Positions 1-34,244 of a stretch of 34,244 bases of DNA are shown in pieces. The position numbers were made by a program, and so were the translations under genes. The DNA is from Gemmatimonadota bacterium. Its GTDB lineage: Bacteria > Gemmatimonadota > Gemmatimonadetes > Gemmatimonadales > Gemmatimonadaceae. The notes beneath the pieces were generated by a model, which was not told the origin of the DNA, ran no database searches, and worked only from the letters and a program-made list of their open reading frames with translations. The first letter of the stretch is position 1. Each line of letters opens with the position of its first letter. Where the stretch lies: contig JAJPIS010000124.1 of NCBI GenBank assembly GCA_021324635.1, positions 1 to 34,244 on the forward strand, given 5' to 3'.

Positions 1-694
1 AGTAGAGATCGCTCCGGCCGTCGATCTCCCGATCGCCCGCGCACTGCTCCGGGCTCATGTACGCGGGAGTGCCGATCGCGACCCCGGTCGCCGTCAGCCG
101 GGAGTCGGTGCCGGCGGTCACGGCGCGGGCGATCCCGAAGTCCGTGACCATGACGCGCTCGCGATCGGTGGCGAGCAGGATGTTGTCCGGCTTGATGTCG
201 CGGTGGATCACCCCGCGGGAATGGGCGTAGGCGAGCGCGCTCGCGACTTCGCGCAGGATCCGCCGCGCCTCGGCGGGCGGGAGCGGCCCGCCGGCGCCCT
301 TGAGCCGCTGCGCCAGCGTCTCGCCGTCGACGAACGCCATGACGAAGTAGACCAGCCCGCCGCGCTCATCGACCGCGTAGATCGGGACGATGTTCGGATG
401 GGCGAGCTGGGCCGCCGTCTCGGCCTCCTGGAGGAACCGCGTGCGGATCTCCGCGCGGAACGCGAGGTCCGGCGGCAGCACCTTGACGGCGACCGGGCGC
501 TTGAGGCGACGGTCGACCGCCCGGTAGACGATCCCCATCCCCCCGCGCCCCACCTCGCGGTCGAGATCGAACGTCGGGGCCAGGACCTCCTGCATCCGCG
601 CGGTCAACTCGGCGTCGTTCGCCGGTGGGAACGGCGCGACCGGGGCGGGGGGCTCGGGCGTGGGCGGTGGCGAGGACGGCTCTGGGAGGGACAC
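1..694 (-). CDS. Serine/threonine protein kinase, 3' part missing (cut by window edge)
   Basis: Hanks-type kinase that transfers ATP phosphate to Ser/Thr of target proteins. The sequence shows the glycine loop GRGGMGIVY (about residues 49-57), the ATP-binding Lys71 in AVKVL, the catalytic loop HRDIKPDN (164-171), DFG (185-187) and the GTPAYMSPEQ activation segment (209-218). The gene runs off the window after residue 231, so the C-lobe end and any transmembrane or sensor domain are not visible. A GTG at 692-694 is the chosen start because the frame closes upstream at a TAG and it gives a Pro-rich 30-residue leader before the domain. ATG 34 codons downstream is an alternative. No clear Shine-Dalgarno site is visible. 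It lies downstream of a small lipoprotein gene on the same strand, separated by 265 bp with two palindromes, so co-transcription is doubtful. Confidence 0.93.
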   Translation of the reverse strand, partial: MSLPEPSSPPPTPEPPAPVAPFPPANDAELTARMQEVLAPTFDLDREVGRGGMGIVYRAVDRRLKRPVAVKVLPPDLAFRAEIRTRFLQEAETAAQLAHPNIVPIYAVDERGGLVYFVMAFVDGETLAQRLKGAGGPLPPAEARRILREVASALAYAHSRGVIHRDIKPDNILLATDRERVMVTDFGIARAVTAGTDSRLTATGVAIGTPAYMSPEQCAGDREIDGRSDLY

Positions 695-777
695 GCGGTC
701 GGCAGTCGTGCGCTGGCGGTGAGGCGGAGCCCCCGACTAGCGCGGCAAACGAGAAAGCTACAGCGCCCGCCCGCCCG

Positions 778-809
778 CCGTAGGGGCGGCATGAATGCCG
801 CCCCTACGG
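778..809. repeat. Perfect palindrome of the GGGGCGGCAT/ATGCCGCCCC family
   Basis: A 32-nt inverted repeat with 15-bp arms (CCGTAGGGGCGGCAT and its complement) around a central GA. The core GGCGGCAT...ATGCCGCC recurs in the array at 28352-28623, so this is a dispersed REP-like element present at two or more loci in the window. It lies between the lipoprotein gene and the kinase gene. Short ORFs across it are likely artefacts. Confidence 0.85.
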
Positions 810-858
810 TCCGCGCACGCGACGGCGGCCCGCCCTCCCACCCGTCGTTGCCGTTCCG

Positions 859-897
859 GGTGCCAGGGGTCATCGCGAAGCGATTACCCCTGGCACC
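859..897. repeat. Long near-perfect hairpin (18-bp stem, GAA loop)
   Basis: Arms GGTGCCAGGGGT (859-870) and ACCCCTGGCACC (886-897) pair perfectly. After one C/T mismatch (871/885), ATCGC pairs with GCGAT around the loop GAA (877-879), giving 17 of 18 pairs. It lies about 60 nt past the lipoprotein stop on the minus strand. No T-run follows on either strand, so it is not a classical intrinsic terminator; it could be a REP-type element or an RNA-stabilising stem. Confidence 0.85.
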
Positions 898-959
898 ATC
901 CCAAAAACCGTTCACTGGGTGGCCGCGCGGGACGCGGGCCCCCGCGGGCCGCGCCGGCG

Positions 960-1367
960 TCAATACGGCGCGATCGTCAGTTGGATCTGGTCGCCCGGAT
1001 TGACCACGACGTCCTCGCCGACCTCGGCCGCCCGGCCGCCGACCGGGTCGGCGAGGAAGTGCAGGTGTGCGGACCCGCCGTCCACCACACTGCGCGGGAT
1101 CTCCATCGTCGCCGTCGAGTGGCCGGTGGCGATGCCCAGACGCAGCCGCTGCCCGGCCTCGGTGATCACGTAGACGTCGTAGTCGGGGAAGTTCTGGTTC
1201 TCGACCGTCAGCGTCGCCGGGCCGGCGACGATCTCCTCGTTGGGTCCGTGTCGCCGGCAGCCCACCACGAGCGGCAGCCCGACCAGCGCCATGGCAAGCC
1301 ACGTCATCGACCCGCGCCCGCCAGTCCCGCCATCCCTGCCAGCCCCGCCGCCTCTGGATCCCGACAT
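960..1367 (-). CDS. Small predicted lipoprotein of unknown function
   Basis: A 135-residue protein with a Gly/Arg-rich N-terminal stretch, a hydrophobic segment and the lipobox VVGC, so the mature lipoprotein would start at that Cys. The mature part of about 95 residues is rich in short beta-like stretches (TLTVENQNF, DVYVITEAG, TATMEIP, AHLHFLADP, GDQIQLTIAPY) and looks like a compact beta-sandwich. I do not recognise the family. The ATG at 1367 is preferred because GAGGAGG lies 5 nt upstream. A second ATG at 1307 would start directly at the signal peptide (MTWLAMALVG) but lacks a ribosome site. The gene is divergent from ppk2, which starts 95 bp away. Confidence 0.75.
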   Translation of the reverse strand: MSGSRGGGAGRDGGTGGRGSMTWLAMALVGLPLVVGCRRHGPNEEIVAGPATLTVENQNFPDYDVYVITEAGQRLRLGIATGHSTATMEIPRSVVDGGSAHLHFLADPVGGRAAEVGEDVVVNPGDQIQLTIAPY

Positions 1368-1446
1368 GTGGCCTCCTCGAAGAAGGGGCCGGCGCACGTG
1401 GGTGTGCGCTGCGGCGCCGGCCGATCCGCAACGGAGCGGCTCGCTG

Positions 1447-1452
1447 TATAAT
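1447..1452 (+). promoter_or_regulatory. Consensus -10 box before ppk2, near-leaderless start
   Basis: TATAAT lies 9 nt before the ppk2 ATG at 1462 in otherwise GC-rich DNA. A transcript starting at the normal distance would begin about 1-3 nt before the ATG. No -35 hexamer and no Shine-Dalgarno site are apparent. Confidence 0.45.
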
Positions 1453-1461
1453 GCACGATCC

Positions 1462-2262
1462 ATGCGTCCCGCACCTGTGCCGCCGGGCCGGCGCGTCCCG
1501 CTGCGCAACCGTGATGCCGCGCCCCCGCCGGGGCTTCCCCAGGATCTCCACACCGCAACGGACCGCCTGCTCGAGCAGCTGGCCGAGCGCCAGGCGGCGC
1601 TGTACGCCGAAGGGACGCGGGCGGTGCTGGTCGTCATTCAGGGGCGCGACGCGTCGGGGAAGGACGCGACGATCAAGGCCGTCTGCGGAGCCTTCAATCC
1701 CCAGGGATGCGCCGTCACGAGCTTCAAGGCGCCGACGGCGACCGAGCTCGCGCACGACTATCTGTGGCGCGCCCATCTCGCCGCACCCGCCCGACGGATG
1801 GTGGGCGTCTTCAACCGGTCGCACTACGAGGACGTCCTCGTGGCGCGCGTCGACCGGCTGGTGCCGCGCCGCGTCTGGATGCAGCGCTATCGGCAGATCA
1901 ACGAGTTCGAGCGCACGCTGAGCGAATGCGGCACGACGATCGTCAAGCTCTGCCTCCACGTCTCGAGGGGCGAGCAACGGCGGCGACTCGTCGAGCGCCT
2001 CACCGATCCCAGAAAGAGCTGGAAGTTCTCCGAGGATGACCTCACCGCGCGTGCGCGCTGGGACGACTACACGACCGCGTACCGCGACATGCTCGCGCGG
2101 TGCAGCACGCGATGGGCTCCCTGGTACGTCATCCCCGCCGACGACAAGCACGCCCGCAACTACCTGGCGGCGAGCGTCATCGGATCGGCGTTGGCACGGA
2201 TCCGGCCTCGGTACCCCGCGCCCGACGCCACGCTCCTCGCACGGATGCGGAAGCTGGTGTGA
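1462..2262 (+). CDS. ppk2: Polyphosphate kinase 2 family protein (PPK2)
   Basis: PPK2 enzymes transfer phosphate between polyphosphate and nucleotides in the cytoplasm. The 266-residue protein has the Walker A motif GRDASGKD (61-68), the Walker B region FNRSHYEDVL (117-126) and the conserved C-terminal block WKFSEDD...RWDDY...APWYVIPADDKHARN (about 187-233). Length and motifs fit the single-domain PPK2 group; the resemblance is closest to class III proteins, but the substrate (AMP, ADP or GDP) cannot be read from sequence. The residue after KD in the P-loop is Ala where Gly is common. The ATG at 1462 was chosen because it follows a TATAAT box and starts just before the family-like N-terminus; the frame is open further upstream. 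The glucan synthase gene starts 27 bp downstream, so the two may be co-transcribed. Confidence 0.92.
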   Translation: MRPAPVPPGRRVPLRNRDAAPPPGLPQDLHTATDRLLEQLAERQAALYAEGTRAVLVVIQGRDASGKDATIKAVCGAFNPQGCAVTSFKAPTATELAHDYLWRAHLAAPARRMVGVFNRSHYEDVLVARVDRLVPRRVWMQRYRQINEFERTLSECGTTIVKLCLHVSRGEQRRRLVERLTDPRKSWKFSEDDLTARARWDDYTTAYRDMLARCSTRWAPWYVIPADDKHARNYLAASVIGSALARIRPRYPAPDATLLARMRKLV

Positions 2263-2289
2263 TCTCTCCCCCTGGCTACTTTTCCACCC

Positions 2290-5200
2290 GTGGCGAGTGT
2301 GCTTCCCCCGGCGAGACCGCGCAGCCTGTTCGCTCGTCTGTTCGCGCGGCCCGTGGGCGCGGCGTGGCGGGTGGGCAGCGGCGCGGACGCGGAGCGATTT
2401 GCCGGTCCCATCCGTGGCGAGCTGCTGGGGGCTGAAGGACTCGCGGAGCATGCGCGAGCGCTCGCGCGCCAGCAGCGAGTGGTCTCCGCCAGCGCCCGAC
2501 CGCTCGCACGCGGCGGGCGACCCCTCCTCGAGCGGCTAGACGACACCCGGCGGATCCTCGAGACGGCGCGCGATACGCTCGCCGCCGCCGTCGAGCGCGG
2601 GGCCGACATCAGCCCGGCCGGCGAGTGGCTCCTCGACAACTTCTACGTGATCCAGGAGCACCTCCGGGAGATCCGCGCCAGCATGCCGCGCGGTTACTAC
2701 CGGGAGCTGCCGAAGCTCGCGGCCGGCACGCTGGCCGGGTACCCGCGCGTCTACGAGCTCGCCATCAGCCTGATCGGGAATACCGAGGGGCACGTCGAGC
2801 TGGAGAACGTGCAGCTCTTCGTCCGCGAGTTTCAGCGCGGTGCGACGCTGACGACCGGCGAGCTGTGGGCCGTGCCGACGATGCTCCGCCTCGGCCTCAT
2901 GGAGAACATCCGCCGGATGGCGCTCCGCACGGTGCAGCGCCTCGAGGAGGTGGAGGCGGCCGATCGATGGGCCGAACGACTGCGGGAGTCGAGCGACGAG
3001 GGGCCGGCGGCGCTGGCCACGGCGCTCGCCGGGTTCGTGAGCGGGCACCCCACGCTGACCCCGACGTTCGTCGCGCGCTTCCTCCAGCAGCTCCGGACCT
3101 ACCAGACGAACTTCACGCCGCTCGTCTGGCTCGAGCAGTGGATCGCCGAGGACAGCCTGAGCGCCGAGGACGCGATCGGCCGATCCAATCAGCGGCTCGC
3201 GATGACGCAGGTGATGATGGCCAACAGCATCACGAGCCTGCGCACGATCGCCCGCCTCGACTGGTCGGCGTTCGTGGAGGGGGCGAGCGCGGTCGAGGCG
3301 GTGCTGCGTCGCGATCCGACGAACGACTACCCGCGCATGACCTTCGGCACGCGAGACCAGTACCGTCACGTCATCGAAGACATCGCGAAGGGGACCGGAC
3401 TCGAGGAACGCGACGTCGCGCAGCGGGCGTTGGAACTCGCGCAGCGGGCGGCGGCGGCCGGCGGCCCGGGCACATCAGCCACCGCCGCCGCGGCGCGCGA
3501 CGGCGCCGCCCCGCCCACCTCAGCCCCCGCCCCGGCCGCCGCCCCCGCCGCGCCCGCCCCGGTGGCGCCCGCCGTCGCCGATCCGACGACCGACCGGCGT
3601 CCGGCGCACGTCGGCCACTACCTCGTGGGGGAAGGGCGTGGGCTCCTCGAGGCGGTGACGCGCTTCCGGCCGCCCTGGCGTCTCCGGTTGCACCGGCGCG
3701 TGCTGGCGCACGCCGACAGCGTCTACTTCGGCGGCATCGCGGTGGTCACCCTCGCCCTGCTGGCGATCGCCTTCCGCCTCGTCGGGCCACTCGGGCCGGT
3801 GCCCCAGCTCCTCGTGCTCGCGTTCGCGCTCGTCCCGGCGAACGACATCGCGATCAACATCATCCATCAGGTCCTGACGGTCCTGCTCCCGCCGCGCGTG
3901 CTCCCCAAGCTCGATTTCGAGGAGTCGGGGATCCCGGCCGACTCGAGCGCCGTCGTCGTCGTGCCGATCCTGCTCGGGAACATCGAGGCGGTGAAGGAGG
4001 CGCTCGAGCACCTGGAGGTGCAGTTTCTCGCCAACCGCGATTCGCATCTCCAGTTCGCGCTCCTCAGCGACTTCACCGACGCCCCGGCCGCCACCCGCGA
4101 GGGGGACGGCGCCATCCTCGACGCGGCCGTGCGCGGCGTGCAGGCCCTCAACGAGCGGTACCCGGCGCCGGCCGGGCATGGCGACACGTTCTTCCTCTTC
4201 CACCGCCACCGGCTCTGGAACGAGCGCCAGGCGGCCTGGCTCGGATGGGAGCGCAAGCGCGGCAAGCTCGCGCAGTTCAACCGGTACCTGCGCGGCGGGG
4301 CGCGCGAGGCGTTCTCGGTCGTGGTCGGCGATACGCGCGTCCTGCGGAACGCCCGCTATGTCGTGACCCTCGACTCCGACACGGTGCTACCGCGCGGCGC
4401 CGCCGCGACGCTCGTCGGAGCGATGGCACATCCGCTCAACCGCGCGATCTACGACCCGGCGAGCGGGCGCGTCGTGGCCGGCTACGCGATCCTCCAGCCA
4501 CGCATCGGGATCACCCTCACGAGCGCGAACCGGTCGCGCTTCGCCTCGATCTATTCCGGGCACCCCGGGGTCGACCCCTATACGACCGCCGTCTCGGACG
4601 TCTATCAGGATCTCTACGCCGAGGGGAGCTACACGGGGAAGGGCATCTACGACATCGACGCCTTCGAGCTCGCGACGCACGGGCGGTTTCCCGAGAACAC
4701 GCTGCTGAGCCACGACCTGATCGAGGGTGCGTACGGCAGGGCGGCGCTCGCGACGGACGTCGAGCTGTTCGACGATTTCCCCACCCGGTACCTCACGTTC
4801 ACGCGGCGGAAGCACCGCTGGATCCGCGGCGACTGGCAGTTGCTCCGCTGGCTCGGTGCCCGCGTGCCCGGGCCCGATGGGCCGGAGCCCAATCGACTCT
4901 CGGCCATCTCGCGCTGGAAGATCTTCGACAACCTCCGCCGGAGCGTGGTGGAGATCGCCCAGCTGGTGCTGCTCGTCGCCGGCTGGCTCGTCCTCCCGGG
5001 GACGGCTCGCCTCTGGACGTTCCTGGCGCTGGCCGGGATCGCCTCTCCGTGGGCGTTCTCGCTCGCCCTGGCCCTGGTCCGGCCGCCGGGTGGCAAGTCG
5101 TGGCGGGCCTACTACCGGTCGGTCGGACGCGACGCCGTCACGAGCGCCCAGCAGTTCGCGCTGGCGGTCGTCTTCCTGCCGCACCAGGCGGTCGTATCGG

Positions 5201-8200
5201 CGGACGCGATCCTGCGAACGCTCTGGCGGCTGTTCGTGACCCGGCGCAACCTGCTGGAGTGGCAGACCGCGTCGCAGGTCGAGCGCGTCCTCGGGACCGG
5301 CTCGCCGCGCGAGGTCTGGCGCCGGATGGCGCCGGCGGTCGCGGTCGCGGCGGTGATCGCCGTGCTCGTCGGGCTTCGCGCGATCTTCGCCCGGGGGACG
5401 TCCTGGGCCGCGCTCCACCCGGTGCTGTACCTCGAGGTCACGCTCCCGCTGATCGCGCTCTGGGCCGCGAGCCCGCACTTCGCCAACGCCCTGAGCGCCC
5501 CGGCGGTGCGACGGGAGCGGCGGCTGTCGGCGAGCGAGCGGTGGACGGCGCTCCGGTATGCGCTGTTGCACTGGCGGTACTTCGATCGCTTCGTGACCGC
5601 CGAGACCCAATGGCTCGCGCCCGACAACTTCCAGGAGGATCCGGCCCCGGTCGTCGCGCCGCGGACGTCGCCCACGAACATCGGGCTCCAGCTCCTGGGC
5701 ATCGTGAGCGCCTACGATCTCGGGTTCCTCTCCTGTGGCGCGATGATCGAGCGGCTCGAGCTGGTGTTCCGCTCGCTCGAGCGCATGGAGCGCTTCCGCG
5801 GTCACTTTTACAACTGGTACGACCTCGCCGAGCTGCGGGTGCTGGAGCCGCAGTATATCTCGACCGTCGACAGCGGGAACCTCGCCGGGCACCTCCTGGC
5901 GCTCAAGCAGGCCTGTGTCGCGATCGGCGACGACCCGGTGGCCGACGGCCGCGTCTGGGATGCGCTCTCGACGTCGCTCACCATGGCGGCCGAGGAGCTG
6001 CGCGGCGCCGCATCGTCGGGCGCGGTCGACAGTCCACGCCAGTGGCAAGCGGTGCTGGAAGCGGCCGAGCGCGTCCGGGCGGTGCTCGCCTCGCTCCCGC
6101 AGGCGGCGGCCCGGTCACCCGCGACGGCAGCCGTCGCCGCGGGGACCGACGATGCGGCCGCCCACGTCCGCTCGATCGAGATGCTGCTCGACCGACTCCG
6201 CGCGGCCGAGCGCGTCCTCGTCGACCGTGGCGCGACCCAGACGCCAACCGGAGTCGTGGGGGCCTCGGCCAGTGCCTCGGCGAGTGCCCCGGCGAGTGCC
6301 CCGGCGGGCCCCGCCAGCGGCGCCTCGGCCGACGCGCCGATCGACGGCTCACTCGCCGCGCCCGCGGCGCCGGCCGCGCCGGCCGCGTCTGACGCGAGCG
6401 AGCATCCTGCCACGGCCGAGCACGACATCGATGCCGCCGCGATGCGACGCGCCGAGGAGTCGCGCGCGGCGATCGCGCTCGCCTATACGCCGGCGCCGGC
6501 GACCGAGCCCGCGACCGCGTGGCTCACCTGGGCTCGCGCGCTCCTCGAGCGCCACCTCACCGAGCTCGCGGCGATCGGGCTGGCCACCGGCCCCAGGCTC
6601 GAAGGGGACGGAGACCGGACCGTGCCGGCCGGCGCCGGCGGCGCGGTCCCGAGCGTCACCGGCCGGATGCCGACGCTGCGGGAGGCGGCGCGGACCTCCG
6701 GGTACGCCGCCGAGCAGCTGCAGCGGCTCCACGTGCTCGCCGAGCGCGCCGAGGCGTACGCGATGGAGATGGACTTCCGCTTTCTGTTCGACTCGCGGCG
6801 GAAGATCTTCGCCATCGGCTATCAGGTCGGCACCTCGTCGCTCGACGCATCGTACTACGACCTCCTCGCGTCGGAGGCGCGGCTGGCCAGCTACGTCGCG
6901 ATCGCCAAGAACGACGTGCCGGTCGAGCACTGGTTCCGGCTCGGACGCTCGCTCACCACGGCGGCCGGCGAGACGGCCCTGATCTCGTGGAGCGGGAGCA
7001 TGTTCGAGTACCTGATGCCGGCGCTCGTCATGGAGTCGTTCCCGTTCACCCTCCTCGACCAGACCTACAACGGCGCCGTCGCCCGGCAGATTGCCTATGC
7101 GCGCGAGCGGGGCGTGCCGTGGGGCGTCTCCGAGTCGGCCTACAACGCGCGCGACCGGAACCAGGTCTATCAGTACCGGGCCTTCGGGGTCCCGGACCTG
7201 GCGCTCAAGCGCGGACTGTCGCGGGACCTGGTGGTGGCGCCGTACGCCACGCTCCTGGCACTCGCGATCGAGCCGCACCAGGCGATGCGCAACCTCGCGG
7301 CCCTCGAGGGCGAAGGGGCCCTTGGCCCGTTCGGCTTTCGCGACTCGGTCGACTATACGCGCCCCGTCCCGGGCACCCGGAAGGCGATCGTGTGCGCCTA
7401 CATGGCGCACCACATCGGCATGGGCCTCATGGCGCTCAACAACGCCATCAACCGCCAGATCTGGCCCCGCCGCTTCCACGCCGATGCCCTCGTCCGGTCG
7501 GCGGAGCTCGTCCTGTTCGAGCGCATCCCGCGGCGGTTCGAGACGCAGGAGGCGCAGACGGGCGAGCGCGACGAGCGGCCGCGCCGCGGCGGTCCGGCGA
7601 TCGAGAAGCCGTCCGCCCGATCGGTCGACACGCCGCACACGCCGCGCCCCCGCCTCGCCCTGCTCGGCCACGCGCCCTACACCGTCATGACCACCAACGG
7701 TGGGGGCGGCTACAGCCGCTTCAACGGCATCGATGTCACCCGCTGGCGCGCCGACGGGACGTTGGATCAGACCGGCCAGTGGTGCTACATCAAGGATGTC
7801 ACCAGCGCGGGGTCCGCCGTCCCGGTGACGCGCACCCGGCTCTGGTCGGCCGCCTATCAGCCCGTCGCCGCGCCGCCCGACTGGTACCGGGCCACCTTCG
7901 CGACCGATCGCGCGACGTTCCAGCGACGCGACGCCGACATCGAGACCCGCCTCGAGGTCACCGTCGTGCCGGACGACGCCGCCGAGGTCCGGCGGCTCAC
8001 CCTCACCAACCACGGCTCGAGCACACGCGAGCTGGAGCTCACGAGCTACGGTGAGATCGTGCTCGCACCGCACGACGCCGACCGGCAGGGGGCGGCGTTC
8101 TCCAGCCTGTTCGTCGAAACGGAGTGGTTGCCGGCGAGCGCGGCGATCCTCGCCTCCCGCCGCCCCCGGTCCGCCGCCGAGCGGCCGGTCTGGGGCGTGC

Positions 8201-11200
8201 ACGTCGTCGCCGTCGGCGGAGGACACGGGTCGGCCGGCCGCGAGCTCGTCGGCACCGCGTCGTGTGAGACCGATCGCGCCCGGTTCCTTGGCCGCGCCCG
8301 CGGGGTGCGGTGCCCGGCCGCGCTCGACGATGCGGCCGACGGGCCGCTGAGCGGCACGACCGGCGCCGTGCTCGATCCGGTGTGTGCGATCCGGGTGCGG
8401 GTGCGGATCGGGCCCGGTCTCTCGGTGCGCGTCGCCTTCACGACCCTCGTCGCCCCGGATCGCGATCGGGCGGTGGAGCTGGCCGACCGTTACCACGATT
8501 CCTACAGCGCCCAACGCGCGCTCGACCTGTCGTGGATGCAGGCACAGGTGGAGCTGCGCGAGCTGGGGATCTCCCCGGCCGACGCCGCCCTGTACCAGGA
8601 CATCGCGGGCTATCTCATGTACACGACGTCGGCCGTGCGCGCGCCCCAACGCGACCTGCTGGCCGCCCGCCGAGGACAGGATGCCCTCTGGGCCCACGGG
8701 ATCTCGGGCGATTACCCGATCCTCCTCGCGCCGGTCGAGTCCACGGCCGGCGTCCCGACGGTCCGCGAGCTGCTCGCCGCCCATCACTACTGGCGGCTCA
8801 AGGGTGTGACGGTCGATCTCGTCCTGCTCAACTGCTACCCGCCGACGTACCTCCAGGAGCTCCAGGAGGCGTTGGTGACGACCGTCATGGGGTCGACCGA
8901 GGCATCGCTCCTCGACAAACCGGGAGGCGTGTTCATCCGCCGGCGCGACCTCATGCCCCCGGACGACGTGGCGGCCCTGCGCGCGCTGGCGAGCGTCGAG
9001 GTGCCGTGCGACGGCGGGTTGCGGCTGGCCGAGATCCTGGAAGTGCCCGAGGTGGCGCCGGACTACCCGGCGGTGTTCGTACCGCGGGTGCAGACGGCCA
9101 ACGCGATCGTGACCCCGAGCACGCTCGCGGCGGCGGCGGCCCGGAACGCGGTCGAGGGGAACGGCGACACGCGGCAGGCCGCGCAGTCGAGCACGACCGG
9201 CTCCACGTCGGCTCCGGCGTCGGCTCCCGCGTCGGCTCCCACGTCAGGCGGGGCGATCGGCGCCGCCTCTGGCCCGGCGGCCGGCATGGACGGCGCGGTC
9301 CGCCGACTGGCGCCCGTCGTCACGATCGGTGCCGGGTCGGCGGCCGGTGGCGGCCGGAGTGGCGATGCCACCAATCCGCCGGGCACGGCGGGCGTCGGGG
9401 ACGGGACGGACTCGCGCGATGGCGCGGCCGGCGACCGCGGCGCGCTCGCCCCGGCGCGGCCGGGCGGGGCCGGCGGGATCGACCCGCCGGTCCTTCGCAC
9501 CGCCGGATGGGCCGCCGGCGCGCGGGCGATCGCCGCGTCGGCGCATCCCAACGGCCTCGGGGGCCTCGCGGCCGACGGCGCGTACGAGATCGTCCTTCGC
9601 GACGACGCGACGACACCCGCGCCCTGGTGCAACGTGATCGCCAACGAGCGCGGAGGCTTCGTCGTCTCCGAGAGCGGCACCGGATGCACCTGGGTCGACA
9701 GCAGCTACTTCTACCGGCTCACCCCCTGGCGGAACGATCCGGTCAGCGATCCGTGCACCGATGTCCTCTATCTGCGCGACGACGAGACGGGGGAGGTGTG
9801 GACGGTCACGCCGCTCCCCGTCCGCCATGCGTCGCCCTATCTCGTGCGCCACTCGCCGGGGAGCACCGAGTTCCGCCACACGCACGCCGGGATCGCGGCC
9901 ACGTTGACGGTCGGGATGGCACCGACCGATCCGGTCAGGATCGCCGTCCTCACGATTGCGAACGAGACCAACCACGCCCGCCGGCTCACCGTCACCAGCT
10001 ATGTCGAGTGGGTGCTCGGGGTCGCGCGTGAGGTGACCCGGCACCACGTGCGCACGACGTTCGATCGCGAGACGGAGGCGCTGTTCGCGCAGAACGGCTT
10101 CGACCCACAGTTCTCGGGGCTGGTCGCCTTCGCCGCGCTCAGCGAGCCGGTGAGCGGGCAGACGGGGGACCGGCGGGAATTCCTCGGCAGGAACGGCGAC
10201 TACGCCGACCCGGCGGCGCTCCGGCGCGCGCTCCTGGCCGAGGCCAACGGGGTCGGCCTCGACCCCTGTGCGGCCCTCCAGTGCGATGTCACACTCGGCC
10301 CCGGCGAGACGCGAACGATCGTCGCCATCCTCGGCGCCGCGCAGGGCCAGGGCGCGGCCAGGCAGCTCGTGCGCGCCTACAAGGACCGCGAGTCGGCCCG
10401 GCGTGCGCTCCTGGCCGCGCGCGCACAGTGGCAGACGCGGCTGTCGACCGTGACCGTGCGCACGCCCGTGCCGGAGTTCGACGCCCTGCTCAACGGGTGG
10501 CTCCTGTATCAGGCGCTGTCGTGCCGCATGTGGGGCCGCACGGCCGTCTACCAGTCGAGCGGGGCGTACGGGTTCCGCGACCAGCTCCAGGATTGCTGCG
10601 CCTTCCTCTATGCCGAGCCGGGCGTGGCCCGCGCGCACATCGTGCGGTCGGCCGGGCGCCAGTTCAAGGAAGGAGATGTGCAGCACTGGTGGCATCCCCA
10701 GACGGGGCAGGGGGTCCGCACCCGCTTCTCCGACGATCTCGTCTGGCTCCCGTTCGTCGTCGACCGCTACGTCACCGTGACCGGCGATCTCGGCGTTCTG
10801 GACGAACGGGCGCCGTTTCTCACGACCCGCACCCTCGAGCCGCAAGAGCAGGAGCTGTACAATCGGCCCGATGTCTCGGGGGAGGAGGGGACCGTCTACG
10901 AGCACTGCGTCCGCGCGCTCGACCGGGCGACGACCGTCGGCCCGCACGGCCTGCCGCTGATCGGCAGCGGCGACTGGAACGACGGATACAATCGGGTGGG
11001 GATCGAGGGACGGGGCGAGAGTGTGTGGCTCGCCTGGTTCCTGATCGCGACGCTGCATCGGTTCGCGACGCACTGTGACGCGCGGGGGGATGCCGCGACG
11101 GCCCAGGATTTCCGCCGCAAGGCGGACGCGTACGCGGCGGCGGTCGAGGCGACCGCGTGGGATGGCCACTGGTACCGGCGCGCCTACTTCGACGACGGCA

Positions 11201-11961
11201 CGCCGCTCGGCAGCGCGTCCGAGACCGAGTGCACGATCGACTCGATCGCGCAGAGCTGGAGCGTGATCTCGGGCGTCGCGCCGGCCGACCGCGCCCATCG
11301 GGCCATGGCCTCGCTCAACGAGCACCTCGTGCGCGAGGACGCACGGCTCATCATGCTGCTCACGCCGCCCTTCGATCACACGCAGCACGATCCCGGCTAC
11401 ATCAAGGGGTACGTGCCGGGCGTGCGCGAGAACGGCGCGCAGTACACGCATGGCGCGCTCTGGGCGGTGCTCGCCACGGCGCTCATGGGGGACGGCGCGC
11501 GCGCGCTCGAGCTGTTCCAGATGCTCAATCCGCTGACGCACTCGGCGACGCCCGACGCGGTGGCGCGCTACAAGGTCGAGCCGTACGTGGTGGCGGCCGA
11601 TGTGTACACGGCGGCCGGGCATCTCGGCCGCGGCGGGTGGACGTGGTACACGGGCTCGGCCAGCTGGATGTACCGGGTCGGTCTCGAGGCGATTCTCGGG
11701 TTCACCAAGGAGGGCGACACGCTTCGGATGGACCCGTGTATCCCCCCCGAGTGGGAGGGGGCGTCACTGACGTACACGTTCGGCTCGGCGCGCTACCGGA
11801 TCGAGATCCGGAACCCGACCGGCATCAGCTGCGGCGTCCGCGCGGTCACGGTCGACGGCACGCTCGTGCTCACCGGCGCCGTGCCGCTGGTCGACGACGG
11901 GCGCGAGCACGAGGTCGTGGTCGAGCTCGGGGTGGTGTCGGCGCTCGCGCCGGTGGGCTAG
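2290..11961 (+). CDS. ndvB: Cyclic beta-1,2-glucan synthase (NdvB/ChvB type), unusually long
   Basis: A giant inner-membrane enzyme that polymerises UDP-glucose into beta-1,2-glucan, trims it and cyclises it; in proteobacteria the product is a periplasmic osmoregulated glucan. The visible order is: N-terminal helical region (to about 390); membrane segments (about 475-535); GT84 glycosyltransferase core with DSD (695-697) and HRWIRGDWQ (842-850); further membrane segments (about 885-1070); glycoamylase-like domain (about 1490-1755); first GT36/GH94 beta-sandwich (about 1780-1950); second beta-sandwich (about 2420-2700); GH94-type catalytic (alpha/alpha)6 domain with GSGDWNDG (2892-2899). At 3223 residues it is about 400 longer than the roughly 2800-residue family norm. 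The excess is mostly Ala/Pro/Ser/Gly linkers at about 393-436, 1325-1376 and 2296-2404, the last two with 12-bp DNA repeats. The start is a GTG with no clear ribosome site. Confidence 0.93.
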   Translation: MASVLPPARPRSLFARLFARPVGAAWRVGSGADAERFAGPIRGELLGAEGLAEHARALARQQRVVSASARPLARGGRPLLERLDDTRRILETARDTLAAAVERGADISPAGEWLLDNFYVIQEHLREIRASMPRGYYRELPKLAAGTLAGYPRVYELAISLIGNTEGHVELENVQLFVREFQRGATLTTGELWAVPTMLRLGLMENIRRMALRTVQRLEEVEAADRWAERLRESSDEGPAALATALAGFVSGHPTLTPTFVARFLQQLRTYQTNFTPLVWLEQWIAEDSLSAEDAIGRSNQRLAMTQVMMANSITSLRTIARLDWSAFVEGASAVEAVLRRDPTNDYPRMTFGTRDQYRHVIEDIAKGTGLEERDVAQRALELAQRAAAAGGPGTSATAAAARDGAAPPTSAPAPAAAPAAPAPVAPAVADPTTDRRPAHVGHYLVGEGRGLLEAVTRFRPPWRLRLHRRVLAHADSVYFGGIAVVTLALLAIAFRLVGPLGPVPQLLVLAFALVPANDIAINIIHQVLTVLLPPRVLPKLDFEESGIPADSSAVVVVPILLGNIEAVKEALEHLEVQFLANRDSHLQFALLSDFTDAPAATREGDGAILDAAVRGVQALNERYPAPAGHGDTFFLFHRHRLWNERQAAWLGWERKRGKLAQFNRYLRGGAREAFSVVVGDTRVLRNARYVVTLDSDTVLPRGAAATLVGAMAHPLNRAIYDPASGRVVAGYAILQPRIGITLTSANRSRFASIYSGHPGVDPYTTAVSDVYQDLYAEGSYTGKGIYDIDAFELATHGRFPENTLLSHDLIEGAYGRAALATDVELFDDFPTRYLTFTRRKHRWIRGDWQLLRWLGARVPGPDGPEPNRLSAISRWKIFDNLRRSVVEIAQLVLLVAGWLVLPGTARLWTFLALAGIASPWAFSLALALVRPPGGKSWRAYYRSVGRDAVTSAQQFALAVVFLPHQAVVSADAILRTLWRLFVTRRNLLEWQTASQVERVLGTGSPREVWRRMAPAVAVAAVIAVLVGLRAIFARGTSWAALHPVLYLEVTLPLIALWAASPHFANALSAPAVRRERRLSASERWTALRYALLHWRYFDRFVTAETQWLAPDNFQEDPAPVVAPRTSPTNIGLQLLGIVSAYDLGFLSCGAMIERLELVFRSLERMERFRGHFYNWYDLAELRVLEPQYISTVDSGNLAGHLLALKQACVAIGDDPVADGRVWDALSTSLTMAAEELRGAASSGAVDSPRQWQAVLEAAERVRAVLASLPQAAARSPATAAVAAGTDDAAAHVRSIEMLLDRLRAAERVLVDRGATQTPTGVVGASASASASAPASAPAGPASGASADAPIDGSLAAPAAPAAPAASDASEHPATAEHDIDAAAMRRAEESRAAIALAYTPAPATEPATAWLTWARALLERHLTELAAIGLATGPRLEGDGDRTVPAGAGGAVPSVTGRMPTLREAARTSGYAAEQLQRLHVLAERAEAYAMEMDFRFLFDSRRKIFAIGYQVGTSSLDASYYDLLASEARLASYVAIAKNDVPVEHWFRLGRSLTTAAGETALISWSGSMFEYLMPALVMESFPFTLLDQTYNGAVARQIAYARERGVPWGVSESAYNARDRNQVYQYRAFGVPDLALKRGLSRDLVVAPYATLLALAIEPHQAMRNLAALEGEGALGPFGFRDSVDYTRPVPGTRKAIVCAYMAHHIGMGLMALNNAINRQIWPRRFHADALVRSAELVLFERIPRRFETQEAQTGERDERPRRGGPAIEKPSARSVDTPHTPRPRLALLGHAPYTVMTTNGGGGYSRFNGIDVTRWRADGTLDQTGQWCYIKDVTSAGSAVPVTRTRLWSAAYQPVAAPPDWYRATFATDRATFQRRDADIETRLEVTVVPDDAAEVRRLTLTNHGSSTRELELTSYGEIVLAPHDADRQGAAFSSLFVETEWLPASAAILASRRPRSAAERPVWGVHVVAVGGGHGSAGRELVGTASCETDRARFLGRARGVRCPAALDDAADGPLSGTTGAVLDPVCAIRVRVRIGPGLSVRVAFTTLVAPDRDRAVELADRYHDSYSAQRALDLSWMQAQVELRELGISPADAALYQDIAGYLMYTTSAVRAPQRDLLAARRGQDALWAHGISGDYPILLAPVESTAGVPTVRELLAAHHYWRLKGVTVDLVLLNCYPPTYLQELQEALVTTVMGSTEASLLDKPGGVFIRRRDLMPPDDVAALRALASVEVPCDGGLRLAEILEVPEVAPDYPAVFVPRVQTANAIVTPSTLAAAAARNAVEGNGDTRQAAQSSTTGSTSAPASAPASAPTSGGAIGAASGPAAGMDGAVRRLAPVVTIGAGSAAGGGRSGDATNPPGTAGVGDGTDSRDGAAGDRGALAPARPGGAGGIDPPVLRTAGWAAGARAIAASAHPNGLGGLAADGAYEIVLRDDATTPAPWCNVIANERGGFVVSESGTGCTWVDSSYFYRLTPWRNDPVSDPCTDVLYLRDDETGEVWTVTPLPVRHASPYLVRHSPGSTEFRHTHAGIAATLTVGMAPTDPVRIAVLTIANETNHARRLTVTSYVEWVLGVAREVTRHHVRTTFDRETEALFAQNGFDPQFSGLVAFAALSEPVSGQTGDRREFLGRNGDYADPAALRRALLAEANGVGLDPCAALQCDVTLGPGETRTIVAILGAAQGQGAARQLVRAYKDRESARRALLAARAQWQTRLSTVTVRTPVPEFDALLNGWLLYQALSCRMWGRTAVYQSSGAYGFRDQLQDCCAFLYAEPGVARAHIVRSAGRQFKEGDVQHWWHPQTGQGVRTRFSDDLVWLPFVVDRYVTVTGDLGVLDERAPFLTTRTLEPQEQELYNRPDVSGEEGTVYEHCVRALDRATTVGPHGLPLIGSGDWNDGYNRVGIEGRGESVWLAWFLIATLHRFATHCDARGDAATAQDFRRKADAYAAAVEATAWDGHWYRRAYFDDGTPLGSASETECTIDSIAQSWSVISGVAPADRAHRAMASLNEHLVREDARLIMLLTPPFDHTQHDPGYIKGYVPGVRENGAQYTHGALWAVLATALMGDGARALELFQMLNPLTHSATPDAVARYKVEPYVVAADVYTAAGHLGRGGWTWYTGSASWMYRVGLEAILGFTKEGDTLRMDPCIPPEWEGASLTYTFGSARYRIEIRNPTGISCGVRAVTVDGTLVLTGAVPLVDDGREHEVVVELGVVSALAPVG
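6262..6309 (+). repeat. 12-bp coding tandem repeat in ndvB linker 2
   Basis: Four 12-bp units of the form GCCYCGGCSAGT encode the Ala-Ser-Ala-Ser/Ala-Pro-Ala-Ser linker between the membrane region and the glycoamylase domain. The unit keeps the reading frame, so copy-number change would alter linker length only. Confidence 0.8.
9204..9251 (+). repeat. 12-bp coding tandem repeat in ndvB linker 3
   Basis: Three units ending GTCGGCTCC plus a degenerate fourth encode Ser-Ala-Pro-Ala repeats at the start of the roughly 110-residue low-complexity linker between the two beta-sandwich domains. Confidence 0.8.
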
Positions 11962-12043
11962 TGCGCCTGTCTAGCGCGCCTGTCTAGCGCGCCTGTCTAG
12001 CGCGCCTGTCTAGCGCGCCTGCATCTAGTGCGCCTGCATCCAG
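11962..12043. repeat. Tandem 13/15-bp array carrying CTAG between convergent genes
   Basis: Four 13-bp units (Y/C)GCGCCTGTCTAG at 11962-12013 are followed by two 15-bp units with GCATC in place of GTC at 12014-12043. The last units overlap the final codons (MQAH-stop) of the minus-strand gene ending at 12025, so the array looks like repeated duplication of that gene end. Because the unit is 13 bp and contains the palindrome CTAG, stop codons occur in all three frames on both strands. Confidence 0.85.
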
Positions 12044-13524
12044 TGCAGCACGGCGTTCGTGACTGCCTGGAGCGCGGGGCTCTCGACTGTCCCGTTGAAC
12101 CCGTCGAGTCCGCGACCCCATTCCACGTCCCCGGCCGTGAACACGCCGGCCCCGCTCGGGGCGACGAAGAAGGTCGTGTAGTAGTACGGCGCGTACGGAA
12201 CCCCGAACTTGGGCGCGATCGGTGAACGGAAGAGCACCTGAAGATTCGGCGGTGACGATGTGTCGGGGACGATCCGGTCCCCCTCGATCCCGATCTGCTG
12301 CGGGATCTGGTCGCCCGGCTTGAGCCCGGCCGCCGCCAGGAACGCCGCCGCCTCGGGGCCGATCGCGGTGTCGCTCACCACCAGCGGCTGGAGCGGGAAG
12401 GTCTGCGTGCCGACGACGTACTCGACACCCATCAGGTGGTCCTCCGGGCGGTCCAGCGGCTGCCGGCGAAACTGGGTCGTCGTCAGGCTCTCGGCCGGTG
12501 CCCCCGGATCCGGGTCGAGCTTGTAGCAGGTGATCACATCACCGGGGCGCCCGGTGACCTGTCCGCTCGACAGCCGCACGTTCCAGTAGGCGTCGTTCCC
12601 CGACAGGAACGCGAGATGGGTGTGCTGGTCGTCCCGCATCCGCTGCACGACCGACCGCTCGTGAAAGGTCCAGTACTCATCGTGGCCGATGAACAACAGC
12701 CCTTTCGCCGGCTGCGGCAGCCCGCGCGAGACTTCGGTGAGGTCCACGTCCGACACGTACGTCACGTCGTAGCCGTTGCGCTCGAGGAAGCGCAGGTCGC
12801 GCAGGTCGTGGCTCTTGTAGTCGTCGAGGATGTAGCTCGCGCCCCCGTTGGCGGCGTACGGGCGCTCGAATGAGACGAAATGCCCGAGTGAGCCGCTGAC
12901 CTCACCGCTGTCCGTGGACTGGCCGGGCGTGTAGAGGCTCATCCCGCCGTAGGTGTTGTACGCCTGCCAGGAGAACTGCGCCACCACGGCCACGAACTGC
13001 GCCGGCCGGGTGTCCGTCAGCACGAACGGGTAGAAGGCGGACTTGCCGCTGTTGTCCGTCGCCTTGATCAGGTAGACGCCGCTGACCCAGTCGCTGCCGA
13101 CGGGGACACTCAGGGTCTTGGTCCATCGACAGACCACCGGGCCCGACTCGCTCGAGCAGGGCGGCTGCGCCGCTGCCGCCACGCCGCTCTGCGTCGCGAC
13201 GGCGTGGCCGCCCAGGCCACCATACCAGCCCATCCGGAAGATCGTGACGGTGACCGGTCCCTGCGTGGCATGGATGTAGATGTCGACCACGTCGCCATAC
13301 CGTGGCGCGTAGGGGCTCGCCCAGAGCGCCAGCTGCGTCTGCGGCGCGCGCTGGCCGACCGGGACGAACCACGAGCCGTCACCTGACTGGGCGTTGGCCT
13401 GCGCGACCGTGATCCGCGTGGACGGCGTCGTCGGGCCCGAGCTCGCGCAGGCCAATCCTCCGGCACCCGCCACGAGGATGCCCACCGCGGTCCAGACCAG
13501 TCGGAACTGTGATCCAGATCTCAT
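12025..13524 (-). CDS. Secreted N,N-dimethylformamidase large-subunit-like protein
   Basis: A 499-residue exported protein with the C-terminal fold of the N,N-dimethylformamidase large subunit. It begins with a signal sequence ending at GGLAC (Cys26), possibly a lipoprotein, although position -3 is Gly rather than Leu. Family-like blocks are GWYGGLGG, SGVYLIKATD, WQAYNTYGGMSLY, LERNGYDVTYVSDVDL, GHDEYWT, FLSGNDAYWNVRL, CYK and DHLMGVEY. True dimethylformamidase uses mononuclear iron and also needs a small subunit; none is seen here. Proteins with this domain are often annotated from the domain alone, so the substrate is unknown. The ATG at 13524 begins the signal peptide. A possible -10 (TAGACT) lies 12 nt upstream and no Shine-Dalgarno site is visible. 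The 3' end is embedded in the 13/15-bp array and converges with ndvB. Confidence 0.8.
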   Translation of the reverse strand: MRSGSQFRLVWTAVGILVAGAGGLACASSGPTTPSTRITVAQANAQSGDGSWFVPVGQRAPQTQLALWASPYAPRYGDVVDIYIHATQGPVTVTIFRMGWYGGLGGHAVATQSGVAAAAQPPCSSESGPVVCRWTKTLSVPVGSDWVSGVYLIKATDNSGKSAFYPFVLTDTRPAQFVAVVAQFSWQAYNTYGGMSLYTPGQSTDSGEVSGSLGHFVSFERPYAANGGASYILDDYKSHDLRDLRFLERNGYDVTYVSDVDLTEVSRGLPQPAKGLLFIGHDEYWTFHERSVVQRMRDDQHTHLAFLSGNDAYWNVRLSSGQVTGRPGDVITCYKLDPDPGAPAESLTTTQFRRQPLDRPEDHLMGVEYVVGTQTFPLQPLVVSDTAIGPEAAAFLAAAGLKPGDQIPQQIGIEGDRIVPDTSSPPNLQVLFRSPIAPKFGVPYAPYYYTTFFVAPSGAGVFTAGDVEWGRGLDGFNGTVESPALQAVTNAVLHWMQAH

Positions 13525-13606
13525 TTGGGAGGTGATAGTCTACTCCACACGGGTTCGGTTCCCCCGACAAGCAAGGCCGGGGCCACTGCGGAACGCGCCG
13601 AGCGCG

Positions 13607-13629
13607 CCGGCGCGCGCCGCGCGCGCCGG
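13607..13629 (-). terminator. GC-only hairpin after transketolase gene
   Basis: CCGGCGCGCG and its exact complement flank CCG, giving a perfect 10-bp stem with a 3-nt loop. It lies 67 nt past the tkt stop and about 80 nt before the next gene on the same strand. There is no U-tract, so termination is only possible, for example Rho-assisted. Confidence 0.35.
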
Positions 13630-13695
13630 GTTGCGTCCCGATGTTGATCGCGTATCGGATCCGATCTGTGACGCGGCCTGAACGTCGAGTGAGCG

Positions 13696-15771
13696 CTACC
13701 GGACGAGCGACCGCGCCGCCTCGACCACGTGATCCACGGTGAGCCCCAGCTCCGTGTAGATCCGCTGGAACGGCGCCGACGCGCCGAAGCGCTCGAGCCC
13801 GATCACGATGCCGTCGGCCCCGATCCACCGGTACCACGACATCGGATGCGCCGCCTCGACGGCGATCCGGGGCACTCCGGGCGGAAGCACCGCCCGCTGG
13901 TACTCCGCCGACTCCCGTGCGAACAGCTCAAGGCTCGGCGCGCTCACCACGCGCGCCCGCACACCGGCCGCCGCCAACCGCTCCTGCGCACCGAGGATGA
14001 GCGCCAGCTCCGAGCCGCTCGCCAGCAGCACCACCTGCGGCGGCCCGCCGGCCGCGTCCCCCAGGACGTACGCCCCCTGGGCGACGCCACTGGCGCTCGC
14101 GAACCGCGTGCGGTCGATGAAGACGAGCTTCTGCCGGCTGAGCACGAGCGCAATCGGTCCGTCCTCGTGCTGTATCGCGACCCGCCACGCCTCCGCCACC
14201 TCGTTGGCGTCTCCGGGGCGCAGGACGGTCATGTTCGGGATGCAGCGAAGCGCCGACAACTGCTCGATCGGCTGGTGCGTCGGCCCGTCCTCGCCCAACC
14301 CGATCGAGTCGTGCGTGTAGATGTAGATGACGTGCTGCTCCATCAGGGCCGCGAGGCGGATGGGGGGCCGCATGTAGTCGGAGAAGATCAGAAAGGTCCC
14401 GCCGAACGGGATCGTGCCACCGTGCACCGCGAGCCCGTTGAGGATGGCGCCCATGCCGTGCTCGCGAATCCCGAAATGGATGTAGCGTCCGGCGAAGTCG
14501 CTCGGGGCGAAGTTGCGGATCCCGGCGAGGGCCGTGTTGTTGGACCCGGTGAGGTCCGCCGAGCCGCCCACGAGCTCCGGGACGCGCCCCGCGATGGCGT
14601 TGAGCACCGTGCCCGAGGCCGCACGGCTCGCGACATTGCCATTCTCCGCCGTGAAGGTCGGGATGTCGGCGTCCCAATCGGCCGGAAGCTCGCCGCGCAG
14701 CCGCCGCTCCAGCTCCGCGGCTGCCGTCGGGTAGGCCGACTGATAGGCCGCGAACCGCATCTGCCACTCCTCGTGCGCCGCCCGTCCGCGCGGCTGCGCC
14801 TCGCGCCAGCGGGCGATCGCCTCGTCGGGGACGAAGAACGGCTCCGTCCAGGGCCACCGCAGGGTCTTCCGGCTCTGAGCGACCGCCTCGACGCCGAGTG
14901 CCTCGCCGTGCGCCTTGGCTGAATCCTGCTTCGGGCTGCCGTAGCCGATGTGCGTTCGGCAGATGATGAGCGATGGCCGGCTCGTCTCCGCCCTGGCGGC
15001 GCGGATCGCCGCGTCGACGCCATCGAGATCGTTCACATCGGGCACGTGCTGCACGTGCCACCCGTAGGCCTCGAACCGCTCGCCGACGTTGTCGCTGAAG
15101 GTGAGATCGGTCGAGCCGTCGATGGTGATGTGGTTGTCGTCGTAGAAGCCGACCAACTTGCCGAGCTGGAAATGGCCGGCGAAGGAGGCCGCCTCGTGCG
15201 ACACCCCCTCCATGAGATCGCCATCGCTACAGATGAAGTACGTGTGGTGATCGATGATCCGATGCCCCGGTCGGTTGAACACGGCCGCCAGGTGGGCCTC
15301 GGCGACCGCCATCCCGACGGCGTTGCCCACGCCCTGACCGAGCGGCCCGGTGGTCGTCTCGATGCCGGGCGTCTCCCCGTACTCGGGATGCCCCGGCGTG
15401 CGGCTCCCCCATTGCCGGAACTGCTTGATGTCGTCGAGCGAGAGATCGTACCCCGAGAGGTAGAGCGCCGCGTACAGGAGCATGCTCGCGTGTCCCGCCG
15501 AGAGCACGAAGCGGTCGCGGTCGGGCCACATCGGGTCTGCCGGGTCGTGCTTGAGATGCCGCGTGTACAGCAGATACGCGAGCGGCGCGAGCGCCATCGG
15601 CGTCCCCGGGTGCCCCGAATCCGCCTTCTGGACGGCATCCATGGCGAGGATGCGCACGGCGTTGATCGCGACCAGATCGAGGTCGCCGGCCGGCGGGATC
15701 GGCGGTGGGGAGGCGGATGCGGAGGCAGGGGTCGGCTGGGCGCGTGTGGCGCCCTGGGCGGCGGTGTCCAT
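13696..15771 (-). CDS. tkt: Transketolase
   Basis: Thiamine-diphosphate enzyme moving two-carbon ketol units between sugar phosphates in the pentose phosphate pathway or a Calvin-type cycle, in the cytoplasm. The 691-residue length is close to normal. The ThDP-binding block CSDGDLMEG (181-189) with Asn213 in YDDN is present, as are His54 in DSGHPG, His94 in LSAGH, GPLGQG (142-147) and the pyrimidine-domain IREHGM containing the catalytic Glu. An Ala/Pro/Ser-rich extension of about 28 residues precedes the usual N-terminus. The ATG at 15771 has no ribosome site, but TATCTT sits 6 nt upstream, suggesting a leaderless mRNA. It is not tightly linked to other sugar-phosphate genes, though the nearby malyl-CoA lyase and hydroxyacid dehydrogenase also serve central carbon metabolism. 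Confidence 0.96.
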
Positions 15772-15777
15772 GCCCGG

Positions 15778-15783
15778 AAGATA
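15778..15783 (-). promoter_or_regulatory. Likely -10 box of tkt, leaderless start
   Basis: TATCTT on the minus strand ends 6 nt before the tkt ATG. At the usual -10 to +1 distance transcription would begin on or next to the A of the start codon. No -35 element is obvious. Confidence 0.4.
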
Positions 15784-15845
15784 CCCGCGGCCGCCGCAGG
15801 GCCCATAGCGGATTGTCTACCGTTGTGCCCGGTCGGGCGACGGGG

Positions 15846-16679
15846 TCAGTCGCAGGTCACGACGTCGTCGGGTACGGGGCGCGGGTCCGGCGCCGCGGGA
15901 TCGCCCGCGGGGACGGCGCCGTGGGCGAGGAGACACTGCATGCCGGGCGCGCGGCGGAAGGTCGCGCGCGCGCGCCACCCGTCGGCGGTCGCGGCCGTGA
16001 CGGTCACCGACACGTCCGGGTCCCAGACGAACGGGTCGAGCGCGCCGAGGTCCGCCGTGTACCGCCGGTGCACGGCACGATACCGGGTCTCGCTGCGCCG
16101 GAGCGCGCGCAGCGCGTAGGTCATGTAGCTCCGCCCCGCGGCGTCCCATTCGGCCGGCGCCGTGTACCCATCACCATCGCAGGAGACTTCCGCTTCCGGG
16201 TACACCTTCTGCTCGGCCGCCGTCGCCGGCCGCTCCGGCGGCTCGATCGCCCCGACCCAGACGACGCAACTGTGTGTCACGGTCGCGGTGCCGAGCTCCG
16301 CCCGAGCCGCCCAGCCACCGGGCTCCGCGTGCGTGATCTCCACGACCACGCCCGCGTCCGGATGGAACATCGGGAGCAGCGCGGCCTCCGAGGCATACGT
16401 GCGGCGGCCCCGCCAGTAGACCTCCTGCGCGGCAACGAGACGGCGGAGCGTCGCGCGCGCGCGCTGCACCGCCTGGCGCGGTGCCATGTCCTGGGCCACG
16501 GTGATGGCCCCGGACGCCGCCGGCTCGACCGGCCTGGCGACCGCCTGTGACTGGGCGCCCGCGACGTGCGATGCCGCGGAGAGGGTGAGTGCGAGGCCGG
16601 CGGCCGCCGCGACCGGCGGGCGCCAAGGGGCGCGGGCCCGACAGGCCCATCCCCGGGGCGCGGTCCCACGTGTGGTCAT
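15846..16679 (-). CDS. Secreted protein with two type IV pilin head-like modules
   Basis: A 277-residue protein with a signal peptide (hydrophobic stretch about 22-40, likely cleavage after AGA at 42). Two similar modules follow, at about 79-143 and 191-254. Each has LRR, an aromatic-rich helix ending in a Tyr (RRTY, RRYT), a Leu-rich turn, a Val/Thr strand, a GW-A-RA strand and a Cys in the last strand (Cys138, Cys249), then a GA end. This resembles the globular C-terminal part of type IV pilins, but the prepilin cleavage site and N-terminal helix are absent. Further Cys at 167 and 276. The ATG at 16679 was chosen over an upstream TTG at 16685; neither has a clear ribosome site. No function is assigned; pilus-interacting or envelope protein is a guess. 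Confidence 0.75.
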   Translation of the reverse strand: MTTRGTAPRGWACRARAPWRPPVAAAAGLALTLSAASHVAGAQSQAVARPVEPAASGAITVAQDMAPRQAVQRARATLRRLVAAQEVYWRGRRTYASEAALLPMFHPDAGVVVEITHAEPGGWAARAELGTATVTHSCVVWVGAIEPPERPATAAEQKVYPEAEVSCDGDGYTAPAEWDAAGRSYMTYALRALRRSETRYRAVHRRYTADLGALDPFVWDPDVSVTVTAATADGWRARATFRRAPGMQCLLAHGAVPAGDPAAPDPRPVPDDVVTCD

Positions 16680-16740
16680 ACCCAACAGAGTCCCCCGCCG
16701 GGGCGGAGGTAACGGGGCCGGCGCGCGGGCACCCTCGCCG

Positions 16741-17739
16741 TCAGGCGACGCGGTCGCGCGGACGGGTACCGCCGAAAAAGGCGGTCAGATTGGCGAGGGC
16801 ACGCTCGCCCATGGCGACGCGCGACTCGACGGTCGCGCTGCCCAGGTGCGGCAGCAGCACGAGATTGGGGAGCTCGAGCATCTCCCGCCGCGGACGCGGC
16901 TCGTCGGCGAACACGTCCAGGGCGGCACCGGCGATCGTTCCCGAGCGGAGAGCGGCGATGAGGGCCGTCTCATCGACGATGTCGCCGCGCGCAGTGTTGA
17001 CGAGGCAGGCGTGCCGCGGCATGCACGCGAGGCGCTCGGCGTCGATCAGGTGCCGAGTCTCGGGACTGGACGGCACGTGCAGCGAGACGAAGTCGCTCTC
17101 GCGGAGCACGGCCTCGACCGACGTGCGGGGCGACGCGCCCGCCGCCTTGGCCTCGCCGATCGGCACCGGCGGGTCGTAGTAGACCACACGCATGCCGAAC
17201 CCGTCGTGCGCACGCCGCGCGACGGCGCGGCCGATGCGCCCCATGCCGAGGATGCCCAGGGTCTTGCCGCTGACGCGCGTGCCCAGGAGGTATGTGGGGT
17301 GCCACCCGGTCCAGCGGCCCTGACGAAGCTCGTCCACGCCCTCCCCCAGCCGCCGGGCCACCATGAGCAGCAGCGCGAGCGTGAGGTCCGCCGTGTCGTC
17401 GGTCAACACATCCGGCGTGTTCGTCACCACGACGCCATGCGCCCGCGCGGCGTCGACGGCGATGTTGTCGTAGCCGGCCCCGTAGTTGGCGATGATCGCC
17501 GCCCGGCGCCCGGGCGCACCGATGATGTCCGCCGTCACCCGGTCGCTCACCGTCGGCACGAGCGCGTCGGCGGTTCGCAGCGCCTCACGGAGCTGCTCGG
17601 GGGTGAACGGCCGGTCGGACTCGTTGAGCCGGACGTCGAACAGCTCGGCCGCGTGCCGCTCGACGGCGCTCGGCAGCCGCCGGGTGATGACGACGCTGGG
17701 GCGCGGGCCCGCCGAGCCGCTATCGGCCGGACGTGACAA
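16741..17739 (-). CDS. D-2-hydroxyacid dehydrogenase (glyoxylate/hydroxypyruvate reductase type)
   Basis: NAD(P)H-dependent reductase of 2-oxoacids such as glyoxylate and hydroxypyruvate, cytoplasmic. The 332-residue protein has the family signature: NYGAGYDNI (85-93), the Rossmann motif LGMGRIG (164-170), the catalytic residues Arg251 (NTARGD), Glu280 (ADEP) and His298 (LPHLGSAT). Its length is typical. The start is read as TTG at 17739, overlapping the last 20 bp of the malyl-CoA lyase gene upstream; no better start is seen and translational coupling is likely. The pairing suggests that glyoxylate released by the lyase is reduced here. The exact substrate (glyoxylate, hydroxypyruvate or another 2-oxoacid) and NADH/NADPH preference cannot be decided from sequence. 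Confidence 0.92.
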   Translation of the reverse strand: MSRPADSGSAGPRPSVVITRRLPSAVERHAAELFDVRLNESDRPFTPEQLREALRTADALVPTVSDRVTADIIGAPGRRAAIIANYGAGYDNIAVDAARAHGVVVTNTPDVLTDDTADLTLALLLMVARRLGEGVDELRQGRWTGWHPTYLLGTRVSGKTLGILGMGRIGRAVARRAHDGFGMRVVYYDPPVPIGEAKAAGASPRTSVEAVLRESDFVSLHVPSSPETRHLIDAERLACMPRHACLVNTARGDIVDETALIAALRSGTIAGAALDVFADEPRPRREMLELPNLVLLPHLGSATVESRVAMGERALANLTAFFGGTRPRDRVA

Positions 17740-18694
17740 GCGTCAGGGCCGGCGTGCGGCGTGCGGCGATCGCGTCGGCCATCGACACGATGTTCTGGGC
17801 CAGCCGCATCGACGCGGCGTCGATCATCTTCCCGTCCAGTTGCGCCGCACCGCGGCCGGCCGTTGCCGCCTCATCGATCGCTCTCAGGATGCGGCGGGCG
17901 CGGTCGACCTCGGCCGCGTCCGGGGTGAAGACCTCGTTCGCCAATGCCACCTGCGACGGATGGATCGCCCACTTGCCCTCGATCCCGAGTGCGGCCCCAC
18001 GCCGCGCCGCTGCCAGGAAGCCCTCGCGGTCACTGAAGTCCCCGAATGGTCCATCGATCGGGCGCAGGCCGTGCGCCCGACTGGCGACGACGAGGCGCGT
18101 CAGCGCCGAGTGCCATTGATCCCCGGGATAGTCCGGTGTCGTGCCGCCGATACTCGTCGTCCGGGCGCGCACGCTGGCCGCGTAGTCGGCCACCCCGAAG
18201 TGCAGCGCCTCGAGACGGCGACTGGATTGAGCGATCGCTTCGACGTTCGACATGCCGAGCGCCGTCTCGATCAGCGTCTCGATGCCGATCCGGTGCGGCA
18301 GGCGCCGGGCCTCCTCGATCTGCGTGAGAAGGACATCGACCAGGTACACGTCACTGGGCGTGCCGACCTTGGGGACGAGGATGGTGTCGAGCCGGTCGCC
18401 GGCCTGCTCCACGATGTCGACCAGGTCGCGATACATGAACTGCGTATCGAGCCCGTTGATGCGGAGCGAGACGGTCTTGCCGCGACTCCGCCAGTCGTGG
18501 TCGCGCAGTCCCTTGATGGCGGCCGCGCGCGCCGCCTCCTTGTCGGCCGGAGCGACCGAGTCCTCGAGGTCAATGAAGACGTAGTCCGCGTCGCTGTGCA
18601 GGGCCTTGCCGAACAGCTCCGGGCGCGATGCCGGCACCGCGAGCTCGCTCCGTTGCAGACGCTGCCGCGCAGGCTCGATGCGCGCGCCGCTCAT
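17720..18694 (-). CDS. mcl: L-malyl-CoA/beta-methylmalyl-CoA lyase-like protein (HpcH/HpaI family)
   Basis: A 324-residue CitE/Mcl-type lyase that would cleave malyl-CoA to acetyl-CoA and glyoxylate, or methylmalyl-CoA to propionyl-CoA and glyoxylate, reversibly. Visible features: FIDLEDSVAPADK (40-52), SLRINGLDT (76-84) with substrate Arg78, metal ligands Glu143 (IETALG) and Asp170 (FGVADYAAS), and the C-terminal block PIDGPFGDFSD...GKWAIHPSQ...NEVFTP, which matches the Mcl1 group more than citrate lyase beta subunits. The start is ATG 18694, with GGAGG about 4 nt upstream, although the frame is open further upstream. It overlaps the dehydrogenase gene by 20 bp, forming a probable two-gene glyoxylate unit. 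A thioesterase-type paralogue role cannot be excluded. Confidence 0.85.
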   Translation of the reverse strand: MSGARIEPARQRLQRSELAVPASRPELFGKALHSDADYVFIDLEDSVAPADKEAARAAAIKGLRDHDWRSRGKTVSLRINGLDTQFMYRDLVDIVEQAGDRLDTILVPKVGTPSDVYLVDVLLTQIEEARRLPHRIGIETLIETALGMSNVEAIAQSSRRLEALHFGVADYAASVRARTTSIGGTTPDYPGDQWHSALTRLVVASRAHGLRPIDGPFGDFSDREGFLAAARRGAALGIEGKWAIHPSQVALANEVFTPDAAEVDRARRILRAIDEAATAGRGAAQLDGKMIDAASMRLAQNIVSMADAIAARRTPALTLVTSGR

Positions 18695-18800
18695 CGCCCC
18701 TCCGATGCTCGCTCCGCCATCGATGTGAGCCTCCACGCGCCGGTCGGAGCTGTCCGGGTGCGCACCGGTCGGTGCGCACTCCTCCCCCCGGCGCTGGCCG

Positions 18801-18983
18801 TCAGCGCACCAGCTGCTCGACCTCGGCCGCCTTACACCTGTTCTCGTGGTCCGGATAGGCCTTACCACAGTGGATGCACTGCTCGCCGAAACCGGTGCGC
18901 TTCCAGATCAGATAGTAGACCGCCCGCTGGAGCGCGGCGATGCGCTCGCTGAGCTGGCGGAGGTCCGTCTCGGGAGGGGTCAT
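18801..18983 (-). CDS. 60-residue protein with a CxxC...HxxxC metal-site-like motif
   Basis: A small, mostly helical protein. The N-terminal half is a predicted amphipathic helix (LRQLSERIAALQRAVYYL); the second half has Cys36, Cys39, His46 and Cys50 in the pattern C-x2-C-x6-H-x3-C, which could hold one zinc. No family is recognised. It lies 106 bp upstream of mcl on the same strand, so could be its operon leader. The ATG lacks a strong ribosome site. The regular motif and its sensible amino acid mix argue for a real gene rather than chance. Confidence 0.55.
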   Translation of the reverse strand: MTPPETDLRQLSERIAALQRAVYYLIWKRTGFGEQCIHCGKAYPDHENRCKAAEVEQLVR

Positions 18984-19094
18984 CGCGGTTCACGCTGAGA
19001 GAGAACGCAGCCGGCGCGGTCGGCGCCGGCGTGAGATGAGCCTAGATAAGCAGCCGCGTGGCGGGGGGCAAGGGGCCGCCAGCGGGCCCCGCAC

Positions 19095-21620
19095 CTACTC
19101 CCGCAGGCCTGCGAGAACGTCGGGCGGCGCGCGGCGCCGGGGCGGCATCGGTGTCGCGCCTTTCACCGCGCGCCAGAGGATGCGGTTGAACAGGGCCTCG
19201 TCCGCCCGGTCGGGACCGGACAGGTCGAGCCGCGCCGACTCGCTCGCGCCCGCGCCCGTGGCCGGGTTACGCTCGGTGAGCGGCACACTGGGCGTGAGGA
19301 CGACGTACGGCCGAGGGTCCGCCGTTCGCGCGAAGGCATCACGCAGCGGATGCCCGAAGTAGTCGAACGGCGAGAGCGCCGTGAGCCCCAGGATCTCCTC
19401 GATCGTCGCCAGCACGTCGGTCGTGTTGGCGAACCGGTGTCGGACACCACCCCGGCTGTACGGGGAGATCACGAGGAGCGGGGAGCGGTGGGAGTCCACG
19501 TGGTCGGCGCCGTTCTGCGCGTCGTCCTCGAGCACGAACACCACCGTGTTGACCCAGAATGGCGTGCGGGACAGGGCGTCGACCATCCGCCCGAGGGCGA
19601 GGTCGTTGTCGGCCATGTAGGCGCGCGGCGTGGGCGCGTCGGCGGTCGCGCCGGCGGTGTGATCGTTCCCGAGGTGCACGATCTCGAGCGCGGGCATCGC
19701 GCCCGCCGCCACGAACCGGTGCAGGTCGGCGATCCACACGTCCGCGCGCCGCTGGTCCGGGATCTTCAGATCGAACGAGGGGAAGTCCGGATTGGTCCGG
19801 CCCGCGAGCCCGCCCTTCGTGGGCACGTAGGTCCCGGCCGGAGCGGCCGCTGCCCCCGCCGTCCCCGCCGGGACGCTGAACTCGCCGTAGTTCCGGACGG
19901 TCAGGCCGCCGCGGATGGCGAGATCCCACAGGTAGCCCGCCGATGGGGCGGCGACGTCGTCGCCATCCGCGGGCACCGAGTCGCGGTTCGTTCCCTCGTA
20001 GTCGTACGTCCGCCCGCGCCGGGAATACTGCGACGGGACGGTCTTCTCGGTGTAGTCGGTGGCGTACGCCGCCGTCGACCAGTTGTGGCCGTCGCCACTC
20101 ACTTCGGCGTTGACGAAGAAGCGGTCCCAGATACCAAAACGCTCGGCGAGCGCGTGGTGGTTCGGCGAGACCGACCGGGGGAAGAACACGAGCGCGGTGT
20201 CGCCATCGGCCTGGCGCAGATCGCCGAGCACCTGGTCGTAGGTCCGATTCTCCTTGATGATGTAGACCACGTGCGTGAGCGGAGGATAGAGCAGGCGCGG
20301 GTTGGTGGGTGGCGCCGGTTCGTCCCACCCGTCGAGGTGGGAGACGCGAGCGGTGTAGGTCGCGAGCGCATCCCCGGCGCCAGCGCTCGGCGGCGGCACG
20401 AAGGTGATCGTGCCCGAGATCTGCCCGAGGGTGTAGCCGCTCGGATTGCGCGGTCGACCGGGGCCCGGCCCCGAGTCGGCGTTCGGCCGCGTCCCGCGGC
20501 CCTTGGCATTCACCACGATCAGAGTGTCACCGGGGAGCGCGAGCACCGCGGACGGGTACCACCCGACGGGGATCCGACCGATCGGGACGGCGGCGCCGGG
20601 CGGCGCGTGCCCTCCGAGCCTGAAGACAGCGACCGCATTGTTGTCGGCCTCCGCCGCGTATAACCGCGTGCCGTCAGCGGCCAGCGCGAGCGCGACCGGT
20701 GTGCTTCCTTCGGCCGTCGGCGAGGCGGGTGGATCGGTCAGGGTCGCGACGACGCGCCGGGCCCTGGTATTGATGACGTCGATGCGGTCGGTGCTCGCCG
20801 ACGTCACGAACAGGCGCGAGCCATCGGGCGTCAGGAGCAGTGACGACGGATGCCGCGAGACGCGGATCCGATCGCCAGCCGCCAGCGTGCCCGCCGCTCC
20901 GGGCGCGAACGCCGACACGGTCTGGCTTCCCCAGGCCGACACGTACACCGCGCCGTCCGGTCCGACGGCGACGGCGTACGGGTAGCGATCGGTGGGCAAC
21001 CGCTGGGTGACTCGTCCGGTCGCGAGATCGATGACGGCGAGCGAATCGGCGAGATTCTCGGCGACGTAGAGGGTACGGCCATCCGGGGAGACCGCGAGTC
21101 CTGCCGGGTAGCGCCGGCCGCTCGCCCGCGGCGCTCGGGGCTCGAGGACGATGCTGTCCGCGAGCGTGGCCCGACCGTCCGTCCAGGCATAGCGGTACAC
21201 GACGTCCTGGTTGCCGCCGGACGCGAGCAGCGTGTGCCCGTCGGGCGTGAAACTCAACCCGATGAACGCCGCCGGCTGACCGAGCGTCTGAACGACCTGG
21301 CCGGTCGCGCGATCGACAACCTGAACGCCCTGCTCACGCCACCCGTCCAGCAGCAGCACGATGCGCGACCCGTCGGGTGAGAGGACGGCGGCCAGCGGGA
21401 ACGAGCCCACATCGAACGATCGGCCGGCAGGGTCGAGGTGTCCGCCGGTCGGGAGGCGCCCGGGCTCGAGGGTCGCGAGTTCCGCCTCGCTCGCCGGTCC
21501 GCGCGACCGCGTGCAGGCGCCGGCCGCGCACAGCGCACCGAGGAGCAGGTGCCGGACCGGGCGGCCGGTCAGGGCCGCGATCGTGCGCCGCGCGGACCGC
21601 CGGCCTGGGCGTCGGATCAC
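19095..21620 (-). CDS. YncE-type beta-propeller fused to a phosphoesterase, predicted lipoprotein
   Basis: An 841-residue exported protein. After an Arg-rich leader and a hydrophobic stretch ending in AGAC, a lipobox-like site, comes a repeat propeller of the YncE/40-residue type, to about residue 400, with repeated SPDGRTLYVAEN-like strands. A C-terminal phosphoesterase domain (about 450-815) of the alkaline-phosphatase-like superfamily follows, showing IKENRTYDQVLGD, SPNHHALAERFG, VSGDGHNW, FVLEDDAQNGADHVDSHRSP and ISPYSR, with metal-binding Asp/His residues. Such fusions are known as bifunctional YncE/alkaline phosphatase family proteins; substrates are mostly untested. The GTG start at 21620 overlaps the TGA of the upstream His-rich gene (GTGA), indicating coupled translation. 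Confidence 0.88.
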   Translation of the reverse strand: MIRRPGRRSARRTIAALTGRPVRHLLLGALCAAGACTRSRGPASEAELATLEPGRLPTGGHLDPAGRSFDVGSFPLAAVLSPDGSRIVLLLDGWREQGVQVVDRATGQVVQTLGQPAAFIGLSFTPDGHTLLASGGNQDVVYRYAWTDGRATLADSIVLEPRAPRASGRRYPAGLAVSPDGRTLYVAENLADSLAVIDLATGRVTQRLPTDRYPYAVAVGPDGAVYVSAWGSQTVSAFAPGAAGTLAAGDRIRVSRHPSSLLLTPDGSRLFVTSASTDRIDVINTRARRVVATLTDPPASPTAEGSTPVALALAADGTRLYAAEADNNAVAVFRLGGHAPPGAAVPIGRIPVGWYPSAVLALPGDTLIVVNAKGRGTRPNADSGPGPGRPRNPSGYTLGQISGTITFVPPPSAGAGDALATYTARVSHLDGWDEPAPPTNPRLLYPPLTHVVYIIKENRTYDQVLGDLRQADGDTALVFFPRSVSPNHHALAERFGIWDRFFVNAEVSGDGHNWSTAAYATDYTEKTVPSQYSRRGRTYDYEGTNRDSVPADGDDVAAPSAGYLWDLAIRGGLTVRNYGEFSVPAGTAGAAAAPAGTYVPTKGGLAGRTNPDFPSFDLKIPDQRRADVWIADLHRFVAAGAMPALEIVHLGNDHTAGATADAPTPRAYMADNDLALGRMVDALSRTPFWVNTVVFVLEDDAQNGADHVDSHRSPLLVISPYSRGGVRHRFANTTDVLATIEEILGLTALSPFDYFGHPLRDAFARTADPRPYVVLTPSVPLTERNPATGAGASESARLDLSGPDRADEALFNRILWRAVKGATPMPPRRRAPPDVLAGLRE

Positions 21621-21871
21621 GTGCCGGGTCGTTGGTCGGAGCTGGTTCGCGGCTGGTCCTTCTTCCCGCCGTAGCCGCTCTCGTGCTCGGTCGTGTGGTG
21701 CCGGTCGGGCGGCATCGCCTCCGGGGTGCCGCCGAGCCGAGTCTCGGGGCCGTGCCCGTGCTCGGTGTGCCCGGGCGGCATGTGAGCCGGGTCAGCCGGG
21801 CCGGCCTCCTTCGGCTCCTGCTCGGTGGATTCCGGCTGCGGCTCGCCAGGGTGTTCAGGATCGGGTCTCAT
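21617..21871 (-). CDS. Small His-rich, disordered protein coupled to the phosphoesterase gene
   Basis: An 84-residue hydrophilic protein made largely of Pro, Glu, His, Gly and Thr with no hydrophobic core, so probably disordered. Histidine clusters (HMPPGHTEHGHG and RHHTTEHE) could bind metal ions. No signal peptide or known family is seen. The ATG at 21871 is chosen because AAGGAG lies 7 nt upstream; an in-frame TTG further up lies within this ribosome site region. The gene ends in GTGA, shared with the start of the phosphoesterase lipoprotein gene. This tight coupling and the ribosome site support a real gene, but its function is unknown. Confidence 0.6.
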   Translation of the reverse strand: MRPDPEHPGEPQPESTEQEPKEAGPADPAHMPPGHTEHGHGPETRLGGTPEAMPPDRHHTTEHESGYGGKKDQPRTSSDQRPGT

Positions 21872-22159
21872 CGGTCGACTCCTTCCCAAGAGAGGGGGTT
21901 CCGGGTACCAGCGTGGGCAGGGGCAGTGTGCAAGTCCGTGGCCGCCCGTCGTCTCACTGGAGGTGCGCGCGAGACGGGCGGCAGGGCCGGCCCGGACGGC
22001 GCGCGCCAGGTGCGGTCAGGCACACCCCGGAGAAACGATATGCAATCGCGGCCGGATCAGGAAACGGCACCGCTGAGATGTTGCGTGGTCGTTGCCGTCG
22101 GTGGACCGTCGACGGGTGCGGCCCACGGTGCCGGTGGCCGGGCGTGGTGAGGCTCGGGC

Positions 22160-22690
22160 ATGGGTGACGTCGAGCGCTTGTTTCACGCCTACCACGGTCC
22201 GCTCGTGCGGTACTTGACCCGCCGGCTCGGGGACCGCGACTGGGCGGAGGAGGTCGCCCAGGAGACCTTCGTGCGCGCGCTTCGGCAGGAGACGATCGTC
22301 AACGAGCGGGCATGGCTCTTTGCGGTCGCGACCAATCTGGTGCGTGACGAGGCGCGAAAGGATGCGCGCCGGCGGCGGCATCTCGCGCTGCTGGCCGAGC
22401 AGGAGCGGGAGTCCGTGACCGAGCCCGCAGTGACATCGCTCGAGCGCGCCCAGGAGGCGGCCCTGGCGCGCCGCGCCGTCGACGCGCTCGGCGAGCGGGA
22501 CCGGCTCGCGTTGCTGATGCGCGAGGAAGGACTCGACTACCACGAGATTGCGGAAGCGCTCGGCCTCTCGATCGGCTCGGTCGGCACGACACTGGCGCGC
22601 GCCCGGCGGCGGCTGGCGGAGAGCTACGAGGCGATCCAGCGGGAGAGCGCGGCGCGCGGGACATGGCGAGGTGGCTATGGTGGAGCGTGA
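22160..22690 (+). CDS. ECF-type RNA polymerase sigma factor
   Basis: A 176-residue two-domain sigma factor. The sigma2 region is LFHAYHGPLVRYLTRRLGDRDWAEEVAQETFVRAL (for -10 binding and melting) with NERAWLFAVATNLVRDEAR. The sigma4 helix-turn-helix is DYHEIAEALGLSIGSVGTTLARARRRL, for -35 recognition. Region sigma3 is missing, as expected for ECF factors. It overlaps by 14 bp a zinc-type anti-sigma gene, so activity is probably held by that membrane protein until a signal arrives. The ATG at 22160 has a weak GTGAGG site 9 nt upstream. The ECF subgroup was not determined. Confidence 0.95.
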   Translation: MGDVERLFHAYHGPLVRYLTRRLGDRDWAEEVAQETFVRALRQETIVNERAWLFAVATNLVRDEARKDARRRRHLALLAEQERESVTEPAVTSLERAQEAALARRAVDALGERDRLALLMREEGLDYHEIAEALGLSIGSVGTTLARARRRLAESYEAIQRESAARGTWRGGYGGA

Positions 22691-23729
22691 GGCGAGGCGT
22701 GGAACGACCGAGCACGTCGATGAAGGGACAGTCCACGCGTGGCTCGACGACCAGCTCGGGCCGGCCGAGGGAGCGCGCATCGCGGCGCACGTCGCGGCGT
22801 GCGCCGCGTGCGCCGCCCTCGTCGCCGACGCTCGTGGCTTCATCGCCGCATCGACGCGCATCCTGACGGCGCTCGACGATGCCCCGCCGCGCGGGGCGAG
22901 CGCCGGCGTCGCGGCGAACCAGAGTGACGCCCCGCTGACCGCGCGCCCGGCGTCGGGCCTGGCCCCCCGAGCGGCGGCACCGGCGGCCGGGAGGCGCCGG
23001 GCCCGGCCGCCCTGGCGGATCGCGCCGTGGGAGCTCAGAGCTGCCGCGGCGGCGGTCGTGGTCGCCGTGGGCGTCACTCTGGTGCTCCGCGGCGGCCGGC
23101 CCGACGCGAGCCGCCGCGCCGATCAGCTCACCGCCGCGCCGTCACCCGCCTCCGCGACATCCCCCGCCCCCACGGCCCCCGCGGCCCGCTACGCCCTGCC
23201 GGCACCCGCTCGGCCCCCTCGGCCCCCTCGGCCCGCTCGGCCGGCCGCGCCGGCCATGGCGGCCCCTCCGGCGGCCCTCCGGCCGGCGTCGGCGTGCGTC
23301 GATCGCGTCGTCACCGTCCCGGCGGCGACGAGCACCCTGCTGACCGCGGATGTGGCCACGAAGAGCGCCGCGGCGGCACTCGCCTCGACCGCGCCCCTGT
23401 CGGACGGCGCTGATGCCGCCAAGAAAGAAGACGCGGTCGGCGTCCGCGAAGGCCCACAAATGCAGGCGGAGGTGCGTGGGCGGGCGGACACGCGTCGCCC
23501 CGCGCCGAGCACGAGCGAGGTGTCCGCCCCGACGTCGGGCGCGGTCCGCCTCACGATGCGCGAGAGCGGCGACAGCCTCTTCCCCGGCCTCGGCCTCGCG
23601 GCAGCCGGCGACACGTCCGTCGTTCTGCGAGGGAGCTGGCGCCCGCTCGGTCACGACTCGGCGATCCTCTCCCTCCCGTCGCCCCGCGGCCGAGTCGAGG
23701 CGGCCGTGCGGTGCGGATCACGCCCCTAG
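22677..23729 (+). CDS. Membrane anti-sigma factor with zinc-binding ZAS domain
   Basis: A 350-residue partner of the preceding ECF sigma factor. The cytoplasmic domain (about 12-60) has the ZAS motif His38-x3-Cys42-x2-Cys45. One transmembrane helix follows (about 118-138, RAAAAAVVVAVGVTLVL). The remaining roughly 210 residues would lie outside the membrane: a Pro/Ala/Arg-rich stretch containing RPP/RPA repeats, then a short region with strand-like pieces near the end. The ATG at 22677 overlaps the sigma gene by 14 bp and has a GAGGTGG site a few nt upstream; the longer upstream frame is not used. The outer domain shows no recognised sensor fold. Confidence 0.85.
   Translation: MVEREARRGTTEHVDEGTVHAWLDDQLGPAEGARIAAHVAACAACAALVADARGFIAASTRILTALDDAPPRGASAGVAANQSDAPLTARPASGLAPRAAAPAAGRRRARPPWRIAPWELRAAAAAVVVAVGVTLVLRGGRPDASRRADQLTAAPSPASATSPAPTAPAARYALPAPARPPRPPRPARPAAPAMAAPPAALRPASACVDRVVTVPAATSTLLTADVATKSAAAALASTAPLSDGADAAKKEDAVGVREGPQMQAEVRGRADTRRPAPSTSEVSAPTSGAVRLTMRESGDSLFPGLGLAAAGDTSVVLRGSWRPLGHDSAILSLPSPRGRVEAAVRCGSRP
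23205..23240 (+). repeat. 9-bp coding tandem repeat in anti-sigma linker
   Basis: Four units of CCCNCTCGG type encode Arg-Pro-Pro/Arg-Pro-Ala repeats in the extracytoplasmic Pro-rich linker. The unit is a multiple of three, so unit gain or loss keeps the frame. Confidence 0.75.
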
Positions 23730-23745
23730 GGCCGCTTCTCTGTCG

Positions 23746-25602
23746 TCACACCGGGGCGAGCGCCGCCGCGTCGGTGCGGTCGAACCGGCGGCCGAGCCAT
23801 TGGATCGCGAGGGCGATCTCGGCCGCCGCAGCCGTCAGCGCGACGAGCGCCGCCGTGAGCACGGCCCCGAGGGTCGGCCGCCCGCCGCCCGCGCTGGCGC
23901 CCAGGACGATGGCCGCCCCCGCCGTCGGCAGGGCGAGCAGGAGCGCCAGTCCCGTGAGCGAGCCGAGCATGCCGAGGATGCGCTGACCGATCACCTCGAG
24001 CCCACTGATGCCGCCCGGGCCGAGCCGAATCCAGCCGGGGAAGAGCAACGCGGCCGCGTTCTGCACGACGAAGCTCGACATGTTGACGATCGGGAGCGCG
24101 CCCATCGTGACCGCGAGCAGAGTCATGCGGTCCGCCAGGGGCGCGGCCAGCAGGCGTGAGACCGCGCCCCCTCCGGCGTCCGCGGGGCTGGCCGAGAGCA
24201 GGGCGTAGGCGGCCGCCAGCAGCAGCCATTGGATCATCGTGAGCGCCAGCGTCGACGACGCGATCTCGGCGAAGACCAACGTCGCCCCGCCGAGCGGGTA
24301 GGTGCGGAGCAGATCGATGTGCAGCAGGTCCTGACGCAGGTCGTTCCGGATGGCGAGGGGTCCGAGGACCACCAGGAAGAGCGCCGCCATGAACGCCAGC
24401 CAGCCGAGGAAGAGCACACCGTCGCCCGGCGGGAGGTCACCGAAGAGCCCGAGCTCACTGAACGCGAACACGACCGCGGAGATGGCGATCCCCACGAACG
24501 CCATCGTGCGCAGCCGGAGCCCGCGCGCGAGCGCGAGGGTGTTCTTCCAGAGTACTGCGACCGCCGGGTCGCCGGCGGCCGAGAGCGGGAGCACCACCCG
24601 CCGCAGGCGCGCGGCCGGCGGCGGCGCCCGATCGAGCCGCACGGCGGCCATCGATCCACTGACCTTGTCGACCACGCTTGGCGTCGGCAGCGCCGCGCCG
24701 GCGGCTCGCGCCCGCGCCCGGGCGATCCGCGCGGCACGGCGCGCCGAGGCTTCTACCGCGGCGTCCTCGAACACCGTGTCGGCCCGCAGCACCCAGGCCA
24801 CATGGAGGATGAGCAGCGCCATCGCCGGGCCCATCGCGAGTGCCCACTCGCCGGCCGACCCGGCGTACGACGGCGCGATGGCGATCCGGAAGGGCCACAG
24901 GATCGCCGCCGGGAGCGGCATCGCCATCGCCGCGCGCACGTGCGCGACCGCCGCCGGGATGCCTTCGACGCCGTGCGTCCCCGGCCAGCTGCGGACCGCG
25001 CTCACGAACAGGATCATGATCCCGCCGCCGGCGATGACGATCGGAAGCGCATTGCGGCGGAGCCCGCGGCCGCGCTGCGCTGCGCCCGCGCGCGCGAGGG
25101 CCGTCCCCATCTGGTGGAGCGACAGCGTACTGAACAGCATCCAGACCGACAGCACCCGGAGCCCGACGGGGAGCGACGCCCCCGCCCGCCGAGCGAGGAA
25201 GGTGATGAACAGCGCGCTGACGAGGAGCGGGATCTGCGCCCGTCCGATCCGGTACAGCACGAGCGTCCGCCGGCTGAGCGGCGCCGGGAAGAGGAACTGG
25301 ACCTCGGCCGGCGAGAACGCCAGCGCCGCATTGGAGCTCCCGATCAGCCACCACTTGGCGGCGAAGAGCGCGAGCCCGACCGCGCTCATGAGCGCCAGCT
25401 CTGTGCGTCCGGCACCCTGTCCTGGCGGGAGCACCGCCGGGACGCCCACCCCCTCGTCCGTCGGGCGGTGGAGCAGGAGAAAGAAGTAGCCGCACGCGAC
25501 CGCCACCGCGATCACGTACCGCGGCGAGCGGAGCCGCCGCACCTGCGCGCTGAAGCGGTTCCGGACCGTCCGCGCGACGAGGAACGGCAGCGCGCCATTC
25601 AT
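23746..25602 (-). CDS. ABC exporter permease (ABC_export-like membrane protein)
   Basis: A 618-residue multi-pass membrane protein with many hydrophobic segments (for example VIAVAVACGYFFLLL, ALMSAVGLALFAAKWW, TMAFVGIAISAVVFAFSEL, FLGWLAFMAALFLVVLGPLAI, LALTMIQWLLLAAAYALL). It contains PAEVQFLFPAPLSRRTLVLYRI, a block common in putative ABC exporter permeases that pair with a separate ATPase. The ATPase gene lies directly upstream on the same strand, 121 bp away, so together they form an export system. The transported substrate is unknown. The ATG at 25602 has a GAGG site 7 nt upstream. The reading frame stays open upstream through the 12-bp repeat but has no ATG, GTG or TTG there. It converges with the anti-sigma gene, 16 bp away. 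Confidence 0.82.
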   Translation of the reverse strand: MNGALPFLVARTVRNRFSAQVRRLRSPRYVIAVAVACGYFFLLLHRPTDEGVGVPAVLPPGQGAGRTELALMSAVGLALFAAKWWLIGSSNAALAFSPAEVQFLFPAPLSRRTLVLYRIGRAQIPLLVSALFITFLARRAGASLPVGLRVLSVWMLFSTLSLHQMGTALARAGAAQRGRGLRRNALPIVIAGGGIMILFVSAVRSWPGTHGVEGIPAAVAHVRAAMAMPLPAAILWPFRIAIAPSYAGSAGEWALAMGPAMALLILHVAWVLRADTVFEDAAVEASARRAARIARARARAAGAALPTPSVVDKVSGSMAAVRLDRAPPPAARLRRVVLPLSAAGDPAVAVLWKNTLALARGLRLRTMAFVGIAISAVVFAFSELGLFGDLPPGDGVLFLGWLAFMAALFLVVLGPLAIRNDLRQDLLHIDLLRTYPLGGATLVFAEIASSTLALTMIQWLLLAAAYALLSASPADAGGGAVSRLLAAPLADRMTLLAVTMGALPIVNMSSFVVQNAAALLFPGWIRLGPGGISGLEVIGQRILGMLGSLTGLALLLALPTAGAAIVLGASAGGGRPTLGAVLTAALVALTAAAAEIALAIQWLGRRFDRTDAAALAPV

Positions 25603-25620
25603 GGCTCGCCTCGGCAGCCG

Positions 25621-25691
25621 CTCACCGACTCGCTCAGCGACTTGCTCACCGACTCGCTCAGCGACCCGCTCACCGACCCGCTCACCGGCCG
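25621..25691. repeat. 12-bp tandem array between ABC ATPase and permease genes
   Basis: Five exact-length 12-bp units (CTCACCGACTCG, CTCAGCGACTTG and variants, alternating as a 24-bp higher-order pattern) at 25621-25680 plus a shortened sixth. It lies 18 bp before the permease start, where the spacing to the ribosome site matters little but mRNA structure might. Confidence 0.85.
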
Positions 25692-25723
25692 CTCACGCAG
25701 CGGCGGCGCGACGCCAGCGCCGC

Positions 25724-26455
25724 TCACGTGCGCGCCGGGTCACCCGTGAGCGCGAGAAAGACATCCTCGAGCCCCCGGCCGGCGAGCTCCGGGCGCTCGG
25801 CGATGATGCTCGCGATCGGGCCGTACGCGACGCGGCGTCCGCGGTGCAGGACGAGGATCTGCGTGCACAGCTCCTCGACCAGATGGAGCAGGTGGGAGCT
25901 GAGCACGACCGCCGCGCCGCCGCGCGCCCGGTGCGCGACCGTCGCTTTCATCTTCCGGATGCCGGCCGGATCCAAGCCGGTGAGCGGCTCGTCGAGGATC
26001 AGCGCCGACGGCGAGTGGAGGAGGCCGCACGCGATCGCCAGCTTCTGACGCATCCCGCGCGACAGCTCCGCGGGGAGCGCGTCGCGCTTGTCCAGCAGAT
26101 CGAGCTCGGCGAGCAACGGGCCGACCCGTGCCGCCGCATCCCCCACCTGGTAGAGTCGCGCGATGAAGCGGAGATGCTCGCTGACGGTCAGGTACTCGAA
26201 GAGCTGCGGCTCATCGGGGATGAAGGCCAGCGCGGCCTTGGCGCGCCGCGGGGCCGTGGCGAGGTCGGCCCCCGCGATGCGGATCGATCCCCGCGTCGGG
26301 ATGATGATGCCGGCCAGACTTCGCAGCGTCGTCGTCTTGCCGGCGCCGTTCGGTCCGACCAGTCCCATGACTTCGCCCGGCCCGACCCGGAACGACAGGT
26401 CGTCGACGGCGACCACATCACCATAGAGCTTCGTGAGCCCCGATACCTCGATCAC
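25724..26455 (-). CDS. ABC transporter ATP-binding protein
   Basis: A 243-residue ATPase energising the adjacent permease at the inner membrane. Visible motifs are Walker A GPNGAGKTT, the signature LSRGMRQKL (a variant of LSGGQ found in exporter/CcmA-like ATPases), Walker B ALILDEPLTGLDP and the switch His in SSHLLH. The subfamily is that of antibiotic and multidrug exporters with a CcmA-type ATPase. The GTG start at 26455 matches the family N-terminus (IEVSGLTKLYG). It comes first in the two-gene ABC unit and is divergent from the DoxX gene 140 bp away. The substrate is unknown. Confidence 0.95.
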   Translation of the reverse strand: MIEVSGLTKLYGDVVAVDDLSFRVGPGEVMGLVGPNGAGKTTTLRSLAGIIIPTRGSIRIAGADLATAPRRAKAALAFIPDEPQLFEYLTVSEHLRFIARLYQVGDAAARVGPLLAELDLLDKRDALPAELSRGMRQKLAIACGLLHSPSALILDEPLTGLDPAGIRKMKATVAHRARGGAAVVLSSHLLHLVEELCTQILVLHRGRRVAYGPIASIIAERPELAGRGLEDVFLALTGDPART

Positions 26456-26595
26456 GCGGACGAATCTAGAGCCCCGGACCGGCCACCCACCACCACCGCC
26501 CCCGTCTCTCGGCGCCGCGCCATATTACTGGCAATTCCCGGCATCGCGCTCCGGACGATGCCGCTGCTCGCTCTCACTCTGCAGATCCGACGTCC

Positions 26596-27027
26596 ATGTC
26601 CTCTCCATCGGCAGTCGTGGCCGACCCCAGCTCGCGCCTGGCAGCGACGCTGCTCTCGCTGCTCCGTGTGATCGTCGGATTCCTCTTCATCTGCCACGGC
26701 GCGTCGAAGCTGTTCGGCGTGCTCGGCGGGTCGATGGGCTCGGGGCGGATCGCCGCGACCGGCTCCCTGCTCTGGGTCTCGGGGATCATCGAGCTCGTTG
26801 GGGGGACGCTGCTGCTGCTCGGCCTTCTGACACGGATCGCCGGATTCATCATGTCGGGGGAGATGGCGGTCGCGTATTTCCTGCGTCATCTGCCGCGTGG
26901 TCCATGGCCGCTCACCAACCGAGGCGAGCTGGCGGTCGTCTACTGCTTCCTGCTGCTCTACCTCGCCGCCGCCGGGCCCGGCCCGGTCGCGCTGGACGCC
27001 TGGCGCGCGAAGCGGTCACGAAGGTGA
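26596..27027 (+). CDS. DoxX family membrane protein
   Basis: A 143-residue inner-membrane protein with four hydrophobic helices: TLLSLLRVIVGFLFICHGASKLFG, GSLLWVSGIIELVGGTLLLLGLLTRIAGFI, AVAYFLRH and AVVYCFLLLYLAAAG. The first helix pattern with HGASKLFG and the GIIELVGG block are typical of DoxX, a family linked to thiol and redox stress in some bacteria. It precedes a peroxiredoxin gene by 101 bp on the same strand, which fits an oxidative-stress role but does not prove it. The ATG has no clear ribosome site. Confidence 0.9.
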   Translation: MSSPSAVVADPSSRLAATLLSLLRVIVGFLFICHGASKLFGVLGGSMGSGRIAATGSLLWVSGIIELVGGTLLLLGLLTRIAGFIMSGEMAVAYFLRHLPRGPWPLTNRGELAVVYCFLLLYLAAAGPGPVALDAWRAKRSRR

Positions 27028-27128
27028 CGGGCCACCCCTCGGTGGCACGAATCGCGCGGATCGACCGCCGCCGTCGCTGACACCAGGGACGAGCGTGGGC
27101 GAGCGCCCCGCACACCGGAGGAGCATCC

Positions 27129-27794
27129 ATGGCCACGAAGAGATCGTCTCGCGCGAAGCGGGCGCGCCGCGCCACCGGCACGACCGGCCCCCTCCCGGCG
27201 GGTCGCCGAGCGCCCGACTTCACGCTCCACAGCACGCCGGACCAAACTGTCTCGCTCTCCGACTTCCGCGGTCGGCCGGTGATCCTCGCGTTCTATCCGG
27301 CCGACTGGAGTCCGGTCTGCGGCGATCAACTGGCGTTGTACAACGAGCTGCTGCCCGAATTTCAGCGGCATCGAGCGGAGCTGGTCGGCGTCTCCGTCGA
27401 CGGTGCGTGGTGCCACGCCGCGTTCGCCGCCGCGCGCCACTTGCACTTCCCGCTCCTCGCCGACTTCGAGCCCAAGGGAGCGGTGGCGCGCATGTACGGG
27501 GTGTACAACGCCGCGGAAGGGCTCGATGACCGGGCGCTCTTCGTCGTCGATGGGGAGGGGGTGATCCGCTGGAGCCATCTCTCGCCGATGGGCGTCAACC
27601 CCGGCGCGGACGGCATTCTCGCGGCCCTCGAATCGCTGGGGTCGCCCGGCGCGTCGCGGGAGACGTCGCGCGAGCCGGCGCGTGCCCGGGCGGGGTCGGC
27701 CGCCCACGGCCCGGCGGTCCCCGCGCCGTCGGCGAGCGTGCCGCGTGAGCCGCGCCGCCCGGACCATGGTGCATCGGGCGAGGAGGCCCGGTGA
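27129..27794 (+). CDS. Peroxiredoxin (AhpC/TSA type) with long disordered tail
   Basis: A thiol peroxidase reducing hydrogen or organic peroxides. The 221-residue protein has FYPADWSPVCGDQL with peroxidatic Cys64 and SVDGAWCHAAF with a second Cys95, the usual pattern of this group. The core ends near residue 170; about 50 further residues are Pro/Ala/Arg/Ser-rich and probably disordered. An Arg/Lys-rich leader of about 20 residues precedes the core and has no hydrophobic stretch, so the protein is likely cytoplasmic. GGAGGAG lies 5 nt before the ATG. The gene ends in GTGA shared with the DsbA-like gene, so the two are coupled; that partner may act on thiols in the same process. Confidence 0.93.
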   Translation: MATKRSSRAKRARRATGTTGPLPAGRRAPDFTLHSTPDQTVSLSDFRGRPVILAFYPADWSPVCGDQLALYNELLPEFQRHRAELVGVSVDGAWCHAAFAAARHLHFPLLADFEPKGAVARMYGVYNAAEGLDDRALFVVDGEGVIRWSHLSPMGVNPGADGILAALESLGSPGASRETSREPARARAGSAAHGPAVPAPSASVPREPRRPDHGASGEEAR

Positions 27795-28321
27795 GCCCGC
27801 TCACCCCCGCGGTCTCCGACCGCGACCACGCCAGCGGCCCGGCTGACGCCCCGATCACGCTCGTCGAGTATGGCGACTACGAGTGTCCCTACTGCGGCGC
27901 TGCCCAGCCGGTCGTCCAGGCGTTGGAGCGCCACTTCGGGGACCGCATGCGCTTCGTGTTCCGGCACTTCCCGCTCACGCAGATCCACCCGCACGCCGAG
28001 CGTGCTGCCGAGGCCGCCGAAGCGGCGGGCGCGGCGGGGAAGTTCTGGCCGATGCATGAGACGATCTTCGCCCACCAGCGTGCGCTGCGCGACGACGATC
28101 TCCGCCGCTACGCCACCGACGCCGGCGTTCCCGGCGCCGTCATCGTCGATGCCCTCGCGAACCACACCTTCGAGCCGCGGGTGCGCGAGGATTTCATGAG
28201 CGGTGTCCGGAGCGGTGTGAACGGCACTCCGAGCTTCTTCATCAACGATGAGAAGTACGAGGGCCCGTACGAGTACGACGCCCTCCGCGACGCGATCGAC
28301 GAGGTGCTGGTCGGCGGTTGA
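27791..28321 (+). CDS. DsbA family thiol oxidoreductase-like protein
   Basis: A 176-residue thioredoxin-fold protein with active site CPYC (Cys32-Cys35) in EYGDYECPYC and a cis-Pro region GTPSFFIND. It matches the Thioredoxin_4/DsbA-like group. No signal peptide is visible after the GTG start, so it is probably cytoplasmic, unlike classical periplasmic DsbA. The GTG overlaps the peroxiredoxin stop (GTGA). A thiol-disulfide function alongside the peroxiredoxin is likely but not shown. The TGA at 28319-28321 is followed at once by a perfect GC hairpin. Confidence 0.92.
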   Translation: MSPLTPAVSDRDHASGPADAPITLVEYGDYECPYCGAAQPVVQALERHFGDRMRFVFRHFPLTQIHPHAERAAEAAEAAGAAGKFWPMHETIFAHQRALRDDDLRRYATDAGVPGAVIVDALANHTFEPRVREDFMSGVRSGVNGTPSFFINDEKYEGPYEYDALRDAIDEVLVGG

Positions 28322-28322
28322 C

Positions 28323-28342
28323 GGGCGGCCGCCAGGCCGCCC
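28323..28342 (+). terminator. GC hairpin directly after the DsbA-like stop
   Basis: GGGCGGCC and its exact complement flank GCCA, an 8-bp stem starting 2 nt after the stop codon. There is no U-tract. It could stabilise the mRNA end or act with Rho. It joins the repeat-rich spacer. Confidence 0.4.
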
Positions 28343-28351
28343 CGCGGCGGG

Positions 28352-28623
28352 GCGCCATTCATGCCGCCCGCGATTCGCATCCCACACCGATGCCGGGGCG
28401 GCGTTTCGCGTGATCCCACGTCCCGCGGCCCCCCGTAGGGGCGGCGTTCATGCCGCCCGCGACTCGCATCCCGCACCAATGCCGGGGCGGCGTTCATGCC
28501 GCCCGCGACCCGCATCCCGCGCCAATGCCGGGGCGGCATTCATGCCGCCCGCGATTCGCATCCCACACCGATGCCGGGCGGCATTCATGCCGCCCGCGAC
28601 GCGCATCCCGCGCGGATGCCTGA
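28352..28623. repeat. 46-bp tandem array of GGCGGCAT/ATGCCGCC elements in a 355-bp gene-free spacer
   Basis: Copies begin near 28352, 28398, 28441, 28487, 28533 and 28578, so the period is 43-46 bp. A typical copy has a palindromic head GGCGGCATTCATGCCGCC and a spacer of the form CGCGAYTCGCATCCCRCACCRATGCCGGG. The second copy is degraded in its middle. The head matches the isolated palindrome at 778-809. No credible gene lies between 28322 and 28676; the short ORFs here translate only the repeats. Confidence 0.9.
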
Positions 28624-28676
28624 CCCGGCATTCCGCGCGCGTGGGTGCGTGGATGCCCGCCGGGGGCGACCGGGGG

Positions 28677-29168
28677 TTACGTGAGGAGCGCCCGATGCCA
28701 GGTGCGGCCGACCACCGTCTCGAATCGGTCGCGCCATTCGCCGGCGGTGGCCACCGTCGCGTCGAACACCGGCGTCTCATCGGTGATCGCGCCGGCCGTC
28801 GCCAGGGCCGAGAATTCCTCGCGCGACACGCTGCGAATCGCGCCGGCCGGCTCGCGAAACTGCACCCGCCCGCCGGCCACGAGGGTCGTGCCCAGGATCG
28901 GTTCGAGTGCCCGCAGGGCCCGGAAGAGGCCGTCGATCGAGCAACCCGATGCGTAGGCGTCCGTCTGATCGACGCCGATCACCAGGAACCGGTCGTCGCG
29001 CCAGGTGCGGCCACAGGTGAGCGGATGGCCGTGCGCCTGCCAGCCGCGAAGGTACTCGTCGACCGCCTCGAGGAGGCGGTCGGCCCGGGCACCCGTGATC
29101 GGCTGCTCGCTCGCGAACACCCAGACGCGGGCGGAGGGGGGGAGGGAGTCAAACGAGACGAGAGGCAT
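28677..29168 (-). CDS. Conserved GCSID-motif protein of unknown function
   Basis: A 163-residue cytoplasmic protein with no signal peptide. It resembles a family found in Bacteroidota and neighbours that databases often label ABC transporter ATPase without evidence: an N-terminal LPPSARVWVFAS block, a middle WQAHGHPL and a DAYASGCSIDGLFRALRALE motif. There is no Walker motif, so the ATPase label is not supported. The ATG at 29168 matches the family N-terminus; it overlaps the upstream TIGR01777 epimerase gene by 20 bp, which suggests coupled translation. The function is unknown. Confidence 0.78.
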   Translation of the reverse strand: MPLVSFDSLPPSARVWVFASEQPITGARADRLLEAVDEYLRGWQAHGHPLTCGRTWRDDRFLVIGVDQTDAYASGCSIDGLFRALRALEPILGTTLVAGGRVQFREPAGAIRSVSREEFSALATAGAITDETPVFDATVATAGEWRDRFETVVGRTWHRALLT

Positions 29169-30084
29169 GAGAGGAAAGTAGCTCGTGTCGGAGGGCCGAC
29201 TCCAGCGTCGGATGACCGAAGACGAAGCCGGCCGCGAGGAGCCGGCGCGGGACAGCGCGCTGGCTGGTGAGGAGGCCGGCGTCGGCCAGCTCGCCGTACA
29301 GCAACCGGACGACGAACGGCGGGATGGTGGCGACCGCAGGTCGGTGGAGCACCTGGCCAAGTGTGCGTGCGAACTCGGCGTTCGTCACCGGGTTGGGGGA
29401 CGTGACATTGACCGGTCCGCTCAGGGCCGGCGTGCGGAGGATGAACTCGAGCGCCTCGACCAGGTCGTCACGGGCGATCCAGCTCATCCACTGGGTGCCG
29501 CGCCCGATCTTTCCCCCGGCCCCCAGCTCGAACGGCGGGAGCATCTTGGCGAGCGCCCCGCCGCCGCGGGCCAGCGCGAGCCCGAGGCGCGGGTGAACGA
29601 CGCGGATCCCGGCGTCCCGCGCCGGAGCAGCCGCCGCCTCCCAGGCTCGACCGACATCGGCCAGATACCCATCGCCCAGCGTGCTTGCCTCGTCCAGCTC
29701 GGTGTCCCCTCGATCGCCGTAGATCCCGACCGCCGACGCCGAGAGGAGGACACTCGGCCTCGGACGCAGGGACGCCAGCGTGCGAGCCAGCAGCGCGGTG
29801 CTGTCGACGCGGCTCGTCCTGATGGTGCGCTTGTACTCCGGTGTCCATCGCGTGTCGATCGGCGCGCCCGCGAGATGGATCACGGCATCGACGCCGGCGA
29901 GGGCGGCCGGATCGAGCAGCCCACGTGCCGGATCCCACTGCGCGGTCCCGGCACCGGTCCCGGCGGTGCGCGTGACCCGGATGACCTGCCACCCGGCTGC
30001 CCCGAGCGCCGGGACGAGAGCGGCGCCCAGGAACCCCGACGAGCCGGTGACGGCGATGCGCGGCTGCGATGGCGTCGAGGTCAT
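29149..30084 (-). CDS. TIGR01777 family NAD-dependent epimerase/dehydratase
   Basis: A 311-residue Rossmann-fold SDR protein. The N-terminal motif is TGSSGFLGAAL, a nucleotide-binding GxxGxxG; HLAGAPI, SASAVGIYG, the G-DGYLADVGRAWE block and the VTSPNPVTNAEFARTLGQVLHRP block are typical of the YfcH/SulA-like TIGR01777 group. The true substrate is unknown in this family. ATG 30084 is chosen as it begins just before the Rossmann motif; an upstream start would add about 19 residues. The UdgX-type gene begins on the other strand only 13-55 bp away, so both starts need care. It is co-directional and overlaps the GCSID gene. Confidence 0.92.
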   Translation of the reverse strand: MTSTPSQPRIAVTGSSGFLGAALVPALGAAGWQVIRVTRTAGTGAGTAQWDPARGLLDPAALAGVDAVIHLAGAPIDTRWTPEYKRTIRTSRVDSTALLARTLASLRPRPSVLLSASAVGIYGDRGDTELDEASTLGDGYLADVGRAWEAAAAPARDAGIRVVHPRLGLALARGGGALAKMLPPFELGAGGKIGRGTQWMSWIARDDLVEALEFILRTPALSGPVNVTSPNPVTNAEFARTLGQVLHRPAVATIPPFVVRLLYGELADAGLLTSQRAVPRRLLAAGFVFGHPTLESALRHELLSSHASRLV

Positions 30085-30097
30085 CGGTGATGGATCG

Positions 30098-30916
30098 ATG
30101 GCGCCGATCGGCACATCCCTTGCCGCGCTCCGTGGCGACATGGCCGCGCGCCGGGAGGGCTCCGCATCGGGGGCGAAGCGCCCCGCGCGCGCGACGCGCG
30201 CTGACGGGGGCGCGGCGGCCGAGTGGATCCCCGCGGGCGCATCACTCGCCGCGCTTGGCGCCGCGGCGATGGGGTGCCGGGCATGCCATCTCTGGACGCT
30301 GGGGACGCAGACGGTGTTCGGGGAAGGGCCGGCTCGCGCACGCGTGATGATGGTCGGGGAGCAACCCGGAGACCAGGAGGACAGGGAAGGAGCGCCTTTC
30401 GTCGGGCCGTCCGGCGCGCTGCTCGCCGAGGGGCTGGCGGCCGCCGGACTCGATCGGGCGTCGATCTACGTCACGAACGTCGTGAAGCACTTCAAGTGGG
30501 AGCGCGTCGGGCGCAGCCCACGGCGGATTCACAAGAAGCCCAACGCGGCCGAGATCCGCGCCTGCCGGCCCTGGCTCGACGCCGAGATCGACCGCGTTCG
30601 CCCGTCGATGATCGTCTGCCTGGGCGCCACGGCCGCGCAGGCACTGCTCGGCCGGTCGTTCCGGGTCACCGGACAACGGGGGATACCACTCCCATCGCCG
30701 ATCCCAGCCGCGCGGGCCGTCATGGCGACCGTCCACCCGTCGGCCGTCCTCCGCGCACCCGACGCCGCCACCCGCGAGCGCGCGCGAGCGGAATTCTTCG
30801 CCGACCTCCACGCCGTCGCCGATCACCTGCGCACGGCGGATGGAGAATCGGGTGGCGTCAGGGCCCCGGGGCCGGCGCCAACTGCCCCGCCGCGGCCTGC
30901 GCCGCGTAGCGCTTGA
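30098..30916 (+). CDS. UdgX-type uracil-DNA glycosylase (family 4 fold, Fe-S)
   Basis: A 272-residue protein of the family 4 uracil-DNA glycosylase fold. The motif GEQPGDQEDREGAPFVGPSG (from residue 87), the Fe-S cysteines Cys60, Cys63, Cys156 and Cys174, and the late motif HPSAVLR (His213) are visible. Between motifs lies RRIHKKP (142-148). The RRIH loop with its His (here His145) is the hallmark of UdgX, which in Mycobacterium smegmatis binds uracil-DNA covalently rather than releasing it. The start is uncertain: ATG 30098 or ATG 30140 both precede the core (family N-terminus near residue 50), and the extra leader is Ala/Arg/Gly-rich. The 3' end overlaps sufE tail to tail by 59 bp. Classical family 4 glycosylase activity remains possible until tested. 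Confidence 0.85.
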   Translation: MAPIGTSLAALRGDMAARREGSASGAKRPARATRADGGAAAEWIPAGASLAALGAAAMGCRACHLWTLGTQTVFGEGPARARVMMVGEQPGDQEDREGAPFVGPSGALLAEGLAAAGLDRASIYVTNVVKHFKWERVGRSPRRIHKKPNAAEIRACRPWLDAEIDRVRPSMIVCLGATAAQALLGRSFRVTGQRGIPLPSPIPAARAVMATVHPSAVLRAPDAATRERARAEFFADLHAVADHLRTADGESGGVRAPGPAPTAPPRPAPRSA

Positions 30917-31343
30917 TGCGCATCAGCATGGCATTGAGCCCGACCTCGCGGGCGCCGAGCCCGATACTCTCCATCATCTGACGCGTGAAGTCCGGCGGGA
31001 TGGCGAGCGCCGTCGACGGCGGATGGTCGTTCACCGCCGACAGCAGGATCGCGAGGAACGCCGCCACCGTCGGCGACCGGCGGGCATCGACGTCGGCGTA
31101 GAAGTGGATCGCGCCGTCGGCTCGCTGCTCGGGATATAGCTCGACCGGCGTCTGGCACTCCGGGACCACATAGGCGGCACGGTCGAGCGCCCGGAACCGC
31201 TCCGGCACCGGCTCCAGCTTCTTGGAGTACTGCACCAGCGCCTGCATCTTTTCCTCGCGTGAGAGCGCGCGGAAATAGCTCAACACGCGAGCCACCGATG
31301 GCGGCACCGGCGCCACCGGCGGCGCGGACAGATCGTCGGCCAT
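30858..31343 (-). CDS. sufE: SufE-like sulfur acceptor protein
   Basis: A 161-residue SufE: it accepts persulfide sulfur from the cysteine desulfurase SufS and passes it to the SufBCD scaffold in Fe-S cluster assembly. The conserved acceptor Cys63 lies in VPECQTPVEL, and the rest follows SufE (FRALSREEKMQALVQYSKKL, then HFYADVDARRSPTVAAFLAILLSAVN, then IGLGAREVGLNAMLMRIK). No SufS or SufBCD gene is in the window. ATG 31343 matches the family N-terminus; the frame stays open through the 9-bp repeat upstream, giving a spurious RVG-repeat leader. It overlaps the UdgX-type gene by 59 bp. Confidence 0.92.
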   Translation of the reverse strand: MADDLSAPPVAPVPPSVARVLSYFRALSREEKMQALVQYSKKLEPVPERFRALDRAAYVVPECQTPVELYPEQRADGAIHFYADVDARRSPTVAAFLAILLSAVNDHPPSTALAIPPDFTRQMMESIGLGAREVGLNAMLMRIKRYAAQAAAGQLAPAPGP

Positions 31344-31371
31344 ACCGGAATATCGCCGGCCCCGCCGGCCA

Positions 31372-31443
31372 GGACCAATGCGACCGACGCGACCGACGCG
31401 ACCGACGCGACCGACGCGACGAACGCGAGTGACGTGACCGATG
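31372..31443 (+). repeat. 9-bp tandem array ending in the start codon of the glycosyltransferase
   Basis: Eight 9-bp units, four of them identical (CGACCGACG at 31381-31416), flanked by degenerate copies on each side. The last degenerate unit, TGACCGATG, contains both a TGA and the ATG of the glycosyltransferase gene. Confidence 0.85.
31378..31437 (+). CDS. Possible 19-residue leader peptide upstream of the glycosyltransferase
   Basis: ATG at 31378 opens a frame encoding Met-(Arg-Pro-Thr)4-Arg-Arg-Thr-Arg-Val-Thr, ending at TGA 31435-31437. CCG and the glycosyltransferase ATG follow directly, in the same frame. A short AGGA lies a few nt before the ATG. This could be a coupling or attenuating leader, or only a by-product of repeat expansion; its Arg/Pro-rich content would slow ribosomes. 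Confidence 0.3.
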   Translation: MRPTRPTRPTRPTRRTRVT

Positions 31444-32745
31444 CGGGTCACGATCCTCGCTGTCGGGTCACGGGGTGACGTTCAGCCATACATCGCGCTC
31501 GGGCTGGGGCTCACACGCGCAGGACATGATGTCACGGTCGCGACGCACGACACGTTTCGCGACTGGGTTCGCGAGCGGGGACTCGGATACCGCCCGATCG
31601 CCGGCGATCCGCGCGCGATCCTGTCGTCCGCCGATCGATGGCTCGCCTCCGGCCGCGTCCGGCACCTGGTCCCCGCGGCCCGCACGTTCGTGCGGATGCT
31701 CCGCCCGCTCCTGCCGGCGCTCCTCGCCGACTACTGGCGCGCCGCCCAGGGGGCCGACGTGCTGGTCTACTCGGCGGTCGCGGCGCCAGCCTGGAGCGTC
31801 GCCGAACGGCTCGACATCCCGGGGATCGCCGCCTTCCTCCAGCCGCTCCACCGCACGCGACTCTTCCCCGCCATCGGCGTGCCCGGGGCGGTCCGCCTGG
31901 GCGGCGACTTCAACGAGTGGACCCATGCCGCGGCGGCGCAGCTCGCGTGGCAGCCCCACCGGCGCCAGATCAACGCCTGGCGGCGCGGCGCCCTGGGACT
32001 TCCTCCCGCGCCCTGGACGGGGCCCTTCGGCCGTCCCCACGGCGACCGCGCGGCGATCCCGACACTCTACGGCTACAGTTCCGTCGTCGTGCCCCGCCCG
32101 CCGGACTGGGGGCCCGACGTGCACGTGACCGGCTACTGGGTGCTCGCGCCCGCGTCGGATTGGCGCCCGACGCCCGCGCTCGAGGCGTTTCTCGCCGCCG
32201 GGCCCCCGCCGGTGTACGTCGGCTTCGGGAGCATGACGCCGCGCGACGCCGCCCCACTCACCGCCTTGGCCGTCGGCGCCCTCGCCCGCGCAGGCCGGCG
32301 CGGCGTGCTGCTCGCCGGCTGGGGCGAGCTCGGCGCCGGTCCCCTGCCGCCCACGGTGATTGCGGTGCGTGATGTCCCGCACGAGTGGCTCTTCCCGCGC
32401 GTGGCCGCGGTCGTCCACCACGGCGGCGCGGGCACGACCGGGGCCGCGCTCCGTGCCGGCGTCCCCTCGGTGGTCGTTCCGCTCGGCTTCGATCAGCCGT
32501 ACTGGGCCGGTCGCGTGGCAGCCCTCGGCGCGGGACCTCGTCCCATCGCGCGGCGCCGGGTGACCGCCGAGCGCCTGGCAGCCGCGATCACGGAGGCGAC
32601 CGAGGACCCCGGGATCCGCCGGCGAGCCGCCGCCATCGGCTCGGCACTGCGCGCCGAGCATGGGGTAGCCGTCGCCGTGGCGGCGATCGAGCGCTACGCC
32701 GGCGCCGGCGAGCGGGGAACGCTCCGCGCGCCAGGCGGGTCGTAG
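31441..32745 (+). CDS. GT1 family glycosyltransferase (UGT/MGT type)
   Basis: A 434-residue GT-B fold enzyme moving a sugar from a nucleotide sugar to a lipid, sterol-like or natural-product acceptor. The N-terminal MRVTILAVGSRGDVQPYIALGLGL block is typical of sterol 3-beta-glucosyltransferase-like and rhamnosyltransferase-like GT1 proteins. The donor-binding C-terminal part shows VYVGFGSM, HEWLFPRVAAVVHHGGAGTT (His326-His327, Gly, Thr332-Thr333) and VPLGFDQPYWAGRV. The acceptor cannot be deduced. The ATG directly follows the 9-bp array. Its 3' end overlaps the mscS-like gene by 52 bp in a convergent arrangement. Confidence 0.9.
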   Translation: MRVTILAVGSRGDVQPYIALGLGLTRAGHDVTVATHDTFRDWVRERGLGYRPIAGDPRAILSSADRWLASGRVRHLVPAARTFVRMLRPLLPALLADYWRAAQGADVLVYSAVAAPAWSVAERLDIPGIAAFLQPLHRTRLFPAIGVPGAVRLGGDFNEWTHAAAAQLAWQPHRRQINAWRRGALGLPPAPWTGPFGRPHGDRAAIPTLYGYSSVVVPRPPDWGPDVHVTGYWVLAPASDWRPTPALEAFLAAGPPPVYVGFGSMTPRDAAPLTALAVGALARAGRRGVLLAGWGELGAGPLPPTVIAVRDVPHEWLFPRVAAVVHHGGAGTTGAALRAGVPSVVVPLGFDQPYWAGRVAALGAGPRPIARRRVTAERLAAAITEATEDPGIRRRAAAIGSALRAEHGVAVAVAAIERYAGAGERGTLRAPGGS

Positions 32746-33821
32746 ACCACGGTCAGGTTGCCGGTCGTCGCGAGCCGCGCGCCGCCCTCGCCGAGGTGGC
32801 GGAGCAGCGCCACGGTGATCGCCTGCTGGGCGTCCATGAACCGGGTGTAGTCCGGTGTGAGCACCGTGTACACCGTCTCGACCCCGATCCCGTTCAGCGT
32901 CGGCGGCGTGACGTGCGAGCGGCCGAACCGGAGCCCCTCCTGGCGTTGGATGATGCCGCGAAGCACCTCCGGCACCGCGGCCAGCGCGTCGGCGGCGGAC
33001 GCCGGATCGAAGAGCAGCGTCATCGTGACCGTCCGCTCGTGGAGGCGACGGAAGTTCCGGATCCGACTCTTGAGCAGGTCGGCATTGGAGAAGACGATCT
33101 GCTCGCCGGTCGTCGCCCGCACGCGAGTGGTCTTGAGCCCGATGTGCTCGACCGTCCCACTCATCGTGTCGACGGTGATGGCATCGCCGACGACGAACGG
33201 CTTGTCCATGACGATGGAGAGCGCCGCGAACACGTCGCCCAGGATGTTCTGGACGGCGAGGGCGAGCGCGATGCCCGTGACACCGAGTCCCGCGATGAGC
33301 GTGGTGACGCGGACGCCGAGGCTGTCGAGCGCAATGAGGACGAGCAGTATCCAGAGGATGGCCCGGGCGAGCGCGCCCAGGGCGGCCACCGTCGTGCGGC
33401 TGGTCGCCGCCGCTCCGTCGCCATCGGTGCTCGGCGTGCTGCGTCGGGCGACGTATTGCTGGAGCCCGAAGCCGATCAGTCCATCGCCCCAGATCGCGAC
33501 CTGGAGGAGCGCCGCGAGGATCGCGAAGTCACGGATGCCGCTCTCGATTCGCGGCGCGAGCGTGAGATCGAGCGACCCGGCCGCGAGCCCGAGCGCGAAG
33601 AGGAAGAAGAATCGCGTCCGGCGGACGAGATCGCCCGCGAGCGCGTTGACGCCGGTTGGGGGCTCCTGTGTGTGCAGGGGCGCTTCCGCGAGCCGTCGCC
33701 TGATGAGCTGCCGAACGAGGGCCAGGGCGACGAAGACGCCGAGCAGGATGCCCAGTGCCGTCACCCACGCGCGGACGGAGTTGTGGTAATACTCCCAGTC
33801 GAGCACGGTCAGAGCATGCAT
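32694..33821 (-). CDS. MscS family mechanosensitive ion channel
   Basis: A 375-residue inner-membrane channel that would release solutes on hypo-osmotic shock. There are several hydrophobic helices (ALGILLGVFVALALVRQLI, FFFLFALGLAAGSLDL, AILAALLQVAIWGDGLIGF, ILWILLVLIALDSLGV), then the pore-lining TM3 GLGVTGIALALAVQNILGD and the beta domain FVVGDAITVDTMSGTVEHIGLKTTRVRATTGEQIVFSNADL. The C-terminal alpha/beta domain is complete. ATG 33821 is chosen; ATG 33851 adds 10 residues and shares CATG with the ArsR start, which would overlap the genes. Together with the cyclic glucan synthase at the other end of the window it may serve osmotic adaptation, but the genes are not linked. Confidence 0.93.
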   Translation of the reverse strand: MHALTVLDWEYYHNSVRAWVTALGILLGVFVALALVRQLIRRRLAEAPLHTQEPPTGVNALAGDLVRRTRFFFLFALGLAAGSLDLTLAPRIESGIRDFAILAALLQVAIWGDGLIGFGLQQYVARRSTPSTDGDGAAATSRTTVAALGALARAILWILLVLIALDSLGVRVTTLIAGLGVTGIALALAVQNILGDVFAALSIVMDKPFVVGDAITVDTMSGTVEHIGLKTTRVRATTGEQIVFSNADLLKSRIRNFRRLHERTVTMTLLFDPASAADALAAVPEVLRGIIQRQEGLRFGRSHVTPPTLNGIGVETVYTVLTPDYTRFMDAQQAITVALLRHLGEGGARLATTGNLTVVYDPPGARSVPRSPAPA

Positions 33822-33838
33822 CGCGGCATCGCCGGAAG

Positions 33839-33844
33839 TAATAT
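33839..33844 (+). promoter_or_regulatory. Likely -10 box of the ArsR gene, leaderless start
   Basis: TAATAT ends 5 nt before the ArsR-family ATG at 33850. Transcription from a normally spaced start would begin on or next to that A. It also lies in the divergent spacer with mscS, so the two promoters could influence each other. No -35 element is evident. Confidence 0.4.
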
Positions 33845-33849
33845 CGTCC

Positions 33850-34244
33850 ATGCCTCGCCGCCAGTTCAGCGCCGAGTACATCACGGCCGCCGCGCACCTC
33901 CTGGGCGTCCTCAGCCACGAAGTGCGGCTCAATCTGGTGCTGCTCCTCGTCCAGGGTGAGGCGACGGTGACCGAGCTGTGCGACCTGCTCGCGATCCCGC
34001 AGAGCAACGTCAGCCACCACCTGTCGATCCTCCGGGCGGCCGGCCTGGTCACCGACCGGCGGGAGGGGCAGTTCGTCGTCTACGCCGTCAACGTCCCGAT
34101 GTGGACGGCGATGGGGAACGGGTTCTTCGACTACCTGGCCGACGGGGAGAACACGGTACGGCTCCAGCACTTCCTGATCGAGCGCGGCCGCTCGGGCCCG
34201 GCTTCCGGCAGCCGCCCCGACCGCCCCGACCGCCCCGACCGCCC
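33850..34244 (+). CDS. ArsR-family winged-helix regulator, 3' part missing (cut by window edge)
   Basis: A DNA-binding repressor-type protein; 131 residues are visible before the window ends. The winged helix is plain: LGVLSHEVRLNLVLLLVQGEATVTELCDLLAIPQSNVSHHLSILRAAGLVTDRREGQFVVYAV. The recognition helix is QSNVSHHLSIL. The CVC-type metal site of ArsR/SmtB sensors is not present (only one Cys, in ELCDLL), so it is probably not a classical metal sensor. A C-terminal Asp-Arg-Pro repeat from a 9-bp DNA repeat begins near the window edge. It is divergent from mscS; ArsR proteins often act on their own and neighbouring promoters. Confidence 0.92.
   Translation, partial: MPRRQFSAEYITAAAHLLGVLSHEVRLNLVLLLVQGEATVTELCDLLAIPQSNVSHHLSILRAAGLVTDRREGQFVVYAVNVPMWTAMGNGFFDYLADGENTVRLQHFLIERGRSGPASGSRPDRPDRPDR
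34213..34244 (+). repeat. 9-bp coding repeat at the window edge (Asp-Arg-Pro)
   Basis: GACCGCCCC-type units follow one another three times to the end of the window, encoding Asp-Arg-Pro in the ArsR frame. The true copy number is unknown because the window ends inside the repeat. Confidence 0.7.

Follow-up and report, generated by a model that had tools for sequence, protein, structure and literature searches.

What defines a type IV pilin is its N-terminal helix; the globular head is regarded as a part of the filament brick. The window (the whole stretch of DNA analysed, 34,244 nucleotides), from a soil-dwelling member of the Gemmatimonadota, holds a gene for a protein of exported type that carries two pilin heads and from which the pilus-building tail is absent. 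It was asked whether such a protein is still a pilin and, if it is not, what use a pair of heads may have.

The protein and its two modules

The open reading frame, coordinates and strand proposed in the earlier note were correct on re-check; the features are collected in Table 1.

Table 1. Features of the double-head gene and its immediate neighbours (positions in the window; residues of the encoded protein).
Feature	Position	Strand	Basis or remark
Secreted double-head protein (P0001), whole gene, 277 aa	15846..16679	-	exactly one ORF
Signal peptide, residues 1-42, predicted cleavage between VAGA and QS	16554..16679	-	inferred; hydrophobicity peak at ~residue 23; crude scan for A-x-A followed by Q
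Linker, ~residues 43-66, low model confidence	16482..16553	-	pLDDT 54-62, first 20 residues of mature model
Module A, pilin head, ~residues 67-168	16176..16481	-	pilin-head profile, phylum profile (16176-16481), PilV fold match
CDGDG inter-module linker, residues 167-177	16149..16181	-	CDGDG also in L003, L004, L009, L089, L098
Module B, pilin head, ~residues 178-277	15849..16148	-	pilin-head profile, PilA4 fold match
Upstream neighbour, 2-hydroxyacid dehydrogenase (hydroxypyruvate reductase-like)	16741..17739	-	PF02826; same in G001, G002
Downstream neighbour, transketolase	13696..15771	-	PF00456; same in G001, G002

The window protein gave no match in Pfam, in NCBIfam or among PDB sequences, and it stands outside all curated Pfam and NCBIfam families. 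No relative was found in the viral contig collection; of two scans of the genome contig collection, the first gave no relative and the second only the two orthologues from the same genus. These orthologues (congeneric genomes G001 and G002) are full-length, with ~50% identity to the window protein, and dN/dS between the two was 0.151/1.124 = 0.13. As judged from this ratio, the gene is under purifying selection; a pseudogene was ruled out on the same ground.

A prepilin peptidase site (G/A, F, then E5) was not present anywhere upstream of the heads, and a prepilin leader missed through a wrong start was ruled out by reading the frame upstream of the start. The continuous hydrophobic N-terminal helix that leads into the head of a pilin is absent; the helix of the model begins at residue 62, after the low-confidence linker. 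The cleavage site is of the signal peptidase I type, and the homologues are built alike, so that the reading of a normal signal peptide in place of a prepilin leader, with no pilin helix, was upheld. Assembly of type IV pili depends on prepilin cleavage, Glu5 and alpha-1 packing; a protein lacking both the prepilin leader and the hydrophobic helix should therefore not polymerise, and on its sequence the window protein is not a pilin.

The two modules were aligned with each other (local score 87); 5000 shuffles gave a mean of 29.4 (sd 5.4) and no score as high. The features named in the earlier note as common to both (LRR, the aromatic helix with Tyr, the GW-A-RA strand and a late Cys) could be located in each: L78-R80, Y95, G122-W123, C138 and C167 in module A; L190-R195, Y207, G234-W235, C249 and C276 in module B. 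Identity of A to B was 28%, and the median identity to pilin heads was 31% (A) and 29% (B); the modules are thus about as far from each other as each is from pilin heads, and a recent tandem duplication was ruled out. The Cys pair of the pilin D-region was found in both (Cys138-Cys167 in A, Cys249-Cys276 in B), and these pairs are presumed disulfides. In several double heads the motif CDGDG connects the modules, and some modules terminate in CDGD; the motif could be a metal site.

Likeness to pilin heads in sequence and in predicted fold

Canonical prepilins (GFTLIELL...) were retrieved in large number from 99 related genomes, and their heads aligned with both modules. A profile made from the heads of 19 canonical prepilins only, starting after the hydrophobic helix, gave with the window protein 61.3 bits at residues 71-155 (A) and 45.6 bits at 186-264 (B); in the control, made up of 5000 shuffles plus the reversed sequence, no single domain scored above 11.9 bits. 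With a canonical pilin as query, the search of the bacterium's own genome returned module A with E 4.4e-11 and module B with E 3.3e-5. Chance resemblance was ruled out by the shuffle tests and the profile scores. The profile pilins had themselves been retrieved via the window protein, and independent support comes therefore from Pfam: ComP_DUS (PF16732) weakly matched 9 of 35 helix-less members of the set described below and Pilin_GH (PF16734) weakly matched 8 of 35, these being the sole Pfam families to match more than one of the 35. The window protein itself gave no match to either at the gathering score.

The mature window protein was modelled with AlphaFold2 from 35 alignment rows, module B resting mainly on ~15 rows of double heads. 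The model had a mean pLDDT of 88.2 and a pTM of 0.62, at which the relative placement of the two modules is not reliable. Each module was predicted as a helix of 31 residues followed by three strands; this long helix with an antiparallel sheet would correspond to the C-terminal half of alpha-1 and the sheet of a pilin head. The model was structurally aligned with 672 PDB chains, and all nine chains with Z >= 5 were type IV pilins (Z 6.2-11.4): PilA4 (Z 11.4, model residues 129-235) and PilE (Z 9.6) on module B; PilV (Z 9.7), a Shewanella pilin (Z 7.5), ComP (Z 7.4) and others on module A. Foldseek alone gave a weaker signal, its best match being PilA4 with E 1.6e-3. L032, a canonical pilin encoded in the same genome, was modelled in its turn; it gave a single helix over residues 4-55 and three strands, and its top PDB match was likewise Thermus PilA4. 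Module B is the more divergent of the two. The proposal that the modules look like pilin heads was thus borne out by the head profile, by the own-genome pilin search and by the predicted fold, in which the modules resemble each other as well as pilin heads, the check that the earlier note had proposed. Descent from pilin heads, together with the head fold, is regarded as practically certain.

Helix-less heads in related Gemmatimonadota

In related Gemmatimonadota 46 helix-less head proteins were recognised. Neither this number nor the 96 head modules analysed are a census: they come from loci returned by the searches and from high-scoring or long-frame regions, pilins were told from helix-less heads by applying a regular expression to stop-to-stop frames, and repeat loci were dropped before counting. 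A profile search of the phylum matched 323 of 395 genomes, canonical pilins included, and is not a count of helix-less heads. Helix-less heads occurred singly and in pairs behind signal peptides, singly and in pairs behind lipoboxes, as TM-anchored heads with a DUF2939-like domain and as C-terminal heads of M56 peptidases. A signal-peptide or lipobox pattern was detected by a crude regular expression in 32 of 35 free helix-less proteins, the assignments in L007, L051, L096 and L104 looking misplaced and L005 and L083 matching both kinds.

The 96 modules comprised 53 main helix-less modules, 35 pilin heads and 8 modules, TM-anchored or attached to another domain, that were separated by hand after the sequences had been seen (L022, L028, L062, L090, L108, L110, L112, L114). 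Both Cys were present in 53/53 main modules, at a spacing of 27-31 as against 18-22 in the 35 pilin heads; the longer loop before the last Cys was common to all 53 and occurred in 0/35 pilin heads. Almost every helix-less head, but hardly any pilin, had residues in seven adjacent columns of this loop, and Asp followed the last Cys directly in 49/53 modules and 0/35 pilins. In the eight modules set apart, the spacing was long in three (26, 28, 29) and pilin-like (19) in five. The alpha-1 positions before SDLRN that are near-fixed in pilins (K 0.83, K 0.86, A 0.97, A 0.77) were variable in the helix-less heads, which fits, as expected, a release from filament packing.

A tree of the 96 modules was calculated by a quick method from 93 columns, insert columns being left out. 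All 35 pilins stood on one side, joined by six TM-anchored or other-domain heads, and the other helix-less heads stood apart; the label changes needed were 2 (HL) and 3 (PIL). As many as 43 of the 93 inner branches are open, and the tree settles neither a single origin of detachment nor the number of origins of the double form. Module A of the window protein grouped with the single-head paralogue of its own genome (84), and module B did not.

Two M56 peptidases (PF05569) carry a C-terminal pilin head, double in L009 and single in L100; the M56 domain is absent from the window protein and occurs among the relatives only in these two. A clear head was found in only 2 of 20 M56 loci examined (regions L055:9695-11772, double, and L100:1553-3189, single). 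In both genomes the M56-head gene directly adjoins a gene for a Penicillinase_R (PF03965, BlaI-like) repressor. The M56 domain and the adjacent BlaI-like repressor are common to these proteins and to peptidases of the BlaR1/MecR1 type; the extracytoplasmic C-terminal part is a pilin head in the former and a penicillin-binding domain in the latter. The fusions suggest that a sensor can use the head domain as its input, and the relatives that are lipoproteins or M56 ectodomains point to a domain more general than a pilus partner.

Other neighbourhoods were as follows. In five genomes (L060, L061, L095, L096, L097) lipoprotein double heads lie behind an AAA/BTAD-type regulator on the same strand, the gap between the two genes being ~12 bases in L060 and L096. 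In two families, single secreted heads (L052, L053, L056) lie beside or near genes for electron-transfer flavoprotein or ETF-quinone oxidoreductase (ETF, ETFQO_UQ-bd). The single-head paralogue of the window genome (L047:7225-9685, contig C66) adjoins a gene for isocitrate lyase, and the same holds for its orthologues (related by blast) in L050 and L051.

Genomic setting and possible role

The place of the window gene between a hydroxypyruvate-reductase-like gene and transketolase is kept in three species of the genus. In G001 and G002 the cluster also holds a gene resembling that for malyl-CoA lyase, genes for two subunits of a CoA ligase and an aminotransferase-like gene; with these genes the conserved neighbourhood is read as a serine-cycle cluster. 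The aminotransferase-like gene and the two CoA-ligase genes are absent at this place in the window (16679-18983).

The likely explanation of the protein is a pilin head that has lost its assembly helix and been doubled, to serve as a soluble bivalent binding module; for binding or recognition as the function, taken alone, the chances are about even. The protein would be exported by Sec, the signal peptide being removed by signal peptidase I. Each module would fold as the C-terminal half of pilin alpha-1 packed on an antiparallel sheet and, to judge from the conserved Cys pairs, would probably be closed by one disulfide. A protein with no prepilin site, Glu5 or hydrophobic helix would undergo neither prepilin peptidase processing nor stacking into a filament. 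The double head would then act in the periplasm or outside the cell as a soluble bivalent binding module. Its most likely contact surface would be the lengthened D-region loop before the last Cys, doubled for bivalent binding, since this loop is the novelty shared by the detached set and the D-region is a known receptor-binding part of pilins. The same domain in M56/BlaR1-like proteins would sense that kind of ligand.

Tentatively, this explanation may be extended to the whole phylum: in Gemmatimonadota the pilin head may have become detached on one or a few occasions and taken up a general use in recognition outside the cytoplasm, marked by a characteristic loop, be it in secreted proteins with one or two heads, in lipoproteins behind BTAD/AAA regulators or in M56 ectodomains. 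The window double head might in that case serve head-based sensing as a partner in solution, or compete with it, the target being for example a ligand that both bind or the pili of the cell itself.

According to another explanation, free heads would dock on the head faces of the type IV pilus of the same organism, capping, decorating or inhibiting the filament, as an encoded counterpart of the S-pilin of Neisseria. The head family is indeed that of the organism's own pilins, and PilM was matched in 18/18 genomes with helix-less heads (the match in G010 weak and partial, that in G002 cut by the contig end). However, the helix-less heads are unlinked to pilus loci: none was located on the contig of the best PilM match in 17/18 genomes, and in G043, the only exception, the distance was 66 kb; the contigs are fragmented, and the non-linkage holds within contigs. 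Canonical pilins of the same head family, on the other hand, were found at 7/8 PilM regions examined. The packing positions of pilins are not conserved in helix-less heads, the neighbourhood of the window gene is metabolic with no pilus assembly gene among the neighbours, and among the proteins encoded beside helix-less heads (104 of 138 scanned) no type IV pilus family occurred among the 25 most frequent of 134 families. Docking on the pilus is accordingly considered unlikely. The earlier note had proposed a search for pilus genes nearby and for co-occurrence; the latter was found in the PilM matches and the former was not, and a pilus cap, partner or decoy has no support from genomic context.

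Of the 14 head matches at PilM regions, 2 were flagged as helix-less by the regular expression, both in L139; our reading is that these are pilins cut by the contig end or by a broken frame. L139:6798-8149 is a row of pilin genes with two pieces that have no N-terminus, the first lying where the contig ends and the second in a broken frame, possibly silent or rearranged pilin copies, or a misassembly. On the PilM contig of the window genome (C5, 6 kb) there was no pilin. Three contigs of the same genome (C8, C65, C91) each end inside a pilin gene just past the conserved N-terminal 32 residues, a pattern that would arise if repeats of the pilin start had interrupted the assembly.

An accessory periplasmic protein of the serine-cycle/glyoxylate cluster, for example a sensor or binder of cluster substrates, would agree with the gene order kept in the three species and with the isocitrate lyase gene beside the single-head paralogue; three species of one genus may, however, keep gene order through descent alone, the gaps to the upstream gene (377 bases in G002, 451 bases in G001) suggest an own promoter, and helix-less heads elsewhere have different neighbours, which leaves this explanation improbable. 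A functionless, decaying pilin relic that lost its helix and drifts would accord with the strong divergence from pilins (~30% identity) and the lack of a characterised function, but is made very improbable by the low dN/dS of the orthologues and by signal peptides, Cys pairs and loop conserved across two families of the order.

With the detached and doubled head as the preferred explanation, the protein may be compared with known systems. It has in common with type IV pilins (Thermus PilA4, 6xxd; Neisseria PilV, 5v23; Pseudomonas PilE, 4noa; Neisseria ComP, 5hz7) the head fold, the C-terminal half of alpha-1 and the D-region Cys pair; it differs by having no prepilin leader and no hydrophobic helix, two heads per chain and a longer loop before the last Cys. 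S-pilin of Neisseria is a soluble pilin without the N-terminal part, arising by proteolysis of the pilus subunit; both it and the window protein are of a soluble type with the N-terminal part missing, S-pilin being a cleavage product and the window protein the product of a separate gene with two heads. The window protein is likewise similar to truncated pilin constructs such as that of PilBac1, in which 35 residues were removed for crystallography (PMC4376143): both are soluble heads without the membrane helix, the constructs being engineered and the truncation in the window protein being gene-encoded, with its own signal peptide. In searches of the open-access literature on helix-less, soluble or secreted pilin heads, S-pilin, pilins with M56 or sensor domains and type IV pili of Gemmatimonadota, no description of encoded helix-less heads was found.

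A head that is exported alone, doubled, lipidated or used as the ectodomain of a sensor protease is an independent, portable module, and natural soluble heads, tandem ones among them, make D-region binding open to study without polymerisation. Elsewhere in the window (2290-11961) a protein of 3223 aa was found that combines a glycoamylase-like domain with the supersandwich and catalytic domains of GH94, a composition like that of cyclic beta-1,2-glucan synthases.

What the first reader, a model, noticed from the sequence alone, without database searches (positions are those of the whole stretch)
30098..30916. UdgX-type uracil-DNA binding protein with the RRIH loop
The protein has all four Fe-S cysteines and the family 4 motifs, plus RRIHKKP with His145. 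In characterised UdgX this His attacks the abasic intermediate and locks the enzyme covalently onto DNA. Here the gene is in a probably Gemmatimonadota-like genome and has an unusual Ala/Arg/Gly-rich N-terminal extension of about 50 residues.
Basis: partly seen in the sequence, partly recalled or inferred. Interest (0 to 1): 0.6.

Follow-up and report, generated by a model that had tools for sequence, protein, structure and literature searches.

The report
Ordinary UdgX uracil-DNA crosslinking enzyme
This gene from a Gemmatimonadaceae bacterium encodes a normal member of the known UdgX family, a DNA-repair enzyme predicted to cut uracil out of DNA and then stay covalently stuck to the damaged spot; it is ordinary apart from its unusual place in the genome.

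Summary
The ORF at 30098-30916 (+) is real and is UdgX. It passes the curated UdgX model (TIGR03914, 260 bits, cut-off 190). Its best solved relatives are all M. smegmatis UdgX, and its AlphaFold model fits UdgX-DNA 6iod best (Z 32.0, against 27.4 for family 4 UDG). It falls inside the UdgX clade even when motif and R-loop columns are removed. Every residue shown by mutagenesis to matter in MsmUdgX is present, including the cross-linking His (H109 = H145). The same genome encodes a separate classical UDG4. Only three cluster positions are Cys (60, 63, 156); the fourth is His131, as in all UdgX examined here, and the fourth Cys (174) aligns to Leu138 of MsmUdgX. The N-terminal extension has an uncertain start, is predicted disordered, and has counterparts in related UdgX. 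The R-loop reads PRRIH, not KRRIH, but the first position is free in this clade. UdgX is patchy in Gemmatimonadaceae (27 of 179 genomes). Two same-genus genomes lack it and carry a CDGSH gene at this spot. New member of a known kind; covalent trapping is inferred, not shown.

The parts
30098..30916 (+). udgX coding sequence, 272 aa (alternative in-frame start at 30140)
   Evidence: start uncertain
30098..30211 (+). N-terminal basic, predicted-disordered tail (residues 1-38; 14 shorter if the start is 30140)
   Evidence: pLDDT under 50 for residues 1-35; tails in relatives
30275..30286 (+). C60-x2-C63, first two Fe-S cluster ligands
   Evidence: alignment to Msm C24, C27
30356..30382 (+). motif A GEQPGDQED (residues 87-95: E88, Q89, D92, D95)
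   Evidence: alignment to Msm 51-59
30476..30490 (+). N127, K130 and H131 (H131 = Msm H95, in the place of a UDG4 Cys ligand)
30518..30532 (+). R-loop PRRIH (residues 141-145): R143 = Msm R107, H145 = Msm H109, the predicted cross-linking nucleophile
30563..30565 (+). C156, third Cys ligand of the cluster
   Evidence: alignment to Msm C120
30734..30754 (+). motif B HPSAVLR (residues 213-219; H213 = Msm H178, R219 = Msm R184)
29149..30084 (-). neighbour: TIGR01777 family epimerase, divergent from udgX
30858..31451 (-). neighbour: SufE-like protein (start uncertain); its 3' end overlaps the 3' end of udgX by 59 bp

Best explanation
The gene encodes a UdgX: a family-4-like, Fe-S-containing uracil-DNA glycosylase that acts once. 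It should bind uracil in single- or double-stranded DNA, flip the uracil into a pocket formed by E88, F101, N127 and H213, and break the glycosidic bond. His145 on the R-loop, activated by E88 and held by the R143-D95/D92 salt bridges and Q89, should then bond to C1' of the sugar, leaving a protein-DNA cross-link rather than a free abasic site. Shown here: sequence, fold and clade membership, and presence of every needed residue. Inferred from MsmUdgX: excision and covalent trapping. Turnover of ordinary uracil is probably done by the separate UDG4 of the same genome. UdgX more likely shields or marks uracil and AP sites as part of a damage response, a role suggested only by gene neighbourhoods in relatives.
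For: TIGR03914 260.2 bits over the 189.95 cut-off, while the genome's UDG4 scores 156.6, below it. The best PDB relatives by sequence are all MsmUdgX, E about 1e-60, against 7e-27 for Thermus UDGa. AlphaFold model: mean pLDDT 84.6, core blocks mostly over 90, R-loop blocks about 76-80; top 28 matches all UdgX (6iod Z 32.0, rmsd 1.6, 211 residues), best UDG4 Z 27.4. UdgX clade support 100 with and without motif columns. Residues E52, Q53, D56, D59, F65, N91, K94, R107, H109, H178, R184 are all conserved, and their roles were studied by mutation (PMC10359453, PMC10776899). Only two PF03167 proteins in the genome: UDG4 and UdgX.
Against: No biochemistry for this protein or for any Gemmatimonadota UdgX was found in the papers searched. 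The first R-loop residue is Pro141 in place of the usual Lys (79 of 92 UdgX), and the neighbouring Gly is Ser. Loop mutants of MsmUdgX show that changes there can alter the balance of excision and cross-linking. The window copy lies outside the gene neighbourhood usual in its family, so its expression is uncertain.
Confidence: 0.93

Rival explanations
1. It is a classical family 4 UDG that releases uracil with turnover.
For: It also passes the UDG_fam4 cut-off (141.6 against 125.3 bits) and shares the fold (Z 27.4 to Thermus UDGa).
Against: UDG4 rows have A/G at the Q53 position and lack the R-loop with R107 and H109; this protein has all three, and the tree separates it with support 100 even without those columns. 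The genome's own UDG4 is a different gene.
Confidence: 0.04
2. It is a decaying or misplaced UdgX copy with weakened or no activity: the gene lies outside its usual locus, is missing in sister species, has Pro at R-loop position 1, and overlaps a neighbour at its 3' end.
For: Absent from both same-genus genomes searched; located at a spot that holds a CDGSH gene there; fairly long terminal branch (0.52).
Against: Intact frame, codon-position GC pattern typical of coding sequence over the core, all catalytic residues kept, and other Gemmatimonadota UdgX have A, T, E, G, V or R at that same loop position.
Confidence: 0.08

Closest known systems
Mycobacterium smegmatis UdgX (PDB 6iod, 6ail, 6ajo)
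   Same: Motif A GEQPG, D56/D59, N91/K94, R107, H109, motif B HPS-R, cluster ligand positions C24/C27/H95/C120, R-loop of the same length; 54% identity over 201 aligned positions.
   Different: R-loop PRRIH instead of KRRIH; extra N- and C-terminal low-complexity tails.
Other Gemmatimonadota UdgX (e.g. L085, L090, L126, L143)
   Same: Same clade, same R-loop length in most, variable first R-loop residue, short basic N-terminal tails; about 60-69% identical.
   Different: Many lie beside a DUF502 gene (divergent) and an HhH-GPD glycosylase gene; the window copy lies between SufE and epimerase genes.
Family 4 uracil-DNA glycosylase (Thermus UDGa 1ui0; own-genome L002)
   Same: Fold, Fe-S cluster region, E, N and H catalytic residues.
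   Different: No R-loop, no Arg107/His109 equivalents, Ala/Gly in place of Gln in motif A; separate clade.

Membership tests
UdgX | Passes the curated UdgX model TIGR03914 | tested here: met
   260.2 bits, cut-off 189.95
UdgX | R-loop with Arg107 and His109 equivalents | tested here: met
   R143 and H145; both 92/92 in UdgX rows, P and N in all UDG4 rows
UdgX | Motif A GEQPG with Gln53 | tested here: met
   Q89; Q in 89 of 92 UdgX rows, A/G in UDG4
UdgX | Full KRRIH letters in the R-loop, as in the prototype (usual; R107 and H109 are the strictly conserved part) | tested here: inconclusive
   PRRIH here: RRIH met, K not. The K is not invariant in the family (79/92; A, R, T, Q and others occur), so it is a usual rather than a defining residue
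UdgX | Falls in the UdgX clade of a tree with UDG4 | tested here: met
   support 100, with and without motif columns
UdgX | Fold closest to MsmUdgX | tested here: met
   Z 32.0 to 6iod against 27.4 to UDG4
UdgX | Fe-S cluster bound | not testable with these tools
   Ligand positions C60, C63, H131, C156 match MsmUdgX; binding itself needs the protein. That His95 is the fourth ligand in MsmUdgX is from my own knowledge, not checked in a paper
UdgX | Covalent, SDS-stable adduct with uracil-DNA through the R-loop His | not testable with these tools
   needs the protein
Family 4 UDG (UDGa) | GE(A/G)PG motif A, no R-loop, within the UDG4 clade | tested here: not met
   GEQPG, R-loop present, outside the UDG4 clade

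The most novel reading that the evidence does not exclude
Gemmatimonadaceae UdgX is part of a two-glycosylase module (udgX followed by an HhH-GPD/AlkA-like gene), so cross-linking to uracil or AP sites may be coupled to another base-excision activity, and the window's lone, relocated copy with a PRRIH loop may have an altered excision-to-cross-link balance.
Probability: 0.15. Interest if true: 0.4.

Novelty: new member of a known kind. Interest (0 to 1): 0.18.

Why it matters
UdgX has been exploited to detect uracil in DNA, and its job in the cell is, to my knowledge, unsettled. This case adds a GC-rich member with a natural R-loop variant, and the neighbourhoods of its relatives (imuA-imuB/lexA in Acidobacteriota, an HhH-GPD glycosylase in Gemmatimonadaceae) point to a DNA-damage-response role that can be tested.

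Tried and rejected
Companion genes TIGR03915 and TIGR03916, linked to UDG genes elsewhere: TIGR03915 is absent from all 15 genomes tried; TIGR03916-like proteins are below cut-off, on another contig in the window's genome, and also present in same-genus genomes without UdgX, so not tied to this gene. LexA-type palindromes near udgX: none of the patterns tried occurs in the window, and the Acidobacteriota loci share none. A phage origin: the listed phage hits reach only 37-43% identity with no UdgX annotation. UdgX does occur on large rhizobial and other plasmids, but the window locus has flanks syntenic with sister genomes.

Full report
Observation. The frame at 30098-30916 is open and encodes 272 residues. 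Profile matches are far beyond chance: NCBIfam TIGR03914 (UdgX family) 260.2 bits against a cut-off of 189.95, and Pfam UDG E 7.1e-37. The host is a Gemmatimonadaceae: a same-family genome's 7219-base contig matches in length, and has an identical UdgX core to, a named Gemmatimonadaceae record, JACMME010000126.

Identity. By sequence, all of the best solved structures are M. smegmatis UdgX (E about 1e-60), with family 4 UDGs next at E 7e-27 or weaker. An AlphaFold model from 33 relatives (mean pLDDT 84.6) superposes best on UdgX bound to single-stranded DNA (6iod, Z 32.0, rmsd 1.6 over 211 residues); the best UDG4 scores 27.4. In a tree of 113 proteins the UdgX rows, including the window, and the UDG4 rows, including the window genome's own UDG4 (L002), are cleanly split with support 100. 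The split stays when motif A, the R-loop and motif B are deleted. Within UdgX the window sits among Gemmatimonadota sequences (SH-aLRT 94 for a clade of 13 of the 15 rows), with its exact place unresolved.

Residues. Mapping to MsmUdgX gives E52=E88, Q53=Q89, D56=D92, D59=D95, F65=F101, N91=N127, K94=K130, R107=R143, H109=H145, H178=H213, R184=R219. These are the positions studied by mutation in published work (PMC10359453 and PMC10776899). The loop's first residue is Pro141 where most UdgX have Lys, but Gemmatimonadota UdgX show A, T, E, G, V, R and K there, so this looks like natural variation.

Corrections. The 'four Fe-S cysteines' statement is wrong. The cluster positions are C60, C63, H131 and C156; the His is invariant in 92 UdgX rows. 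C174 aligns with Leu138 in MsmUdgX. I recall that His95 is a cluster ligand in the MsmUdgX structures, but could not read a paper saying so. The N-terminal extension depends on an uncertain start (30098 or 30140; no clear ribosome-binding site at either), is predicted disordered, and is matched by short basic tails in several relatives.

Context. The genome holds two PF03167 proteins only, UDG4 and UdgX. UdgX occurs in 27 of 179 genomes searched in the family and in neither of two same-genus genomes. In those two, the SufE and epimerase genes flank a CDGSH iron-sulfur protein gene (G001:C95:53435-53683; G002:C5:286918-287166). In the window udgX lies on the opposite strand at that spot, and no CDGSH gene was found in the genome, which is 96.8% complete. 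In 26 other UdgX-bearing genomes of the family, an HhH-GPD glycosylase gene was found near udgX in 15 (same strand in 13, often within 100 bp) and a divergent DUF502 gene in 14, although flanks were short in some. The window copy has neither. The simplest reading is relocation or lateral gain in this lineage, in the place of the CDGSH gene; direction and donor are not resolved.

Mechanism. One-shot uracil excision with covalent capture by His145 is inferred by homology. A damage-response role is hinted at by neighbourhoods: in 17 of 80 related loci, mostly Acidobacteriota, udgX lies near imuA-like, imuB-like or lexA genes. LexA passes its model at 186.7 bits; the ImuA-like protein has only sub-cut-off matches to ImuA and RecA models in NCBIfam, though it passes Pfam RecA; the ImuB-like protein has only weak matches to DNA polymerase IV models. 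SOS control of uracil-DNA glycosylase genes (COG1573-COG4277) has been reported or predicted in Bacteroidetes, Verrucomicrobia and Alphaproteobacteria (PMC8565304). No LexA site was found at the window gene with the patterns tried.

Verdict. A correct but ordinary call: a new member of a known family, with two factual corrections and a mildly interesting genomic position.

Noticed in passing
L168, L171, L176, L177 and others (downstream of udgX; e.g. L176:4857-6308): In many UdgX-bearing Gemmatimonadaceae (15 of 26), udgX has an HhH-GPD (AlkA-like) glycosylase gene close by, usually downstream on the same strand, and a divergent DUF502 gene upstream (14 of 26); the window copy has neither.
   Followed up: partly
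window 30085-30860; G001:C95:53435-53683; G002:C5:286918-287166: Same-genus genomes without UdgX carry a CDGSH iron-sulfur protein gene between SufE and epimerase, where udgX (opposite strand) lies in the window; the window's genome has no CDGSH match.
   Followed up: partly
L029, L035, L046, L064, L067, L072 (Acidobacteriota) and L032 (Verrucomicrobiota): udgX lies next to imuA-like/imuB-like genes and lexA, suggesting membership of an SOS mutagenesis cassette.
   Followed up: partly
L002 and other Gemmatimonadota UDG4 loci: 13 of 21 UDG4 rows compared also have His in place of the third cluster Cys, so a Cys3His site is not limited to UdgX.
   Followed up: no
window about 28330-28780: Stretch whose frames read as repeated units (e.g. 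GMRVAGGMNAAP / RDAGRGRHERRP), suggesting imperfect tandem DNA repeats.
   Followed up: no
G000:C120:12583-13587: A radical SAM protein close to TIGR03916 (313 bits, below its 343.5 cut-off), a family named for its link to UDG genes, on another contig; also present in sister genomes without UdgX.
   Followed up: no
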